Assembly: GCF_002952775.1 (NCBI RefSeq)
Contig: NZ_CP025066.1
Span: 248,001-312,000 of the forward strand
Direction: 5' to 3'
From: Halalkaliarchaeum desulfuricum
Lineage (GTDB): Archaea; Halobacteriota; Halobacteria; Halobacteriales; Haloferacaceae
DNA: 64,000 nucleotides
The notes beneath the pieces are model-generated. The model worked only from the letters and a program-made list of their open reading frames with translations, was not told where the DNA came from and searched no databases. The first letter of the stretch is position 1. Each line of letters begins with the position of its first letter. The translations under genes and the position numbers were made by a program. Below are positions 1-64,000 of the stretch, in pieces.

Positions 1-464
1 TCAGCCTCTCGCCGGCGGCCTTCTTCGGCTACCTGCTCGGCGTGGAGATGTTGATCGCGCTGCTGGTGATGGCCCCCGCCGCGAAATTCGCCGAGTCTGT
101 CGGACTCAAGCCGGTCGTCGCGGTCGGGTTCGCGGTTTACGCGATCTTTCCGGTTGTACTCATAAACACCCCCGCGAGCGCGGCGGCGTTGGTCGTGGTG
201 TTCGCGTTTTCGGGGCTGCGCTTCGCGGGACTCCCCTCGCACAAGGCGCTCATCGTCGGCCCCGCCGAGAGCGGCACAGGCGGTCGGGTCACCGGGACCT
301 ATTACCTGCTGCGGAACACGATCGTGATCCCGAGCGCGGCGATCGGCGGCGCCCTCTGGGAGTTCGTGAGCCCGGAGGTCGCGTTCACGATCGCCGCCGC
401 GATCGGCGTCGTCGGCACGGGCTACTTCCTGGTGTACGGAAAAGAGTTCGAGGCGTACGCGTGA
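1..464 (+). CDS. MFS transporter, C-terminal part (5' end outside window)
   Basis: The open frame runs from base 3 with no start in keeping with a full gene, so the N-terminal half lies upstream of the window. The visible ~154 residues form about four hydrophobic helices separated by short basic/Gly loops (for example after AAKFAESVGLKP), typical of the last helices of a major facilitator superfamily transporter in the cytoplasmic membrane. Substrate cannot be told. The stop is immediately followed by the stop of the convergent CBS gene, with no gap. Confidence 0.75.
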   Translation, partial: SLSPAAFFGYLLGVEMLIALLVMAPAAKFAESVGLKPVVAVGFAVYAIFPVVLINTPASAAALVVVFAFSGLRFAGLPSHKALIVGPAESGTGGRVTGTYYLLRNTIVIPSAAIGGALWEFVSPEVAFTIAAAIGVVGTGYFLVYGKEFEAYA

Positions 465-980
465 TCAGAACCCGTCGCCACAGTCCGGACAGACCAGTTG
501 CCCGTTCACGGACGTGAGCTCCGGGGACAGCGAGCCACACACCTCACAGATGCTGTTTTCGACCGCCGGATCGGATCCCTCGTGGATATGTGTCGGCTCC
601 CGAACTGTCGTCGTCGCCGCGAGCAGGTCCCGCTCGGTGATGACGCCGATCGCCTCGTTCTCCTCGGTGACGATCAGCTGTCCCGCGTCTTCCCCGAGCA
701 GGAGTTCCTCGACATCCGCGAGGCGCTCTTCGGCCGACACGGTCGGTACGGGTGGCTCCATGACCGCGGAGACGTCGTTTTCCAGCGATTCCTCGGAGAG
801 CACCGCAGCGAGAACGTTGCGGGCTGAAAGCGAGCCGACCGGCTCGTGACCCCGCAGGACAACGAGATAGTCGGCGTTCTCCTCGATCAGTAGCTCGGCG
901 GCGTCCTCGAGTGCGTCCGACTCGCTCACCCCCAGGAACTCCCGGTGCATCACGTCCCTGACGGTCGGTTCGTCCCTCAT
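465..980 (-). CDS. CBS-domain pair protein with C-terminal zinc ribbon
   Basis: 171 residues. Two CBS motifs are seen at about residues 8-60 and 70-125 (VRDVMHREFLGV, and ITERDLLAA at the end of the second). They are followed by a small zinc ribbon with CEVC and CPDC near residues 144 and 163. CBS pairs usually bind adenine nucleotides and regulate partners; the ribbon suggests contact with nucleic acid or protein (inference). A TATA-like run lies at about 1004-1012 on the minus strand, some 27 bases before the ATG, so a leaderless transcript is likely. Partner unknown. Confidence 0.85.
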   Translation of the reverse strand: MRDEPTVRDVMHREFLGVSESDALEDAAELLIEENADYLVVLRGHEPVGSLSARNVLAAVLSEESLENDVSAVMEPPVPTVSAEERLADVEELLLGEDAGQLIVTEENEAIGVITERDLLAATTTVREPTHIHEGSDPAVENSICEVCGSLSPELTSVNGQLVCPDCGDGF

Positions 981-1046
981 ATCCGTATCTTACCGTCCAT
1001 CCTGTAAAAACTGCCCCCGGTACGGTTATATCGGTGCTGCACGTAG

Positions 1047-1055
1047 TTTTATAAT
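1047..1055. promoter_or_regulatory. Strong TATA-like element in divergent intergenic region
   Basis: An AT-rich TTTTATAAT run stands out in the GC-rich spacer between the CBS gene (starts at 980, minus) and udk (starts at 1150, plus). It is too far from either start for a leaderless promoter: each gene has a weaker TATA-like element at the proper ~27 bases. It may drive a longer udk leader. Confidence 0.35.
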
Positions 1056-1149
1056 CTGCGTCGATCGGTCGGGACAGCGACAACCCGTCGGCCTTCCGGA
1101 TCGTCGACGACCCGTCGCCCTTTTGCGTCCAGATGTCGCTCGTACGAAC

Positions 1150-1851
1150 ATGACCATTCCGTCGTTCGTGATCGGAATCGCCGGGGGGACGGGGGCTGGA
1201 AAGACGACTGTCGCACAGTTGGTTACGGAAAACGTCGAGGACGCCGTCACCAGGATTCCGCTTGACAATTACTACGAGGACCTCTCGCATCTCGATCTGG
1301 AGGAACGTTCGGACGTCAACTACGATCACCCGTCAGCCTTCGAATGGGAACTGCTTCGGGAGCAACTGACTCACCTGCTCGAGGGACGAACGGTCGAGAT
1401 GCCCCAGTACGATTTCGAGATCCACAACCGGAAAGACGAGCGAATCACCGTCGAGCCGACCGACGTCATCGTGCTCGAAGGGATCCTCGCGCTGTACGAC
1501 GAGCGGATAAACGAGATGCTCGACCTTCGGCTGTACGTCGAAACCGACGCCGACGTTCGGATCCTCCGGCGGATCCAGCGGGACGTCGTCGAACGGGGAC
1601 GGGATCTCGAAGGCGTGATGCGACAGTATCTCTCGACGGTGAAGCCGATGCACGAGCAGTTCGTCGAGCCGACGAAGAAACGCGCCGACCTCGTCGTTCC
1701 CGAGGGGGCAAACAGCGTCGCCGTGAACCTGCTCGAAGAGAAGATACAGGCGGAAGTCGAGGGGGACGCGGTTCGGTCGTGGGATCGCGAGACGATCGAA
1801 AAACGGGTTTCGGAAGGGTTCGACCTGGATTCGGCACAGACGACAGAGTAG
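1150..1851 (+). CDS. udk: Uridine kinase (P-loop, phosphoribulokinase/uridine kinase family)
   Basis: Phosphorylates uridine/cytidine to the monophosphate in pyrimidine salvage. The Walker A motif GGTGAGKTT is at residues ~11-19, followed by the family's DNYYEDLSHL and YDHPSAFEW substrate-binding blocks, the PQYDFEIHNR block, and a Walker B-like VIVLEGILAL stretch. Length 233 aa is usual for the family. I chose ATG 1150 rather than the upstream TTG at 1123: the protein begins directly with the P-loop strand, and TTTTGCG at ~1121 lies 27 bases before it. Other members of the phosphoribulokinase-like family are less likely because of the DNYY block. Confidence 0.9.
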   Translation: MTIPSFVIGIAGGTGAGKTTVAQLVTENVEDAVTRIPLDNYYEDLSHLDLEERSDVNYDHPSAFEWELLREQLTHLLEGRTVEMPQYDFEIHNRKDERITVEPTDVIVLEGILALYDERINEMLDLRLYVETDADVRILRRIQRDVVERGRDLEGVMRQYLSTVKPMHEQFVEPTKKRADLVVPEGANSVAVNLLEEKIQAEVEGDAVRSWDRETIEKRVSEGFDLDSAQTTE

Positions 1852-1892
1852 TTGCTCAGCGGTCGTCGCGTATCCTCGTCGCTCAAGCGCGG

Positions 1893-1908
1893 AAGTAACA
1901 CTTTACTT
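1893..1908. repeat. Perfect palindrome upstream of CPA2 operon 1
   Basis: AAGTAA-CACT-TTACTT: 6-bp arms around a 4-base spacer. It is AT-rich in a GC-rich context, 41 bases after the udk stop and ~107 bases before the first CPA2 start. It is a candidate operator, or part of the promoter of the following operon. Confidence 0.4.
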
Positions 1909-2014
1909 GAGAGGCCCACTTTTCCGATGCACAACTCGACTCGATGATCCCAGATATCCAGGAACGGGATGCGAAGACCTCGTTGGGTTGCTCGGCGCTA
2001 CAGGAGATCGATAG

Positions 2015-3742
2015 ATGGTAGCAGAAGCGATCGAACCCGGGTTACTCACGGATTTCGGGTATATAATCGTCGCCGCAGCTGTCGTGGGGTTTCTCGCGGC
2101 CCGCACTGGACAGCCGACGATCATCGCCTACATTCTGACGGGGCTGCTGCTCGGGCCGGCGGTTTTCGGGCTCGTCTCGCCCAGTGTCCTGACCGAGACG
2201 ATGGCCGAACTCGGGCTGGCGTTTCTCCTGTTTCTCCTCGGGATCAAGATGCGCATCGACGAGATCAGACACGTCCTCGCGCCGATCGTCAAGATCTCGA
2301 TCCCGCAAATGGCGCTCGTGGCCCTCGTGGGCTTCGGGACCGCCCTCCTTCTCGGGTTCAGTCAGTGGGAGTCCGTCATCATCGGACTGGCAGTGATGTA
2401 CAGCTCCACCGCTGTCATCATCAAGATGCTGACCGACAAGGGGACTGCAACCACGTTGCACGGCAAGATCGACATCGGTGTCCTGCTGGTTCAAGACATC
2501 GTCGTCGTGATCCTGCTCGCCATCCTGGCGGCGGGCCAGCCCGACAGCGCGGTCGACGTGTTGACGACGCTGGGGATCGTTCTCGCCCTCGTCGTGGCGA
2601 TCGGCGTCGTCGCGATGGTGGCATCGAGATACGTCCTCCCGCCGATATTCCGGCGGATCGCCGACGACACACAGGTGTTTTTCCTCATTGCGATTTCCTG
2701 GGTATTCCTGTTTTTGTTCGTCTCCCAGGAACTCGACCTCTCGATCGAAATGGGGGCGTTCCTGGCAGGGATCGCAATCGCACAGATGCCGTACAGCAAG
2801 GAACTGCAAGCAAAGGTCGCCCCGCTTACGGACCTGTTCATCCTGGTGTTCTTCGTCTCCGTGAGCCTAGAGCTGGAGGCCGCGGATCTGTTCACGTTCT
2901 GGCAAGAGGCCGTCATCGCAGCGCTGGTTCTCATACCCGCGAAGTTCGTCGTGTTCTTCTACCTGATCGACTGGCAGGGGTTCGACATCGAGACGACGTT
3001 CCTCGGCAGCGTCAACATGATGCAGGTGAGCGAGTTCGGGCTGATCGTCGGCGCGGTTGCCGTCACTGGTGGATTCATCGACGAGGGGATCCTCGGCTTT
3101 CTCACCCTCGTTGCCCTGTTGACGATGAGTCTCTCGGTGTACTTCATCAAGTACAACGCTTCACTGTTCGAGCGTGTCAGGCCGGCCCTCGATCGGTGGG
3201 CCGGCGACGACGAAGGACGCCCAGAACTGGACGAGTATCACGACCACGTGGTGGTCGTCGGGTTCGACGAGATCGCCCGACGGGCGATGCTCCTGCTCGA
3301 CGACCGCTACGAGCAGATCGTCGTAATCGACAGAAACGTTTCAGAGATCGACGCGATCGAGGCGGCGGGATACGACGCCATCTTCGGGGACGCGAAGTAC
3401 GAAAAGATCCGCAAGGAAGCGAGGGTGAAGTACGCAGACTTCGTGTTCTCCTCGTCGGTCCAGACCGACGTTAACGAACTCCTCCTCGAGGACGCCGGGG
3501 CGGACACCACCGTCTTCGTCGAGGCCGAATGGCCACAAAATGCGATCGAGCTCTACGACCAGGGTGCCGATTTCGTCGCCGTCACGCCGCAGCTGTCCGC
3601 CGAGCAACTGCAACAGTATCTGGTAACGTACCTGACGAACCCGTCGGAGTTCGAGGACACGCTGCGTGCGGATCTGGAGATCCTGCGGTCGGAGGAACTG
3701 TTCCCACAGACCTGCGCCACCTGGAGGAGTTCCGATGACTGA
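2015..3742 (+). CDS. CPA2-family (KefB/KefC-type) cation transporter, 'A' member of pair 1
   Basis: 575 residues. About 12 hydrophobic helices occupy residues 10-385, followed by a TrkA-N/RCK-like Rossmann domain at ~405-530. The helix carrying LLVQDIVVV has the QD pair found in Kef potassium-efflux proteins, rather than the ND of NapA-type antiporters. The Rossmann dinucleotide motif is degenerate: VVVGFDEIA has Asp and Ala where GxGxxG is expected. The stop overlaps the start of the next gene by 8 bases, so the two are translationally coupled. Likely a membrane K+(Na+)/H+ transporter subunit. It is closely related to the gene at 24925. Confidence 0.9.
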   Translation: MVAEAIEPGLLTDFGYIIVAAAVVGFLAARTGQPTIIAYILTGLLLGPAVFGLVSPSVLTETMAELGLAFLLFLLGIKMRIDEIRHVLAPIVKISIPQMALVALVGFGTALLLGFSQWESVIIGLAVMYSSTAVIIKMLTDKGTATTLHGKIDIGVLLVQDIVVVILLAILAAGQPDSAVDVLTTLGIVLALVVAIGVVAMVASRYVLPPIFRRIADDTQVFFLIAISWVFLFLFVSQELDLSIEMGAFLAGIAIAQMPYSKELQAKVAPLTDLFILVFFVSVSLELEAADLFTFWQEAVIAALVLIPAKFVVFFYLIDWQGFDIETTFLGSVNMMQVSEFGLIVGAVAVTGGFIDEGILGFLTLVALLTMSLSVYFIKYNASLFERVRPALDRWAGDDEGRPELDEYHDHVVVVGFDEIARRAMLLLDDRYEQIVVIDRNVSEIDAIEAAGYDAIFGDAKYEKIRKEARVKYADFVFSSSVQTDVNELLLEDAGADTTVFVEAEWPQNAIELYDQGADFVAVTPQLSAEQLQQYLVTYLTNPSEFEDTLRADLEILRSEELFPQTCATWRSSDD

Positions 3743-5414
3743 ACTACTGACCGTCATTTCGATCGTCTTTATCATCGCCGGCCCGTTCCTCCTTCTGGCC
3801 AACTACCTCCGGCTGCCGACTGCGCCCGCACTGATCGTCGCCGGGCTGGCCGCCGGGGGGTTCATCGATCCGCAGCTCAAACTCGAGATGGCGCGGCTGG
3901 GGATCGCGCTCCTCGTGTTCACCTTCGCCGTTCGCATCCAGACGACCGACCTCCAGACTGCGATCGGCGACAGCGAGGTCGTCGCGCTCGCACAACTGGC
4001 GATCGTCGGGCCGGTAGGGTTCGGTGCCGGATTGCTTCTCGGTCTCGGTCCCGGACAGGCGATCTTCCTGGGGATCGCGACAGCGATCTCGTCATCCATA
4101 GCCGGGTCCACATTGTTCTTGCCCGGAACTCTGGAGTTAGTTCATGATCGGCTCTCTGAATCCATCCACTCGATACAGGACTTCACCGCACTGATCCTCT
4201 TGCTGATCGTGAGTGGAGGCGCGTTCGCCCTGGACCCGATCGCGAACCAGTTCGGCTACGGTGTCATGTTGTTGTTGCTCGCGATTGCGATAAACCGCTA
4301 CCTGTATGACCTGCTCGTTCGGTTCTCCGGGGGCGTCGACGAGTCGCTGCTCATCGGAACGATCGCCCTGTTGCTTTTGTTCCTCGGAGCAGCCGAATTC
4401 GTGGGGCTCTCGATCGTCGTCGGCGCGTTCGCGGCCGGCGTCGCAGTCCCCCACGAGGGCGTGGAGTACTCCGGCGTACTCAACGGCCTCGAACCGATAA
4501 ACAACTTCTTCGCCGGGATCTTCTTCATCACGGTCGGTGCGCTGGTGACCCTGCCGACGTGGGAGGTGATCGTGACGACGCTGGTTCTCGTCGGCGTGGT
4601 CGGAATCATCAAACCCGCGGTGACGATAGCCCTGCTGATATACAAGGGGTACGAGCGGCGAACGGCGACGCTTACGGGATTCAACCTCGATCAGATCGGC
4701 GAGTTCGCCCTCATCATCGCGATCGAAGGCCTCTTTCTGGGCCTGCTCGCCTCGTCGGTCTTCGATGCGATCATTCTCGCCGCCGCGATCACGTTGCTCA
4801 CCTCCAGTTTCACCCGCCAGTACGACGAGGAGATCTACCATCTGCTCGCCAATAACGGACTGCTGGGCCGCCATGGAAGAACCGTCGAACGGTGGAGCAA
4901 CGTTCCCGAGGACCTCACCGATCACATCGTCATCGTCGGCTACGGACGCCACGGTCGACGGCTCGTGGAAACCTGCGAAGAGCACGATCGATCGTACGTC
5001 GTGATCGAGAGCAACCCCGCACTCATCGACGACCTTCAGGAGAACTGTCGGGCCCACGTCTTCGGGGACGTAGTCGAGCCGAAAACCCTCGAAAAGGCCA
5101 GGCTGACCGAGGCGGATCTGGTGATCTCGACGGCCGACTCGCGCCCGGTGAACGAGCACGTGGTTTCGTATTCCAATCGGGTCGACGTCATCGTCAGGTC
5201 GAAAGACAGAGCCAGCGCCAGGGAGCTTCTCGACAGCGGGGCGTTCTACGTGAGTGTCTCGGACCTGCTCGCTGCCGATCGCCTGGAGGAACGGTTCGAG
5301 GGTCTGATCGAAGGGAACTACGACAGGGAGATGTTACGCCAGGAGGCACTGGATTCCATCGATGAGTACAGTGGTGCTCCGTATCGCGCGGCCGACGAAC
5401 GAGTCAGCGTTTGA
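3735..5414 (+). CDS. CPA2-family cation transporter with intact RCK domain, 'B' member of pair 1
   Basis: 559 residues from ATG 3735. The in-frame upstream extension has no family resemblance and overlaps the preceding gene. About 12 membrane helices lead to a TrkA-N domain at ~395-520 with an intact nucleotide motif, HIVIVGYGRHG. The helix with SIQDFTALILL again has the Kef-type QD pair. The 8-base overlap with the preceding CPA2 gene implies coupled synthesis and possibly a heteromeric complex. Its paralogue is at 26636. Confidence 0.9.
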   Translation: MTELLTVISIVFIIAGPFLLLANYLRLPTAPALIVAGLAAGGFIDPQLKLEMARLGIALLVFTFAVRIQTTDLQTAIGDSEVVALAQLAIVGPVGFGAGLLLGLGPGQAIFLGIATAISSSIAGSTLFLPGTLELVHDRLSESIHSIQDFTALILLLIVSGGAFALDPIANQFGYGVMLLLLAIAINRYLYDLLVRFSGGVDESLLIGTIALLLLFLGAAEFVGLSIVVGAFAAGVAVPHEGVEYSGVLNGLEPINNFFAGIFFITVGALVTLPTWEVIVTTLVLVGVVGIIKPAVTIALLIYKGYERRTATLTGFNLDQIGEFALIIAIEGLFLGLLASSVFDAIILAAAITLLTSSFTRQYDEEIYHLLANNGLLGRHGRTVERWSNVPEDLTDHIVIVGYGRHGRRLVETCEEHDRSYVVIESNPALIDDLQENCRAHVFGDVVEPKTLEKARLTEADLVISTADSRPVNEHVVSYSNRVDVIVRSKDRASARELLDSGAFYVSVSDLLAADRLEERFEGLIEGNYDREMLRQEALDSIDEYSGAPYRAADERVSV

Positions 5415-5449
5415 CATCTATCCGTACTGTGGGGACTGATGCCTCTCGG

Positions 5450-5923
5450 TCATCCCCCTTCGATCCCGCGCAACGTCTCGGCGACGTCTTCCGGCGTCGC
5501 CGTCTTCGCCTCGACACGGTGATCCGGGATAAAAAGCGGCGTCGGGTTTTCATCGAGTGCGTCCCGGACAGTTTCGACGTCGTCAGGTTCGTCCGGATTT
5601 AGCCCCGACAGCTGGACCACCTGGCTCACGGTCGCCGTCTCGCCGTACGGGATCTTCCGGGTCGCCTCGAGGACCCGTCGTCGGTCCGTCGCCAACGTGA
5701 GCGCGACGCCGACATCCTCGAAATCATCGCGTTCGCCCCCGAGATACGCCCCGATCCGATCGAGGAGCGGATGGTCCGTGTCGGCGTCCGCCGGCGCCGA
5801 CTCGGGGAACGAGACGCTGATGACGCGCCCGCTCGCGAGGCCGAGCTGGACCACACGGCCGATGCGGTCGAACTGCCGGGCGAACACGCCGGTCGATCCG
5901 TTCAAACTCCCGTCGAATTCCAC
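5450..5923 (-). CDS. Alkyltransferase-like (MGMT-fold) protein lacking the catalytic cysteine
   Basis: 157 residues with the C-terminal DNA-binding fold of O6-alkylguanine-DNA alkyltransferases: IPYGETATVSQVVQLSG, then ENPTPLFIPDHRV near residues 127-139. In active enzymes the last block reads PCHR; here Asp replaces Cys, so methyl transfer should be impossible. Bacterial and yeast ATL proteins, where Trp replaces Cys, bind alkylated bases and flag them for excision repair; a similar role is inferred. The start is GTG 5923, preceded four bases away by GGTGATC, an extended Shine-Dalgarno sequence. It is divergent from mutS. Confidence 0.8.
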   Translation of the reverse strand: MEFDGSLNGSTGVFARQFDRIGRVVQLGLASGRVISVSFPESAPADADTDHPLLDRIGAYLGGERDDFEDVGVALTLATDRRRVLEATRKIPYGETATVSQVVQLSGLNPDEPDDVETVRDALDENPTPLFIPDHRVEAKTATPEDVAETLRGIEGG

Positions 5924-5926
5924 GTT

Positions 5927-5935
5927 CGATCACCT
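5927..5935 (-). promoter_or_regulatory. Extended Shine-Dalgarno of the alkyltransferase-like gene
   Basis: On the minus strand AGGTGATCG precedes GTG 5923. GGTGATC is complementary to the conserved archaeal 16S 3' end (GGATCACCTCC), which supports the GTG start. Confidence 0.6.
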
Positions 5936-6027
5936 GTGAGGTCCTCGGTCGTCACCGGCCTTAAACGCTCGAGTCGTGACCGACGGCGTGGCGTTTATGC
6001 CCTTGCCGCGCACGTGATCGAACAACG

Positions 6028-8706
6028 ATGGCGAAAGCGGGGATCGACGAGGAGAGCGTGACTGGAGTGCCGCCGTCGATGGCACCAGTCGCCCACGAGC
6101 TGACGCCGATGCTTACTCAGTACGTCGAACTGTGTGCCGACCACGAGGACGCACTCGTCTTGTTTCAGGTCGGCGACTTCTACGAGGCGTTCTGTGAGGC
6201 GGCCGAGGCGGTCGCACGGATCTGTGAAGTGACCCTGACGCAACGCGAGGACTCGACCGGCGAATACCCGATGGCCGGGATCCCGATCGACAACGCCGCC
6301 TCCTACCTCGAGCCGCTACTGGAGGCAGGCTACAGGGTCGCGATCGCCGACCAGGTGGAGGACGCCGAGGAGGCGACAGGGCTGGTGGATCGCGCCGTCA
6401 CGCAGGTGATCACCCCCGGGACGATCGTCGACGACGAACTGCTCGACAGTGGCGCAGCGAACTACGTCGCTGCGGTCGCCGGCACGAAGCCGACCGACGG
6501 GACCGCAGAGAGCAGAGCCACTGACGGCGAGCTCGTCGGGCTCGCTGCCGTCGACGTCTCCACCGGGGAGTGTCTGGTCACCGACGGCGACCGCGCAACG
6601 ATCGCCGAAGAACTCCAGCGGATCGCTCCCGCCGAGCTCCTCCGGTCGCCCGACGCCCCAGAATTCTCGCCCGACACGGCAGGCGTCGACTGGGACGTAA
6701 ATGCGTACGATCCGGCGGCGTTCGAACTCGACCGCGCGAGCGACAGGCTCGGGGAGTACGTCACCGATCCGGAACGCCGGTTTTCGCCGGCACAGCGACG
6801 CGCTGCCGGCGCCGTGCTCGCGTACGCCGAGTACACCCAGGGGGACGACGGGCCCCTGGAGTACGTCTCCCGGGCCCGGCGGTACGACACGCGGGATCAC
6901 CTCCGGCTGGATTCGGCGGCGCTCAGGTCGCTGGAACTGTTCGAAAACCGCGGCAGCGTCGACGGGACCACGCTGTTCGACAGCCTGGATCGAACCGTCT
7001 CGGCGCTGGGACGGCGACGTCTCGAGCGCTGGCTCAGACGACCCCTCGTGGACCGGGACCGGATCGAGGCCCGCCACGACGCCGTCGCGGAACTGGCCGA
7101 CCGGCCGATCGTCCGCGAGGAGATCCGCGACCGCCTCGCGGCGGCGTACGACCTCGAACGTCTCGTCGGCCGGATTTCCAGGGGGCGCGCGGACGCACGC
7201 GATCTCCGGTCGCTTTTCGCCACCCTCGAGATCGTGCCCGAACTCCGGGATGCGCTTTCAGACGGCGACGCGACGGACGCGGAAGGCGACGCCCCCAAAA
7301 GCGACGCCCTCGAGAAGCTCCACGACCGGCTGGATCCCCTCGCGGACGTCCGCGAACTGATCGACGAGGCGATCGCCCCCGACCCGCCCACGGAGATCAC
7401 TGAGGGCGGAATCGTCCGCGAGGGGTACGACGAACGGCTCGACGAGCTCCGGGCGACCGAACGCGACGGCCGGGCCTGGGTTGCGGATCTCGAGGCCCGC
7501 GAACGGGATCGGACCGGCATCGACTCGCTGAAGGTCGGTCACAACCAGGTCCACGGCTACTACATCGAGGTGACCGATCCGAACCTGGATCGGGTGCCGG
7601 ACGACTACCGCCGGCGGCAGACGCTGAAGAACGCCGAGCGCTTTTATACCCCGGGGCTGAAGCGGCGCGAAGACGAGATCCTCGGGGCCGCCGAGCGCGC
7701 CGACAGCCTCGAATACGAGCTGTTCACCGACGTTCGATCGAGCGTCGGCAGCGAGGCCGACCGGATCCAGGCGCTCGCGTCGGCAATCGCCGAACTCGAC
7801 GCCCTCGCCTCGTTTTCGACCGTCGCAGTCGAGCGGGAGTACGTTCGGCCCTCGGTTCGATCCGACGGGAAGATCGAGATCGAGGGCGGACGACATCCGG
7901 TGGTCGAGCGAACCAACTCGGAGTTCGTTCCCAACGACGCCACGCTTCCCCGGGGGAGCATTGCCGTCATCACCGGTCCGAACATGAGCGGGAAGTCGAC
8001 GTATATGCGCCAGATCGCGCTGTGTGTGGTGCTCGCGCAGTCGGGGAGCTTCGTTCCCGCCCAGCGGGCACGGCTTCCGGTCGTCGACCGGGTCTTCACC
8101 AGGGTGGGCGCGAGCGACGACATCGCGGGCGGGGAGTCGACGTTCATGCGGGAGATGGCCGAGCTGACGGAAGTACTCCACGACGCGACGCCCGACTCGC
8201 TCGTCCTGCTGGACGAGGTCGGCCGCGGCACTGCGACGACGGACGGGCAGGCGATCGCCCGTGCCGCCGTCGAATTCGTCCACGATGAGCTGGAAGCGAC
8301 CACGCTGTTTGCGACACACTACCACGACCTGACGACGCTCGCCGACGAGTACGAGCGGGTGTTCAACCTCCACTTCACGGCGACCCGGGAGGACGGCGAC
8401 GTGACGTTCCTCCACCGGGTGGCCCGCGGGCCGTCCTCGTCCTCCTACGGCGTCGAGGTCGCCGAGATGGCAGGCGTCCCGGATCCCGTCGTCCAGCGTG
8501 CGCGGGAGTTCCTCGAGGCAACCGACCCAGGGGAGCCCTCACGAGTCGAAACCGCTGACGCGGACGAATCCGGCCAGGGGGAAGACTCCCCGAGTTCCAA
8601 GCAGGAAGTGCTCTCCACGCTCCGGGAGGTCGACCTGGCCCGGACGACCCCGATAGAGGCGCTGGTCACGCTCCAGGAGCTACAGGAACGGCTCGACGAT
8701 GAGTGA
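6028..8706 (+). CDS. mutS: DNA mismatch repair protein MutS
   Basis: 892 residues, full length for MutS1. The N-terminal mismatch-recognition domain includes LVLFQVGDFYEAFCEAA near residues 44-60 (the Phe-x-Glu element is present as FYE). The core and clamp follow. The ATPase has Walker A TGPNMSGKSTYM at ~648-660, LLDEVGRGTATTDG (Walker B) at ~730, and FATHYHDL. It is cytosolic and recognises mismatches with MutL. GTGATC 5-14 bases upstream is a Shine-Dalgarno-like site. Its stop overlaps the mutL start by 8 bases. Confidence 0.97.
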   Translation: MAKAGIDEESVTGVPPSMAPVAHELTPMLTQYVELCADHEDALVLFQVGDFYEAFCEAAEAVARICEVTLTQREDSTGEYPMAGIPIDNAASYLEPLLEAGYRVAIADQVEDAEEATGLVDRAVTQVITPGTIVDDELLDSGAANYVAAVAGTKPTDGTAESRATDGELVGLAAVDVSTGECLVTDGDRATIAEELQRIAPAELLRSPDAPEFSPDTAGVDWDVNAYDPAAFELDRASDRLGEYVTDPERRFSPAQRRAAGAVLAYAEYTQGDDGPLEYVSRARRYDTRDHLRLDSAALRSLELFENRGSVDGTTLFDSLDRTVSALGRRRLERWLRRPLVDRDRIEARHDAVAELADRPIVREEIRDRLAAAYDLERLVGRISRGRADARDLRSLFATLEIVPELRDALSDGDATDAEGDAPKSDALEKLHDRLDPLADVRELIDEAIAPDPPTEITEGGIVREGYDERLDELRATERDGRAWVADLEARERDRTGIDSLKVGHNQVHGYYIEVTDPNLDRVPDDYRRRQTLKNAERFYTPGLKRREDEILGAAERADSLEYELFTDVRSSVGSEADRIQALASAIAELDALASFSTVAVEREYVRPSVRSDGKIEIEGGRHPVVERTNSEFVPNDATLPRGSIAVITGPNMSGKSTYMRQIALCVVLAQSGSFVPAQRARLPVVDRVFTRVGASDDIAGGESTFMREMAELTEVLHDATPDSLVLLDEVGRGTATTDGQAIARAAVEFVHDELEATTLFATHYHDLTTLADEYERVFNLHFTATREDGDVTFLHRVARGPSSSSYGVEVAEMAGVPDPVVQRAREFLEATDPGEPSRVETADADESGQGEDSPSSKQEVLSTLREVDLARTTPIEALVTLQELQERLDDE

Positions 8707-10507
8707 CGAAGCTACCGAAAACGGGGTCGAGCCGTCCAGAGTCCGCGAGCTGGACGCCGACACCGTCGAACGGATCGCCGCCGGCGAGGTGATCACCCGG
8801 CCGGCGCGGGTGGTCGCCGAACTCGTCGAAAACGCCCTCGACGCCGGCGCATCCAGGATCGAGATCACGGTCGACGGAGACGGGACGGACCGCGGGAACG
8901 CGGGGACGCGGGGAGACCACGGCCGGCAGGGACGGGACGACACCCGCCACGGACGGATCCGCGTCGCCGACGACGGACGCGGAATGAGTCGCCGGGACGC
9001 CGAACTCGCGGTCGAACCCCACACGACGAGCAAGCTCGGGACGGCAGCCGATCTCCGGCGGATCGACACCCTCGGCTTCCGGGGTGAGGCGCTCGCGGCG
9101 GTCGCTGAATCGGCGACGCTCGACATCGTCACCAACGACGGCGGCGACCGGGGGACCCGCGTGCTCGTGGAACGCGGCGACGAGACCGTTGCCGACGCGG
9201 GTCGGGGTCGAGGCACCACCGTAGAGGTAACCGACCTGTTCGCCGACCGACCGGCCCGGTTGGCGTCGCTTGCGGATCCGGGCACCGAGTTTTCGCGGAT
9301 CTCGACGCTCGTCGCGGATTACGCGCTCGCCCGTCCAGACGTTGCGGTCTCGCTGGTTCACGACGGCCGGGAGACGCTGTCGACGAACGGCGACGGTGTT
9401 CGGGGGGCGCTGTTGTCCGTTTACGGCAAAGAAGTCGCCCGCCGGGCAATCGAACTGGACCGGACCGTCGAACTCGACGTCGAGGATGTCGAGCAGGTCG
9501 CTCCGGATGACGAATCGCGTGAAGGTTCGATCGAGTGTCGGATCCAGGGGGCGATCGTCCCGCCGGTCGAGACCCGTGCCTCGCGGGGCGCCACCCGAAT
9601 CGCGATCGGGGATCGTCCCGTGTCGAACGAGGAACTCGCCCGCGCAGTCGAGTCCGGCTACGGGACGCTGCTCCCCGACGGGCGCCATCCGATCGTCGCG
9701 ATCGACGTGGGGCTGCCCTCCCGGCTCGTCGACGCCAACGTCCATCCGGCGAAGCGGAGGGTCGCCCTGTCCGTCTCAGGGGCGGTCGAATCAGCTGTCG
9801 AGACGGTGGTTTCCGAAGCTCTCGAGACCGCAGACGTCGAGCGGGCCGCCGCCGCACCCACCGATCTCGCGACGCCGCTTGCGGCCGAGGGCACCGCCGA
9901 CGCAGCCGGTCCCGCGGCGTCGCTCGCCGGCGCAGAAGTTATCGGCCAGTACAGGGAGCTGTATCTGCTGTGTGAACTCGACGGCGACCTGATCGTCGTC
10001 GACGGCCACGCGGCCCACGAACGGGTGAACTACGAGCGGCTCCGGGCGGCACTCTCCGGGGAGGCGATCCCGCAACGCGATCTGGAACCGCCGGCAACCG
10101 TCTCGCTTGATCCAGGACATCCCTCCGTGTTCGAGGCCAACGAGGAGACGATCCGGGAACTCGGCTTCGACGCCGAATCGTTCGGGGGCAACCTACTCCG
10201 GGTTCGTGCGGTGCCGGCCCCGCTGGGGCGGGAGGCGGATCCCGACGTGCTCTGTGACGTGCTGGATCGGCTGGCCGGCGGCGGCGATCCGGACCGGAGA
10301 CGGGACCGCTTGCTCCGAGACCTCGCGTGTCACCCGTCGCTGAAGGCGGGACAGACGCTGACCGACTCGGCGGCGAACGCGCTTTTAAATCGGCTCGCGG
10401 AGTGTGCGGAGCCGTACGCCTGTCCGCACGGTCGGCCCACGCTGTTGCGAATCGAGGAGGCGACGCTCGCCCGGGAGTTCGACCGCGAACAGACCCGGTT
10501 CGGGTGA
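8699..10507 (+). CDS. mutL: DNA mismatch repair protein MutL
   Basis: 602 residues. The GHKL ATPase is N-terminal: ELVENALDAG at ~42-51, VADDGRGM at ~90, DTLGFRGEAL at ~122. A Gly/Arg/Asp-rich insert of ~25 residues (about 62-87) interrupts the usual ATPase fold. The C-terminal dimerisation/endonuclease region has DGHAAHERVNYE (DQHA-x2-E-x4-E type with Gln to Gly), ACHPSLKAG and CPHGRPT, so the metal-dependent nicking site of MutL is probably retained. It is coupled to mutS by an 8-base overlap. Confidence 0.96.
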   Translation: MSDEATENGVEPSRVRELDADTVERIAAGEVITRPARVVAELVENALDAGASRIEITVDGDGTDRGNAGTRGDHGRQGRDDTRHGRIRVADDGRGMSRRDAELAVEPHTTSKLGTAADLRRIDTLGFRGEALAAVAESATLDIVTNDGGDRGTRVLVERGDETVADAGRGRGTTVEVTDLFADRPARLASLADPGTEFSRISTLVADYALARPDVAVSLVHDGRETLSTNGDGVRGALLSVYGKEVARRAIELDRTVELDVEDVEQVAPDDESREGSIECRIQGAIVPPVETRASRGATRIAIGDRPVSNEELARAVESGYGTLLPDGRHPIVAIDVGLPSRLVDANVHPAKRRVALSVSGAVESAVETVVSEALETADVERAAAAPTDLATPLAAEGTADAAGPAASLAGAEVIGQYRELYLLCELDGDLIVVDGHAAHERVNYERLRAALSGEAIPQRDLEPPATVSLDPGHPSVFEANEETIRELGFDAESFGGNLLRVRAVPAPLGREADPDVLCDVLDRLAGGGDPDRRRDRLLRDLACHPSLKAGQTLTDSAANALLNRLAECAEPYACPHGRPTLLRIEEATLAREFDREQTRFG

Positions 10508-10584
10508 GCGTTGGAGGCCCGAGGACTGCGGCCGGGGTCGATCCCACTCGAAAGGCTTAGTGACGCGCCCGCTCCACGACGGGT

Positions 10585-12081
10585 ATGCGCGACTGCTTCG
10601 AGCTGCGGGACGCCGACTGTCTCGGCCGAATCGGGGAACTGTCCGTCCCCAGGGCCGACGCAGTCGTCGAGACGCCGGCGCTGATGCCGGTGATCAACCC
10701 GAACCTGGAGACGATCGCTCCCTCTCGTCTCCGCGGGGAGTTCGGCGCTGAAATACTGATCACCAACTCCTACATCATCCACTCGAACGACGATCTCCGG
10801 GAGCAGGCCCAGTCTGTGGGGCTCCACGAGATGCTCGGGTTCGACGGCGTCATCGCCACCGACTCGGGTTCGTTCCAGCTCGCCGAATACGGCGACATCG
10901 ACGTGACGACCGAGGAGATCCTCGCGTTCCAGCGGGAGATCGGCTCCGACGTCGCCACCCCGGTCGACATTCCGACGCCACCGGCCGCGAGCCGCGAGCA
11001 GGCCGAACGCGACCTCGAGACGACCGAGACGGCACTCGCTGACGCCGAGGCCGCAGACACCGGCGAGATGCTCGTCAACGCACCGATCCAGGGGTCGACG
11101 TATCCGGACCTCCGGGAACGGACCGCCGAACGCGCCGCCGAAACCGACCTCGACGTGTTCCCCGTCGGCGCCGTCGTTCCCCTGATGAACAGCTACCGCT
11201 ACGACGAGATGATCGAGGCCGTCCTCGCCGCAAAGCGAGGGCTCGGACCGGCCGCCCCCGTCCACCTGTTCGGCGCGGGCCACCCGATGACGTTCGCGCT
11301 GGCGGTCGCGGCGGGGTGTGACCTGTTCGATTCCGCGGCGTACGCGATCTACGCCCGCGACGGGCGATATCTCACCGCCTCCGGCACGGAGCACCTCTCG
11401 GAGCTGTCGTATCTTCCGTGCTCGTGTCCGGTGTGTGTCGAGCACACCCCCGACGAACTGCGTGACGCACCCGAAGCGGAGACCGAACGGCTGCTCGCCG
11501 AGCACAACCTCCACGACAGCTTCGCGGAGCTCCGCCGGATCAAGGAGGCGATCCGGAAGGGGCGCCTGCTCGAACTCGTCGAGCGGCGGGCCCGGGGCCA
11601 TCCCGCACTGCTGGACGGCTACAGGGCTCTGCTCGACGGCGCAAAGCAGCTGGAACGGGAAGATCCCACCTCGAAAGGCACGTTCTTCGCCGTCTCCCCC
11701 GAGAGCGCACGTCGACCCGAGGTTCTCCGACATCACGACCGTCTCGACCGTCTCGACGTTCCCGACAGCGTGCTGATCACCGAAGGTGGAGTGCCGAGAA
11801 CACACGAATACGACGCAGTCTGGCGGATCAATCCGCCGTTCGGGCCGTATCCCCGCGAACTCGCGGAGACGTACCCGCTGACGGCCGAGACGCCCGATCG
11901 GGCCGACGAACGCGCTCAGCGAGCCGCCGCCGACGGGGTCGCTCGGCTGGCCGACGTTGCACCCGACAGCCGGATCCAACTCGCACACGACGACTGGGTC
12001 GACTCGGCACTCGACTGCGTCCCCGGGGGAGTCGAACTCGAGAACCTAGCGGAGATCGAGCGCCGGGACGACGAGGAGTGA
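10585..12081 (+). CDS. tgtA: Archaeosine tRNA-guanine transglycosylase
   Basis: 498 residues. It exchanges guanine-15 in the tRNA D-arm for preQ0, the first step of archaeosine synthesis. The catalytic Asp block [13 protein letters not shown] is at ~91-103, the second catalytic region [17 protein letters not shown] at ~248-264, and the zinc site LPCSCPVC at ~275. No clear PUA domain is seen at the C-terminus. It is 57 bases upstream of arcS, which carries out the next step, so the two are probably co-transcribed. Confidence 0.95.
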
Positions 12082-12138
12082 TCGACCGGACGACGACGGA
12101 ACGCAAAAGCTTCCCGCCTCCGGGTTCGATCCGTTTTC

Positions 12139-13962
12139 ATGACCGACTACTTCGAGGTCCTCGAACGGGACGGCCCCGCCCGGATCGGGGAGCTCCGGCT
12201 CGACCCGCCGGTCGCGACGCCGGCGACGATCGACGACCGGCTCCGGGACGCCGGATCGCTGTGGGCTGCCGATCGGGAGATACCCGAGCCGGACGACTCG
12301 GTGTTGACCGTGCTTCCCCACCGGGCGTTCCCGTCGGGGACGCCGCCCGACGTCCGCGACGCGTTCGCGGTCGATCCGGCCGACGTCGACGCACCGACCG
12401 CCGCGGTCGTCTCCAGTGAAGCCGCCGAACGTTCGGGTGGGGAAGCGTCCGAACTCGCTCCCGACGACGGCGTCGACTGTCCACCGGACGCGTACGTCCT
12501 CTCTGACGTCCAGGGATTCATCGGGCACGCGTTCGGCCTGAAAGAGGCGGTACTCGCAATCAAGGAAGCGGTTCCGGCCGACACCGCACTGTCTCTCTCC
12601 GGCGTGGCGACGCCCGCGAACGTCGCGACGCTTTCGTACGTCGGCGTCGACCTGTTCGACCGGACGTACGCCCGGATCGCCGGCTCCCGGGGGCGATACC
12701 TCACCGCCGACGGCGAACACTTCCTCGAGGATTTGACCGAGCTTCCCTGTTCGTGTCCGGCGTGTCAGGGTCCCCGGGAGGAGTTCACCCGTGAGGACTG
12801 CAGCCAGCACAACGTCAACGCGCTGGAGGCGGAGCTCCGCCGGGTTCGCGAGCGGATCCGTGCCGGGCGGCTCCGGGACTACATCGAGGGGCAGGCCCGC
12901 CACGAGGCGTGGCTGACCGCGGCGTTCCGGGAGTTCGATCAGCAGTACAGCTACCTCGAACAGCGGACCCCCGTCGTGCGCGACACCGAACTGCTCGCGG
13001 CAAGCGAGGACACCATCCGGCGGGTGGAGATCCAGCGGTTCGCCGACCGGGTGACGACCCGGTACCGAAATCGGTTTTCGGCGCCGCTGGCGTTGGTTCC
13101 CTGTTCTGCGCGCAAGCCGTACTCCGACTCCCAGAGCCACAAACAGTTCCACGATGCGATCGGCTGGCGAGCCCACATCGTCTCGATGACCTCCCCGATC
13201 GGGGTGGTCCCGCAGGAGCTCGAATTGACATATCCGGCCCAGCATTACGACACGGTGGTGACGGGCCAGTGGTCCGAAGACGAGAAGGGGTTCGTCGCGG
13301 AAGTTCTGGAGCGGTATCTCGAGGGCAACGACTACCCCCGGGTGATCGCGCACGTCCCCGACGAGGGCTACCGCGAGATCTGCGAACGGGTGGCCGAGGA
13401 GGTCGACGTCCCGTTCGAGTTCACCTGCGATGGCCACCCGACCTCGGCCGACTCGCTGTCGAATCTCCGGGAGGTGCTGGAGGGGGAACTGGCGTACGCG
13501 AAGCGCCAGCGGGAGCACAACACGGTCCGCGCGATCGCCGACTACCAGCTCGGCCCAGGCGCCGGCGAAGACGTCTTCGGCGACGGCGCGATCGAGACGA
13601 CCGGCCGATACCCGAAGCTCCAGATCCGCGCCCGCGACGTCGACCGAGGCGGGGACGACAGCGATCAGCTGGCGACTGTGGTCCCGCAGTACGGCACCCT
13701 GGCGTTCACGCTCGCCGGCGCACGCCGGTGGGTCGAAAGCGACGCGCCGACGAAACGCGTCGAGATCGACGGGTTCGTCCCCCACGGGTCGGTGCTCGCG
13801 CCGGGCGTCGTCGACGCCGACGACGCGATCCGGGTCGGCGACGAGGTCGTCATCGAGGGGCCGAAGGCGTTCGGGGTCGGGCGGGCGGCGATGTCGGGCC
13901 CGGAGATGGTCGAATCGACGCGGGGCGTCGCCTCCGCGGTACGGCACGTCGAAGAGAAGTAG
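12139..13962 (+). CDS. arcS: Archaeosine synthase subunit ArcS (TgtA2)
   Basis: 607 residues. ArcS converts preQ0-tRNA towards archaeosine. The N-terminal half is a degenerate TGT-like domain that keeps a cysteine cluster (CSCPACQG at ~215). The middle carries the ArcS core motif VPCSARKPYSDSQSHKQF at ~323-340. The C-terminus is a PUA RNA-binding domain at ~535-600 (HGSVLAPGVVDAD, VIEGPKAFGVG). The start ATG 12139 follows a TTTTC element and lies 57 bases after tgtA. Confidence 0.95.
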   Translation: MTDYFEVLERDGPARIGELRLDPPVATPATIDDRLRDAGSLWAADREIPEPDDSVLTVLPHRAFPSGTPPDVRDAFAVDPADVDAPTAAVVSSEAAERSGGEASELAPDDGVDCPPDAYVLSDVQGFIGHAFGLKEAVLAIKEAVPADTALSLSGVATPANVATLSYVGVDLFDRTYARIAGSRGRYLTADGEHFLEDLTELPCSCPACQGPREEFTREDCSQHNVNALEAELRRVRERIRAGRLRDYIEGQARHEAWLTAAFREFDQQYSYLEQRTPVVRDTELLAASEDTIRRVEIQRFADRVTTRYRNRFSAPLALVPCSARKPYSDSQSHKQFHDAIGWRAHIVSMTSPIGVVPQELELTYPAQHYDTVVTGQWSEDEKGFVAEVLERYLEGNDYPRVIAHVPDEGYREICERVAEEVDVPFEFTCDGHPTSADSLSNLREVLEGELAYAKRQREHNTVRAIADYQLGPGAGEDVFGDGAIETTGRYPKLQIRARDVDRGGDDSDQLATVVPQYGTLAFTLAGARRWVESDAPTKRVEIDGFVPHGSVLAPGVVDADDAIRVGDEVVIEGPKAFGVGRAAMSGPEMVESTRGVASAVRHVEEK

Positions 13963-14088
13963 CGCCTGTCGTCGGGCTAGTTCGGTGAGGGGCGATCACA
14001 CCCGCGGCCCGATCGTCGGTGGCAGGTGTCGTTCGATCATCCGGATGGAATCAGTCCATTTATCGGGGTTGCTGTCCGCCGATACGGT

Positions 14089-14772
14089 GTGGTATCGACG
14101 CTGAGTTCGCTGCTGCTTGGAACCGTCTTCGGCCTGGCGCTGGCTGCGCCGCCCGGCCCGATGAACGCGATCATCGCCGAGGAGTCCGTGGTCCGGGGGT
14201 GGCGGGAAGGATTCATGGCCGGACTGGGGGCCGGCGTCGCCGACCTGCTTTTCTTCGTCCTGGCGTCCGTCGGCGTCGTGGCAGTCGTCGAGCGGTTCGA
14301 GACTCTCCAGGCCGTGATGATCGGCGTGGGCGGGCTGTTCATGCTGTACTTCGCGTACGACGCGATCCGGAGCGCACGCGCGTCGTTCCGGCCGACCGAC
14401 GGGACGCTCCCCGAGAGCCGCGGATTCCGGAAGGCGCTGGTCCTCGGACTGTCGAACCCCTACCAGATCCTCTTTTGGCTCACGATCGGCACGGCCCTGT
14501 TGCGTCCGGGTCGGGTCGACCTGTTCGCGCAGGTGCCCTACGTCGGCGAGGCGCTTGCCGGAACCGTCATCGTCGAAACCGGGTCGGCGGCGCTCGTCGG
14601 CGGGCTGTTCGTCGGGATCGGGATCTGGATCGTCGCCTACCCGGCGGCGCTTGTGTACGCCGAACGACGGATCGACAGCATGGCGCCGGTCGTCGCCGTG
14701 CTGTCGGCGCTGGTGCTCGTGGGGTTCGGCGTCTACTTCCTGTCGGACGCGGCCGCGACGTTACTGGGTTGA
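14089..14772 (+). CDS. LysE/RhtB-family amino-acid exporter
   Basis: 227 residues and six hydrophobic helices. The family signature is LALAAPPGPMNAIIAEESV near the N-terminus and LSNPYQILFW in the middle, as in LysE/RhtB exporters of the cytoplasmic membrane. Substrate unknown. I chose GTG 14089 rather than the longer frame from 14026: TTTATC at 14059-14064 lies the expected 25-30 bases upstream, and the extra N-terminus has no membrane character. The stop overlaps a possible TTG start of the next gene. Confidence 0.8.
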   Translation: MVSTLSSLLLGTVFGLALAAPPGPMNAIIAEESVVRGWREGFMAGLGAGVADLLFFVLASVGVVAVVERFETLQAVMIGVGGLFMLYFAYDAIRSARASFRPTDGTLPESRGFRKALVLGLSNPYQILFWLTIGTALLRPGRVDLFAQVPYVGEALAGTVIVETGSAALVGGLFVGIGIWIVAYPAALVYAERRIDSMAPVVAVLSALVLVGFGVYFLSDAAATLLG

Positions 14773-15224
14773 GCACCGATCGCAGACCTCCCGGAGTTCC
14801 GGCGAAAGCCGACCTCCGAGAACAGGTGGTCGCGGGGACGCGAACCCCGTCAATCGACGCCTCCGACCCGGTGACGTTCCAGAGAGCCTACGCCCACATG
14901 GAGGCGGAACGAACCGACGTGGAGGGATCCGGAACCGGCGGCGATGGCTGGTACACGGAGCGCTCGTTGCGAGACGGGGTGCAGTTCGCCGACGTCGACT
15001 TCGTCGTCCAGAGCCTCGCAGTCGTCCACCGGGACGGTGACCGCGAGTACCGGCTCAAGTTCGATCGACTGGGCGGGTTCAATCTCCGGATCGTGCTGCC
15101 GGCGGGCGAGGAAATCCCCGAAGACGAGTATCGGGAGACGTTCAGACGCATGTTCGCGGACGCGGGTCTCGATCCCGATCACGTCGACGAACTGTCGTTC
15201 GAGTACACGCGCTCGATGTGGTGA
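14769..15224 (+). CDS. Uncharacterised haloarchaeal protein
   Basis: Up to 151 residues, acidic and soluble, ending in ELSFEYTRSMW. I do not recognise the family. The start is uncertain: TTG 14769 overlaps the LysE-family stop, GTG 14826 or ATG 14898 are also in frame, and codon usage and acidity look coding throughout. The middle (FADVDFVVQSLAVVHRDGDR) and the following LPAGEEIPEDEYRETF suggest a small mixed alpha/beta domain. Position suggests co-transcription with the exporter. Confidence 0.6.
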   Translation: MSTDRRPPGVPAKADLREQVVAGTRTPSIDASDPVTFQRAYAHMEAERTDVEGSGTGGDGWYTERSLRDGVQFADVDFVVQSLAVVHRDGDREYRLKFDRLGGFNLRIVLPAGEEIPEDEYRETFRRMFADAGLDPDHVDELSFEYTRSMW

Positions 15225-15304
15225 GGTGCGGTGGATCTCGCGAGGTGATGACGTTCCGAGCGAAGGTCGTCAGGGACTTGGTTCTCAGGCGGCGATGGCC
15301 GGGT

Positions 15305-15757
15305 ATGGACGACGCCCACACCGAGACGGTCCGGGCCAGGGGTCACGAGAACGTCCGCGGCGAACACGAGAGCACCTTTGAGGTGACAAGCGACGACTGG
15401 CTCACGCCGGCGGGAGACTGTATCCTCGCCGTCGACGCGGATCGAACACCAGCGGACTTTTCCGCAGAATTCGTGGCGGCCTGCAGGGACCGGAACACCA
15501 CAATCACTGCCCGACTGGAGGTCGCTCCCGTCGGCTCGAACGGCGAGGCGGAGCCGCTCGTCGAGACCATCACCGGACGCGGCGATCCGGAACTCACCTT
15601 CGAGAGCGACCGGAGCCTGGTCGGGCGCACGAGCGACTACGTCGACGATCGGACGGTACTCGTGGAGGCGGACTCCGCCGCCGTCGATGTCGACAGGGAA
15701 CTCGTGGCTGCGCTGGCCGAGGGGGCCGACGTGACGCTGACGCTGACCGTCGAGTGA
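15305..15757 (+). CDS. DUF371 family protein
   Basis: 150 residues. RARGHENVRGEHESTFEVT followed by LTPAGDCILAV matches the conserved opening of the archaeal DUF371 family, small proteins of unknown function. The in-frame upstream extension to 15218 is basic and unlike the family, so ATG 15305 is preferred. It lies just upstream of the endonuclease III homologue. Confidence 0.75.
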   Translation: MDDAHTETVRARGHENVRGEHESTFEVTSDDWLTPAGDCILAVDADRTPADFSAEFVAACRDRNTTITARLEVAPVGSNGEAEPLVETITGRGDPELTFESDRSLVGRTSDYVDDRTVLVEADSAAVDVDRELVAALAEGADVTLTLTVE

Positions 15758-15813
15758 GAGGGCGGACATCGAGTATGAAAACGTTCTCGTCGGCCGAGCC
15801 CATACGGCGCATC

Positions 15814-16650
15814 ATGGCCGAAGAACCCGCCGAGAACATAAGCGGTGGCGCCGGCGGCGGCGGCCGCGCGGAGGCGTTTCCGGACGGCGACCCGGAGACG
15901 CGGGCGGAGGCTGTCATCGACGAACTCGGAGACATGTACTGGGAGAAGGCGTACGGGGGACAGGCAGCCTTCGAGTGCCTCGTCCGAACAATCCTGTCAC
16001 AGAACACCTCCGACAAGGCAAGCCAGCCCGCATTCGAGGAGTTGATGGCCCGATACGGCACGGACGGGAACCCGGAAGCGGGCAAACCGGGAACCGACGA
16101 CCTCGCCCGGGCGCTCGCCGACGCCGAACGATCGGAGCTGGCGGAGACGATCTCCTCGGCGGGGCTGTACAACCAGAAGTCGAAGGTGATCGGCGAGGCA
16201 GCCGAGTGGGTACTCGACTCTTATGGGTCGGCGGTTGCCTTCGACGAGTACGTGACGACGGGCGATCCCGGGGAGGTCCGGGAAACGCTTCTGTCGATCC
16301 GGGGAGTTGGACCGAAAACTGCCGACTGCGTGCTCCTGTTTTCGGGGGGTCAGGAGGGGGTTTTTCCCGTCGACACCCACGTCCACCGGATCGCCCGGCG
16401 GACGGGTCTCGCACCGCCCGACGCCGACCACGAGGAGGTTCGCGAGCAGTTGGAGGCGGCGGTGCCCGGCGAGAAGTGCGGCTTCGGCCACACTTCGATG
16501 ATCCAGTTCGGTCGAGAGTACTGCACGGCTCGGGAGCCGGCGTGTCTCGACGGACCCGAGGCGTGTCCCCTGTACGACCTGTGTGACCGGATCGGTATCG
16601 ACGAACTCGCGGGTGAAGTGGTGGATCCGGCGGACGCAGTCGAGCGATAG
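15814..16650 (+). CDS. nth: Endonuclease III-type DNA glycosylase/AP lyase
   Basis: About 278 residues. The helix-hairpin-helix block IRGVGPKTADCVLLFSGG at ~165-182 is followed by FPVDTHVHRI, which supplies the catalytic Asp; the expected Lys lies in VGPKTADC. At the C-terminus four cysteines could bind an iron-sulfur cluster, but their spacing is Cx6Cx6Cx5C rather than the classic Cx6Cx2Cx5C. It excises damaged pyrimidines in base excision repair. The start is not certain: ATG 15775 is also in frame. Confidence 0.85.
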   Translation: MAEEPAENISGGAGGGGRAEAFPDGDPETRAEAVIDELGDMYWEKAYGGQAAFECLVRTILSQNTSDKASQPAFEELMARYGTDGNPEAGKPGTDDLARALADAERSELAETISSAGLYNQKSKVIGEAAEWVLDSYGSAVAFDEYVTTGDPGEVRETLLSIRGVGPKTADCVLLFSGGQEGVFPVDTHVHRIARRTGLAPPDADHEEVREQLEAAVPGEKCGFGHTSMIQFGREYCTAREPACLDGPEACPLYDLCDRIGIDELAGEVVDPADAVER

Positions 16651-16749
16651 TGGACCGGAGCGCAGAGCGGTTGGATGAGCCGCCCCCTCCTCGATCGAAC
16701 CGAGTATTTTAATGTCATTTGAGAGCTATTCGTACACACCTGCCCTCCC

Positions 16750-17763
16750 ATGTCCGCCGAGGACCCCGCTCTCAGACGCCGGATCCTGATAGCCACCGCC
16801 CTCGTGGTCCTCCTGCCGTTCGGATTCATTTACGCGTTCGTGGCCGCGATCAACCACGTGCTCCTCCCGTTGCTCGAGTCGTTCGGTCACGGACCGTACC
16901 ACGGTCGCGTCTACGTCAGTCCCCTGCTGGCTGTCGTGATCGTCGCCGGCGGACTCGCGACACAGGCCTGGTTCGGCCCGTCGACGGTACTTGGAACACT
17001 CGGTGCTCGCCGCGTCAGTCCCGAGGAGCGCCCGGAGCTACACGCCAGGGTGACCCGGTTGGCACAGGCTGCAGACGTCGAGCCTCCCGACGTCGCCGTC
17101 GCGAAAAACGACGCCCCGAACGCGGCTGCAGTCCGCGGACCGACCGGCGCCTCGATCCTCGTGACGACCGGGCTGCTCGACCGGCTGGACGAGACGGAAC
17201 TCGAGGCCGTCCTCGCCCACGAAATCGCCCACCTCAAGAACCGCGACGCGACCGTCATGACCGTCGCCTGGCTGCTGCCGACAGTCACCTACTATCTGGC
17301 GCTCGCGGCGGCGTATCTGCTGTACGGGACCTACCGTGCGCTCGGCTCCGGACGCTCATCCGGCCGGAGTAGCGACGGGCTGGCGAAGGCGGTGCTCGTC
17401 CTCACGGTCACCGCCGTCGTCACCATCGCCATCTCGGCGATGTTCTGGGCGGCAAGCGTGCTGATCCATCGGATCCTCTCTCGGTACCGTGAATACGCCG
17501 CGGACCGTGGTGCGGCGGCGTTGACCGGCGAGCCGGCCGCACTCGCGAGCGCGCTCCGAACGCTCGAGGCGGAGATGCCCGACGTCCCGGATCGGGACCT
17601 CCGGAAACTCGACGGCGGCGCCGAAGCGCTGTACGTCGCGCCGCTTTCGGGGCGCTCGTTTACCGACGCGGATCTCGTTTCGACGGACATCTTCCCCGAC
17701 ACCCACCCGCCGACCGAAGAGCGCATCGATCGGCTCCGCGAACTGGCAGGTGAACTCGAATGA
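16750..17763 (+). CDS. M48-family membrane metallopeptidase (HtpX-like)
   Basis: 337 residues. Two N-terminal helices (~15-40 and ~55-75) come before the zinc motif LAHEIAHLKNRD at ~155-166, then two more helices (~175-195, ~215-240) and EYAADRGAAALTG, which contributes the third zinc ligand. This order is that of HtpX-like proteases that degrade damaged membrane proteins, with the active site on the cytoplasmic side. TTTTAATG at ~16706 is a TATA-like element. The stop overlaps the next start (ATGA). Confidence 0.9.
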   Translation: MSAEDPALRRRILIATALVVLLPFGFIYAFVAAINHVLLPLLESFGHGPYHGRVYVSPLLAVVIVAGGLATQAWFGPSTVLGTLGARRVSPEERPELHARVTRLAQAADVEPPDVAVAKNDAPNAAAVRGPTGASILVTTGLLDRLDETELEAVLAHEIAHLKNRDATVMTVAWLLPTVTYYLALAAAYLLYGTYRALGSGRSSGRSSDGLAKAVLVLTVTAVVTIAISAMFWAASVLIHRILSRYREYAADRGAAALTGEPAALASALRTLEAEMPDVPDRDLRKLDGGAEALYVAPLSGRSFTDADLVSTDIFPDTHPPTEERIDRLRELAGELE

Positions 17764-18944
17764 ACTGGAATCGACGACGGCTCCTCGCCGGACTCGCGAC
17801 CGGGACCACAGCAGGGGTCGCCGGCTGCGGATACGCACCCGGCGGCGGCGACGTCCGGGGCGAGGCGTCGCTTCTCACGGGGATCGGAGGCCCGGGCGGC
17901 AGCAACCGCTTCGACGTTGCCGGGAACTGGGTCGCCGCCGCAAGAAGCGGCCAGCAGTGGGTGGGCGAGTTCGGCGACCGGTCGTTCGACACAGCGACGA
18001 CCGTCCGCATCTCCGACCGGGACGGCAACGAGATCGGCGAGTTCGTTCACCTCGAGCCGTCCCGGGACCTGGCGCTCGGGGAGCGGCTCTATCTCCTCGA
18101 TGAGGCCAACCGCCTCGTCGCCACCGATCCGATCTATGACGGTGAAGATGGCGAGGACAGCGAGGACGGCGAAGCCAACGAGGTCGGTGACAACACCGAC
18201 GGTATCGAAGCGGCATGGCGCGTGGAACTCGACGAGCCGGACGCGCCGATCGCCGCCCGTGACGGGACGGCGTACGTGCCCGACGGAAACCGACTCCTCG
18301 CGGTTCGAGAAGGCACCGTCGTCTGGGAACGGGACGTTGCAGAACCAGTGGAGACACTCCGCGTTGGAGACGGGATCGTGCTGGCGTCGACCGAGTCGGC
18401 GGCGCTCGCGCTGGATGCCGACGGCGAGACCATCTGGGAGTTCGACATCGACGGCCCGGCGACGTTCGCGACGACCGGGGAGCAGACTGCGGAGGGGATG
18501 ACCGTCGTCCGGGCGCGCGGGAGGCTGTTCGACGACCAGGACGACCTCGCAGTCGTCGACACGCTAAACGGGGAGGTACACTGGTCGACGAGCGTTCGAG
18601 GTGGGAGCGCCCGGCCGGCTATCGCCGACGGTGGGGTTCACGTCGTGACTCACGGAACTGTGACCGCCTACGATCTGGAGGACGGTGTCCGCCGATGGGA
18701 GAGTGGCGACGTCGGTGCCACTGCCCCGATCGTAGCCGGACCCGCTGGGGTCTACTCGCTCGGGGATAACTGTGAGGCGATCGGGGCGGATGCAGACGGC
18801 CGACGCTGGAGTCACACTCTCGACCGCCGGAACTGTGCTGTCGTCGACGGCTGGATCGACGGTGAGACGGTCGCGTTTCTGCTCGAAGCCGGCGGGATCG
18901 TCTGGTTCCAACGGGTCGATGAAGAGCCGGGACTCCTCTTTTGA
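17760..18944 (+). CDS. Exported PQQ/beta-propeller lipoprotein
   Basis: 394 residues. MNWNRRRLLAGLATG is a twin-arginine signal ending in a lipobox (AGVAGC, Cys ~21), so the protein is probably exported folded and lipid-anchored. The body repeats a W-containing beta-blade pattern (GTVVWERDV, DGETIWEFDI, LNGEVHWSTSV, DGVRRWESGD, DGRRWSHTL), as in PQQ-like propellers; no enzyme residues can be assigned. An acidic Glu/Asp insert lies at ~124-145. It is translationally coupled to the M48 protease, so it may assist envelope quality control (inference). Confidence 0.8.
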   Translation: MNWNRRRLLAGLATGTTAGVAGCGYAPGGGDVRGEASLLTGIGGPGGSNRFDVAGNWVAAARSGQQWVGEFGDRSFDTATTVRISDRDGNEIGEFVHLEPSRDLALGERLYLLDEANRLVATDPIYDGEDGEDSEDGEANEVGDNTDGIEAAWRVELDEPDAPIAARDGTAYVPDGNRLLAVREGTVVWERDVAEPVETLRVGDGIVLASTESAALALDADGETIWEFDIDGPATFATTGEQTAEGMTVVRARGRLFDDQDDLAVVDTLNGEVHWSTSVRGGSARPAIADGGVHVVTHGTVTAYDLEDGVRRWESGDVGATAPIVAGPAGVYSLGDNCEAIGADADGRRWSHTLDRRNCAVVDGWIDGETVAFLLEAGGIVWFQRVDEEPGLLF

Positions 18945-18975
18945 GGTCCCCGACACGCCGCCGGTCAGTCGATAC

Positions 18976-19272
18976 TCACTCGATTTCTGGGCTCTCGGTC
19001 TCGGTCTTGCCGGTGAGTTCGATCTCGATTTCGAGTTCCGGTTCGCCATCACCCTCGAATTCGATCTCCAGTTCCACCGGCTCACCGAACGCGAACGGCA
19101 ACTCCCAGTCGTCGCCAGTGATCGTTAGTTCCTCCCCCTCTTTGAGCTGTTCGCCGAGTTCGATCAGGAACTCACCCGCATCTTCCGCGCTGACGTAGTA
19201 CTCCTCCTCGAAATAGCCGTCAGTGATCGTTTCAATCGTCGGTTCCGCGTCGTCAGTCGGGACTTCGGGCAT
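18976..19272 (-). CDS. Amphi-Trp domain-containing protein
   Basis: 98 residues. YYVSAEDAGEFLIELGEQL followed by EGEELTITGDDWELPF matches the amphi-Trp domain, a small haloarchaeal/bacterial domain of unknown role. The protein is extremely acidic, with a Glu-rich tail of alternating Glu and hydrophobics (ELEIEFEGDGEPELEIEIEL) suggesting beta strands. It is divergent from the ArsR-like regulator, with 59 AT-rich bases between them. Confidence 0.8.
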   Translation of the reverse strand: MPEVPTDDAEPTIETITDGYFEEEYYVSAEDAGEFLIELGEQLKEGEELTITGDDWELPFAFGEPVELEIEFEGDGEPELEIEIELTGKTETESPEIE

Positions 19273-19331
19273 GGTTCAGTCGACACTTGCCGCCCAAGAT
19301 TGATAAATTTTCATTGGAATAATATCTCTAT
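19273..19331. promoter_or_regulatory. Shared divergent promoter region
   Basis: A 59-base AT-rich spacer between the amphi-Trp gene (minus) and the ArsR-like gene (plus). GATAAATTTTCATTGG and AATAATATC give TATA-like elements for both directions, so the regulator could control itself and its neighbour. Confidence 0.5.
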
Positions 19332-19655
19332 ATGGATTCGCTCGAACTGCTCGGCTCGAAAACGCGGCTCGAACTGCTCCGTGCACTCTCCCGGCGCGAC
19401 ATGTACGTCTCCGAACTCATGGAAACCGTCGGGATGGACGGGAAAACGGCGACACACCATCTCGACACGCTGACTCGAGCCGGACTGCTCGACTCGTATA
19501 AAGAGGGGCGGAGACGCTACTACACGTTAGTCCGGGACGTCCGCCTGGAGATTTCACCGTCCCCGGACCGACGGTTCGTCGTGCAGTTCCCACACGCTCT
19601 CGAAGAGAGTGACTCGGAACCGAACGGTTCCAGCGAACGAAAGAGCTGCCAGTGA
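19332..19655 (+). CDS. ArsR-like winged-helix transcription regulator
   Basis: 107 residues. The winged-helix core is at ~5-65: LLGSKTRLELLRALSRRDMYV then GKTATHHLDTLTRAGLL, the recognition helix and wing entry. There are no conserved metal-binding cysteines of classical ArsR; the tail is short and basic/acidic mixed. Likely a cytosolic DNA-binding regulator. The divergent amphi-Trp gene is a natural target candidate. Confidence 0.82.
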   Translation: MDSLELLGSKTRLELLRALSRRDMYVSELMETVGMDGKTATHHLDTLTRAGLLDSYKEGRRRYYTLVRDVRLEISPSPDRRFVVQFPHALEESDSEPNGSSERKSCQ

Positions 19656-19748
19656 CGACGGATCCGGACGGCACCGAGTCGAACATCGCAGGAGGGATTA
19701 GGAAAGACAGTTCCGTCCCCGCGGTGGGTTCGGCGCCAGATGAGACTG

Positions 19749-20198
19749 CTACTTTTTATAGCGACGAACCGCCCGAACACCGTAGTGAGCGAAAGCGTAG
19801 CCGACCAGAGCGAAGACGACCGCTATGATCGCGTTTCCGGCGAGGAGCCGAACGAGGATCTCACGCCCTGCGGTCAATCCGATCTCTGGATTCGTAATAC
19901 CGGGCGGCGAGCCGAGCAGTATCGTCCCGAGGATGAAACTCATCGAGTACACCCCAGTTTTTGCGACCGGATTTAAGACCACGACAGCAGCGAACAGTGC
20001 CAGGTTGTTCGCCCACGCGTACCGATACCCGATGGCTGCGAGGACGATCAGTCCGGTTCCGAGCGTCGGCAACGTCGTCATGAACACGCCGATCGCAAAG
20101 CTCACAGCGATGAAGTGAGGTGGGTGGTCCTGTGAAAACGTCGCTCGAAGGCGCGTCTGCACCCGTTCGCGATACCCGACGACGCGATCCCGGATCAT
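19749..20198 (-). CDS. DUF2062 membrane protein
   Basis: 149 residues with three hydrophobic helices. The FSQDHPPHFIAVSFAIGVFM block and the following LNPVAKTGVYS and small-residue-rich loops match DUF2062 membrane proteins of unknown function. It ends in a basic RRYKK tail. A TATA-like TTTTAC at ~20216-20221 on the minus strand precedes the ATG. It is convergent with the ArsR-like gene. Confidence 0.8.
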   Translation of the reverse strand: MIRDRVVGYRERVQTRLRATFSQDHPPHFIAVSFAIGVFMTTLPTLGTGLIVLAAIGYRYAWANNLALFAAVVVLNPVAKTGVYSMSFILGTILLGSPPGITNPEIGLTAGREILVRLLAGNAIIAVVFALVGYAFAHYGVRAVRRYKK

Positions 20199-20329
20199 TA
20201 CACTCTCGCTTCCGTAAAAGCGGTTTTCGTACCCAGAAGGTTAATCCTCCGTATTGTGTTCGGGCCCTGTATTCTGGAGAATCCGCGAAATCGAGCTCTC
20301 CGTTCGGTTCGGTTCGACGAACCTCGAAC

Positions 20330-21721
20330 TCACTCCCACTTTTCGGGCCACAGCCCGGCCGCGCGCATGCCGACCTCGAAGTCGGCCTCACGGAACGCCT
20401 CCGAGAGTTCGACGTCGTCCAATCGCGGGAGCTCCCGTTCGCCGAGTTCGAACGCCAGAAGCGCCGTCAACATGGCGTGTTCGCGCACGTTTCGGTCGTC
20501 CACCTTGTCCCGGGTGTCGGCGTGGGTGTGGCCCCATCCCCGCCCGCGCTCGCCGCTGTCGCTGTGGAGCTGCAGCGCCGGCACACCCCGCCGGACGAAC
20601 GGCCACTGATCCGAGAACGGATGCGGTTCCGGTTCGATTTCGATCGGCTGGCGGGTCGCCTCCGACACCGCCCGCGCGGCCCCCGCCGTCGCCTCCGAGC
20701 CGTGGGAATACGCCACCAGGTTCCGGTGGCGTCCCGCGCCGTCAACGTTGATCACGCCGTGGACGTCAGTCAGGTCGAGCCGCTCAGCGAGTTCCTCTGC
20801 GCCCAGGAGCCCGACCTCCTCGCAGCCGACGCCGGCAACCCGGACACCGATCGAGAGCTCGTCTTCGACCGCCGACAGTATCCGGGCGGTCTCGACCACG
20901 GTCGTGATTCCGCAACCGTTGTCCAGTGCCCCCTCGGCGATGTCGTGGGCATCGTAGTGGGCGAGCAACAACAGCGTCCCGTCGGTGTCCGGACCGAGAC
21001 GACCCACGATGTTTCGGCTCGTCCCCGGCGCCGTCGACGCCTCCACCGCGAGGCGAACCTGTCCCGCTTCGCCGGGAGTGTTGACCGCGTACTCTCGGAG
21101 CCATGTCCCGGTTTCGCTGCTGACGCCGACCGCCGGAGCAAGGGCCTCCTCGCCGAACGTGAGCGCCCCCGTCGGCGGCAGCTGTCCATCCACGTGGTTT
21201 GCGAAGACGAACGCCTCCGCACCCTGCTCGATCGCGTAGCCGAACTTCTCGACCCGGTGGATGAACCGCCCGCCCGGCGGGGTCGTCGTCGAGGCGACGG
21301 CGATCTGTCCCTCGAGGGTGACGTCGAGGTCGTCGATCTCACCGGGCGTGCCGTACCCCACGTCGACGAGTTCTCCGGTCACCTCGCCCGACGGGGAGTA
21401 CGGCAGCGCGATCGTCTCGAACGGGCGCTCGCGTGGCGACAGCAGTTCCAGCGTCGACTCCCCTCGCGTCCAGCCGGTCAGCTCGAACGTCTCTTCGGTC
21501 ACCTCGGCGACGCCGGCGTCCCGGAACCCCCGGGCGACCGCCTCGGCTGCCCGTCGTTCCCCGGAGCTGCCGGCCATTCGGCTCCCGATGGCGGTGATCT
21601 CGGTGAGAAACTCCCAGGCTGTCCGATCGGTCCACGCGCGTCCGAGGGCGTCGAGAAGCGCCGAAGGATACGTCCCCGTCGCACCCGCTGTGGACGGTCG
21701 CTCGGCGGATTCGTCTGACAT
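20330..21721 (-). CDS. M28-family zinc aminopeptidase (copy 1)
   Basis: 463 residues. An N-terminal region and a PA-like insert (~110-220) come before the di-zinc catalytic domain: LLAHYDAHDIAEGALDNG (His and Asp ligands), GVGCEEVGLLGAEEL (catalytic Glu pair), VINVDGAG and WGHTHADTRDKVD. No signal peptide is seen, so it is probably cytosolic. ATG 21721 is chosen because TCTTTTGCG is centred 27 bases upstream. A second paralogue with the same layout is at 60684-62033. Confidence 0.88.
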   Translation of the reverse strand: MSDESAERPSTAGATGTYPSALLDALGRAWTDRTAWEFLTEITAIGSRMAGSSGERRAAEAVARGFRDAGVAEVTEETFELTGWTRGESTLELLSPRERPFETIALPYSPSGEVTGELVDVGYGTPGEIDDLDVTLEGQIAVASTTTPPGGRFIHRVEKFGYAIEQGAEAFVFANHVDGQLPPTGALTFGEEALAPAVGVSSETGTWLREYAVNTPGEAGQVRLAVEASTAPGTSRNIVGRLGPDTDGTLLLLAHYDAHDIAEGALDNGCGITTVVETARILSAVEDELSIGVRVAGVGCEEVGLLGAEELAERLDLTDVHGVINVDGAGRHRNLVAYSHGSEATAGAARAVSEATRQPIEIEPEPHPFSDQWPFVRRGVPALQLHSDSGERGRGWGHTHADTRDKVDDRNVREHAMLTALLAFELGERELPRLDDVELSEAFREADFEVGMRAAGLWPEKWE

Positions 21722-21807
21722 GCGGAAACCCACGGGACGGGGGCGCAAAAGACTGCGGAAAGCGGTCGATCAACCTGCGTTCCGATCCGTTTCCGGACCG
21801 GTCGTTC

Positions 21808-22089
21808 TCAGTCGTCGACGATTACCTCGACCGGTCCGTCGTCCTGCTCCTCTTCAGTGTCCGCGTCGCTGCGGGATTCTCGGTCGTGCCACAACAACAC
21901 CGCGATCACGCCGAGCGCGATCCAGGACCGCCAGTTCGCGAGGTTCAGCGTGTAGCCGATGCCGAACGGCTTCTGGACCAGCATCCCCTTGCCGGGCTGC
22001 CAGTACGCCGAGAGCATCCGTCCGAGGCTCGGTCGCTCGAAGTTGTACGGGACGCCGAAAACCTCGCCGGATTCGGGTTTATCTGCCAT
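21808..22089 (-). CDS. DUF5808-like small membrane protein
   Basis: 93 residues. GVPYNFERPSLGRMLSAYW and the following FGIGYTLNLANWRSW match the DUF5808 pattern (Trp/Pro-rich block, then a GYTLN block). One hydrophobic helix (~50-70) and an acidic tail follow. Function unknown. GATTTATCC 27 bases upstream on the minus strand supports the start. Confidence 0.7.
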   Translation of the reverse strand: MADKPESGEVFGVPYNFERPSLGRMLSAYWQPGKGMLVQKPFGIGYTLNLANWRSWIALGVIAVLLWHDRESRSDADTEEEQDDGPVEVIVDD

Positions 22090-22159
22090 ACGAAGACCAA
22101 CGTCGGGACGGGATAAATCGTTTGTGTCAGTGTTCGGTTATGATGGCGCCGCATCCCTT

Positions 22160-22197
22160 GCCGGCCGCCCGAGTGCCGTAACGGCTAAGCGGCCGGC
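22160..22197. repeat. Nested perfect inverted repeats before the RecA-like operon
   Basis: Outer arms GCCGGCCGC (22160-22168) and GCGGCCGGC (22189-22197) enclose inner arms GCCGT (22175-22179) and ACGGC (22181-22185). The structure ends 17 bases before the ATG at 22215 and covers the place where a -27 TATA element would lie, so it is a candidate operator, or a leader hairpin if transcription starts upstream. Confidence 0.45.
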
Positions 22198-22214
22198 GAA
22201 ACCACACGGTTGTT

Positions 22215-23057
22215 ATGGGGAGCTTACCGCTGGGCGTGGGACGACTCGACAGGCTTCTCGGCGGGGGGGCGCCGTCGGGAAGCGTCGTCCTGCTGGCCGA
22301 GGAGTCGGGTGCCGGCGCACGTGAGTTTCTGTACACGAGCGCAGCGATGAACGCACTGTCACACGCGGATCCGGAGCTGTTTTCGCTGCACTACGGCGAC
22401 CTCGATCCGGACGTGTCGGTTCCGCCGGAAGTGCACTACATCTCGTTGACAGAGGGATCAGAGTCACTCCGCCGGGATCTGGAATTCACAATGACAGAGG
22501 AAATCGTCGACGCGGCCACAGACGAGATCCAGTTCCGAGACTTCTCCCCCGAGTACTTCCAGCTGTCGCCGCTGCCGCGGGACTGGTATCTCGGAGACGC
22601 CACGACGATCGGGGACATGGGAGAGCGCGGACGGCGGGAGGGGCTGCTCAGCACGCTGGGGGAGTATCTGAGCGATCACGCGACGGGGAACCTCGTCCTG
22701 CTCGACTCGTTGACCGACCTCACGACCGCGAGGAGCGACGAGATGGAACGTGGGTGGGACGACGTCATCATGCTCGTTCGGGGGATCAAGAAAGCCGCCT
22801 TTCATTGGGACGGACTGATACTGCTTTTGGTGAGCGAGGACGCGATCTCCGACCAACAGTTCGGCGCGCTGATGGACGCCGCGAGCGGAACGTTGCGGTT
22901 CTCCTGGGAGACGGGGGGATCCCAGCGGGCGAGAACGATGGTCGTCCGGGAGTTCCGGGGCGTCCTGTCGCGTCTCGAGGAGGAGGACATCGTGCAGTTC
23001 GAGGTGGAGATCCACGAGGGAGGACTCGACATCAGCGACGTGAGGAAGATCCGATGA
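22215..23057 (+). CDS. RecA/KaiC-fold ATPase homologue with degenerate Walker A (HTR-like protein)
   Basis: 280 residues. LPLGVGRLDRLLGGG opens a RadA/KaiC-like P-loop domain, but the P-loop reads ESGAGARE where GxGKT is expected, so the ATP-binding Lys is missing. A Walker B-like strand NLVLLDSLTDL is present at ~160. The family is known in haloarchaea as HTR-like protein; its role is not established to my knowledge. It heads a three-gene run (next gene 33 bases downstream) ending at 24396, just before tfs. A regulatory or scaffold function is more likely than ATP hydrolysis (inference). Confidence 0.75.
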   Translation: MGSLPLGVGRLDRLLGGGAPSGSVVLLAEESGAGAREFLYTSAAMNALSHADPELFSLHYGDLDPDVSVPPEVHYISLTEGSESLRRDLEFTMTEEIVDAATDEIQFRDFSPEYFQLSPLPRDWYLGDATTIGDMGERGRREGLLSTLGEYLSDHATGNLVLLDSLTDLTTARSDEMERGWDDVIMLVRGIKKAAFHWDGLILLLVSEDAISDQQFGALMDAASGTLRFSWETGGSQRARTMVVREFRGVLSRLEEEDIVQFEVEIHEGGLDISDVRKIR

Positions 23058-23090
23058 ACCGACACCGCCATCGCTCCGGAGGGATTGAGA

Positions 23091-23975
23091 ATGTCTGACA
23101 CGGGAGAGAGTACGTCCACACCACAGCTCCGTGAGGATCTGGACGCGTGGCTGGCCGACCGCGTCGAGGGGACCGACAGAACGACCGACAAGGAACTCGA
23201 ACGCATCGTCGCAGTCTATCGGTTTGCTACCGCCGGTGCGGAGACGGAAGCCGACGACGAAGAACTGCCAGACGCCGAGTCGCTCGCGCGTCTTCCGGAC
23301 CGTCTCGACGAAACCCGGGAAGATCTCGAACGGGAGATCGAAGACGTTCGGGAGCGCGTGATTCAGGTTCTCGAAAAGACCCACGACCGCGCGGAGAAAG
23401 GTCACGCTCACCCGGAACTCGACGACTCGATCGACGACCTTGCGGCCCGGCTCGAATCACTCGAGGAGTCGCTTACTGAACTCGAGAAGTCGATGGCAGC
23501 CGAAGAGCTGGGTGCGGAGGTCGATTCGCTCCGGACGGATCTGGAGGCGACAACCGACCGTCTCGAGGGATTCGAGGAACGCCTCGGTGGCGTCGGCGAT
23601 CACAGCGAGGGGATCGAAGGGAAACTCGACACGCTCGCGAGCGCCATCGTCAGACTTCGAACGCGGACCGACCGGCTGGAGGTGAAGGCCGAAACCGAAG
23701 ACCGTCTGGACGAACTCAGGCGGGAGGCAAACCGAACGGGCAGCCGAACCGCCGACTGCGGACAGTGCGGTCGGTCGGTCACCGTCGCGCTGCTTTCGGG
23801 GCCCAACTGCCCCCACTGCGAGGCGACGTTCCGGGGGCTCGATCCGTCGCGGGGCTTTTTCGGATCGGCGACGCTCGTGGCTGAAGACCGGCCAGCACTG
23901 GAAGGAGAGACCGCCCCGGAATCGGACGTCGACGACGAATCCGACGATCCCACGGAGGGCGATCACCATGAGTGA
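23091..23975 (+). CDS. Coiled-coil protein with C-terminal zinc ribbon, unknown function
   Basis: 294 residues. A long region rich in heptad-like Leu/Glu/Arg (~60-215: RLDETREDLEREIEDVRERV, LAARLESLEESLTELEKS) predicts an extended coiled coil. It is followed by a zinc ribbon with CGQCGRS and CPHCEATF at ~225-245 and an acidic tail. No known family recognised. ATG 23091 is chosen over TTG 23085. The stop overlaps the next gene by 8 bases. It probably forms a complex with its operon neighbours. Confidence 0.7.
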   Translation: MSDTGESTSTPQLREDLDAWLADRVEGTDRTTDKELERIVAVYRFATAGAETEADDEELPDAESLARLPDRLDETREDLEREIEDVRERVIQVLEKTHDRAEKGHAHPELDDSIDDLAARLESLEESLTELEKSMAAEELGAEVDSLRTDLEATTDRLEGFEERLGGVGDHSEGIEGKLDTLASAIVRLRTRTDRLEVKAETEDRLDELRREANRTGSRTADCGQCGRSVTVALLSGPNCPHCEATFRGLDPSRGFFGSATLVAEDRPALEGETAPESDVDDESDDPTEGDHHE

Positions 23976-24396
23976 TCCGGACCACGATCCCGACGAGAAG
24001 GATCAACCGTTCGAGGAGATCGATCAGGACGAACCGTTCGAGGAGATCGGTCGAACGGATCCGTTCGCGGAACTCGACGACGAGGGTGACCCGCTCGAGG
24101 ATCCGTTCGAGGAAATGGACGACGAGATGTCGATAGAGAACGTCTGGGAGACGCTCGGCGAGGAGGGTGGCGAGGTCGATTCGACGCTCGCTCCCGTCGA
24201 GGGAGAAGGCGGTCCCGACGTGGAAACCGTCGAGAAGCGGTCGTTCTGCCAGCGCTGCCGCTACCTGTCTGCGCCGCCGACGGTGGAGTGCACCCACGAG
24301 GGAACCGAGATCCTCGAGGTCGTCGACAGCAACAACTTCCGGGTTCAGAACTGTCCGATGATCGAACGCGGCGGGCCGGAGTCGTCGACACGGTGA
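23968..24396 (+). CDS. Acidic DPFEE-repeat protein with C-terminal cysteine cluster
   Basis: 142 residues, unknown function. The N-terminal third repeats a short motif: QPFEEID, EPFEEIG, DPFAELD, DPFEEMD, linked by Asp/Glu. The C-terminal part has FCQRCRYL, ECTHEG and NCPMIERG (four cysteines), a possible zinc site. Repeated Phe-centred acidic motifs often act as short linear binding sites. It is coupled by overlap to the coiled-coil protein. Confidence 0.65.
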   Translation: MSDPDHDPDEKDQPFEEIDQDEPFEEIGRTDPFAELDDEGDPLEDPFEEMDDEMSIENVWETLGEEGGEVDSTLAPVEGEGGPDVETVEKRSFCQRCRYLSAPPTVECTHEGTEILEVVDSNNFRVQNCPMIERGGPESSTR

Positions 24397-24478
24397 CTCT
24401 CGGAAGGGCACGGATCCGTCCGGAGGCGACGCTCGTCATCCCCAGGGTTAACAGTAATGAGGGCCTATCATAGCCGAC

Positions 24479-24808
24479 ATGCAGTTCTGTGACGAATGCG
24501 GATCGATGATGGTCTCTCGGGACGGCCGAATGGCGTGTACGAACGAGGATTGTGGCGCGACCGCCGATCGGGACGAGGGACGCGCCGCGGAGTTCGTCTC
24601 GACGGACGAACAGCAGAACGATGACGTAATCGAAACCGAAGAGGGGTCGAACTTCGAGGGGAAGCCGACCGACGACGACGTCACCTGTGACGAGTGTGGT
24701 CACGGCGAGGCGTGGTACACGATCAAACAGACCGCCTCCGCCGACGAGCCGCCGACGCGTTTTTTTAAATGCAAAGAGTGTGGTCACCGGTGGCGGGAGT
24801 ACAACTGA
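24479..24808 (+). CDS. tfs: Transcription factor S (TFIIS-like RNA cleavage factor)
   Basis: 109 residues. The N-terminal zinc ribbon is CDECG...CTNEDCG (~4-27), the acidic linker follows, and the C-terminal ribbon is CDECGHGEAWYTIKQT...CKECGHRW (~72-106). The loop with ADEPPTRFFKC holds the acidic pair that in TFS/TFIIS reaches the RNA polymerase active site to stimulate transcript cleavage and restart. GTTAACAG about 27 bases upstream suggests its own promoter. Confidence 0.93.
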   Translation: MQFCDECGSMMVSRDGRMACTNEDCGATADRDEGRAAEFVSTDEQQNDDVIETEEGSNFEGKPTDDDVTCDECGHGEAWYTIKQTASADEPPTRFFKCKECGHRWREYN

Positions 24809-24924
24809 GTGGTGTACCCGAAGCGATACTTCAGTTCGATACCGATTCCGCGAGGGTTCGGAGGGAATCGATCCGATCCTTCGATACAACTATTACCGAG
24901 TGCCAGTCACGAACGAACGCGTAG

Positions 24925-26643
24925 ATGAGCGCCGAGATCACGCTGGCCGCGGACGTCGGAATCATCATCGTGGTGGCCGCGATCGGCAGTCTGGTGGCGA
25001 AACAGACGGGGCAGCCGACAATCGTCGCCTACATCCTGGCTGGGCTCCTGCTCGGCCCCGCGGCCCTCGGGATCGTCGAGGTCGGCGCGCTCACCGAAAC
25101 GATGGCCGAACTCGGGCTGGCGTTTCTCCTGTTCCTTTTGGGCATCAAGATGCGGTTCGAGGACATCCAGCACGTTCTCCGCCCGATCGTCGCGATTTCC
25201 CTCCCGCAGATGGCCCTCGTTTCGACCGCGGGGTTTCTCACCGCCTACGGGCTGGGCTTTACCGTCTGGGAGTCCGTGCTGATCGGTCTGGCGGTGATGT
25301 ACAGTTCGACCGCGGTCGTCATCAAGATGCTCAAGGACAAAGACACCGCAACCTCCCTGCACGGCAAAATCGACGTCGGCGTGTTGCTCGTCCAGGACAT
25401 CGTCGTCGTGATCATTCTCGCGGTGCTCGCCGCGGGGCGACCCGACAGCGCGGCCGAGATCGCCCTGACGCTTTTCACGGTGCTTGCACTCGTCGCGGGG
25501 ATCGGGATCGCCGCCGTCGCCGCGTCCAGATATCTCCTTCCAGTGATCTTCCGTCGGATCGCAGGGAACAGGGACGTCTTCTTCCTGATCGCGATCTCGT
25601 GGGGGTTCCTCTTCGTGCTGTTCGCCCAGGAGTTCGATCTCTCGATCGAGATGGGCGCGTTCCTCGCCGGACTCTCGATCGCGCAGTTGCCGTACAGCAA
25701 GGAGCTACAGGACCGGATCAATCCCCTGACGGACCTGTTCATCCTGGTGTTTTTCGTCTCGGTCGGCCTCCAGCTCGACGCGGCAGACCTCTTCGCCTTC
25801 TGGGAGGAGGCCGTCCTGGCATCGATCGTGCTGATCCCGGTCAAGTTCCTGGTGTTTTTCGCGCTCATCGACTGGCAGGATTTCGACGTCGAGACCACGT
25901 TCCTCGGCAGCGTCAACATGATACAGGTCAGCGAATTCGGGCTGGTCGTCGGTGCCGTCGCCGTCGCCGGAGGGTTCATCGGCGAACCGGTACTCGGCTT
26001 CCTGACGCTGACCGCCCTGTTGACGATGAGCGTCTCCGTCTATGTCATAAAGTACAATCAGCAACTGTACGATCTGGTGTCCCCGTTCCTCGAGCGCCTC
26101 GATAGCGCGGACGACCGCGATGTCGAACGCAAGCAGTACCGGAACCACGCTGTCGTCGTCGGGTACGACGACGTGACCGAACCCGCGTTGCCGCTGCTCG
26201 CACAGTATTACGACGACGTCGTCGTCGTGGATCGGAAGCCGGACCACATCGAGAAGCTCGAAGCAGCCGGGTTCGAAACCCTATTCGGGGACATCAGTCA
26301 ACAGACAATCCGAAAGAGCGCCGAACTACCGTACGCGGATTTCGTGCTCTCCTCGTCCGTTCAGCCGGCCGTAAACAGAATGCTCCTCCAGGAGGTGGCC
26401 GAAGAAACGACCGTCGTCGTGAAAGCCGAGCGGGTTTCCGACGCCCGTGACCTGTACGATCTCGGGGCCGACTACGTCGTATTGAGTACACACGTCGCCG
26501 GCGGCCGACTCGCCGAGTTCCTGGAGGCATATTATCAGGACAGGAACCGCTTCGAAGAGATGCTCCAGACCGACGTCCAGCGCCTGCGAACGTTCGTGTC
26601 GTCCGATTCACCGTCCGCTTTCGGGGGTGAAACGGATGACTGA
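24925..26643 (+). CDS. CPA2-family cation transporter, 'A' member of pair 2
   Basis: 572 residues, nearly colinear with the gene at 2015: shared blocks include LTETMAELGLAFLLFLLGIK, SIEMGAFLAG and VSEFGL. About 12 helices lead into a Rossmann/RCK-like domain in which the nucleotide motif is degenerate (AVVVGYDDVTEPAL, no GxGxxG). The helix LLVQDIVVVI keeps the Kef-type QD pair. The stop overlaps the next gene by 8 bases, exactly as in pair 1. Confidence 0.9.
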   Translation: MSAEITLAADVGIIIVVAAIGSLVAKQTGQPTIVAYILAGLLLGPAALGIVEVGALTETMAELGLAFLLFLLGIKMRFEDIQHVLRPIVAISLPQMALVSTAGFLTAYGLGFTVWESVLIGLAVMYSSTAVVIKMLKDKDTATSLHGKIDVGVLLVQDIVVVIILAVLAAGRPDSAAEIALTLFTVLALVAGIGIAAVAASRYLLPVIFRRIAGNRDVFFLIAISWGFLFVLFAQEFDLSIEMGAFLAGLSIAQLPYSKELQDRINPLTDLFILVFFVSVGLQLDAADLFAFWEEAVLASIVLIPVKFLVFFALIDWQDFDVETTFLGSVNMIQVSEFGLVVGAVAVAGGFIGEPVLGFLTLTALLTMSVSVYVIKYNQQLYDLVSPFLERLDSADDRDVERKQYRNHAVVVGYDDVTEPALPLLAQYYDDVVVVDRKPDHIEKLEAAGFETLFGDISQQTIRKSAELPYADFVLSSSVQPAVNRMLLQEVAEETTVVVKAERVSDARDLYDLGADYVVLSTHVAGGRLAEFLEAYYQDRNRFEEMLQTDVQRLRTFVSSDSPSAFGGETDD

Positions 26644-28279
26644 ACTCCTGACGGCCGTCGCGATCGTGTTCATCGTCGCCGGCCCGTTCCTCCTCGTGGC
26701 CAACCGGCTGGACATCCCTGCGGTCCCGTTCCTTATTCTCGCAGGGATCGTCGCCGGCGTCGGTGTCGACGAGGAGATCACGCTCGAGTTGGCCCAGTGG
26801 GGGATCGCGCTTCTGGTGTTTTCCTTCGGCCTCCAGATACAGTTCGACGCCGTTCGAGTCGTCCTTGGTGACGGCGAGAAAGTCGCGATAGCCCAGATGC
26901 TGTCCGTCGGTTTGCTGGGCGTTGTCGTCGGCGTCCTGTTCGGTCTCCCGCTCGAACAGGCGATGTATTTCGGGATCGTCGCGGCGTTCTCCTCGACGAT
27001 CGTGGGTACGGCCCTGCTCCAGCGGGACATCCGAAAGAACCTGGTCCGTGGACGGCTGGCGGAGTCGATGAATTTCGTCCAGGACATCGCGGCAGTGCTC
27101 GTCGTCCTCGTGTTGGGTGCCGGCGCGTTCGACGCGGATCTGATCGCCATGCAGGTGGGCTACGGCGTGTTCTTGCTTTTGGCCGCGGTGTTCGTCAACC
27201 GGATCCTGTTCGACGTCCTCGAGCGGCTCTCGAAGGGGTCCGACGAACAGCTAATCGTCAGCGTGATCGCGCTGCTCGTGGTGTTTCTCGGTGCCGCGGA
27301 GCTGTCCGGCATCTCGATCGTCGTCGGCGCGTTCGCAGCCGGGATCGCCGTCCGGTACGATCCCGACGAGTACTTCGGCGTGTTCGACGGTCTCGTGTCG
27401 ATCAGGGACTTCTTCGTCGCGATCTTCTTCGTCACGGTCGGCGCCCTCGTGACAGTTCCGACCGTCGAGGTGTTCGCTCTCGCGGTGGGACTCGGGCTGT
27501 TGACAGCCGTCGTCAAGCCCGTGGTGACAACCGTGTTCCTGATTTACAGCGGATACGAAGCACGATCGGCGACGCTGACCAGCCTCAGCCTCGATCAGGT
27601 CAGCGAGTTCTCGCTTGTCATCGTCATCGAGGCACTCATCCTCGGGATCCTCCTCCAGTCGGTGTTCGATGCGATCATCATCGCCGCCGCCGCGACGATG
27701 ATCACCTCGAGCCTGAGCCGGGCGTACGACGAACAGATCTATCGTGTGCTCGCCGACTGGCGGCTATTCGAGGGACGCCATGAGAAGATCGACGAGCGGA
27801 GTTCGGTTCCCGAGGACCTCACCGATCACGCGATCATCGTCGGATACGGTCGACAGGGACGAACACTCGTCGAGACCTGCGAACGCCTCGACATCCAGTA
27901 TGTCGTCGTGGAAAACGACCCCACCCGTCTAGAGGATCTCCGATCGGAGTGTGACGCGTACGTCTTCAGCGACGCGAACGAACCGTACGCGTGGGTAAAA
28001 GCAGACGTCGACGAGGCCCGGATCATCGTTTCGACGGTCAACTCGCCGCCGGTCTCCGAATACCTGTTGCGGTTCGCGAACGGAACCGACCTGATCCTCC
28101 GTACTGACGACGTCGAGTTCGCTCGGGATCTCCTCGATCGGGGTGCGATGTACGTCTGTGTCGACGACACGCTCGCATCCGAACAGCTGATCGAATATAT
28201 CGAGCGGCTCGAAGACGGGTCACTACCCCAGGAGACGTTGCGGAAAGAGCAGATCGCATCGCTCAGTGACCTCGCGTAG
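26636..28279 (+). CDS. CPA2-family cation transporter with intact RCK domain, 'B' member of pair 2
   Basis: 547 residues from ATG 26636. The upstream in-frame Met-Lys-Arg extension is not needed, and the start shares the ATGACTGA overlap of pair 1. Twelve membrane helices with NFVQDIAAVLVV (QD pair) lead to an intact TrkA-N motif AIIVGYGRQG at ~403-412. It is the paralogue of the gene at 3735. Likely partner of the gene at 24925. Confidence 0.9.
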   Translation: MTELLTAVAIVFIVAGPFLLVANRLDIPAVPFLILAGIVAGVGVDEEITLELAQWGIALLVFSFGLQIQFDAVRVVLGDGEKVAIAQMLSVGLLGVVVGVLFGLPLEQAMYFGIVAAFSSTIVGTALLQRDIRKNLVRGRLAESMNFVQDIAAVLVVLVLGAGAFDADLIAMQVGYGVFLLLAAVFVNRILFDVLERLSKGSDEQLIVSVIALLVVFLGAAELSGISIVVGAFAAGIAVRYDPDEYFGVFDGLVSIRDFFVAIFFVTVGALVTVPTVEVFALAVGLGLLTAVVKPVVTTVFLIYSGYEARSATLTSLSLDQVSEFSLVIVIEALILGILLQSVFDAIIIAAAATMITSSLSRAYDEQIYRVLADWRLFEGRHEKIDERSSVPEDLTDHAIIVGYGRQGRTLVETCERLDIQYVVVENDPTRLEDLRSECDAYVFSDANEPYAWVKADVDEARIIVSTVNSPPVSEYLLRFANGTDLILRTDDVEFARDLLDRGAMYVCVDDTLASEQLIEYIERLEDGSLPQETLRKEQIASLSDLA

Positions 28280-28370
28280 CGAACAGTTGCCGGGAGGAAA
28301 CCATCCCGAACAGGTCCCTCGACTCGGCGGATAGTCAGCCCTAAGAGTCCGGCACCCTCACTGTTCGTCG

Positions 28371-29741
28371 ATGGAGTCGCCCCGAACGAGGAACCGCTCA
28401 GGGCTGGTCAGTCGGGCCAGACAGTTGCCGGAGACGTCCCTCCGGACGGCGTTCGACGCCCTCTCTCCGCCGCGGATCGTCTGGGGTCCCCCCGAGGGAG
28501 CACTCGTCGTTGCCGGGGGAGCGGCCGCCACGATCGAAGCGAGGGAGGGGAACCGCTTTCGCGAAGTCGCGTCGGCGACCGAGGCGCTGTTCGACTCGGG
28601 TGACGTCCACGCGGGAACCGAGGCGGCTCGGCCGCGGGTGTTCGGCGGCTTCTCGTTCAACAACGGCGACGGGAAATACCGCGAGAGCGACGGCGGATCG
28701 CCGTGGGACGGATATCCGGACGCGCGGTTTCTGTTGCCCCGTGTGCAGGTCACGATCACCGATCGCGGCGCGTGGCTGACAGTCACCGATGCTGGCGAGA
28801 ACGCCCGGGTCGAGGACGTCGAGCGGCGACTCGACGCCGAGTTCGACCGACTGACCGGAGCGACGTCGACAGGGACTCGCTCGTCTCCGCCGGGGATCGC
28901 CGAGCGACGGCGGACCACGACCCGCGAAGAGTGGAGTTCGTCGATCCGATCGGCGCTCGACCGGATCGAGCGAAACGAACTCACCAAGGTCGTGTTCGCC
29001 CAGGCGCTCGAAATCGACCTCGAGGGACAACTGGATCCCGCCTCGACTCTGGACCGGCTCGGCGAGGCGTATCCGGACTGCTACCGCTTCTGTTTCGAAA
29101 CCCCGGACGGCGAGGCGGCGTTCTTCGGGGCGACGCCGGAACGGCTGGTCTCGCTGCGCGGTCGGACAGTCGAGACCGGCGCACTGGCCGGCACGATCGG
29201 TCGCGGCGAAACCCCCGCCGAAGACGAGTGGCTCGCAGAGCAGCTTCGAACGGATCCGAAAAACGCCCACGAACACGAACTGGTTGTCGAGGCGATCCGG
29301 GAGCAGCTGTCCCCGTTTTCGGCCTCGGTCGCGACGGGAGACCGACGGATCAAGCGACTCGCGACCGTCCAACACCTCTGGACGCCGATAACCGCGGAAC
29401 TGACCGACGACCGCGGCGTACTGGAACTCGTGGAGGCGCTCCACCCGACCCCGGCGGTCGGCGGCGTTCCGCCCGAACGCGCACTCGAGACGATCGGGGA
29501 GACGGAACCGTTCGACCGCGGCTGGTACGCCGCACCGGTGGGGTGGGTCGACGCCGCCGGCAACGGCGAGTTCGCGGTCGCGCTCCGGTCGGCGCTATCG
29601 ACCGGGTCGAGAGCGACGCTGTTTGCCGGCGTCGGCGTGGTCGGCGACAGCGATCCCGACGAGGAGTGGGACGAAGCTCAGCTCAAGTTCCAGCCGGTTT
29701 TGAACGTCCTCGATGACGGCGACGAGAGAGAAGAGACGTAG
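28371..29741 (+). CDS. menF: Isochorismate synthase
   Basis: 456 residues of the chorismate-binding family, producing isochorismate for menaquinone synthesis. The C-terminal catalytic half shows RNELTKVVFAQAL at ~200, FFGATPERLVSLRGRTVETG at ~245, ALAGTIGRG, HEHELVVEAI, LHPTPAVGGVP at ~360 and FDRGWYAAPVGWVDAAGNGE. It is not next to other men genes in this window. A TAAG element 27 bases before ATG 28371 suggests a leaderless transcript. Anthranilate synthase is less likely because of the AGNGEF ending. Confidence 0.88.
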   Translation: MESPRTRNRSGLVSRARQLPETSLRTAFDALSPPRIVWGPPEGALVVAGGAAATIEAREGNRFREVASATEALFDSGDVHAGTEAARPRVFGGFSFNNGDGKYRESDGGSPWDGYPDARFLLPRVQVTITDRGAWLTVTDAGENARVEDVERRLDAEFDRLTGATSTGTRSSPPGIAERRRTTTREEWSSSIRSALDRIERNELTKVVFAQALEIDLEGQLDPASTLDRLGEAYPDCYRFCFETPDGEAAFFGATPERLVSLRGRTVETGALAGTIGRGETPAEDEWLAEQLRTDPKNAHEHELVVEAIREQLSPFSASVATGDRRIKRLATVQHLWTPITAELTDDRGVLELVEALHPTPAVGGVPPERALETIGETEPFDRGWYAAPVGWVDAAGNGEFAVALRSALSTGSRATLFAGVGVVGDSDPDEEWDEAQLKFQPVLNVLDDGDEREET

Positions 29742-29796
29742 TCCCCTCTCCCCTTTTTCCACTCCCCATCGCACCAGAGGAGTATCTTCGAGAACA

Positions 29797-30537
29797 CTAC
29801 TGGTACATTCGAAGCGGCTGCACCTGGGTGCTCTCCTCGCCGCCGCCCTGCATCTGCTGTGCGAGCTGTTCTTTCGCCTGTCTGATCTCGTCTGCGCGAT
29901 CGACGAGGTCGTCGACGGGAAACTCCATCCCCGTCAGCGGTTCGATCCCCTCCGTGATGACGATCCGGGCAGCCTCCGGATCGGGGAACTGCGGGTCCGA
30001 TTCGACGACGAACCCGACCGCGGTCGTGTCGTGTTCGACCGCGTGAGCCAGCATCGCCCCTGTCGGCCCGGTCACGATCCCGGTTTCGGTCGGGTCGCCG
30101 ATGTCGACCTCCGAGAGCAGCCGTCCGCCGTCCCCCGCACAGATCCCGTACAGCTCCGGCGGTTCGGCGTCCTTTTCCCGCGGGATGCCCGAGAGATACA
30201 CTGGAGTGACGCCCTCCTCGTCGAACCAGCCCTGGATGCAGTTTGCGATCTCCGTCGCCGCGTCCGGCGAAACCGGGATGTCGCTTTGCAGCACGAGCAG
30301 GTCGCCGGCATCATTTGCGTACAGTCTGAGCGGTGTCGAGAGCGTCGGGTCCCCTTCCTCGTATCGAGCGACGGACGGAAGTCCGGTACAGTGGACGTCC
30401 GCGTGTTTGGTCATTCCGAGCGCCTCGATCAGGTGGTCGGCAGCGATCTTGCCGACCAGTCCAACGCCCGGAAGCCCCTCGATCATGTACGGTTCCGCCA
30501 GTTCGACGTCGTTCTCGAGGATTCGAACGTGTGCCAT
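29797..30537 (-). CDS. PAC2 family protein (proteasome-assembly chaperone-like)
   Basis: 246 residues. PYMIEGLPGVGLVGKIAADH near the N-terminus and VYLSGIPREKD followed by VTGPTGAMLAHAVEHD identify the archaeal PAC2/PbaB type. Eukaryotic PAC2 and archaeal PbaB help proteasome assembly; the function of this copy is inferred. The tail is Gln-rich (AQQMQGGGEE). CTTTATAG is centred 27 bases before the ATG on the minus strand. It is convergent with menF. Confidence 0.88.
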   Translation of the reverse strand: MAHVRILENDVELAEPYMIEGLPGVGLVGKIAADHLIEALGMTKHADVHCTGLPSVARYEEGDPTLSTPLRLYANDAGDLLVLQSDIPVSPDAATEIANCIQGWFDEEGVTPVYLSGIPREKDAEPPELYGICAGDGGRLLSEVDIGDPTETGIVTGPTGAMLAHAVEHDTTAVGFVVESDPQFPDPEAARIVITEGIEPLTGMEFPVDDLVDRADEIRQAKEQLAQQMQGGGEESTQVQPLRMYQ

Positions 30538-30675
30538 ACTCGGGACAACTCGGCGGGAGCTATAAAGTGTGGTGCGCGAGTGCAGACCCCACGACACGGG
30601 CTGTGAGGCCGAACAGGGACCGTTTCCCACGGTTGACTCCGAAACCGACAAACGCCTCCCCGCCGAGGGAGGAGT

Positions 30676-31584
30676 ATGAACCCACTCGAGCGGTACGAAC
30701 CGCTCGTCGACGACCCGGCGGCGTTCCGGGCCGCCTGTGACCGTCCGCTCCCGTCGGTCGTCCGCGTCAACACGATCAAGGCGACCGTCGAACGAGCCCG
30801 GCAGGGGCTCGACTCCGAGGGCGTCGAGTACGACCCCGCCGACTGGCACGAGGGACTGTTCCGGCTCGACGGGCACAGCCCCGGGCGCAACTGGGCGTAC
30901 GTCCACGGCTGGCTCCACGGCCAGGAGGAGGTGTCGGTGTTGCCCGGCGTTGCACTCGCCCCCGAACCCGGCGAACGCGTACTCGACCTCTGTGCGGCCC
31001 CGGGGAGCAAGACGAGCCAGCTCGCGGCCGCGATGGACGACCGCGGAACGCTGGTCGCCAACGACAACAACCTGGGCCGGCTCTCGGCGCTCCGGCACAA
31101 CTGCGAGCGCCTCGGCGTCACCAACGTGGCGGTGACGAACCAGGACGGGCGGAACTTCTCGGTGAAACCGTTCGGCTTCGAAACGTTCGACCGGGTTCTC
31201 GTCGACGTCCCCTGCTCGTGTGAGGGGACGTGTCGAAAGAACCCGGACGTCCTCGAGGAGTGGTCGCTCGATCACGTGGAGTCGATCGCCGGAATCCAGA
31301 AGGGGCTGCTCCGGCGGGCGGTCCAGCTGACTGCGCCGGGCGGTCGAGTCGTCTACTCGACGTGTACCTTCGCCCCCGAGGAGAACGAAGCCGTCGTCGA
31401 TCACGTACTCGAACTCGAACCGTGTCGGGTCGAGCCCGTCGACCTGCCGCTCGTGACTGCCGAGGGCGTCACCGAATGGAAGGGGGAAACGTACGACGAA
31501 CGCGTCCGGGACACCCACCGCGTGTACCCTCACCACAACGACACCGGCGGCTTCTACTGTGCGACCCTGGAGGTGACGGGATGA
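30676..31584 (+). CDS. RsmB/NOP2-family RNA (cytosine-5) methyltransferase
   Basis: 302 residues. SAM-binding motif LDLCAAPGSKTSQLAA is at ~107-122. The catalytic motifs are VDVPCSCEGTCRKNPDVLEEW (two cysteines of motif IV region) and VYSTCTFAPEENE (motif VI Cys). Targets may be tRNA or 23S/16S rRNA; the sequence does not decide. GGAGGAG just before the ATG is a Shine-Dalgarno. The stop overlaps the next gene (ATGA). The PUA-like domain present in some relatives is absent and may be supplied by the neighbour. Confidence 0.9.
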   Translation: MNPLERYEPLVDDPAAFRAACDRPLPSVVRVNTIKATVERARQGLDSEGVEYDPADWHEGLFRLDGHSPGRNWAYVHGWLHGQEEVSVLPGVALAPEPGERVLDLCAAPGSKTSQLAAAMDDRGTLVANDNNLGRLSALRHNCERLGVTNVAVTNQDGRNFSVKPFGFETFDRVLVDVPCSCEGTCRKNPDVLEEWSLDHVESIAGIQKGLLRRAVQLTAPGGRVVYSTCTFAPEENEAVVDHVLELEPCRVEPVDLPLVTAEGVTEWKGETYDERVRDTHRVYPHHNDTGGFYCATLEVTG

Positions 31585-32120
31585 CAGACGAACCGGAGTC
31601 GGCCGACGCTCCCACGAACGACGGACAGCGGTTCGACAGACTGCCCGAAACTGCCGAGGAACGCAGGGTCCCCGGACGAGCCACGCGGGCGGAGGTGCTC
31701 GAGTGGTGGGACGACCGGTTCGGAGTACCGCCGTCGGCGTTCGACGAGCACAGCTTCTGGGAGAAGGGCGCCGGAAAGATCTGGGCGTACAGCGGCGAGG
31801 CCCCCTCGCCGATCGAGATCGAGGGGCTCGGACTCGCGTTCCTTCGGACGAGACAGGAACACTGGAAACCGACGACGAACGCCGTCCAGCGGTTCGGCGG
31901 CGAGGCCAGTATAAACGTGATACAGCTCGAGGGCGAAACCGCGACCCGGTTCCTCGCGGGGGAAGACCAGGAGATCGACTGGGACGGCGACTGGGGGTAT
32001 CTGATCGTTACACACGAGTACGCGGGCGAGCCGGAGCCGATCGGTGTCGGGCTGTACCTGTACGGGGAACTCAGATCGGTGGTTCCGAAAGGACGGCAGG
32101 AGTCCCTCGAACCGCTATAA
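31581..32120 (+). CDS. Conserved partner of the RNA methyltransferase (PUA-like/RsmF C-domain type)
   Basis: 179 residues. VLEWWDDRFGVPPSAFDEHSF, EKGAGKIWAYSGE and GLGLAFLRTRQEHWKPTTNA resemble the C-terminal RNA-binding region that follows the methyltransferase domain in RsmF-like enzymes; I believe the haloarchaeal family is called DUF7122. Coupling by ATGA overlap to the methyltransferase suggests one enzyme split in two genes (inference). Confidence 0.7.
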   Translation: MTDEPESADAPTNDGQRFDRLPETAEERRVPGRATRAEVLEWWDDRFGVPPSAFDEHSFWEKGAGKIWAYSGEAPSPIEIEGLGLAFLRTRQEHWKPTTNAVQRFGGEASINVIQLEGETATRFLAGEDQEIDWDGDWGYLIVTHEYAGEPEPIGVGLYLYGELRSVVPKGRQESLEPL

Positions 32121-32157
32121 AACGGTCTGCGCTGGTGCAGGGAGTCAGTCCCTCCAC

Positions 32158-33333
32158 TCACCACCAGAACGAAAACAGCACCCAGAACGTCGCGTACGCG
32201 CCGACCGTCGAGATGATGGGAACGAGGTTCTGCATCACGATCACCCGACCGGTGGTAGTCGGGTCGAAGAGATCCGCAGCCGAGGGGATGTCTTCCGGCT
32301 CCTCCTCGCCGATTCCGGGCGCCTCCTCGCCCGGCTCGTCGGCCGCGAGAGCCCCGACGGAGACGGTCGGCTGCTCTTTGCCCCGGAGCCCCTCCGAGAC
32401 CGTGACCGAACGGGTGGCCCGTCCCCAGCCGAGGCCGACGATCGACATCGTCGCAATGATGACGAACGACGCCGGGATCCCGATCGCGGAGAGCCCGACG
32501 ACGATCGCAGACGAGACGACGGCGACGACGATCGCCGCCGTGAGTGGGAGGTCAGTGATGTCGTTTCCGAGCGTGTCCAGCGTCCGGCGGGCGATCGTGA
32601 ACGCACCCACCGCGACCGCGGCGCTGCCCAGCAGGATCAGCGGGTCCATCTCGACGCCCGCGCCGTACAGGGGAGCGATCGCGTTCGCGATGTTCGACGT
32701 ACCCGAGGAGAACGCCATCAGACAGCCGATACTTATCAGGATCACGACGCCGACGAACTCCCGGGTGGTCGTCTCCGGTCCCTTTCTGGGAACAGGAACC
32801 GCCCCCGACCGATCGAGTTCGATCAACGCGCCCTCGGTTTGCGTGATCGACACCCAGCGGTTGATTCTCGTATAAAAGTACCGGCCGATTACCCCGGAGA
32901 CCCAGAACCCGATGATCGGCGCGACGATCCACCAGACGGCGATCTCCCCCATTACGGCCCAGTTGAGTTGTCCGGTCGCAATGCCGAGACCGGCGATCGC
33001 GCCGACGGCAGTCATCGACGTCGACGCTGGAACGCCGAAGTAGTTACCGATAAACAGCGCCCCGCCGATGAAAAACAGCACCACGATGCTCGCCTCGATG
33101 GTGAAAACACCCGGATCGTGAACGAGTTCCTGCCCCAGCGTGTCGACGACGCGCCGGCCGATCGTCCACGCGCCCACGAGAAAGAACACCGACATCAGCG
33201 CGGCCGCCATCCCCTTCGAGATGACGTCTGCACCGACCGCGGGCCCGAACGCCGGCCCGGTCGTCGCGCCCCCGATGTTGAAACCGACGAACAGGGCGAC
33301 GACGAGCCCGATCAAAAGAAGCGGTTCGATCAT
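32158..33333 (-). CDS. PiT-family inorganic phosphate transporter
   Basis: 391 residues, about ten membrane helices with an internal two-fold repeat. In ordinary PiT proteins each half has GANDxAN; here the first reads GFNIGGATTG and the second SSGTSNIANAIAPLYG, so the family motif is altered in both halves. A cytoplasmic acidic loop (residues ~300-350) is present. Substrate is probably phosphate or a similar oxyanion. ATG 33333 is chosen because CTTTTAACC is centred ~29 bases upstream; an in-frame ATG lies at 33348. Confidence 0.85.
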   Translation of the reverse strand: MIEPLLLIGLVVALFVGFNIGGATTGPAFGPAVGADVISKGMAAALMSVFFLVGAWTIGRRVVDTLGQELVHDPGVFTIEASIVVLFFIGGALFIGNYFGVPASTSMTAVGAIAGLGIATGQLNWAVMGEIAVWWIVAPIIGFWVSGVIGRYFYTRINRWVSITQTEGALIELDRSGAVPVPRKGPETTTREFVGVVILISIGCLMAFSSGTSNIANAIAPLYGAGVEMDPLILLGSAAVAVGAFTIARRTLDTLGNDITDLPLTAAIVVAVVSSAIVVGLSAIGIPASFVIIATMSIVGLGWGRATRSVTVSEGLRGKEQPTVSVGALAADEPGEEAPGIGEEEPEDIPSAADLFDPTTTGRVIVMQNLVPIISTVGAYATFWVLFSFWW

Positions 33334-33449
33334 AACACAATCGATCACATCCGCCGGGTTAAAAGATGCGACTTTGGGAAAGAGCTACCAATCTCCGTTG
33401 CGTATCACGACCGAACTGACGGGAACCTCTCTTCGAGGAGGACGGACCA

Positions 33450-34736
33450 GTGAACAGACGGGAGTTCGCGGTCGCGCTGTTCGTGCTCGCGAGCGTGGCG
33501 GCAGTGACCGTCGGCATCGGTGCCGTCGCCCTGGCTGTCGATAACCCCGAAGCGGGGGAGGACCGAACCGCGACGATCGACGACGACGGATCGATCGCGG
33601 CGGTCCACGAGGCAGGAGTGACCGGCGAGAACGTTTCGGTCGGCGTACTCGACGTCACCGGGTTCGATCAGGACGCGATAGACGGGGAGATCGCCGGAAG
33701 CGAAACGTTCGGCGACGGACAATCGGTCGACGGCGGAGACCGTCACGGTACGGCGACGGCGATGACGGTCGCCCGGACCGCCCCCGACGCGGAGCTGTAT
33801 CTCGCCACGTTCGAAACACCCGACGACTACGCGTCAGCCCTCGACTGGATGCTCGAACGCGACGTCGACGTGATCGTGACCCCGGTGGCGTACGCCGGGA
33901 CGCTCGGAGACGGGACCGCCAGCCTCGACCGGGCAACGAGGGATGCAGTCGATCGGGGTGCCGTGGTCGTCGCTCCGACGGGGAACTTCGCGGCCGGCCA
34001 CTGGTACGGGGAGTACGAGCCGACCGACGAGGGCCTCCACGAGTTCGAGGTCGGACCACTCAACGAAGTGCACGGTCCACCGGGGAGGGCCGAATTCTGG
34101 CTCGCGTCGGACGCTCCCGGTGACTACACGCTCGAACTCCACCGCCTGGAGGACGACGAAACCGAACTCGTCGCTCGGTCGGTGGCCCACCGGAACGAAA
34201 GCCAGCGGTTGACCGTCCAGCTCGACGACGACCGCTACGCGATTGCAGTCAGAGGCCCCGACGGCGCCGAGGTGGACGGGGATGTCATCGACGGGGACGG
34301 GAACGAAATCCGGGTCGCGACCACGACGCACGCGCTGGCCGACGCCCGTCCGGAACGGAGCATACCGTCCCCCGCAGCCGCCCCGGGTGTGATCGGCGTC
34401 GGCGCGATCGATCCGACGACGGGTGAGGTGGAGCCGTTCAGCGGACGCGGTCCGACCGCTGACGGGAGGCTGGGCGTCTACGTCGTCGCGCCGAGCAGTC
34501 AGCCCACGGACGGGGGACCGTTCGTCGGCACGTCCGCATCCGCAGCCTACGTCGGCGGCGTCGCCGCCCTCGTCGTCGACGTCGGACCGGAACTGGAGCC
34601 GGACGAAGTGCGCTGGACCCTCGCGTCGACAGCCGGCTCCCAAAACGGCGTGGACACGCGGGCAGGACACGGCCGGGTCGATCCGGCAGCCGCGATCGCC
34701 GAGGCCGCAGAGCGCTCCGATCGGAACGACGAGTAG
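33450..34736 (+). CDS. Membrane-anchored subtilisin-like serine peptidase (S8)
   Basis: 428 residues. One N-terminal hydrophobic helix (~7-30) serves as signal or anchor. The catalytic triad is visible: Asp in VGVLDVTGFD (~71), His in GDRHGTATA (~98), Ser in GTSASAAYVGG (~362); the oxyanion Asn is in APTGNFA. Between the last two lies a ~110-residue beta-rich insert resembling a PPC-like sandwich (FWLASDAPGDYTLELHRLED). The active domain is probably outside the cell. GTG 33450 is preceded by GAGGAGG, a clear Shine-Dalgarno. Confidence 0.8.
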   Translation: MNRREFAVALFVLASVAAVTVGIGAVALAVDNPEAGEDRTATIDDDGSIAAVHEAGVTGENVSVGVLDVTGFDQDAIDGEIAGSETFGDGQSVDGGDRHGTATAMTVARTAPDAELYLATFETPDDYASALDWMLERDVDVIVTPVAYAGTLGDGTASLDRATRDAVDRGAVVVAPTGNFAAGHWYGEYEPTDEGLHEFEVGPLNEVHGPPGRAEFWLASDAPGDYTLELHRLEDDETELVARSVAHRNESQRLTVQLDDDRYAIAVRGPDGAEVDGDVIDGDGNEIRVATTTHALADARPERSIPSPAAAPGVIGVGAIDPTTGEVEPFSGRGPTADGRLGVYVVAPSSQPTDGGPFVGTSASAAYVGGVAALVVDVGPELEPDEVRWTLASTAGSQNGVDTRAGHGRVDPAAAIAEAAERSDRNDE

Positions 34737-34809
34737 CGACGAACGGTCGCTCAAACCGGGATTTAACCTACGGAAAGGTATGTGTCATTCGAAAACGAAC
34801 TGGTGACCG

Positions 34810-35424
34810 ATGTCGACGCTCACCGATATCCTCCCGACAGGTCCACCGACGTCGGAGGCCCGCACCCGGATCGTCGAGATGGACGCCGAAGAGGCAGACG
34901 ACGTCCTCGACGTCCTCGCGAGCGACACCCGCAGGGACGTGTATCGGCGTCTGCTGGAGGAGCCGGCGACCACCTCCGAACTGGCCGACGGCCTCGACAC
35001 CTCCCTCCAGAACGTGTCCCACCACGTGTCTACCCTCGAGGACGCCGAACTCGTCGAGGCTGTGGGTCGGCGCTACTCCGAAAAGGGAAACGAGATGGTC
35101 GTGTACGGTCCGACCAGCGATCCGCTCGTGTTCGTCGGGCGAGAGGAGCTCCACTCCCGGCTCGATCGGTCGCTGTCGGACGTCGTCGCGGGCATCGGGT
35201 TGCTCGCCGGCGGAGCGCTGTTCGTCCAGTGGGGCGCCTACCAGCTGTTCTCCCCGGATCGGGCGGCGGCGACTGCGATCGATCCCGCGAGCTATGCGGG
35301 CGGGTCGAACGACGCCGGCGGGTTGCTCGTGTGGCTCGTCTTCGAGGCTGGCGAGCCGGGACTGCTCTTCTTTTTCGCCTGTCTGCTCGTCGCTGCGGTC
35401 GCGACGGTGGCGTGGCGACGGTGA
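34810..35424 (+). CDS. Membrane-anchored winged-helix (ArsR-like) regulator
   Basis: 204 residues. The N-terminal winged helix (~30-105: VLDVLASDTRRDVYRRLLEE, LQNVSHHVSTLEDAELV) is joined to two C-terminal hydrophobic helices (~130-150 and ~178-200). A DNA-binding domain tethered to the membrane could read envelope state. GGTGA before ATG 34810 serves as ribosome site. The preceding gene encodes an extracytoplasmic protease, a possible functional partner (inference). Confidence 0.8.
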   Translation: MSTLTDILPTGPPTSEARTRIVEMDAEEADDVLDVLASDTRRDVYRRLLEEPATTSELADGLDTSLQNVSHHVSTLEDAELVEAVGRRYSEKGNEMVVYGPTSDPLVFVGREELHSRLDRSLSDVVAGIGLLAGGALFVQWGAYQLFSPDRAAATAIDPASYAGGSNDAGGLLVWLVFEAGEPGLLFFFACLLVAAVATVAWRR

Positions 35425-35460
35425 CTACAAAAAGCTAAAGCGGTGTGTCGGTGTGCGAGG

Positions 35461-36759
35461 CTACTGACGGCGGCCGATTCCGAGGATTAGCCCGATCCCG
35501 AGGACCGCGATACCGGCCCCGGCGACGAGTGCACCGATGCCTCCGAGCGCGTCTCCCGGAATAGAGAGTGTCCCGTCGTCGGACTCGCCATCGTCGATCT
35601 GGGTATCTGTTTCGCCGTCGCCACCGTCACTCGCACCGTCGGTGGACTCGACGACGACGCCGGGCGCCGATCCCTGTACGTCGGGATCGTCGTCCGCCCG
35701 CACGTGGACAGTAAATTCGGTTCCGGGTGAGATTTCGTCGAGATCCACAGTGACCTCGAAGGTGCCGTGTTCGTCGACGGTGGTCTGGTTCGTGACGAGG
35801 AACGAGATGCCGTCCGACTCGCCGCGGACCCGAACGCTGACAGATTCGCCCTCCTCGAGGTCAGCCTCCCCGGCGATCCGCTGGTCGGGTGCGGCCTCGA
35901 GTTCGAGCAGGTCGCCCTCGTACACGAGAACGACACCGTGACTCTCCTGAGTTCTGTCATCGTCATCCGATTCGCCGGCCGTCGAATCCACGACTGTCCC
36001 CGTCGTGGAGCCGACCGTCTGGTTGTCGTGGCGGGCAGTCACCTCGAAGTCGGCACCGGGCTGGACGTTGCTCGCGTCGAACGTCGCCTCGAACCGCTCG
36101 TCCTCGACGACGGCCTCCTCCGACAGCAGGAACGCCCCGTTTCCGGTCGACCTGACTCGGACCTGTATCCGCTCGCCGTCGTCGAGGTCCGCCTGACCGG
36201 CGATGGTCTGACTCTCGTCGGGTTCGAACTCGTCGATCCGGTCGAACACGACGATCGGTTTCACTTCCAGAACGGCGTGATCGAGGGTCTCGTTGCCGAC
36301 GGAAATCCGCAGATCGTGGAGCCCGCCGGGCGGCCGGTCCCGCTCGAGTTCGTTCGCGTGGACCGCGACGTTCTCGAGGCCAGCGTTCTCCGCCGAGAGA
36401 TATTCGTCGGGATCCTCCGCGCGAACGTCTCCGGTGGCGAGAAGGATCCTCACGTCGTCGTCGTGATCGACGACGGTCGCTTCGAGGTGGAACTGGTCAC
36501 CCATATCGATCTCGATCTGGAAGGGATCCTCGCCGGGCGCGTCGATCCCGAGCGTCGCCTTTTCGGGGGGCGCAACGCTTACGAGCTGTTGATCGAATTC
36601 GGGAGTTTCGGTCGTCTCGTTCTCGGTCGTGTTCGTCTTCGTGTCCGCTGCAACCGTTGCGGGAACCGCGAGGGCAGCCGCGACTGCGAGGACTGCAACG
36701 AGGAGCACTGCGCGCCTCGAGTCCAGCCCGGTCACAGCCTGTTGGAGGGTTTCGGGCAT
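35461..36759 (-). CDS. Secreted surface protein with BGTF-like repeats and C-terminal anchor
   Basis: 432 residues. Signal peptide at ~14-38 (AVLLVAVLAVAAALAVPATVAA). Two homologous beta domains of ~100 residues repeat the pattern [QR]IAG-ADL-GE--QVRV...FLL...F-ATFD...PG--F (about residues 185-255 and 290-365), as in haloarchaeal BGTF surface domains. An acidic low-complexity stretch and a final hydrophobic helix ending GRRQ form the anchor; no PGF-CTERM signal is seen. GGTTTAACT ~30 bases upstream on the minus strand supports the start. Confidence 0.75.
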   Translation of the reverse strand: MPETLQQAVTGLDSRRAVLLVAVLAVAAALAVPATVAADTKTNTTENETTETPEFDQQLVSVAPPEKATLGIDAPGEDPFQIEIDMGDQFHLEATVVDHDDDVRILLATGDVRAEDPDEYLSAENAGLENVAVHANELERDRPPGGLHDLRISVGNETLDHAVLEVKPIVVFDRIDEFEPDESQTIAGQADLDDGERIQVRVRSTGNGAFLLSEEAVVEDERFEATFDASNVQPGADFEVTARHDNQTVGSTTGTVVDSTAGESDDDDRTQESHGVVLVYEGDLLELEAAPDQRIAGEADLEEGESVSVRVRGESDGISFLVTNQTTVDEHGTFEVTVDLDEISPGTEFTVHVRADDDPDVQGSAPGVVVESTDGASDGGDGETDTQIDDGESDDGTLSIPGDALGGIGALVAGAGIAVLGIGLILGIGRRQ

Positions 36760-36821
36760 CGTTTCCCCGTAGGACGCAATCCGTAGTTAAACCAGGGATA
36801 GCTAAAACGAAGCGTTGAGCG

Positions 36822-36837
36822 ATGCCCATTTCGGCAT
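36822..36837 (-). terminator. Short hairpin after the flavoprotein gene
   Basis: ATGCC-CATTTC-GGCAT lies 13 bases past the stop of the minus-strand flavoprotein gene, followed on that strand by a TTTTAGC run. It could help terminate that transcript. Confidence 0.3.
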
Positions 36838-36849
36838 GCTCGGACGGCG

Positions 36850-38247
36850 TCAGGACGTGTACACGTACTCGTCTTCGGTCAACTGTGCGTACGCGCCACG
36901 GAGCTTCCGCTTTTGCCACTTGTATGAAAGCACCAGTTTGGCGGCCTGGAACCCGGCCGAATACGTCCGCTCGACGAGCCCCCTCCCGGCCTCAGCCGCG
37001 AGCATCGCGTCGGCACACGAGATGACACGATCCCAGTCGTCCGGCGTGTATCCGCGAACCACCTCTGCCATCGTGAGGTTCCGGAGCACCTCGTCCCCGA
37101 TCGCCTCGTGCCAACGGTCGTTGTAGGTGGAGAGGTCCCCAGCTGCGGCCAGTTCGCCGGCGATCGCGCCGGTCCGGACGGCGACGTGATCGCCCCCCTC
37201 GTGGAACGCCGACGTCGACCCCATCGCCCCGCCTGCCACGGCGATCCCTGCCTCCACCGGCGATTCGATCGGGCTGGTCGAAGAGATCGAGTACGTCTCC
37301 GTGCCGTTCCGTTTTCCGGTCCCGTCGACGATGGGGAACTCGTCCTCGATGTCGTACTTGTCGCCGTACTGCCACTCCAGCAGCCGATGGATGTACTCGC
37401 TGCCGCCAGGGATGCTGTCGTCTTCGGGGCGGAGCAACCTGTAGGAATCACGGGCCTCGACGTCGTCGATGTCGAGGCCGATCGGCATCGTCAGCCCGAC
37501 GCGACACACCCGATCGTTGTTCGGAAACACCCACGGATAGGCGGTGTGGCCGGGCATCACGCCCCACCAGAACCGAATGCTCGCGTCGACGTCCGCGAAC
37601 GCCTCCTCGGGGAATCGCCGGTACTCCTGATAGGCGATGTGGTTGACGTCCCGCGAGGCGAGAATCTCCGAGGCAGTCCGTCCCTCGGGGAGGAACCGAT
37701 CGAGCACGCGGTTCGTGACGGTTCGCTGGGGGCCGTCCGCGAGCACGAGGAAATCGGCGCCGATCGTCTCGCCCGACGCCAGATCCATCTCGTGTCTGGG
37801 ATCGGCAGTCCCCGGACCGGCCGAGAGATCTGTTCGAACGTCCTTCACCGAGACGCCGACACGATACTCCGCACCGGCGTTTTCGGCCCGTTCCCGGAGC
37901 CAATCGTCGAACCTGGCCCGGTGGAAGGTGTAGCCGAAATGCTCGTACGAGGAATCGATCCCAGTCCCGTACAGCGTCGCCTTCGTGTTCGGCCCGACGA
38001 ACTCCGCTCGATCGAGCGTGCGCTGGACGACCCCGTCGGGGAACTCGTCGGGATGGATCCCCATGATATCGACCCAGTAATTCAGGATACCTGCGGCGTC
38101 CGTCGAGTCGGGACCGAGCCCCTCGCGGTCGGCGCGGGGGACGCCCCTCTCGCAGACGAGCGTCTCCGCTCCACCGCTGGCGGCCGCATGTGCCGCCGAA
38201 GAGCCGGCCGGTCCGCCTCCGACGATCGCGACGTCGACGCGTTCCAT
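36850..38247 (-). CDS. Geranylgeranyl-reductase-family FAD oxidoreductase
   Basis: 465 residues. N-terminal FAD-binding VAIVGGGPAGSSAAHAA at ~5-21, a second FAD/substrate block DFLVLADGPQRTV at ~170, and PVEAGIAVAGGAMGSTSAFHEGG near 340. Members saturate isoprenoid chains of archaeal lipids or modify quinones or chlorins; the exact substrate cannot be told, and a paralogue elsewhere may be the lipid enzyme. The C-terminal 100 residues are helical and basic. Confidence 0.85.
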   Translation of the reverse strand: MERVDVAIVGGGPAGSSAAHAAASGGAETLVCERGVPRADREGLGPDSTDAAGILNYWVDIMGIHPDEFPDGVVQRTLDRAEFVGPNTKATLYGTGIDSSYEHFGYTFHRARFDDWLRERAENAGAEYRVGVSVKDVRTDLSAGPGTADPRHEMDLASGETIGADFLVLADGPQRTVTNRVLDRFLPEGRTASEILASRDVNHIAYQEYRRFPEEAFADVDASIRFWWGVMPGHTAYPWVFPNNDRVCRVGLTMPIGLDIDDVEARDSYRLLRPEDDSIPGGSEYIHRLLEWQYGDKYDIEDEFPIVDGTGKRNGTETYSISSTSPIESPVEAGIAVAGGAMGSTSAFHEGGDHVAVRTGAIAGELAAAGDLSTYNDRWHEAIGDEVLRNLTMAEVVRGYTPDDWDRVISCADAMLAAEAGRGLVERTYSAGFQAAKLVLSYKWQKRKLRGAYAQLTEDEYVYTS

Positions 38248-38359
38248 ACACGCTACCGGCGCCGTTTCAGTATTAAACCCACGGAAGCTGAATAGTCCCC
38301 GTACCGCAGGCGAAATCCACAGCCGACACCGATCCCTATCGAAAGATCATCAAAAACGA

Positions 38360-38372
38360 CCTTTTCAAAAGG
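38360..38372. promoter_or_regulatory. Palindromic AT-rich element upstream of the NSS transporter
   Basis: CCTTTT-C-AAAAGG, six-base arms around one base, lies 27 bases before a possible GTG start at 38390 and 42 bases before ATG 38408. It can act as TATA box and operator together. Confidence 0.4.
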
Positions 38373-38407
38373 ACAGGTTTTTGGTTACCGTGAAGGGACC
38401 GCGTCGC

Positions 38408-39760
38408 ATGGCACGCGAAACGTGGGCGACCCGCATCGGATTCATCCTGGCCGCGGTGGGGAGCGCGGTCGGGCTCGGAAACATCTGGCGTTTCCCGTTC
38501 CAGACGGGACAGGAGGGGGGCGCGGCGTTCCTGCTGGTGTATCTGCTGTTCGTCGTTGCGATCGGGTTCCCGGCGATCCTCGTGGAGTTCGTCATCGGTC
38601 GCCGGACCAACCTGAACGCGGTGGGCTCGTTGCGCGAGCTCGGTGGGGGCGCCTGGCGGTACGTCGGCTGGCTGTTCGTCGTGACCGGCTTCGTCATCCT
38701 CTCGTATTACAGCGTCGTCGCCGGCTGGTTCGCGCGGTATCTCGTCGTCGGCGTCACCGACGGCTTTACCGTCACGACTGAGGCCGAGGCCGCAGAACTG
38801 TTCGGTATCGTGTCGACGGGGCTCGACTCGCTCGTGTTCCACGCCATCTTCATGGCGCTCGTGATCGGCATCGTCGCGATGGGGGTTCGACGGGGGATCG
38901 AACTGGCGGTGAAGGTGATGGTGCCGGCGATAATCCTGTTTTTGATCGGCCTGGCGGCGTACGGGACGACGCTCGACGGCGCGGGAGCTGCGTACGCCTA
39001 CTACCTCTCGCCCGACTTCGGCGTGGTCGTGGACAACTGGACGAGCCTGCTGCCGGCGGCGGCGGGGCAGGCGTTCTTCACGCTCTCGTTGGGGATGGGC
39101 GTGATGATCACCTACGCGTCGTATCTCGGCGAGGACCGCAACCTCGCGACGGACGCGGGCGTCATCGTCTTCCTCGATACAGCGATCGCAGTCCTCGTGG
39201 GCTTCGTGGTGTTCCCGTTCATCTTCGCGGCGGGGACCGACCCCGGACAGATCGCCGTCGGTGCGATCTTCTTCAGCCTCACGCAGGCGTTCGCAACGTT
39301 GCCGTTCGGCACGTTGCTCGGGATCGTGTTCTTCGGCGTCGTGACGATCGCCGCACTCTCGAGTGCGATCAGTATCCTCGAGGTGCTGGTCTCGTATCTG
39401 ATCGACGAGCACCCCATCGATCGCCTCCCGGCGACGCTCGGCGCCGGGGGAGCCATCTTCCTGCTCGGCGTGCCGGTGACGCTGGATCTGGTGTTCCTCG
39501 ACCTGCTGGACGGGCTCGCAGACGGCGTGTTGCTGGTGCTGGGCGCGTTGATCCTCGTCGTGTTCGTCGGCTGGGTGATTCCCGACGTGGGGCTCTCGGA
39601 GCTGGGGCAGGGGATCACGAGCGTCGACCCGTGGGACGACATCTGGCTGTGGATGGTCCGCCTCCCGATCGTGATCGTGCTGGTCGTCGCGCTCGCCCTC
39701 GGCGCGCTCGATTACCTCGAGTTCCTCAGGGTCGACTTCGCGGCGTGGCTCGGAAGTTGA
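38408..39760 (+). CDS. Sodium-dependent transporter of the NSS/SNF family
   Basis: 450 residues and about eleven helices. The first helix has GSAVGLGNIWRFPF, the sodium/substrate-binding helix typical of LeuT-type transporters, and helix 6 has AFFTLSLGMGVMITYASYL. Likely imports an amino acid or related amine with sodium. Start uncertain: ATG 38408 places the family motif as usual, while GTG 38390 fits the upstream palindrome better. Confidence 0.9.
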   Translation: MARETWATRIGFILAAVGSAVGLGNIWRFPFQTGQEGGAAFLLVYLLFVVAIGFPAILVEFVIGRRTNLNAVGSLRELGGGAWRYVGWLFVVTGFVILSYYSVVAGWFARYLVVGVTDGFTVTTEAEAAELFGIVSTGLDSLVFHAIFMALVIGIVAMGVRRGIELAVKVMVPAIILFLIGLAAYGTTLDGAGAAYAYYLSPDFGVVVDNWTSLLPAAAGQAFFTLSLGMGVMITYASYLGEDRNLATDAGVIVFLDTAIAVLVGFVVFPFIFAAGTDPGQIAVGAIFFSLTQAFATLPFGTLLGIVFFGVVTIAALSSAISILEVLVSYLIDEHPIDRLPATLGAGGAIFLLGVPVTLDLVFLDLLDGLADGVLLVLGALILVVFVGWVIPDVGLSELGQGITSVDPWDDIWLWMVRLPIVIVLVVALALGALDYLEFLRVDFAAWLGS

Positions 39761-39840
39761 TCCGTCCTTCCCTCTACCGATAACCCGGTCGGTAGATCGG
39801 ATCCACAGACTTTTCCTGACGCCGACCGTTCTACCGGCCG

Positions 39841-40035
39841 ATGAAGGAGTCGCTACTGGACATCCTCTGTTGCCCGGTTGACAAAGCCGACCTCGAACTC
39901 GATGTCGAGGATCGAACCGACGAGGAGATCCTCGAGGGCAGTCTCACCTGCACCGAATGTGACGAGGTGTACCCGATCGAGGACGGGATCCCGAACCTCC
40001 TCCCGCCGGACATGCGCGACGAAGCGGCGGCGTGA
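39841..40035 (+). CDS. Trm112-like zinc protein
   Basis: 64 residues. LLDILCCPVDKADLEL and LTCTECDEVYPIEDGIPNLLP give the Cys pairs and the YPI-x-DGIPxLLP signature of the Trm112/UPF0434 family. In archaea and eukaryotes Trm112 is the activating partner of several SAM methyltransferases for tRNA, rRNA and release factors. The partner is not next to it here. Confidence 0.88.
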   Translation: MKESLLDILCCPVDKADLELDVEDRTDEEILEGSLTCTECDEVYPIEDGIPNLLPPDMRDEAAA

Positions 40036-40056
40036 AGTTCGGGCCGCCGGCGCGAG

Positions 40057-40099
40057 GTTCGGACCGAGACAGGTCCGAACGCGGCTCGCTTCGGAGCGA
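40057..40099. repeat. Two tandem perfect hairpins downstream of the Trm112-like gene
   Basis: GTTCGGACC-GAGACA-GGTCCGAAC (40057-40080) is followed at once by TCGCT-TCGG-AGCGA (40086-40099). They begin 22 bases after the Trm112 stop. There is no T-tract, so they are not an ordinary archaeal terminator; mRNA 3' stabilisation or regulation of the next gene is possible. Confidence 0.5.
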
Positions 40100-40171
40100 C
40101 GCTGGCAGGGGCCGGAACGCTCCGGGCAAAAACGGATCGAATCGGGGGATCTGCGGTCCGATGGAGCCTGA

Positions 40172-40181
40172 ACCTTTTTGC
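40172..40181 (+). promoter_or_regulatory. TATA element for the following small membrane protein
   Basis: ACCTTTTTGC is centred about 28 bases before GTG 40205 and so defines a leaderless start there. Confidence 0.5.
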
Positions 40182-40204
40182 TCCGTCCCTGTGACTCCAC
40201 GGAC

Positions 40205-40795
40205 GTGGCAACCGTTCCCGTCGATCTCAACCGCGGCCGAACTCACCAGTTCGACGTTCCCGACAGCGTCACGGTTGAAGGCTCGTTTACTGTGGAGCTC
40301 GAAAACCACGGCGCGCCGACCCACGTGCATCTCAACTTCGACGACGACCTCTCCCGTATCGCCACTCTCACGGATGGCAACCACTACGTCGAAGGCGACG
40401 CGACCCACGAGGTGTTCGTCGACGTCGAACCGATCTCTGAACCGGTCACCGGCCGTCTGAAGGTCGTTACCGGGTACGGAACCGAGACGGAATACGTGTC
40501 CGTGACCGTCGAACCCGGGCGGGCCGGAAAGCCGCCGGTCGAAGTCGACGAGTCGCTGGGCAAGCCGAACGCCGGAAAGTCGGCCGGATCGAAATCCCCC
40601 GATTACGTCCCGCTCCAGGAGCGGGCCGAGGAGGCCATCCCGGAGGGGCCACAGCTCGCGGTCGGGATCGTCGCGGCCGTCGCGGTCGTGCTCGCGGTCA
40701 TTGTCGGACTCTCGATCGGCTCGACGGCCGTCCTCGTCGGGACCGGGATCGTCGTCGGCGCCGCGATCGCGGCGGTGTTGCTCTCCCGAGAGTAG
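40205..40795 (+). CDS. Haloarchaeal protein with beta domain and two C-terminal helices
   Basis: 196 residues. The N-terminal ~100 residues look like an immunoglobulin-like beta domain (VTVEGSFTVELENHGAPTH, VFVDVEPISEPVTGRL). A linker leads to two hydrophobic helices (~145-165 and 170-190). I believe the family is listed as DUF7524, but no function is known. GTG 40205 is preferred over TTG 40178 because the TATA element overlaps the latter. Confidence 0.7.
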   Translation: MATVPVDLNRGRTHQFDVPDSVTVEGSFTVELENHGAPTHVHLNFDDDLSRIATLTDGNHYVEGDATHEVFVDVEPISEPVTGRLKVVTGYGTETEYVSVTVEPGRAGKPPVEVDESLGKPNAGKSAGSKSPDYVPLQERAEEAIPEGPQLAVGIVAAVAVVLAVIVGLSIGSTAVLVGTGIVVGAAIAAVLLSRE

Positions 40796-40833
40796 CGGTG
40801 TGGAGGAGTGACACCCGTCCGACCGCTTCGACG

Positions 40834-40928
40834 CTTTTAAGGCCGTGATCGGCCTCCATCCGATGAGACAGGCGCAGCCTGTTTCACTGACCCGTAGCAG
40901 CGGTCACCGCGTACTACGGAGGTGAATA
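40834..40928 (+). promoter_or_regulatory. Promoter and structured leader of the rpl1-rpl10-rpl12 operon
   Basis: CTTTTAA at 40834-40840 places the transcript start near 40864. The leader then opens with GATGAG-ACAGGC-GCA-GCCTGT-TTCAC (40862-40887): a hairpin flanked by GATGAG and TTCAC, resembling the L1-binding site of 23S rRNA. Archaeal L1 is known to repress its own operon by binding such a copy in the mRNA. GGAGGTGA at 40918-40925 is a perfect Shine-Dalgarno for ATG 40929. Confidence 0.65.
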
Positions 40929-41567
40929 ATGGCAGACTCAATCGAACAAGCAGTTACTCGCGCACTCGAGGAAGCGCCGCCCCGGGAGTTCCGGGAGACG
41001 GTCGACCTCGCGATAAACCTGCGCGATCTTGACCTCAACGATCCGTCGAATCGCGTCGACGAGTCGGTGGTTCTGCCGGCCGGAACCGGACAGGACACCA
41101 CCATCGTCGTCTTCGCGGAGGGCGAAACCGCCGTCCGCGCCAGAGAAGTCGCCGACCAGGTACTCGACTCCGACGACCTCGAGGACCTCGGCGACGACGA
41201 CGACGCCGCGAAAGATCTCGCGGACGACACCGACTTCTTCGTGGCCGAAGCGAACCTGATGCAGGACATCGGCCGGTATCTCGGGACCGTGCTCGGTCCC
41301 CGTGGGAAGATGCCGACCCCGCTTCAGCCCGACGACGACGTCGTGGAGACGGTGAATAGAATGAAGAACACGGTACAGCTCCGCTCCCGCGACCGGCGCA
41401 CGTTCCACACGCGTGTCGGCGCGGCGGACATGTCCGCCGAGGAGATCGCCGACAACATCGACGTCATCGTCCGTCGGCTGGAAGCTGACCTCGAGAAAGG
41501 GCCACTCAACATCGACTCCGTCTACGTGAAAACCACGATGGGGCCGTCCGTGGAGGTGCCCGCATGA
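40929..41567 (+). CDS. rpl1: Large ribosomal subunit protein uL1
   Basis: 212 residues, the usual archaeal L1 length. [16 protein letters not shown] at ~122-137 and the following [20 protein letters not shown] and [15 protein letters not shown] are conserved L1 blocks. It binds 23S rRNA at the L1 stalk and probably represses its own operon through the leader. It overlaps rpl10 by four bases. Confidence 0.97.
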
Positions 41568-42610
41568 GCTCGGAGGCCCGTCAAACGGAGACGATCCCCG
41601 AGTGGAAGCGGGAGGAAGTCGACGCAGTCGTCGACTTCCTCGAGTCCTACGAGTCGGTCGGCGTCGTGGGCGTCACCGGCATCCCGAGCCGGCAGCTGCA
41701 GGCGATGCGCCGGGAGCTGCACGGCTCCGCGGAGCTTCGCATGAGCCGGAACACGCTCGTCGTCCGTGCGCTGGAGGAGGTCGACGAGGGGCTGGAGACG
41801 CTGACCCAGTACGTCGCCGGCGAGGTCGCCCTCGTCGGGACCAACGACAACCCGTTCGGCCTCTACCAGCAGCTCGAGGAGTCGAAGACCCCCGCCCCGA
41901 TCAACGAGGGCGAGGTTGCGCCGAACGACATCGTCATCCCCGAGGGGGACACCGGCGTCGACCCGGGACCGTTCGTCGGCGAGCTCCAGCAGGTGGGGGC
42001 CTCGGCCCGCATCATGGACGGCTCGATCAAGGTAACCGAGGACTCGACGGTGCTCTCGGAGGGTGAAGTCGTTTCCGACCAGCTCGCGAGCGTGCTCGCC
42101 GAGCTCGGTATCGAACCGAAGGAGGTCGGACTCGACCTCAAGGGCGTCTACTCCGAGGGCGTGCTGTTCGAGTCCGAGGAACTCTCGATCGACGTCGACG
42201 AGTACCGCGCGGACATCGAGTCCGCCGCCGCCGCCGCTCGGAACCTCTCGGTCAACGCGTCGTACCCGACCGCAAGGACGGCCCCGACGCTCATCGCGAA
42301 GGCGACCGGCGACGCGAAGGCGGTCGGTCTGTTCGCCGAGATCGAGAGCCCGGACGTCGTTCCGGACCTCATCGGCAAGGCCGACGGTCAGCTCCGCGCG
42401 CTCGCCGCGCGGATCGACGACGAGGAGGCGCTCCCCGAAGCGCTGCAGGGCGTCGACGCGCCCGAAGCCGAAACGGAGACAAAAGAGGAACAGGTCGACG
42501 AAGACGAGACGGAAGACGCCGAAGAAGTCCCCGAAGACGGCGACGACGAGGACGACGACGAGGACGACGACGAGGACGGTGCCGAGGGGCTCGGCGCGAT
42601 GTTCGGATAA
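41564..42610 (+). CDS. rpl10: Large ribosomal subunit protein uL10 (P0)
   Basis: 348 residues. N-terminal rRNA-binding domain ([38 protein letters not shown]), the archaeal insertion domain, then the spine helices that carry L12 dimers, and a highly acidic tail ending GLGAMFG, the conserved stalk terminus that contacts translation factors. GGAGGTG lies just upstream of the ATG. Confidence 0.97.
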
Positions 42611-42625
42611 CAACAGAGAAGAACA

Positions 42626-42961
42626 ATGGAATACGTTTACGCAGCACTCATCCTGAACGAGACGGGCGAAGAGATCAACGAAGACAACATCACCGCGATC
42701 CTGGAGTCGGCCGGCGCCGACGTCGACGAGTCGCGCGTCAAGGCGCTCATCGCGGCGCTCGAGGACGTCGACATCGAGGAGGCCATCGAGACGGCCGCAG
42801 CCGCGCCCGCCGCGGGCGCCGCGGCAGCCGGCGACGCGGACGAAACCGACGAGGTCGAGGAAGTCGACGAGCCCGAAGACGAGGAAGCCGACGAGGCCGA
42901 AGACGAGGAGGACGATGAGGAAGAGGCCTCCGGAGAGGGCCTCGGCGAACTCTTCGGCTGA
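42626..42961 (+). CDS. rpl12: Large ribosomal subunit stalk protein P1/L12
   Basis: 111 residues. The N-terminal dimerisation domain [20 protein letters not shown] is followed by [20 protein letters not shown], an Ala-rich hinge ([13 protein letters not shown]) and an acidic tail ending GLGELFG, which matches the uL10 end. Several dimers bind each uL10. It closes the operon, 15 bases after rpl10. Confidence 0.97.
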
Positions 42962-42978
42962 CGCCGGAAGCGGAAACC

Positions 42979-43013
42979 CGACCGAAACCGGTCGCTCGAT
43001 TCTTCCTTTTTAT
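42979..43013 (+). terminator. Hairpin and T-rich terminator of the ribosomal operon
   Basis: CGACCG-AAAC-CGGTCG (42979-42994) is followed by TTCTTCCTTTTTA (43000-43012), starting 18 bases after the rpl12 stop. The T-rich tract is a typical archaeal terminator and may also be the TATA element of the next gene, whose start is ~30 bases downstream. Confidence 0.65.
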
Positions 43014-43022
43014 GTAGGATGA

Positions 43023-43049
43023 CGGATCCATCCGTGAGCGATGGATCCG
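43023..43049. repeat. 10-bp perfect inverted repeat spanning the start codon of the TctA-like gene
   Basis: CGGATCCATC (43023-43032), spacer CGTGAGC, GATGGATCCG (43040-43049). The ATG (43041-43043) lies inside the right arm. In RNA the start codon would be sequestered in a stem; in DNA it is a candidate operator just downstream of the promoter. Confidence 0.55.
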
Positions 43050-44279
43050 GCCGTCCGCCTCGTCGTCGATCCCGGTTTCACGCTTGCAGCGCTCGCGTTC
43101 CTGTTCGGCGGGGCGGCGCTGGGTGCGGTGTCGGGGCTGGTTCCCGGTCTGCACGCGAACAACTTCGCGCTGCTTCTCGCGGGGATCGCACCCAGCATCC
43201 AGGCGGATCCGTTGCTCCTCGGCGTCGCGATGCTCGCCGCGGGCGTCGTCCACACGTTTCTCGACATCGTTCCGGCGCTCGCGTTGGGCGTTCCCGACGC
43301 GGCGATGGCCGTGGCCGCGCTTCCGGGGCACCGACTCGTGCTCGCCGGCCGCGGACGGGAAGCGCTCCGGCTCTCGGCGGTCGGCTCCGCTGTCGCGGTC
43401 GGCCTCGCGGTCCCGCTTGCAGTCCCGGTCACGTGGGCGATGGTCCGGGCGTATCCGACGATACGAGCGCACCTCCCGTTCGTACTGGCGGGGGTGGTGG
43501 CAATCCTCCTGGTGACGGAGTCGTCGCGCAGGGCGGCTGTCGCCGGTGGGATGGCGTTTCTGGCCAGCGGGATGCTGGGCCTCGCCACGCTGGATCTGGA
43601 TCCCGCCGCACCGTTGGGGTCCGGCGGAATGCTGGTGCCACTTTTCACGGGACTGTTCGGCGCTCCCGTTCTCGTCGAGGCGCTTGGCGGGAACGGCGTT
43701 CCACCCCAGGCTGACGCCCGGATCACGATGCGTCCGCGATCGCTGGGGACGACAGCCGGCGCCGGATCGTTCGCAGGCGCGCTCGTGGGATATCTCCCTG
43801 GCGTCTCGGCGGCCATCGCGTCGGTACTCGCGTTGCCTGCGGTGCCGACGGCCGACGCCGATCGGGGATTCATCGTGTCCACGAGCGGTGCAAACACGGC
43901 AAACACGGTCTTCGCCCTGTTCGCGCTGGTCTCGCTGGGAACGCCACGGACAGGAGTGATGGTCGCACTCGACCGGATCGAGGTGCCGTTCGCGCTGCCG
44001 GTGTTGCTGGTCGCGACGGCGACGGGAGCCGTCGTCGGGTTCACGCTCGTATTGCTCGTCGGCGACGTCTACCTTCGGGTCGTCGGAACGGCGGATTACA
44101 CCCGCGTGTCGCTGGGAGTGCTGGCGGCGCTCGTCTGTCTGTCGGGGCTGTTCGCCGGCCCGATCGGCGTCGCCGTGTTCCTGGTGTCGACGCTGCTCGG
44201 TCTTGTCCCCCCGCGACTGGGAGCCAGACGCGTACATCTGATGGGAGTACTCATCCTTCCACTCGGGTTGTCGACGTGA
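43041..44279 (+). CDS. TctA/DUF112-like membrane permease
   Basis: 412 residues and about eleven helices. GAVSGLVPGLHANNFALLLAG near residue 32 and GALVGYLPGVSAAIASVLALP near 250 are the paired G-x-PG-x-H/S motifs of the archaeal TctA-like family (COG1784 type). Related bacterial TctA is the large permease of tricarboxylate uptake, but no binding protein or small subunit is encoded here, so the substrate is unknown. It follows the ribosomal operon terminator by ~28 bases. Confidence 0.8.
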   Translation: MDPAVRLVVDPGFTLAALAFLFGGAALGAVSGLVPGLHANNFALLLAGIAPSIQADPLLLGVAMLAAGVVHTFLDIVPALALGVPDAAMAVAALPGHRLVLAGRGREALRLSAVGSAVAVGLAVPLAVPVTWAMVRAYPTIRAHLPFVLAGVVAILLVTESSRRAAVAGGMAFLASGMLGLATLDLDPAAPLGSGGMLVPLFTGLFGAPVLVEALGGNGVPPQADARITMRPRSLGTTAGAGSFAGALVGYLPGVSAAIASVLALPAVPTADADRGFIVSTSGANTANTVFALFALVSLGTPRTGVMVALDRIEVPFALPVLLVATATGAVVGFTLVLLVGDVYLRVVGTADYTRVSLGVLAALVCLSGLFAGPIGVAVFLVSTLLGLVPPRLGARRVHLMGVLILPLGLST

Positions 44280-44367
44280 CGAAACCGCACCGCGGGGCAG
44301 TTTTCAGAAACGATATTTAGGAACTCTCCTGTGGAAAGAAAGCATCTACCCGCCCACATTCCCACTA

Positions 44368-44397
44368 TTACAGATTACCTGTAATCCGGTATAAATA
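44368..44397 (+). promoter_or_regulatory. Overlapping palindromes and TATA box upstream of pilB3
   Basis: Two perfect palindromes overlap: TTACAG-ATTAC-CTGTAA (44368-44384) and GATTAC-CT-GTAATC (44373-44386). Three bases later comes TATAAATA (44390-44397). The palindrome covers the BRE/upstream side of the promoter, where archaeal activators and some repressors bind. Confidence 0.6.
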
Positions 44398-44451
44398 TCT
44401 CCGATGAGAACGGTCGGAACGCTTTTTGAGGGTGGCGGTTTGGATAAAACG

Positions 44452-47400
44452 ATGACAGACGAGGACGCCGACGGCCCCGAGGCAGGGGAATCGACGGGGG
44501 AAGAGGGGGTCGAGTCCTCGCCTCTCGAGACCGACGCGGACGCGGACGCCGAGGAGTCCATCTCAGAAGAGAGTGGTCCCGAGGGGGGAGACCCCGAAGA
44601 AGCCGACTCCGGGGAACTCGACTCGGAAGAGGTCGACTCCGGAGGTTCCGACGCCGACGAACCCGATTCGGAAGAACCCGAACCCGAGGAGATCGACGCC
44701 GAGGATGGAAACCTCCCCGAACCCGCCGAAAGCGAGACGGAACTGGCTGCCGAGTCGAACGAGGAGGGGACGACGGCTCTCGATCGACCAGAGGACGAAA
44801 CCGACGACAGGGTTGATGAGAGCGAATTCGGACAGACAGACGACGCAAACGAATCCCCGGAGGCGCCGGAACTCGAGGGAGAAACTGCCGACTCGCCGCC
44901 GGACGAGCCCCCAAAGCAGGAGCCCGAAGCGGTTCGAGACGAGGAACCGAGCCAGCCGTCAGAGGAACCCGATCCGTCGGTAGCCACCGCCGTCGTCGGC
45001 GAATACACCTGGGACGACTTCCTTCGGGAACACGGCCACGAGGAGGCTGCCGAAGCGCTGTACTCGCGGTTCGACACTGCCCCCGGGAGCGAACGGTGGG
45101 GTGACGGGGAGGTCGATCGGAGCCTCGAGCAACGAGACTGGGAGCGTGCCGGCGTCGACCCCGCCGAATACCTCGGCTTCCACCCCGACGAACTCCCGTG
45201 GCGGCTCGGGGCCGCCGGCGCGGTCGGCTCCCGGCTGCGGGAACTCGCCTCGGAGATACACGACCTCTCGAAGACGCCGCCGATAAAGGGGTACTACTCC
45301 TGGGAGGATTACAAAAAGGAATTCTTCTACGACGAGGAGGGGAATCCACCGACGGACGAGGAGGGGAACCAGCTGGAGTTCGATCGCACGGAGGCGCTCG
45401 GGTTCGATCCCGACGGGATCGAAAACGTGCTTTCGGCCGGGGAGGAAACCGCGAAACGGCTGCTCGATCTCGAGGACGAACGCACAGTCGACGTCCAGGA
45501 AGAGCTCGACGAAAGCGAGTTTTTCAGTACGACGGAAGGGAACACGACGCTCGTCAACCGATACGACCTCGAGAAGGCAGTTCCCATCGAGAAGAAGACC
45601 CACTTCAGCGAGGTCGAGCGCTACTGGGTGAACAAGCCGTACTCGTTCGTGATCATCTTCCACTCCCGGAAGGAGAACGAAAAGAAGTACTACGCGGTCC
45701 AGCCGCACATGAACGAGATCGAATCGCGGATCCAGGAGTACCTCACCGACAAGATCCGCACCTCGATCAAGTACTCCGACGAGAACGTCGCCGGCGCGGG
45801 CGAGGGGGAACGTCGCGACGTGATCAAAAGCGAAGCCTACCAGCTCCTCGATCGATACGACCTCTACGAGCGCGAAAACGAGCCGCTCGGAAACAAGCTT
45901 CAGGGGGCGCTCGGGCTCGAACACGACGGCTGGATCGGGAGTGTGCTCGACGCGATCGGATACGAGGAACCCTCGAGTGACGTCGAGCACCTCGCCGGCA
46001 TCTCCGCGCGGCCCGAGCGTGCGGTGATCGAGGACGATGCCGAGACGTTGGCCGAGTACCAGGTCGAGAAGCTGCTGTATTACCTCATCAGGGACTTCAT
46101 CGGCTACGAGCGGATCGACCCAATAAAACACGACATCAACGTCGAAGACATCTCCTGTGACGGGTACAACTCCCCGGTGTTCGTCTACCACAGCGATTAC
46201 GAGCAGATCATCTCGAACGTCTACCACGGCGAAACCGAACTCGACGACTTCGTGGTGAAGCTCGCCCAGCGTTCGGGGAAGGGGATCTCCAAGCGGTCGC
46301 CGCAGGTGGACGCGACGCTTCCGGACGGCTCCCGTGCCCAGCTCACGCTCGGGAAAGAGGTCTCGGGCCACGGAACCAACTACACCATCCGCCAGTTCAA
46401 GGACGTCCCATTCACGCCGGTCGACCTGATCAACTGGAAGACGTTCGCGCTGGATCAGATGGCGTTCCTGTGGCTCTGTATCGAGAACCACAAGTCGCTG
46501 ATCTTCGCCGGCGGGACTGCCTCCGGGAAGACGACCAGCCTGAACGCGGTGTCGCTTTTTATCCCCTCGAACGGGAAGATCGTCTCGATCGAGGACACCC
46601 GGGAGGTCGAACTCCCACAGCGCAACTGGATCGCGTCGATCACCAGACCCTCCTTTACCGCCGACGACAAGGGAGACGTCGACGAGTTCGACCTGCTGGA
46701 GGCGGCGCTGCGCCAGCGTCCAGACTACATCGTGATGGGAGAGGTCCGAGGGGAAGAGGGACGGACACTGTTTCAGGTCATGTCGACGGGCCACACCACG
46801 TACACGACGTTCCACGCGGACAACGTCGGTGAAGTGCTCAAACGCTTCACGACGGATCCGATCAACGTCTCGAAGACGATGTTCACCGCACTGGATCTGG
46901 TTTCGGTCCAGTCGTCGACGCGGGTCAGAGGGAAGAAAGTACGGCGGAACAAGGCACTCACGGAGATCAACCACTACGACGCCGAAAACGACGAGATCAA
47001 CGTCCAGGACGTCTTCCAGTGGCAGGCCGAGACCGACGAGTTCCTCAAGATGGGAGCCTCGAACACGCTCGAGGAGATCAAGTTCGACCGCGGGTGGAAA
47101 CAGGAGCGACTCGAAGAGGAACTGTTCAAGCGCCGGGTCGTGCTCGCGTACCTCATCGTCAACGGTCTCAACACCTACGCTGAGGTGGCGGCGACGCTAC
47201 AGGCGTTTATTAACGATCCAGACACGATCATGGCGCTCATGGCCAACGACGGCCTCGAACGGTCGCTCGAGGATCTCAGAGAGATGGAGTCGGTGCTGAT
47301 CGACGTCGATCCGGAAAAAGAGGAGATGGTGCCCCGTCCCGACCCCGACGAGGAGGGACTCGCCGAGGCGCGGAGAATCCTCGAGGAGGCCGAGGAGCTG

Positions 47401-48105
47401 TTCGAGGAGTACCGGGACGTCGAACCCGGCGACGTGGCGGACGCGCTGTTCGACATCGACGGAGAAGGCACCGTCGAGGCGTCCGCCGCCGACGACCGCC
47501 CGGCACTGGAGTCGGCAACCGCAGGCGTCGACGAGGAGACCAGCGAACCCTCCGGAACGGCGGAGCCGCCGTCCCCGGAGGCGGAAGACGCTGGGCCGCC
47601 CAGGATCGCCGGCGACGGCGACGGAGTCGAAGCGTCGGGTGAACTCGAGGGACGGGCCGCCGCCGAGACCGACGGCAAACTCGACGGGACAGCTGTTGCG
47701 GGCGAACTCGACGGGGAAACCGCAGACGACGGGGACGGCTCGTTTGGGCCTCCACCCGAAACTGGCGACGGGTCGGAACCGTTCGAAAGCACTTCCGGAG
47801 CCGACGACGACGATGCCGATCTGGAGGGACTGTTCGACGACATCGACGGCGGCGCGGAGTCGGCTGACGACGTCACGTTCGACGAACCCTCGTTCGACAC
47901 CGGCGTCGAAAGCGTCGATGCGGGATCGAACGTCGGCGACGACAGTCAGGACCGGGAGAAATCGGACGTCTCGGCCGAGTCGGACGGCTCAGGCGACGAA
48001 CTCGACGAATGGGGATTCGGCTCGGTCGACGCGGAGGACGACGCAGCCGGCAGTAACGGCACGGCCGACGACGCGGGAGGTACCGGTACGAGGGAGGACG
48101 AATGA
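44452..48105 (+). CDS. pilB3: Type IV pilus assembly ATPase PilB3
   Basis: 1217 residues. The GspE/PilB-type ATPase core lies at ~480-930: Walker A AGGTASGKTTSLNA at ~685, Asp box SIEDTREVELPQRN, Walker B YIVMGEVRGEEG at ~760 and the His box HTTYTTFHADN. It powers pilus assembly with PilC3 at the membrane. Both ends are long acidic low-complexity extensions (~1-180 rich in SEE/DSEE; ~950-1217 rich in Asp/Gly/Glu). ATG 44404 lies only six bases after the TATA box, so ATG 44452 is preferred. It overlaps pilC3 by four bases. Confidence 0.93.
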   Translation: MTDEDADGPEAGESTGEEGVESSPLETDADADAEESISEESGPEGGDPEEADSGELDSEEVDSGGSDADEPDSEEPEPEEIDAEDGNLPEPAESETELAAESNEEGTTALDRPEDETDDRVDESEFGQTDDANESPEAPELEGETADSPPDEPPKQEPEAVRDEEPSQPSEEPDPSVATAVVGEYTWDDFLREHGHEEAAEALYSRFDTAPGSERWGDGEVDRSLEQRDWERAGVDPAEYLGFHPDELPWRLGAAGAVGSRLRELASEIHDLSKTPPIKGYYSWEDYKKEFFYDEEGNPPTDEEGNQLEFDRTEALGFDPDGIENVLSAGEETAKRLLDLEDERTVDVQEELDESEFFSTTEGNTTLVNRYDLEKAVPIEKKTHFSEVERYWVNKPYSFVIIFHSRKENEKKYYAVQPHMNEIESRIQEYLTDKIRTSIKYSDENVAGAGEGERRDVIKSEAYQLLDRYDLYERENEPLGNKLQGALGLEHDGWIGSVLDAIGYEEPSSDVEHLAGISARPERAVIEDDAETLAEYQVEKLLYYLIRDFIGYERIDPIKHDINVEDISCDGYNSPVFVYHSDYEQIISNVYHGETELDDFVVKLAQRSGKGISKRSPQVDATLPDGSRAQLTLGKEVSGHGTNYTIRQFKDVPFTPVDLINWKTFALDQMAFLWLCIENHKSLIFAGGTASGKTTSLNAVSLFIPSNGKIVSIEDTREVELPQRNWIASITRPSFTADDKGDVDEFDLLEAALRQRPDYIVMGEVRGEEGRTLFQVMSTGHTTYTTFHADNVGEVLKRFTTDPINVSKTMFTALDLVSVQSSTRVRGKKVRRNKALTEINHYDAENDEINVQDVFQWQAETDEFLKMGASNTLEEIKFDRGWKQERLEEELFKRRVVLAYLIVNGLNTYAEVAATLQAFINDPDTIMALMANDGLERSLEDLREMESVLIDVDPEKEEMVPRPDPDEEGLAEARRILEEAEELFEEYRDVEPGDVADALFDIDGEGTVEASAADDRPALESATAGVDEETSEPSGTAEPPSPEAEDAGPPRIAGDGDGVEASGELEGRAAAETDGKLDGTAVAGELDGETADDGDGSFGPPPETGDGSEPFESTSGADDDDADLEGLFDDIDGGAESADDVTFDEPSFDTGVESVDAGSNVGDDSQDREKSDVSAESDGSGDELDEWGFGSVDAEDDAAGSNGTADDAGGTGTREDE

Positions 48106-50147
48106 GCCTCGAAACGGGATCTTCCGGCGGCCTCGGCGGGGACGCAGATCCGATCGCGAGCGCCTTTTATCCGGTGTTCAAGCGGCTGTTCGACGAGGAC
48201 GGCGACTTCGTGAGCGACATCGACGTCAAGCTCACCCAGGCCCGGATCCCCGATCCCGTCGAGATGTATCTCTCCCGTTCACTCGGGCTCGGGATGCTCG
48301 TTGGCGCCGTCTTCTGGATCGTCGGCACGGCGATCGGGTGGGCCATCTTCCAGTTCGGCCTGATCGATCCGGAAACGCTCGGGCTCGGGGTCCCAGTGCC
48401 GACCGCCGAGATGGGCGCGCTGTTGCGCTCGCTCGTGGTCCCGATCACGATCGGCACAACAGGGATCGTCTTCGGCGGGATCGGGTTCGCGCTTGGGTTC
48501 GGAACGCTGATCGCGATCCCGTATTCGCGGGCGTCCGCGAGGAAGCGGGAGATCAACATGCTGCTTGCCGACGGCGTCTCCTTTATGTACGCGCTGTCGG
48601 TCGGCGGGATGAACCAGCTCGAGATTTTGCGGGCGATGGCGCGCGCCGAGGACACCTACGGGGAGGTCTCTCAGGAGTTTCAAAGCATCATCAACGAGAC
48701 GGAGTTTTTCGGCACGGACTACCGGAACGCGATCAGACAGCAGTCGATCGAAACACCCAGCGACGAACTCTCGCAGTTCCTCACCGACATGCTGTCGATC
48801 ATCAACTCCGGCGGGGACATGGAGCAGTTCCTGAAAGACAAGAAGGAAAAGCACCTTCGGACGGCCAAACAGCAGCAGGAGATGACCCTGGAGACGATGG
48901 AGCTGTTCGGGGAGATGTACATGACACTGTCGCTGTTCCCGCTGTTGCTCATCATCATCCTCGTCATCATGAGCATGCTCGGCGACGCCGAAACGTTCCT
49001 GTTGTACGCGAGTGTGTACGCGCTGATCCCGCTAACCGGGGTGGGGTTCCTCGTACTCGTCTCGACTGTCAAACAGGACGAACCCGGCGACGGCTACCTC
49101 CGTCCGCAGGGCGGCAGCCAGCGCCTCCACGAGACCAGCCAGGAGAGCCTCCGCCACCTCGGCCTGATCGAAGGGTTCGTCGGCAACTTCAAGATCTTCG
49201 ACCGGATCAAAAGCCGAGAGGGGACCTACCTCACGAGCGAACTCCTCAAACAGCCGCACCTGTTCTTCCGTGACAACCCGCTGTACACCCTGGCGCTTAC
49301 CGTCCCGGCCGCGCTGGTGCTTTTGGCGATCGCGATCACGTCGGGGCGGGCACCACTCACCCCCGACGGCTGGATCTCGAACCCCGTCTGGAGTACGTTC
49401 ATCTGGGTGTACGTCCCGCTGTATCTGGTGTTGATTCCGCTCGGGGTGTTCCACGAGTGGAACGTGCGATCGCGGGCGGCGGTCACGGGGAAGCTCTCGG
49501 AGAACCTCCGGAAGCTCTCGTCGGCGAACGACACCGGACAGACACTCCTCGAGTCGATCAACTCCGTGGCGGAGACCTCCTCGGGGAAACTCGCCGACGA
49601 GTTCGACATCATCTACACCAAGGTGAACTACGGGATGAGCCTCCGCGATGCGCTCGTGGAGTTCAACAACAAGTACCACATGCCCCGCGTCGCGCGGACG
49701 GTGAAGCTGATCTCGGAGGCACAGGAGGCCTCCTCCCAGATCACGGACGTGCTCTCGACCGCCGCCCAGGCGTCGGAAAATCAGGACGACATCGAACGGG
49801 AACGGCGTTCCCGCACCCGGATGCAGGTGGCGATCATCCTGATGACGTACCTGACGCTGCTTGCGGTGATGGCGATCCTCCAGACGCAGTTCATCGATGT
49901 CATGGCCGAGCTCACCGCCGGCGCCGAGGAGGCCGACGGCGGCGCAGCACAGCAGGGCGGACCCGACTTCGGCGCCGGGGTCGATCCGTCGCTGCTGTCG
50001 CTTTTGTTCTTCCACGCCGTGACGATTCAGGCGGTGCTGTCCGGGTTCATCAGCGGCTACATCCGGAACGCCGACATCGTCTCGGGGGTGAAGTTCGTCG
50101 TCGTGCTGGTCACGTTGGCGCTCGCCACGTGGGTGGTCGTCGGATGA
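48102..50147 (+). CDS. pilC3: Type IV pilus membrane platform protein PilC3
   Basis: 681 residues, two tandem GspF/TadC-type units, each with a cytoplasmic helical domain (MYALSVGGMNQLEILRAMAR at ~165; LRKLSSANDTGQTLLESINS at ~468) followed by membrane helices, nine or so in total. It anchors PilB3 and the growing pilus. The ATGA overlaps on both sides show one transcription unit from pilB3 to at least 52770. Confidence 0.93.
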   Translation: MSLETGSSGGLGGDADPIASAFYPVFKRLFDEDGDFVSDIDVKLTQARIPDPVEMYLSRSLGLGMLVGAVFWIVGTAIGWAIFQFGLIDPETLGLGVPVPTAEMGALLRSLVVPITIGTTGIVFGGIGFALGFGTLIAIPYSRASARKREINMLLADGVSFMYALSVGGMNQLEILRAMARAEDTYGEVSQEFQSIINETEFFGTDYRNAIRQQSIETPSDELSQFLTDMLSIINSGGDMEQFLKDKKEKHLRTAKQQQEMTLETMELFGEMYMTLSLFPLLLIIILVIMSMLGDAETFLLYASVYALIPLTGVGFLVLVSTVKQDEPGDGYLRPQGGSQRLHETSQESLRHLGLIEGFVGNFKIFDRIKSREGTYLTSELLKQPHLFFRDNPLYTLALTVPAALVLLAIAITSGRAPLTPDGWISNPVWSTFIWVYVPLYLVLIPLGVFHEWNVRSRAAVTGKLSENLRKLSSANDTGQTLLESINSVAETSSGKLADEFDIIYTKVNYGMSLRDALVEFNNKYHMPRVARTVKLISEAQEASSQITDVLSTAAQASENQDDIERERRSRTRMQVAIILMTYLTLLAVMAILQTQFIDVMAELTAGAEEADGGAAQQGGPDFGAGVDPSLLSLLFFHAVTIQAVLSGFISGYIRNADIVSGVKFVVVLVTLALATWVVVG

Positions 50148-50665
50148 CCCCGAATCCGGATTTCGATGGGTCGCGGCGGAATGCTGGGCGATCCTCGCGC
50201 GCGCAGACCACCCTGGATTTCGCGATCGGCGCCGGGGTGTTCCTCGTTGCGATCGCGTTCGTCGTCGCGTTCGTCCCCGGGATGTTCGTCCCGTTCGACG
50301 CCGATACGGGGACGATCACCGCCGACAGGGTGGCCGATTCGGCCGCCAAGGACCTGCTGGGCGATCCCGCAGAGCCCGGCGCGCTGGACACCGAGTGTAC
50401 GGTCGGGTTCTTCGAGCAGATGAACGGCGGATCCGCGCCCGAGGACTGTCGATTCGACGAGGACGCCGGCACGCCAGGGGAAGTGTTCGGCGTCGACGAC
50501 CGGCTCAATATAACGATCGAAGAGCGGGACGGAACCGTAATCCACAAGGACGGACAGGATCTGGCGGCCGGCGGCGATCCCGCCACCGCCGAGTCGGTCT
50601 CGACAGTCCGTCGAACGGTGCTGTTCGACGGGGGAGCCAAACGGCTCATCGTGAGGGTCTGGTAA
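50144..50665 (+). CDS. Pilin-like protein 1 of the pilB3 operon (DUF7287-like)
   Basis: 173 residues. SSRAQTTLDFAIGAGVFLVA near residues 15-34 is a class III (type IV pilin) signal: basic stretch, Gln at the expected +1 position, then a hydrophobic helix. The remainder is a soluble acidic domain ending LFDGGAKRLIVRVW. Probably a minor pilin or pseudopilin processed by PibD. The DUF number is from memory and uncertain. It overlaps pilC3 by four bases. Confidence 0.75.
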   Translation: MTPNPDFDGSRRNAGRSSRAQTTLDFAIGAGVFLVAIAFVVAFVPGMFVPFDADTGTITADRVADSAAKDLLGDPAEPGALDTECTVGFFEQMNGGSAPEDCRFDEDAGTPGEVFGVDDRLNITIEERDGTVIHKDGQDLAAGGDPATAESVSTVRRTVLFDGGAKRLIVRVW

Positions 50666-51273
50666 TGACTGACTGGAAACGGACGCTGCGCGGGCAGGCA
50701 CACACGCTGGAGGCGGTCACCGCCGCACTCCTGGTGTTGTCGGCGGTCGTCTTCGCGCTTCAGGTGACTGCAGTGACGCCCCTCACAGGCAGCACCTCGA
50801 GTCAGCACATCGAAAACCAGCAGACGGAGGTCGCCGAAGGGCTCCTCGCAGCGGAGGACCGTCAGGGCACAATAAGTGAGACCCTGCGGTACTGGAACGA
50901 GTCGAACGAACGGTTCCACGGGGCACAATCGGACGGCTACACTTCGGGCGGTCCCCCGACAGCCTTCGGTGAAGCGTTGAACGAGACGTTCCTGGATAGA
51001 GGCATCGCCTTCAACGTTCACGTGCGGTACGTCCGGGACGACGGCTCCCGGGGCAGCGAGCAGGTCGTCGACCTCGGCGAACCGAGCGACCACGCAACGA
51101 CGGCGACGCGGCTGGTCTCGCTGTACAACTCGGATCCGCTGATCGACGCCGACGCGACCGAAAACGGGACGGCGACCGTCGGCGACGGGGTATTGTACGT
51201 CGAACACGACGTCTCCCCCGAAACCGACCTGTTCTCCGTCGTCGAAGTGGAGGTGGTGGTATGGCGGATGTGA
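50665..51273 (+). CDS. Pilin-like protein 2 (DUF7288-like)
   Basis: 202 residues. LRGQAHTLEAVTAALLVLSA near residues 7-26 is a pilin-type signal (RGQ then hydrophobic helix). HIENQQTEVAEGLLAAEDRQ continues as an amphipathic helix, then a beta-rich domain. Start ATG shares one base with the preceding stop; its end overlaps the next gene by 13 bases. Confidence 0.75.
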   Translation: MTDWKRTLRGQAHTLEAVTAALLVLSAVVFALQVTAVTPLTGSTSSQHIENQQTEVAEGLLAAEDRQGTISETLRYWNESNERFHGAQSDGYTSGGPPTAFGEALNETFLDRGIAFNVHVRYVRDDGSRGSEQVVDLGEPSDHATTATRLVSLYNSDPLIDADATENGTATVGDGVLYVEHDVSPETDLFSVVEVEVVVWRM

Positions 51274-52259
51274 GCCAGTTGCTTCCTCGCGGTGACGACC
51301 ACGACCGTGGACAGCTGTTCCTGGTCGGTGCGCTCGCGCTCGCGGTGACGTTCGTCGTGCTGGCGCTGGTGATGAACGGCGTCATCTACACCGAGAACGT
51401 CTCGGCACGCGACCTCGCGACCTCGACCGCGCCAGCGATCGAGTACGAGAACGAGGCCAAGAGCGTGGCCGCACACCTCGTGACCACGGAGCGAGGCGAC
51501 GACTACAGCCAGCTGGAAGCGAACGTTGCCGGAGGGCTGTCGGCCTGGAGCAACACCACCCAGCCGTTCGGCGCGGTCGAGGGACGCATCGCCGGGGTCG
51601 AGGACACGACTGGCAGCAACGGCACCGCGCTGGCACAGGACAACAGTACCAGGAACTTCACCAGCGGGGATGAGACGGTGTCGTGGACGCTCGCGACCGA
51701 CGTGAAGACGCGGGACGCGTGGATCAACGCGACGCCCGAAGTGACAGAAGACGATATCGACGGTGAAGACTACCAAGACCTGACTGCTGACGACGGCCCG
51801 TTCCACCTCAATATCACCGACGGCGGAGGGCAGGTCGTTACCCTATTCGTGTACGAAAACGGTGGAGACGCCTGTGTCGCCGTATTCGACGACGAAACGT
51901 ATGAAAACAGCAGTTGCACCCCCGGAACGGATACCGTCTACGTCGACCTCGTGTCCGGAACGTACGGCGAGAGTCCGGACGACCAAAGCGAGGAACATGA
52001 GTGGCTCCAGGTCCTCGAACGCGCCGGACCAGACCACACCCTCGAGTTCGGCAACGCCGACGAGGTAACCGGAACCTACCAGTTCGTCGTCGACGCTGAA
52101 TACGACGACGTCGAAGCGAACTTCGGATCCGACCCCGATGCCGAGCCGTACGCCGAGAAAGTGCTGTACGTCGTCGAGTTCCAGGTCAGGTACCGAACGC
52201 AGAACGTCCGCTACGAAACGACGGTGTGCGTGGCACCGGGGGAGCCGTCGTATGAGTGA
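51261..52259 (+). CDS. Pilin-like protein 3 (DUF7261-like)
   Basis: 332 residues, DRGQLFLVGALALAVTFVVL near residues 15-34: pilin-type RGQ signal and helix, then a large extracellular acidic domain with several N-x-S/T sites (NTTQ, NSTR, NISD-like) and two cysteine clusters. Likely a pilus-associated or tip protein. It overlaps the next gene by 8 bases. Confidence 0.75.
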   Translation: MADVSQLLPRGDDHDRGQLFLVGALALAVTFVVLALVMNGVIYTENVSARDLATSTAPAIEYENEAKSVAAHLVTTERGDDYSQLEANVAGGLSAWSNTTQPFGAVEGRIAGVEDTTGSNGTALAQDNSTRNFTSGDETVSWTLATDVKTRDAWINATPEVTEDDIDGEDYQDLTADDGPFHLNITDGGGQVVTLFVYENGGDACVAVFDDETYENSSCTPGTDTVYVDLVSGTYGESPDDQSEEHEWLQVLERAGPDHTLEFGNADEVTGTYQFVVDAEYDDVEANFGSDPDAEPYAEKVLYVVEFQVRYRTQNVRYETTVCVAPGEPSYE

Positions 52260-52770
52260 CGCCCACACCCGGCCAACCGGCGAAAAAAACCGGTCGAGGG
52301 ATCGGGCTCTCTCCACGACGGTCAACTACGTGCTCGCACTTGCCATCACGTCGATCCTCATTTCCGGACTGCTCATCGCCGGCAGCGGATACATGGAAAG
52401 CCAGCGGACCATCGCCGTCGGAAACGCCCTGGAGGTGCAAAACGAACAGCTTGCCGACTCGATCGGTGAAATCGACCGACTCGCAGCCACAATTGAGGAT
52501 GATGAGGGCGAGGCAGCGATCCGGGTAAACCTGCTCGACCGGGTGATCGACCGGTCGTACGAGATCGCGGTCGTAAACGAGACCGGGACAGACGACCTTC
52601 GATACACCTACCGTCTCGAGGCAACGAGCGGTGACGTCGAACGGGACACGCTCGTCAAAACGTCGACCCCGATCCAGGAAACGTCGATCCGGGGCGGATC
52701 GACGGTGATTCACTACGACACCGAGATCGGTGATCCGGTGCTCGTCATCGAGTCGGACGACGGACTATAA
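52252..52770 (+). CDS. Pilin-like protein 4 (DUF7266-like)
   Basis: 172 residues. SRDRALSTTVNYVLALAITS near residues 14-33 is an RALS-type class III signal leading into a helix that ends GLLIAGSGYMESQRT. The remainder is a small beta-rich domain. Last member of the tightly overlapping series; 71 bases separate it from the next start, which has its own TATA element. Confidence 0.75.
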   Translation: MSDAHTRPTGEKNRSRDRALSTTVNYVLALAITSILISGLLIAGSGYMESQRTIAVGNALEVQNEQLADSIGEIDRLAATIEDDEGEAAIRVNLLDRVIDRSYEIAVVNETGTDDLRYTYRLEATSGDVERDTLVKTSTPIQETSIRGGSTVIHYDTEIGDPVLVIESDDGL

Positions 52771-52810
52771 AATCGCCCGTAAACCCTCCGAAATCCGGGT
52801 TTAACCGATC

Positions 52811-52819
52811 ATTTAATAT
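52811..52819 (+). promoter_or_regulatory. TATA element of pilin-like protein 5
   Basis: TTTAATATA is centred exactly 27 bases before ATG 52842, favouring that start over ATG 52824, which would lie upstream of the transcript start. Confidence 0.6.
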
Positions 52820-52841
52820 ATTTATGGCACGGTTATTCGGT

Positions 52842-54383
52842 ATGACTGGGGAGGAGGGTGCGTCCACGGCGATCCGTTCGGTTTCCTACGAGAGGACCGA
52901 GGACCGGGCGGTGAGCGAGACGGTCGGCTTCGTCCTCCTCGTCGGGATGGTGTTGTTCGGGGCGACCGCAACCGTGGCGGTCGGTTCCCTGGCAGTTGGA
53001 GATTCACAGAACGCAGCCGAGCTGCAGCACGCAGAAAGCGCGATGACACAGTTTGACTCCAAGGCGTCGATGGTCGCTCTCGGCGACTCGGACAGACAGA
53101 CCGTCCGGTTCGGGAACATGGATGGGGATCTCACCGTCGACGAAACAGCGGGTCACATGGAGGTGTGGCATCTCAACCACACCGGGGACGGCCATAACGA
53201 ACAGATCTACAGCGGCTCACTCGGCGCCGTGACCTACGAACGATCCGACGCAAAGGTCGCCTACCAGGGCGGCGGCGTGTGGCAGATGCGAAACGGATAT
53301 GCCCGGATGGTATCGCCGCCCGAGTTTCACTACCGGGGGTCGACGCTGACGCTTCCGATCGTCCAGGTGACCGGCGACGCGACAGCAGTCGGTTCACGGA
53401 GCGTTCGAGTCGAGAAAGACGAGATGACTCGCCACTATCCGACGAACGACCAGAACGACCGGTACGACGCCGACGACACGCAGTACCGCAATCCGGTGAC
53501 GAACGGAACTGTGGTCGTCGTCCTCGAAAGCGAATACCACGAGGCGTGGGAGTCGTTCTTCCGGACGCGAACCAGCGGGGAGATACTCGACGCGGATGAG
53601 GTCCCCAATGAAATCGAAACCGACGTCAACCTCGACGGCGACGAGACGGTGATCCTGGAGCTCCGAACCGTCGGCGCAAGCGGAACCTTCGACTTCCCGC
53701 ACGACGGCGACAAACTGCCGATCAGGGGGATCGGCGACAGTCACGCGATCGATGTGTTGGAGTTCAGTCTCCAGACGAACAACCTCCACAACCGGTGGGT
53801 GTCGTTTTACGCCGAGACGGATGAGGGAGAGCAGTTCGAGGTGATCCTCGACAATCCGACCCAAAACGAACTGAACGACTGTGAAAACGCGGAGATCGGG
53901 ATCGAAGTGCTCTATCGGGACGGTGCTGGGCCACAGTACTACTGGGAGGGAAGCACGAACGCGAGCACGGGAGACATTGAGATCTCGGACTGCGATTCGA
54001 CGCTCGAAGGCGATCTCATGGGCGGCGACGAACTGGAACTGTCGTCCGACGGACCCGCCGACCGGGGATCGCTGGACTGGGACGAGGACAGCTCCGCTGA
54101 CACTGTAGAGATTGTTCATTCCGGTGGAGAAACGGAAACATACGAGGTGAATGATGGAGATACAGTTACATTATCGGAACTTGTGGGCTACTATTTCTCG
54201 AACATCGGCCCGGAATACGATCTGAAGGTCGACAGTGGGGCTGGGCCACAGTCGAACAACCAGGGCTTTTTCACCCAGATGGAGGACGGATCGACGCTCA
54301 CAATCGCATACGACGGCGGTGATGGGTACTACATCACGTACCTCCACCTCACGGAAAACAGGATCGAAGTCGCGGTCCGGTGA
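52842..54383 (+). CDS. Pilin-like protein 5, large (DUF7289-like)
   Basis: 513 residues from ATG 52842. EDRAVSETVGFVLLVGMVLF is an archaellin/pilin-type signal (RAVS then helix). The ~450-residue acidic body is extracellular and beta-rich, ending LTENRIEVAVR. The stretch 54100-54190 is noticeably richer in AT than its surroundings. It has its own promoter, so its amount may differ from that of the other pilin-like proteins. Confidence 0.75.
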   Translation: MTGEEGASTAIRSVSYERTEDRAVSETVGFVLLVGMVLFGATATVAVGSLAVGDSQNAAELQHAESAMTQFDSKASMVALGDSDRQTVRFGNMDGDLTVDETAGHMEVWHLNHTGDGHNEQIYSGSLGAVTYERSDAKVAYQGGGVWQMRNGYARMVSPPEFHYRGSTLTLPIVQVTGDATAVGSRSVRVEKDEMTRHYPTNDQNDRYDADDTQYRNPVTNGTVVVVLESEYHEAWESFFRTRTSGEILDADEVPNEIETDVNLDGDETVILELRTVGASGTFDFPHDGDKLPIRGIGDSHAIDVLEFSLQTNNLHNRWVSFYAETDEGEQFEVILDNPTQNELNDCENAEIGIEVLYRDGAGPQYYWEGSTNASTGDIEISDCDSTLEGDLMGGDELELSSDGPADRGSLDWDEDSSADTVEIVHSGGETETYEVNDGDTVTLSELVGYYFSNIGPEYDLKVDSGAGPQSNNQGFFTQMEDGSTLTIAYDGGDGYYITYLHLTENRIEVAVR

Positions 54384-54401
54384 GCCGACCGGGTCACACA
54401 G

Positions 54402-54884
54402 TCACACGAACACGTACAGCTGCAGATACCGGTAGATCCCGCTAACCCACGCACACAACCAGAAGAACGTGTACCCGAACACGCCCACCCGGAGCCGGGC
54501 GCGCCAGGCGCCGACGTTCTCGTGGAGATCCGACAGGGAGATCTCCTGATCGGGTCGGCGGTAGAGATCCGCGTCGCGTTTCGCCTGATAGATTCGCGCG
54601 ATCCCGGTGAGCCCGACCGCAAGCAGCGCGTACGCCTGGAGTCCGAGGAAGGCGTGTACTGCGGCGATCCCCGAGAGCTGGTCGAACAACCGGGGGATCA
54701 TCCAGCCGACCGTGGGAACCGTCGTCAAGGCGAGCCCGACACTGACGAACTTCAGGTGGTGGACCAGCACGCCCCAGGTCACCTCGCTGGCGCGAAGCAT
54801 GATCCACGTGCCGTAGAGGTAAAACGGGAGGCTCGCGCTCACGACGGTGCCCACAGCCGTCGCGATCGTCGCGTCATCGACCAT
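54402..54884 (-). CDS. Haloarchaeal membrane protein of the bc-complex locus (DUF7321-like)
   Basis: 160 residues with about four helices and several conserved aromatics; a His sits in WGVLVHHLKFVSVG and another in AAVHAFLGLQAYALL, which could hold haem, but this is inference. ATG 54884 is chosen; the upstream in-frame extension is basic and not membrane-like. Divergent from the next gene at the edge of the cytochrome bc cluster. Confidence 0.65.
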   Translation of the reverse strand: MVDDATIATAVGTVVSASLPFYLYGTWIMLRASEVTWGVLVHHLKFVSVGLALTTVPTVGWMIPRLFDQLSGIAAVHAFLGLQAYALLAVGLTGIARIYQAKRDADLYRRPDQEISLSDLHENVGAWRARLRVGVFGYTFFWLCAWVSGIYRYLQLYVFV

Positions 54885-54973
54885 CGACCGTCGGTTCGGG
54901 TGGGAAGCGCTAAAGCGTCCGGATTCCGCCCGGGCGAAAAGCGTTTTCCCGGGTGCGACCCTACTCCGGCGCA

Positions 54974-55831
54974 ATGACCGACGCAGAGCCGCCGGAGGAA
55001 ACCCCGTCCGCGGGTGCTAGCGACGACGAAGTCGGGGAGCCGGAGCTTTCGGCGCTCCGGGAGGAGGTCGAGCGGAAGTACGACTTCGACGACTTCGGGC
55101 CCGAGGACATGATGGAAATGACAGCCGAGGAGTGGGAGGCTGTCTTCGACGACGAGGCGTGGGTGACAGGAACGGAACTGCTCGATCGGGTCGAGGCGGA
55201 GCTGAAAAACCGGATCGCACGCCGGGAGGTGTTCGCCGTACTCGAGCGGGCAGGCGAAGGAAACGACGAGCGGGTGCTCGCTTACTCCGATGAGGGGTAC
55301 GCGGTCGTCTACGCCGACGGCAGTCTCGAGGGCGAGGGGACGGTGTTTCGCGACGTCAAGCCGTCACTCGTGCTCTGTTCGATGCCGGAGTTCGAGGTGG
55401 CGGAGCCGCCGGAAAACTACGGACTCCCCGACCCCGATGACGTCCCCGAGGGGTCCGGCGAGTTCGGCAACACCATCCTCCAGATCGTCGCCGCCGCGCA
55501 ACTGATTGCCGGCGTCGCGCTGCTTTCCGCGTACTTCCTGATCGACGATCTCACAACGATCGTGGCCCCGATCGCCGGCGTCGCCTTCCTCCTCGCCGGC
55601 GTATTCCTGTTTTTCGTTGTCGCAAACGCCCGACTCTCCGACCGATTCCGGACGGAGGAGTACAGAAATCGGCTCCGAGCGATCCAGTTCGACGACGGGG
55701 ACCGGCCGGATTTCGTCCCCGAAATGCCGAAAGCGTCCACGGTCAACGGAAAGAGCAGAGCCGGCGACGGAAACGACGAGGACGGAGACTACGGAGATGG
55801 AGACGACGAAGACGACGACAGCGATCGGTGA
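54974..55831 (+). CDS. Haloarchaeal protein with two C-terminal helices (DUF7319-like)
   Basis: 285 residues. An acidic N-terminal domain (~20-150; DFDDFGPEDMMEMTAEEWEA) is followed by two hydrophobic helices (~178-195, ~200-222) and a very acidic tail. Its DUF assignment is from memory. The genes to the right form the cytochrome bc locus, so a role in its assembly or regulation is possible. Confidence 0.65.
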   Translation: MTDAEPPEETPSAGASDDEVGEPELSALREEVERKYDFDDFGPEDMMEMTAEEWEAVFDDEAWVTGTELLDRVEAELKNRIARREVFAVLERAGEGNDERVLAYSDEGYAVVYADGSLEGEGTVFRDVKPSLVLCSMPEFEVAEPPENYGLPDPDDVPEGSGEFGNTILQIVAAAQLIAGVALLSAYFLIDDLTTIVAPIAGVAFLLAGVFLFFVVANARLSDRFRTEEYRNRLRAIQFDDGDRPDFVPEMPKASTVNGKSRAGDGNDEDGDYGDGDDEDDDSDR

Positions 55832-55919
55832 GCCCCGCTAGTTTTCCGACGCGAGCACCGCCCCTCGGCACCCCGATAGTCGGTGGGTTTAAGCGCGTCC
55901 CATCCTGACGAATGTCCGT

Positions 55920-56564
55920 ATGAGACGGCGGGAGTTTGTACGAACAGCCGGTGGGGCAACAGCCGTCGCAGCGGCAGGGACGGCGACGGCCGGATCCGCC
56001 AGCGCTCAGGAGGAGGTCGAGCCCGACTTCGAGGGGTATCTCGACGGGATCGGCGGCGGCTACGCGGACCTCCGCGGGCAGGAGGAAGTCACCGTCGAAG
56101 TCGGCGCCGGCGACGGGCTTCAGTTCTCACCGGCCGGAATCTGGATCGACGAGGGAACGACTGTAATCTGGGAGTGGACCGGGCAAGGCGGCGAACACAA
56201 CGTCGTCACCGACGCCGAAAACACCGACTTCGAGAACACGCACGATTTCAACAGCGGCGACCCCATCGACGAGGCTGGTCACACGTTCTCACACACCTTC
56301 GAGGAAGGCGGTCGCACCGGCTACGTCTGTGAGCCACACCGCGGGGTCGGCATGTTCGGGGCCGTCGCCGTCGGCGACGACGTCCCGATCGTCGAGCCGG
56401 CCCCCGACGACGGGTGGCCCGAAAGCGTCCACGATTACGGGGTTCCATTACACCCACACTGGGTCGGGATCATGTCGGCGCTCGCGATCGTCGCAACGTT
56501 GATATTCACATTCTACGTGGTGAAGTACGGAGAATCCGCCCACACGGGCACGGGGAGGAACTGA
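55920..56564 (+). CDS. Halocyanin-type blue copper protein with C-terminal membrane anchor
   Basis: 214 residues. MRRREFVRTAGGATAVAAA is a twin-arginine signal. The cupredoxin domain (~50-145) keeps the copper ligands His in GGEHNVV and Cys/His/Met in YVCEPHRGVGM. A hydrophobic helix at ~185-205 anchors it outside the membrane. It precedes the cytochrome b genes and may replace or complement the Rieske protein as electron carrier. GTTTAAGC is 27 bases before the ATG, giving a leaderless start. Confidence 0.9.
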   Translation: MRRREFVRTAGGATAVAAAGTATAGSASAQEEVEPDFEGYLDGIGGGYADLRGQEEVTVEVGAGDGLQFSPAGIWIDEGTTVIWEWTGQGGEHNVVTDAENTDFENTHDFNSGDPIDEAGHTFSHTFEEGGRTGYVCEPHRGVGMFGAVAVGDDVPIVEPAPDDGWPESVHDYGVPLHPHWVGIMSALAIVATLIFTFYVVKYGESAHTGTGRN

Positions 56565-56567
56565 ACG

Positions 56568-56960
56568 ATGTCCTCGTCAGGATCCACGTACGGCGATGTC
56601 CATCGGTACGAACCGGCCCGAGAGAGCACAGCAGCCGCGATCGCGATCGTGCTTTTGACCCTCATCGAGATCGTGTTCGTGTTCCTGTTCACGTACGGAC
56701 TCATGCAGGGATGGGCGCTGTCCGAGTTCGGCAACATGTTCCTGGGCGGTGTACTCGCGCTCATCTTCATCGATCTGGCGTTCATCCTCGCGCTGTATCG
56801 CAAGGAGTTCCTCCCGGACGTCGTGATCGTAAAGAAGCGACGCCGCAAGTGGGAGGACCTCTACATCCGTGAAGAGCAGGCCGAAGGCGAGCGGCTCGGT
56901 GGCGACATCGACCCCTGGGAGACGGTGAAACGCGCAGTGTATCCGTACTACAAGCGATAA
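56568..56960 (+). CDS. Small membrane protein of the bc complex locus (DUF7318-like)
   Basis: 130 residues. Two helices (~20-45 and ~52-75) and a basic cytoplasmic tail (VIVKKRRRKWEDLYIREEQ) ending KRAVYPYYKR. It lies 3 bases after halocyanin and 1 base before petB, so it is likely a subunit or assembly factor of the complex. Confidence 0.75.
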   Translation: MSSSGSTYGDVHRYEPARESTAAAIAIVLLTLIEIVFVFLFTYGLMQGWALSEFGNMFLGGVLALIFIDLAFILALYRKEFLPDVVIVKKRRRKWEDLYIREEQAEGERLGGDIDPWETVKRAVYPYYKR

Positions 56961-56961
56961 C

Positions 56962-57756
56962 ATGAGCCTGGAAAAGAAAGACGAACACGACCACAAAGCG
57001 TGGCTCGAGGAGCGGGATCTCACCGCGGTCGAGAGCATCTTCCTCACGTCGCTGATCTGGCTGGATCGCCGGTTCCGCATCGTCGACTACCTCGAAGCGC
57101 TGGAGACGATGTACTACCGGGTCAACCTCCAGATGCCCAAGAGCCACACCGAACAGTACAACCTCGACAACAAGTTCTGGTACTGGTATCCGCTGTATTC
57201 GCTCGGGTTCCTCTCGATCGTCGCGTATCTCGTGGCAGCCGTAACCGGTGCGATACTCGGCTTCTACTACGCGCCGTCGACGGGCGGCGATCCCAGCGCG
57301 GCGTACAACAGCATGCTGTTCATCATGGAAGACCTCCAGTTCGGCTTCATGCTGCGGTCGATCCACAGGTGGTCAGCCCAGTTCATGCTCGCTGCGGTGT
57401 TCCTCCACATGCTGCGAGTCTACTTCACGGGCGCATACAAGGAGCCCCGCGAGCTCAACTGGCTGCTCGGCGTCGTGTTGATCTCGCTTACCCTGCTGTT
57501 TGGCTACACCGGCTACCTGCTGCCCTGGAAGCAGCTGTCGTTCTGGGCCGGCCAGATCGGCGTCGAGATGGCGCTTGCGACCCCGCTGGTCGGCGAGTGG
57601 GCCGCACAGCTGATCTTCGGTGGCTTCACCCTGGGAGAATCGACCCTGATACGGATGTACATCCTGCACGTGTTCGTCCTGCCGTTCGTCGTGACGGCGC
57701 TGATCGCGCTGCACGTCGGCATCGTCTGGGTGCAGGGAATCGCGGAACCGCACTGA
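56962..57756 (+). CDS. petB: Cytochrome b, N-terminal (b6-type) subunit
   Basis: 264 residues and four core helices. The two haem pairs are visible: SIHRW with FLHMLR, and ILHVFVLP with ALHVGIVW; the second pair has 14 residues between histidines, as in b6-type proteins. GYTGYLLPWKQLSFW is the conserved quinol-site segment. It oxidises quinol in a cytochrome bc complex of the cytoplasmic membrane. It is followed by petD after 1 base. Confidence 0.93.
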   Translation: MSLEKKDEHDHKAWLEERDLTAVESIFLTSLIWLDRRFRIVDYLEALETMYYRVNLQMPKSHTEQYNLDNKFWYWYPLYSLGFLSIVAYLVAAVTGAILGFYYAPSTGGDPSAAYNSMLFIMEDLQFGFMLRSIHRWSAQFMLAAVFLHMLRVYFTGAYKEPRELNWLLGVVLISLTLLFGYTGYLLPWKQLSFWAGQIGVEMALATPLVGEWAAQLIFGGFTLGESTLIRMYILHVFVLPFVVTALIALHVGIVWVQGIAEPH

Positions 57757-57757
57757 T

Positions 57758-58543
57758 ATGACCGGAAACGAATCCACCTCCGAGAACCGAACCGACGAGC
57801 AACTACGGACCGACGGCGGGCCGCCCGCGACGGTGCCGCCGGACGACGAGACGCCCACCTGGCGCGAGCGAAAGGAGCGCACACAGGGACTCTCGCGGCT
57901 CACTTACGAGTACTTCGAGCGCGCCCGCCGCGAGGATCAGGACCTCAGACAGGAGTCCGACTACGTCGAACGCGACGTGCTCGCGTTCCCGACGTGGCCC
58001 CACGAGATCATCCGGAACCTCGCGATCACGAGCTTCTTTATCGGAATCATGATCCTCGTGTCCGCGGTCGCACCGCCGCATTTCGGCGATCCTGCGGATC
58101 CCGCGAGCACGCCGGCGATCATTCTCCCCGACTGGTATCTCTACTGGTCGTTCGGGCTGTTGCATCTGGATCCGATCAACCCCGAACTGGCGATCCTTGG
58201 AGACGAGAAGATCATGGGCGATGAAATGTACGGCGTCCTGGCGAACGGCGTCGTTGTCGGCGCGATTGCGCTTGTCCCGTTCCTGAACAAGGGTAGCGCC
58301 CGGCGCCCAGTCGAGCAGCCGTTCTGGGCGGCGGTCGGGGTCGGCGGCGTCGTGTTCTCGATCACCCTCGGCGTGCTTGCGATCCAGAACCTGGTTCCGC
58401 TGGATCTCAACGTCATCTTCGATCTGACGTTCCTGCTGCCGGTGATCGCGGGGATCATCACTTATGCGGTGTTGAAGACGATGCGAGAGGGGTACATGTA
58501 CGATCTCAACCGGCGGTACTACCGGCTCCGTCCGCCGAAATAA
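57758..58543 (+). CDS. petD: Cytochrome b, C-terminal (subunit IV-type) subunit
   Basis: 261 residues. Acidic N-terminal ~80 residues, then three helices. ILPDWYLYWSFGLL at ~122-135 is the quinol-oxidation loop, PDWY where mitochondrial and b6f proteins have PEWY. With petB it forms split cytochrome b, as in b6f complexes. A bulged hairpin (AACGAAAGG...CCTTTTCGTT, 58544-58564) follows the stop. Confidence 0.92.
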   Translation: MTGNESTSENRTDEQLRTDGGPPATVPPDDETPTWRERKERTQGLSRLTYEYFERARREDQDLRQESDYVERDVLAFPTWPHEIIRNLAITSFFIGIMILVSAVAPPHFGDPADPASTPAIILPDWYLYWSFGLLHLDPINPELAILGDEKIMGDEMYGVLANGVVVGAIALVPFLNKGSARRPVEQPFWAAVGVGGVVFSITLGVLAIQNLVPLDLNVIFDLTFLLPVIAGIITYAVLKTMREGYMYDLNRRYYRLRPPK

Positions 58544-58545
58544 CG

Positions 58546-58565
58546 AAAGGTTCCTTTTCGTTCCC
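58546..58565 (+). promoter_or_regulatory. Hairpin/TATA element between petD and the next gene
   Basis: AACGAAAGG and CCTTTTCGTT pair with one bulged T. The CCTTTTCG half is also centred ~25 bases before ATG 58581, so it may both slow the upstream transcript and start a new one. Confidence 0.4.
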
Positions 58566-58580
58566 GACGTCGGTGAGTGT

Positions 58581-59048
58581 ATGAGCGACGAGGGGACATC
58601 CGAGACCGCCGGCGGCGAACCGCCATCAACCGGCGACCGCGTCCCAGCTGATGACGACCGCGTCCCAGCTGATGACGACCGCGTCCCGGCTGGCGAGGAC
58701 CACGTCCGTACTGACGACCGGGGACGTCGGGAGGTGATCGTACCGCTGCGGCTGTACAAGACGGTGACGGTGTTCTCGACGCTTTTGGCCGTCATCGCGG
58801 TCGTGCTCGGCTTTCTCCTGCTCGACGCGGCGACGCTGCAGGTCGGCGTGTTTCGCCGCCTGGCGGCGGGACTGTTCGGGGTTTTCGGGGTCGACGTCGC
58901 CGCCGGGACGCTGGACGCGCTGCTTGCCGGTGCGGGACTGGCCGTAATGGCGCTCGGCGCGGCCGTCTACGTGCTCGGAACCAGATTTCGGGCCCCCGAC
59001 ATGGGAAAGTCTCAAGAGGATTCCCCCGAAGGAACTGATAATGGCTGA
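58581..59048 (+). CDS. Small membrane protein (DUF7315-like) with tandem N-terminal repeats
   Basis: 155 residues. N-terminal acidic region contains DRVPADD three times in a row (last copy DRVPAGE), then two helices (~65-90 and ~112-135) and an acidic tail. GGTGAG precedes the ATG. Its stop overlaps the next start by 8 bases. Probably part of the bc complex locus. Confidence 0.7.
   Translation: MSDEGTSETAGGEPPSTGDRVPADDDRVPADDDRVPAGEDHVRTDDRGRREVIVPLRLYKTVTVFSTLLAVIAVVLGFLLLDAATLQVGVFRRLAAGLFGVFGVDVAAGTLDALLAGAGLAVMALGAAVYVLGTRFRAPDMGKSQEDSPEGTDNG
58635..58697 (+). repeat. Tandem 21-bp repeat, three units
   Basis: Units 58635-58655 and 58656-58676 are identical; 58677-58697 differs at a few positions. 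The unit length is a multiple of three and encodes DRVPADD, so copy-number changes keep the frame. Confidence 0.85.
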
Positions 59049-59316
59049 CGAGTTCATAAAGGGGCTCGCCTTTTTCACCGTCGGCGGGCTCGCGTGGATG
59101 ACGTTCGCCGGCTGGTATCAGACCCCGACGTTCGACACCACCCGACAGCTGATCGCGGAGCCGCCCGAGCCGAACAATTTCTTCGACGTGCTGGGGATTC
59201 TCGGCGCGGAGGTGTTCCTGTGGGTGACGCTCCTGGGGACGCTCACGTTCTGGGTCGGGATCCCGGCCGCACGCGAACTCCGGCGGACCCTCGAAGAGCG
59301 GGAGTCGACGAACTGA
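59041..59316 (+). CDS. Small membrane protein (DUF7314-like)
   Basis: 91 residues with two helices (~7-25, ~50-72) and a basic end. Overlaps the previous gene by 8 bases, so it is the last gene of the bc operon on this strand. Function unknown. Confidence 0.7.
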   Translation: MADEFIKGLAFFTVGGLAWMTFAGWYQTPTFDTTRQLIAEPPEPNNFFDVLGILGAEVFLWVTLLGTLTFWVGIPAARELRRTLEERESTN

Positions 59317-59339
59317 ACGGCGTCGAAAACGGACAGTTC

Positions 59340-59780
59340 TCAAACGACGAGTTCCCAGAACGGCGCGACGAACTCGAAGAACGCCTGGTACGCCGCATAC
59401 AGGAACGCGAGCCCCCAGGCGGTAAGCGCCGACTTGGGGCGTTCTATGGCCAGTCCGTTCCGGGCCTCGACTTGACGCGCTTCGTACTCGAAGATGTCCG
59501 CGACGAACATTGTCAAGAGCAACGCCGTCATGATCAACCCGCCGTGCAGGTGATGAAGCACGAACAGCAGGCCGAGGACGACGAGAGCGACGTTCAAAGC
59601 GGTGTGCGGGAGGTGTCTGGTGAGGTTCTCGTCACCGTCGTCCGCGTTTCGCGTGTGCGATTTGTGGGCCTGGTGTCGGGTGATCCCGTTCACCACGACC
59701 AGTGCGAAGATCGCAAACGGCAGGTACTCGCCGATCGCGTCCACCCAGCCGAGGGGGACGATGAACTGGAGCGGATCCAT
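59340..59780 (-). CDS. Membrane protein (DUF7313-like) of the bc locus
   Basis: 146 residues, four helices; a His-rich segment HHLHGG at ~80 and HLPHTALNV at ~57 suggest metal or haem contacts, unproven. It is convergent with the bc operon. GGAAAAACT is ~30 bases before the ATG on the minus strand. Confidence 0.7.
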   Translation of the reverse strand: MDPLQFIVPLGWVDAIGEYLPFAIFALVVVNGITRHQAHKSHTRNADDGDENLTRHLPHTALNVALVVLGLLFVLHHLHGGLIMTALLLTMFVADIFEYEARQVEARNGLAIERPKSALTAWGLAFLYAAYQAFFEFVAPFWELVV

Positions 59781-59865
59781 ACCACCCTGTGAGGGGACGA
59801 CTCATTAGAGTTTTTCCAATCGGCAGCTCTGCGGGGGAACCGTCGGATCGGGTCACGACCGCCGA

Positions 59866-59873
59866 TATATAAG
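59866..59873. promoter_or_regulatory. Isolated TATA-like element
   Basis: TATATAAG in the spacer after the NAD-kinase-like gene's stop (minus strand, 59885). It does not fit either neighbouring start. It could be the AT-rich terminator of that gene or an antisense promoter into it. Confidence 0.3.
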
Positions 59874-59884
59874 GGTTTGACTCG

Positions 59885-60565
59885 TCAGGAACGTAGGAGG
59901 GTGACCGGATCGGTCCGCGTTACCGCCACCGACTCGTCGCAGCCGACACTGCAAACGTCTGCGCCGTCCGCGATGACCAACACGTCTTCCTCGCGGGTGA
60001 CGGTCACGCACACCTCATCGGCGACGACCCACGCCTCGGGATGTGTGGTGAACGGCGATATCGGGACGACCGAGATGCCCGAACCAGGGGAGAGCACCGG
60101 TCCGCCGGCCGACCGTGCGTATCCGGCACTTCCCGCCGGCGTCGCCGCCACGATCCCGTCGGAGCGCACAGTTCCGAGCGGATCCCCGTCGCCGACGACG
60201 GCGTACTCGGAGATGCGGGCGGGTTCGTCCGTCACCAGTGTGAGGTCGTACAGCGCGGTTGCGACCCGCTCACCGTCGATCTCCACTCCGAGCTGGTAGT
60301 GTCGGGTCCGTCGCGCGCGCCCCTCGAGCACCGCAGCGAGAGCGCCCTGCGCATCCGGTTTGGAAACGACGTGGTCCCCTTCCCCGGCCGCGATCGGAAG
60401 GACGGGCACCTCCAGACCGGGACAAACGAGATCGAACAGTGCAGACTCTCCAATCGCGACGACAACGTCGGCATCCGAAACCGGAACGACGGAGCCGCCC
60501 CGCCGTGCGACCACGTCGGCGAGATCCCCGACGATCGAATCGTCACCGGCGAACGCGACGTTCAT
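59885..60565 (-). CDS. NAD-kinase-like protein with degenerate catalytic loop
   Basis: 226 residues. The second half keeps the NAD kinase fingerprint: VRSDGIVAATPAGSAGYARS, AGGPVLSPGS and ISPFTTHPEAWVV. The first motif, GGDGT in active enzymes, reads AIGESALF, so the catalytic Asp is absent. ATG 60565 is chosen; the frame upstream is basic. It may bind NAD without phosphorylating it, or use another substrate (inference). Confidence 0.75.
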   Translation of the reverse strand: MNVAFAGDDSIVGDLADVVARRGGSVVPVSDADVVVAIGESALFDLVCPGLEVPVLPIAAGEGDHVVSKPDAQGALAAVLEGRARRTRHYQLGVEIDGERVATALYDLTLVTDEPARISEYAVVGDGDPLGTVRSDGIVAATPAGSAGYARSAGGPVLSPGSGISVVPISPFTTHPEAWVVADEVCVTVTREEDVLVIADGADVCSVGCDESVAVTRTDPVTLLRS

Positions 60566-60683
60566 CGACGGCCCTCCCGTTGCTGCATACACGCAGGTGC
60601 GTGTTCGGGGAAGAAAAACCCACACGCATTCGGTTCGGTTCCCACCTTCGGTTCGGGTTTCGGGAGAGATCGGAACGCGGGTT

Positions 60684-62033
60684 TCACTCCTCGAACGGCC
60701 AGTCGCCGGTGACTTTCATCCCCGCTGCAGCTCCGTCCGCCTCCAGATCGGCGGCGATCTCCGTCCGGTCTCGGCGGGCGATTTCCGTCTCCCCGTCGGC
60801 GAGTTCGACGACCAGTTCGGTCAACAGTATCGCCTGCTCGCGGAGGTTCCGCGATTCGAGTTTGTCGAGGGTGTCGGCGTGGGTGTGTCCCCACCCTCGG
60901 TCGCGCCCCTCCGTCGCACCCGAGACCATGTAGCCTGGAACGCCTTCCCTGACGAACGGCCAGTGGTCGCTGTGAGGAACCGGGGAGCCGTCGACCCGTA
61001 CCGGATGATCGAACCGATCTGCGACCGCCTCCGCAGCCGCCTGCAGTTCGTCGAAACCGTGGTAGTCCAGTTTCACCGTCCGGGCGGCGACGTTGCTGTC
61101 GACGTTGACGATTGCCCGGATCGCGTCGAGATCGGTCCCATCGGCCGTCAGACTCGACCCGACGAGACCCACTTCTTCCGCACCGAAACAGCGGAATCTG
61201 ACACGGGTATCGAGTTCGTCCTCCCGGTCCACGAGCGCACGGGCGACCTCCACGACAGTCGCCGTGCCGGCGCCGTTGTCCATCGCCCCCTCGGCAATGT
61301 CGTGTGCGTCGACGTGCGAGGAGACGACTACCTCCTCGTCGGACTCCGGCCCGATTTCGGCGACGACGTTGCCGCTCTCTGCGGGGGCGATCTCGGCGTC
61401 GACCTCGACGGTGATCGACTCCCCGACCCGCTCGCGTGAGAGTTGGGCGCCGAGTTCCTTCGAGACGCCCATCGCGGGGATCTCCCCGATCGGACTTTCG
61501 TCGCTGCCGACACTTCCCGTTGGGGGGAGCCCGCCATCGACGTGGTTGGCAAACAGGAACGCGGTCGCACCGTGTTCGACGGCGTAGTAGTACTTCTCCC
61601 GCCGGTGGATGAACCGATCGTAGTCGTCGGGCACGGTCGTGGACACCATCACGACGCTGCCGTCGATCTCCCCGGAGCGCTCCTCGAAATCCGAGGGAAG
61701 CCCGTGATCGAGATCGAGCAGTTCCCCCGTCACAGAACCCTCGGGGCTTCGGGGCAGCGCGATCTGATCCCGTCGCGGGCGAATCTCCCCGTCGTCGGCG
61801 AGGAGTCGACTGTCGCCCCGTTGCCACCCCTGGACATCGAAGGGCTCGATCCGAGCGTCGCGAACACCGGCGGTATCGAGCGCGTCGCGGGTGTGTTCCA
61901 GCGCCACGCGTTCCCCGGTAGTGCCCGCCATCCGATCCGGGATCGCCACGAGTTCCTCCAGCAGCTGCCAGCCCACGTCGCTCGTGAACGTTCGACCGAT
62001 CCAGGACACATCAGCGTCGTCGAACTCGTCCAT
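60684..62033 (-). CDS. M28-family zinc aminopeptidase (copy 2)
   Basis: 449 residues with the same plan as the protein encoded at 20330-21721: PA-like insert, then SSHVDAHDIAEGAMDNG (zinc His/Asp), CFGAEEVGLVGSSL (Glu pair), VNVDSNV and WGHTHADTLDKLE. No signal peptide. ATG 62033 follows an in-frame GTG two codons earlier. Cytosolic peptide or acyl-amino-acid hydrolysis is likely. Confidence 0.88.
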   Translation of the reverse strand: MDEFDDADVSWIGRTFTSDVGWQLLEELVAIPDRMAGTTGERVALEHTRDALDTAGVRDARIEPFDVQGWQRGDSRLLADDGEIRPRRDQIALPRSPEGSVTGELLDLDHGLPSDFEERSGEIDGSVVMVSTTVPDDYDRFIHRREKYYYAVEHGATAFLFANHVDGGLPPTGSVGSDESPIGEIPAMGVSKELGAQLSRERVGESITVEVDAEIAPAESGNVVAEIGPESDEEVVVSSHVDAHDIAEGAMDNGAGTATVVEVARALVDREDELDTRVRFRCFGAEEVGLVGSSLTADGTDLDAIRAIVNVDSNVAARTVKLDYHGFDELQAAAEAVADRFDHPVRVDGSPVPHSDHWPFVREGVPGYMVSGATEGRDRGWGHTHADTLDKLESRNLREQAILLTELVVELADGETEIARRDRTEIAADLEADGAAAGMKVTGDWPFEE

Positions 62034-62101
62034 GGTCACCGGCCCAGCGCCAGCAGTAAAGCGGTTCGCATCCAGGTTCGTCTCTCCGGAAGGCGCTGTT
62101 C

Positions 62102-63412
62102 TCACTCGGGGGCGTGACGGTGGAGCCACAGCGCACACCCGATCGTCGCCAGCCCGGCGACCGCCGCAATCGCGAACGCAACGCGGTAGCCGGTGACAGT
62201 GTACACCCGGACGCCGCCGACGATGTCCCCGGTCCAGTAGGTGTCGAGCACGATTCCCATGAGCGTCGGGAACGCCGCGGCGCCGAAGAAAGACGCACCG
62301 TTTATCGTGCCCAGGGAGATGCCGCTGGCCCGTTCTTCGTGACGGCGTTTGATCATCGGATACGTGAGAACGAACGCACCCAGCAACGCCCCGGCGACAA
62401 AGAACGCGATCCCGACGACGAAAAGCGGCGGAGTCCCGAGCAGCGCGATCACCCCGAGCGTCGCGGTGTAGACGACGGTTCCGGCCACCACGAACTCGGT
62501 CCGGTGTCCGATCCGATCCGAGAGTCGGCCGATCGCCGGCGGACCGACGACGATCCCGACCCCGCCCAGCAGGGTGACCGTGGAGGCGACCGTCACCGAC
62601 GTGTCGTACAGTTGCACGACGTACGGGATGCCCCAGAGACCGAACAGCGTGAGGTTGATCCCCCCGGTGACGAAAAGCAGGGCGCTGACAACCCACGTCC
62701 AGGGATCCCGCAGAACCGCCGAAACGAACCGCCGGGCTTCCCCGAGCGTGATCCGTGAGCGTTCGGGGATTCCCTCGATCGGCGGAAACCCCGCCCGTTC
62801 TGGCGAGTCACGGACGAAAAGGAGCGTCGCGACTGACAGTCCCAGTCCAACGACCGCGAGCCCGAGAAACGACGTCCGCCAGCCGGCAGCGTCGACGAGC
62901 AGCGCGAACGGCGTCGTCGCGAGGATGCCCCCGACCCCGCCGACGGCAAACGAAAGCCCGTTCATCGTGCCGAACTCGTCGGGTCGAAACCAGTTCGCGC
63001 TGAACCGCAGCATCGACACGAAGATGACGCTGCCGCCGAGACCGATCAACAGTCGAGCCCCCACGGCGGGTCCGTACGTAGACGCCAACGCGAACCAGAT
63101 CGCGCCCACGTTCATCACGGCCGCCCCCGCAGCCGCGGTGATACGCGGGCCGACCCGGTCGACGAGTACGCCGGTCGGGATCTGCATCACCGCGTAGACG
63201 AAGAAGAAGACGGCGTGCAGCGTACCCAGTTGTGCGCCAGTCGTTCCCAGCGAACCCATCAAGGAGTCCGCGATCACTGCGGTCGACAGCCGATAGACGT
63301 TCACGAGCAGGAACGTCGCCGCGATCAGCCCCCACAACAGCCAGCGGAATCGGCGGGCCGACTGTCGGGAGTCAGACGCCAGGAGAGAAAGGGAGGTCGA
63401 TCGACGTGTCAC
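62102..63412 (-). CDS. MFS transporter
   Basis: 436 residues and twelve predicted helices in two halves. RLSTAVIADSLMGSLGTTGA near the N-terminus and GVLVDRVGPR (loop 2-3 signature, G-x-x-x-D-R-x-G-x-R) at ~82 match the nitrate/sugar-phosphate-type MFS. Second-half loop GRLSDRIGHR at ~275 repeats the motif. Substrate unknown. GTG 63412 is preceded by TTTGTATTC centred ~25 bases upstream. Confidence 0.88.
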   Translation of the reverse strand: MTRRSTSLSLLASDSRQSARRFRWLLWGLIAATFLLVNVYRLSTAVIADSLMGSLGTTGAQLGTLHAVFFFVYAVMQIPTGVLVDRVGPRITAAAGAAVMNVGAIWFALASTYGPAVGARLLIGLGGSVIFVSMLRFSANWFRPDEFGTMNGLSFAVGGVGGILATTPFALLVDAAGWRTSFLGLAVVGLGLSVATLLFVRDSPERAGFPPIEGIPERSRITLGEARRFVSAVLRDPWTWVVSALLFVTGGINLTLFGLWGIPYVVQLYDTSVTVASTVTLLGGVGIVVGPPAIGRLSDRIGHRTEFVVAGTVVYTATLGVIALLGTPPLFVVGIAFFVAGALLGAFVLTYPMIKRRHEERASGISLGTINGASFFGAAAFPTLMGIVLDTYWTGDIVGGVRVYTVTGYRVAFAIAAVAGLATIGCALWLHRHAPE

Positions 63413-63655
63413 GGTCCGAGTGTCCGCGTGGAATACAAAGGAGTTGTCGATGACGACCGCTCCCTGGATTCACAAAACGTCGGGGGAAGGAGTGGGGAGC
63501 AGACGGCGTCCCGAAGACGCCGTAGGCGCTGTCGGCACCTCCGTGCCGGAAGGGGAATCGGAAGGGAATGGACGCACAGGTGCCGACATGGTATTGTATA
63601 TATTGTACATTAATATAACTTTCGGGGTCGTCCACTGGCCGGACAAAGCTGCCGC
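63413..63655. other. Intergenic region with structure and no recognised gene
   Basis: 243 bases between the halocyanin stop and the MFS start, unusually long for this window. It contains the MFS promoter (TTTGTATTC at ~63432-63440, minus), the candidate small RNA and an AT-rich block at 63591-63620. Confidence 0.6.
63470..63588 (-). ncRNA. Candidate structured small RNA
   Basis: On the minus strand, TTATATTA (63611-63618) would place a transcript start near 63587. The RNA would open with TGTCGGCACCT (63588-63578), which pairs perfectly over 11 bases with AGGTGCCGACA (63540-63530). A competing hairpin CGGCAC-GGAG-GTGCCG (63548-63533) uses part of the same sequence. A second stem, ACGGCGTC-TTCGG-GACGCCGT (63523-63503), follows, then GTTTTG (63478-63473). 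No open reading frame is evident. Purely sequence-based; not a known family to me. Confidence 0.35.
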
Positions 63656-64000
63656 CTACACCACGGTGACTGCGCCTTTCATCCCCACTGCTTCGTGGGG
63701 CGTACAGACGTACAGATACGTCCCGGTTTCCTCGAAGGTGTGGCTGAACTCGTGACCGGCTGCAGCGGTCGTCTCCGACTCGAAGGCACCGTCCTCCTCG
63801 ACGACGTTGTGGTCGCCGCCCTCGCCGGTCCATTCCCAGACCACGCGGGTGCCGGTCGAGATCTGGACGGCGGGCGGCTCGAACTGGAGTCCGTCGCCGG
63901 CGCCGACGTCGATGCGCACTTCGCCTTGGTCCGTGGCGTCGACTGTCCGGTCGTAGTTCGGCACGTCGTCGAGATACCCTCCGTAGTCGGGCTCCTCGTC
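63656..64000 (-). CDS. Halocyanin domain protein (N-terminus outside window)
   Basis: The frame stays open to the window edge, so the signal region is beyond 64000. The visible ~114 residues form one cupredoxin domain: VDVGAGDGLQFEPP, WEWTGEGGDHNVV (His ligand) and YLYVCTPHEAVGMKGAVTVV (Cys, His and Met ligands). It is a blue copper electron carrier at the outer membrane face. It shares its layout with the halocyanin domain at 55920, but without the C-terminal helix. Confidence 0.88.
   Translation of the reverse strand, partial: DEEPDYGGYLDDVPNYDRTVDATDQGEVRIDVGAGDGLQFEPPAVQISTGTRVVWEWTGEGGDHNVVEEDGAFESETTAAAGHEFSHTFEETGTYLYVCTPHEAVGMKGAVTVV

Follow-up and report, generated by a model that had tools for sequence, protein, structure and literature searches.

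We infer that two overlapping genes of Halalkaliarchaeum desulfuricum, which we refer to as A and B and which lie in a 64,000-nucleotide stretch of its genome (the window), are probably the obligate subunits of one CPA2 cation/proton antiporter, a heterodimer. We regard this as the best reading because two independent transporters would be expected to have lost one partner at least once among 133 cases, and because A and B have complementary sensor domains.

Organization of the A-B locus

Gene A (2015–3742, forward strand) and gene B (3735–5414, forward strand) encode proteins of 575 and 559 aa respectively, each identified from its ORF, Pfam and PDB matches and an AlphaFold2 model as a CPA2 antiporter subunit with 13 TM helices; the RCK domain is degenerate in A, and in B it is intact and of the nucleotide type. 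The genes overlap by 8 bp, as claimed in the original prediction, and share ATGACTGA as start and stop (3735–3742, forward strand); a Shine-Dalgarno-like GGAGGAG for B is located within the A coding region (3723–3729, forward strand), both features being read directly from the DNA. We take the ATG at 3735 as the start of B, and regard the longer GTG open reading frame from 3666 as mechanical. The membrane domains were expected to be similar and are so, as both proteins match PF00999 (A, E 1.4e-54 and 185.8 bits; B, E 5.1e-31 and 108.3 bits; both pass the curated cut-off of 26.2 bits) and they align over their whole length with 27% identity. Both also match PF02254 (TrkA_N, RCK) after the membrane domain (A, E 3.4e-11; B, E 1.6e-17). 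The scores fall short of the KefB/KefC equivalogs NF002973/NF002924 (A reaches 166.7 bits against 804 and 153.5 against 752, and B reaches 61.8 against 752) and of the CPA2 subfamily model TIGR00932 (cut-off 238.3 bits; A 170.2, B 55.7); A and B are thus related to the modelled TIGR00932 subfamily but outside it, and we therefore use the term CPA2 broadly, by fold and motifs. The AlphaFold2 models have mean pLDDT values of 85.9 for A (from 59 relatives) and 85.8 for B (from 54 relatives), KefC is the best PDB match of both, and each continues with two helices past the Rossmann part.

The H. desulfuricum genome contains nine PF00999 genes, which make up four A-B pairs and one single gene; the single gene has its own RCK domain and looks CPA1-like from its sequence, and no lone CPA2 gene was found among the nine. 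One of the three additional pairs is located within the window at 24925–28279, where a sequence search identified a second A gene (24925–26643, forward strand) that reads GYDDVT and is 61% identical to A, and a second B gene (26636–28279, forward strand) that reads GYGRQG, is 50% identical to B and has the same 8-bp overlap. The P-loop is gone in all four A genes of this genome (GFDEIA, GYDDVT, GYDDLT, and GYDEVT), and GYGRxG is retained by all four B genes.

Distribution and phylogeny of A and B genes

An A profile and a B profile were searched in 391 Halobacteria genomes, and all candidates were scored in the 66 genomes with matches; counts were made by hand from the score tables, and some low-scoring or truncated B genes were taken from the profile search. 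The two types separate cleanly, since full A genes score above 600 bits with the A profile and B genes score 126–230 bits. Carriers amount to 64 of the 391 genomes and together contain 133 A genes and 132 B genes. Every intact A is followed directly by a B on its own strand, with a sole exception at a contig end (G137). A genes do not commonly stand alone, and no intact orphan of either type was found in the 64 carrier genomes. Two further B genes are cut off by contig ends (G260 and G288), and the damaged A genes are a frameshifted A beside B (G381), one with an in-frame TAG (G009), and a fragment (G232).

The two genomes with matches that we counted as non-carriers are G329, whose weak match was rejected as an A gene because it is a membrane-domain relative with a TAG, and G269, which has a single 'AB' gene with an A-like start that becomes B-like from a shared GAF-AG motif and carries a TAG; judged by its sequence, this gene is a recombination chimera and a pseudogene. 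We found no natural A::B fusion proteins among the loci, and two open reading frames longer than 800 aa were rejected as fusions, since they contain only A with an upstream open extension.

Pooling the loci gave 212 distinct pairs, of which 180 are full-length and 129 remain after removal of pairs more than 90% identical in both genes; some soda-lake archaea have up to six pairs. B starts exactly 8 bp before the end of A in 107 of the 129 non-redundant pairs (83%), and 92 of these 107 have a Shine-Dalgarno-like site inside A no more than 16 nt before the B start. Translational coupling of A and B would be the natural reading of the overlap together with this site.

In the tree A is monophyletic with support 0.995 and B with support 1.0; the only other member of the B clade is the G269 chimera, and neither clade takes in KefC, NapA, or the other haloarchaeal relatives, KefC being a long branch beside B. 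The idea that A-type and B-type genes form separate clades that always occur together is therefore borne out by tree and census alike. We then compared distance matrices for 38 genomes with at least two full pairs (100 pairs), and observed that A and B distances within multi-pair genomes correlate with r 0.93, whereas 1000 shuffles of partners within genomes gave a mean r of 0.10 and a maximum of 0.31. We conclude that whole pairs were duplicated and diverged as units, each A keeping its own B as the two types diversified side by side. Such a history is consistent with an obligate complex, yet inheritance as an operon would by itself give the same.

Mean-field direct coupling analysis (DCA) of the membrane domains, a low-power comparison with 180 pairs and Neff 62, gave no enrichment for A-TM1 with B-TM8 or the reverse. 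The two TM1-TM8 combinations rank 119 and 65 of 169 helix pairs in this low-power analysis, where the internal controls have a weak i,i+3/4 signal in B and top A pairs crowded at the N-terminus; we set the analysis aside as uninformative.

The RCK domains of A and B

The nucleotide-binding motif was described originally as lost in A and intact in B, and this is what we observe: A reads GFDEIA at residues 416–421 (3260–3277, forward strand) and B reads GYGRHG at residues 402–407 (4938–4955, forward strand). All 180 full-length A genes keep the first glycine of GxGxxG and lack the other two, with a conserved substitute motif, GY[DNS]xxT, while GxGxxG is intact in 112 of the 129 non-redundant B genes; with such counts these features are not due to chance. 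In KefC the AMP phosphate is held by R409 and R496 (PMC11150392), and we mapped the KefC sites onto A and B by profile alignment. The R409 position is Glu or Asp in 100 of 129 A genes and Arg in 104 of 129 B genes (R405, within the P-loop of the window's B), and the R496 position is Glu in 110 of 129 A genes and Arg in 109 of 129 B genes (R488; 5196–5198, forward strand). The window's A has E503-A504-E505 (3521–3529, forward strand) in place of R496/R498, E503 being the residue counted above. The ribose-side acidic residue and D449 are retained in both proteins. With acidic residues at both arginine positions, the A pocket is charge-reversed and not merely eroded, and because B keeps the arginines that A swaps, the contrast between binding and non-binding domains is stronger than first claimed. 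A KefC-type nucleotide site, consisting of GxGxxG...D/E and the phosphate arginines, is present in B in most pairs, and its GxGxxG is absent from all A genes. The proposal of a single nucleotide site per pair therefore holds for the majority, but does not extend to 17 of the 129 pairs in which GxGxxG is lost in B too, mostly within one subclade reading DFEHGG.

The acidic pocket of A may bind another ligand. The site-1 Ca2+ ligands of MthK are D184, E210, and E212, and E503 and E505 of A align to E210 and E212, while D184 aligns to a Ser. On this account we reject a complete MthK-type Ca2+ triad for A and treat Ca2+ binding by A as a possibility only, since the third ligand has no counterpart. 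Glu212 is described as a site-1 ligand in MthK (PMC9440719).

Ion sites of the membrane domains

Kef-type QD pairs had been predicted for both membrane domains, and we find them at the place of KefC Q155-D156, as Q160-D161 in A (2492–2497, forward strand) and Q148-D149 in B (4176–4181, forward strand). QD is present in 179 of 180 A genes, and the B genes have QD in 95, DD in 54, ED in 22, and ND in 6 of 180; the essential Asp is present in 179 of 180 A genes (D161) and in 180 of 180 B genes (D149). By alignment, K310 of A (2942–2944, forward strand) and K293 of B (4611–4613, forward strand) are at the position of KefC K307 and NapA K305, which is motif position 8 and is Lys or Arg in 95% of CPAs (PMC6181914). 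This residue is K in 87 and N in 93 of 180 A genes, and K in 109 and N in 69 of 180 B genes, in the A/B combinations KK (86), NN (68), NK (23), and KN (1). B genes with N here have an acidic first ion-site residue and those with K mostly have Q. Covariation of K and N was dropped as independent support for a heterodimer, since it reflects very few evolutionary events: A changed once at this position and B about five times. A model of electrogenic transport requires two acidic residues and one basic residue (PMC6181914), and under this motif model most A and B subunits would be electroneutral.

A further idea, to which we attach a small prospect of being correct, is that in many pairs (the window's is not among these) one dimer could combine two different ion sites with its two different sensors, having the KefC-like QD in A and a NapA-like DD or an ED in B. 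A single nucleotide switch would then govern transport of two cations, perhaps K+ by A and Na+ by B, and the device as a whole would have been multiplied in soda-lake archaea.

Hosts and genomic context

The A-B loci surveyed for their hosts include those of about 29 named isolates, about 23 of which belong to taxa that we take to be haloalkaliphiles. Halorientalis salina and Saliphagus infecundisoli are presumably neutrophiles, and their pairs lie in a subclade with N in A and K in B at the K307 position. Most of the metagenome-assembled genomes among the loci, including Thermoplasmata, have names in CSSed, B1Sed, or T1Sed, a soda-lake sediment series (PMC6146748). We regard the link of A-B pairs to high pH as an association.

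A methylglyoxal synthase gene (mgsA; TIGR00160 above cut-off) is located upstream on the same strand for 17 of the 159 A genes with enough upstream sequence, and in 16 of the 17 it is no more than 180 bp from A; no mgsA neighbour was found beside the pair at 2015–5414. Methylglyoxal is one of the electrophiles from which Kef protects E. coli, and by this analogy the neighbour is a hint of Kef-like physiology for those 17 pairs.

A proposed heterodimer and its alternatives

We propose that the two genes, probably coupled in translation, would produce an A-B heterodimer with two elevator-type ion paths, one in the 13-TM domain of each subunit, and in which the cytosolic RCK domains of A and B dimerise below the membrane in a KefC-like manner. 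The nucleotide pocket would be kept by the RCK domain of B only, so that the nucleotide status seen by B would gate the pair. A has lost the glycine loop and has acidic residues at the positions that hold the phosphate in KefC, and for these reasons is predicted to be unable to bind nucleotide in the KefC manner; it would instead contribute the opposing face of the sensor and might have a cation ligand of its own, as in the unequal RCK domains of GsuK. The job of the complex would most likely be K+(Na+)/H+ exchange for control of cytoplasmic pH and K+ in haloalkaliphilic archaea. We infer the ligand, which ion is carried and in which direction, as we do the heterodimer; what we observed is the pairing of the genes, their joint diversification, the complementary motifs, the overlapping starts, and the fold.

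A and B could alternatively form two separate homodimeric antiporters, A2 and B2, co-expressed because the cell needs both; A might be of the K+ type, say, and B of the Na+ type or under different regulation. We give this a modest chance of being right: the closest structure solved so far, that of KefC, is a homodimer (PMC11150392), the ion-site residues are complete in both A and B, and inheritance as one operon suffices for strict pairing and mirrored trees. Independent transporters should, however, sometimes be lost one by one, and no intact lone A or B is present in 64 genomes despite many duplications; moreover, the overlapping start is conserved between very divergent pairs, and since all A genes lack the nucleotide loop, an A2 homodimer would have no KefC-type nucleotide regulation.

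It is also conceivable that A and B do form a heterodimer but that one subunit is only regulatory, leaving a single active ion path. Variation in the ion site of B (QD/DD/ED/ND) and in its K307 equivalent (K/N), set against a QD that is invariant in A bar one gene, is consistent with such an arrangement, but the essential Asp, present in every B and nearly every A, speaks against it, and we consider its chance small. Slimmer still is the chance that A2 and B2 transport homodimers are joined only through their RCK domains into a larger assembly with mixed RCK contacts. The RCK domains of K+ channels form higher rings, as in MthK, KtrAB, and GsuK (PMC6957272, PMC3510474), and the complementary RCK motifs are explained equally well in this way; but in KefC, the closest fold of both proteins, the RCK domains dimerise inside a single transporter dimer, with swapped alpha6/alpha7 helices that touch the membrane domain (PMC11150392), and the models of A and B both have two helices past the Rossmann part. 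A tandem duplication of the ordinary kind, recent and with its A copy in decay, would account for adjacent homologous genes with a motif lost from one, but is scarcely credible given that A and B are old separate clades and that GY[DNS]xxT, being conserved over 129 non-redundant pairs, is not decaying.

If A and B are subunits of one heterodimer, the arrangement has experimental value. CPA2 antiporters with known structures are homodimers, in which it is hard to test whether the two elevators are independent or whether one ligand site gates both, and in an obligate two-gene version each half could be mutated separately. The A-B pair is also a candidate for pH and K+ management at high pH in soda-lake archaea.

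Comparison with known systems

Neither a heteromeric CPA2/CPA antiporter nor an obligate two-gene CPA2 system with complementary RCK domains is reported in the open-access literature searched. The CPA2 and RCK parts are already known, as are unequal RCK pairs within one chain (GsuK, PMC3510474), and in genome papers genes of this sort are listed one by one under the name 'Kef-type' (PMC5609402).

E. coli KefC (PDB 8BXG, 8BY2) resembles both A and B in its 13-TM fold followed by RCK and C-terminal helices, in its QD motif, and in the Lys at the K307 position of the window's A and B; B alone also has equivalents of the AMP-site residues R409, D429, D449, and R496, with E for D429. KefC differs in being a one-gene homodimer that has a glutathione site besides its two AMP sites, where here there are two obligate genes; both of its phosphate arginines are acidic in A, and in many pairs N stands in for K307 and the first residue of the B ion site is acidic. 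The RCK domain of E. coli YbaL (3FWZ) is the only PDB match of B in a single-sequence search, but YbaL is a single-gene transporter and both A and B score below its NCBIfam equivalog cut-off. Thermus NapA, a Na+/H+ antiporter of the CPA2 group, shares the 13-TM fold, and its DD motif is found in some B genes; it has no RCK domain, however, and is a homodimer, and the B genes with DD mostly lack its salt-bridge Lys.

The GsuK channel is an earlier example of a nucleotide-binding RCK domain combined with a non-binding one (PMC3510474, PMC6957272), in which nucleotide held by one RCK reaches a pocket on the other (PMC3510474). As in A and B, its two RCK domains are unequal, one with GxGxxG and one without, and the GIDPIT of its RCK1 resembles the GYDEIT of many A genes. 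GsuK is nonetheless a K+ channel whose single chain contains both RCK domains, and A and B would make an antiporter from two genes. KhtTU/AmhMT and KefC-KefF are two-gene CPA2 systems with regulatory input, like A and B, but their second gene encodes a soluble regulator, whereas B is a second 13-TM transporter.

Variation and host range of the A-B pairs

The antiporter pairs vary in their RCK motifs, and in one subclade, which comprises the pairs at loci L188, L172, L194 and L204 and their relatives, A reads GYSRLS and B reads DFEHGG; the classical nucleotide loop is absent from both subunits alike. At locus L247 (genome G136, contig positions 2168524-2170650) the A gene carries about 127 additional residues, which follow position 154 of the A-gene profile and lie immediately ahead of the ion-site motif; the open frame that holds this gene is 734 aa long. 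Locus L265 of genome G269 contains a chimeric A/B pseudogene with an in-frame TAG (positions 5031-6750), apparently generated by recombination at a GAF-AG motif common to A and B.

Pairs of the same type, or A genes, are also present beyond Halobacteria, in soda-lake Thermoplasmata and Ordos MAGs (L141, L161-L163, L121 and L159), a distribution suggestive of gene transfer.

Genomic neighbourhoods

A gene for methylglyoxal synthase (mgsA) is located upstream of A on the same strand in 17 of 159 A genes, drawn from several pair subclades, with a spacing of 68-180 bp in most cases (L140, L055, L062, L188, L218 and others).

The window itself contains a second A-B pair (24925-28279), about 20 kb from the first, and close to the first pair is a minus-strand gene (465-980) encoding two CBS domains and a zinc-ribbon-like C-terminal end. 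At L151 and 13 further loci, an APC amino-acid permease with universal-stress-like domains, assigned by eye, is close to the pairs. Some pairs (L174, L119 and others) are neighboured by genes resembling a different two-gene antiporter type, in which one product is soluble and TrkA-C-like and the other is a CPA2 protein consisting of the membrane part alone.
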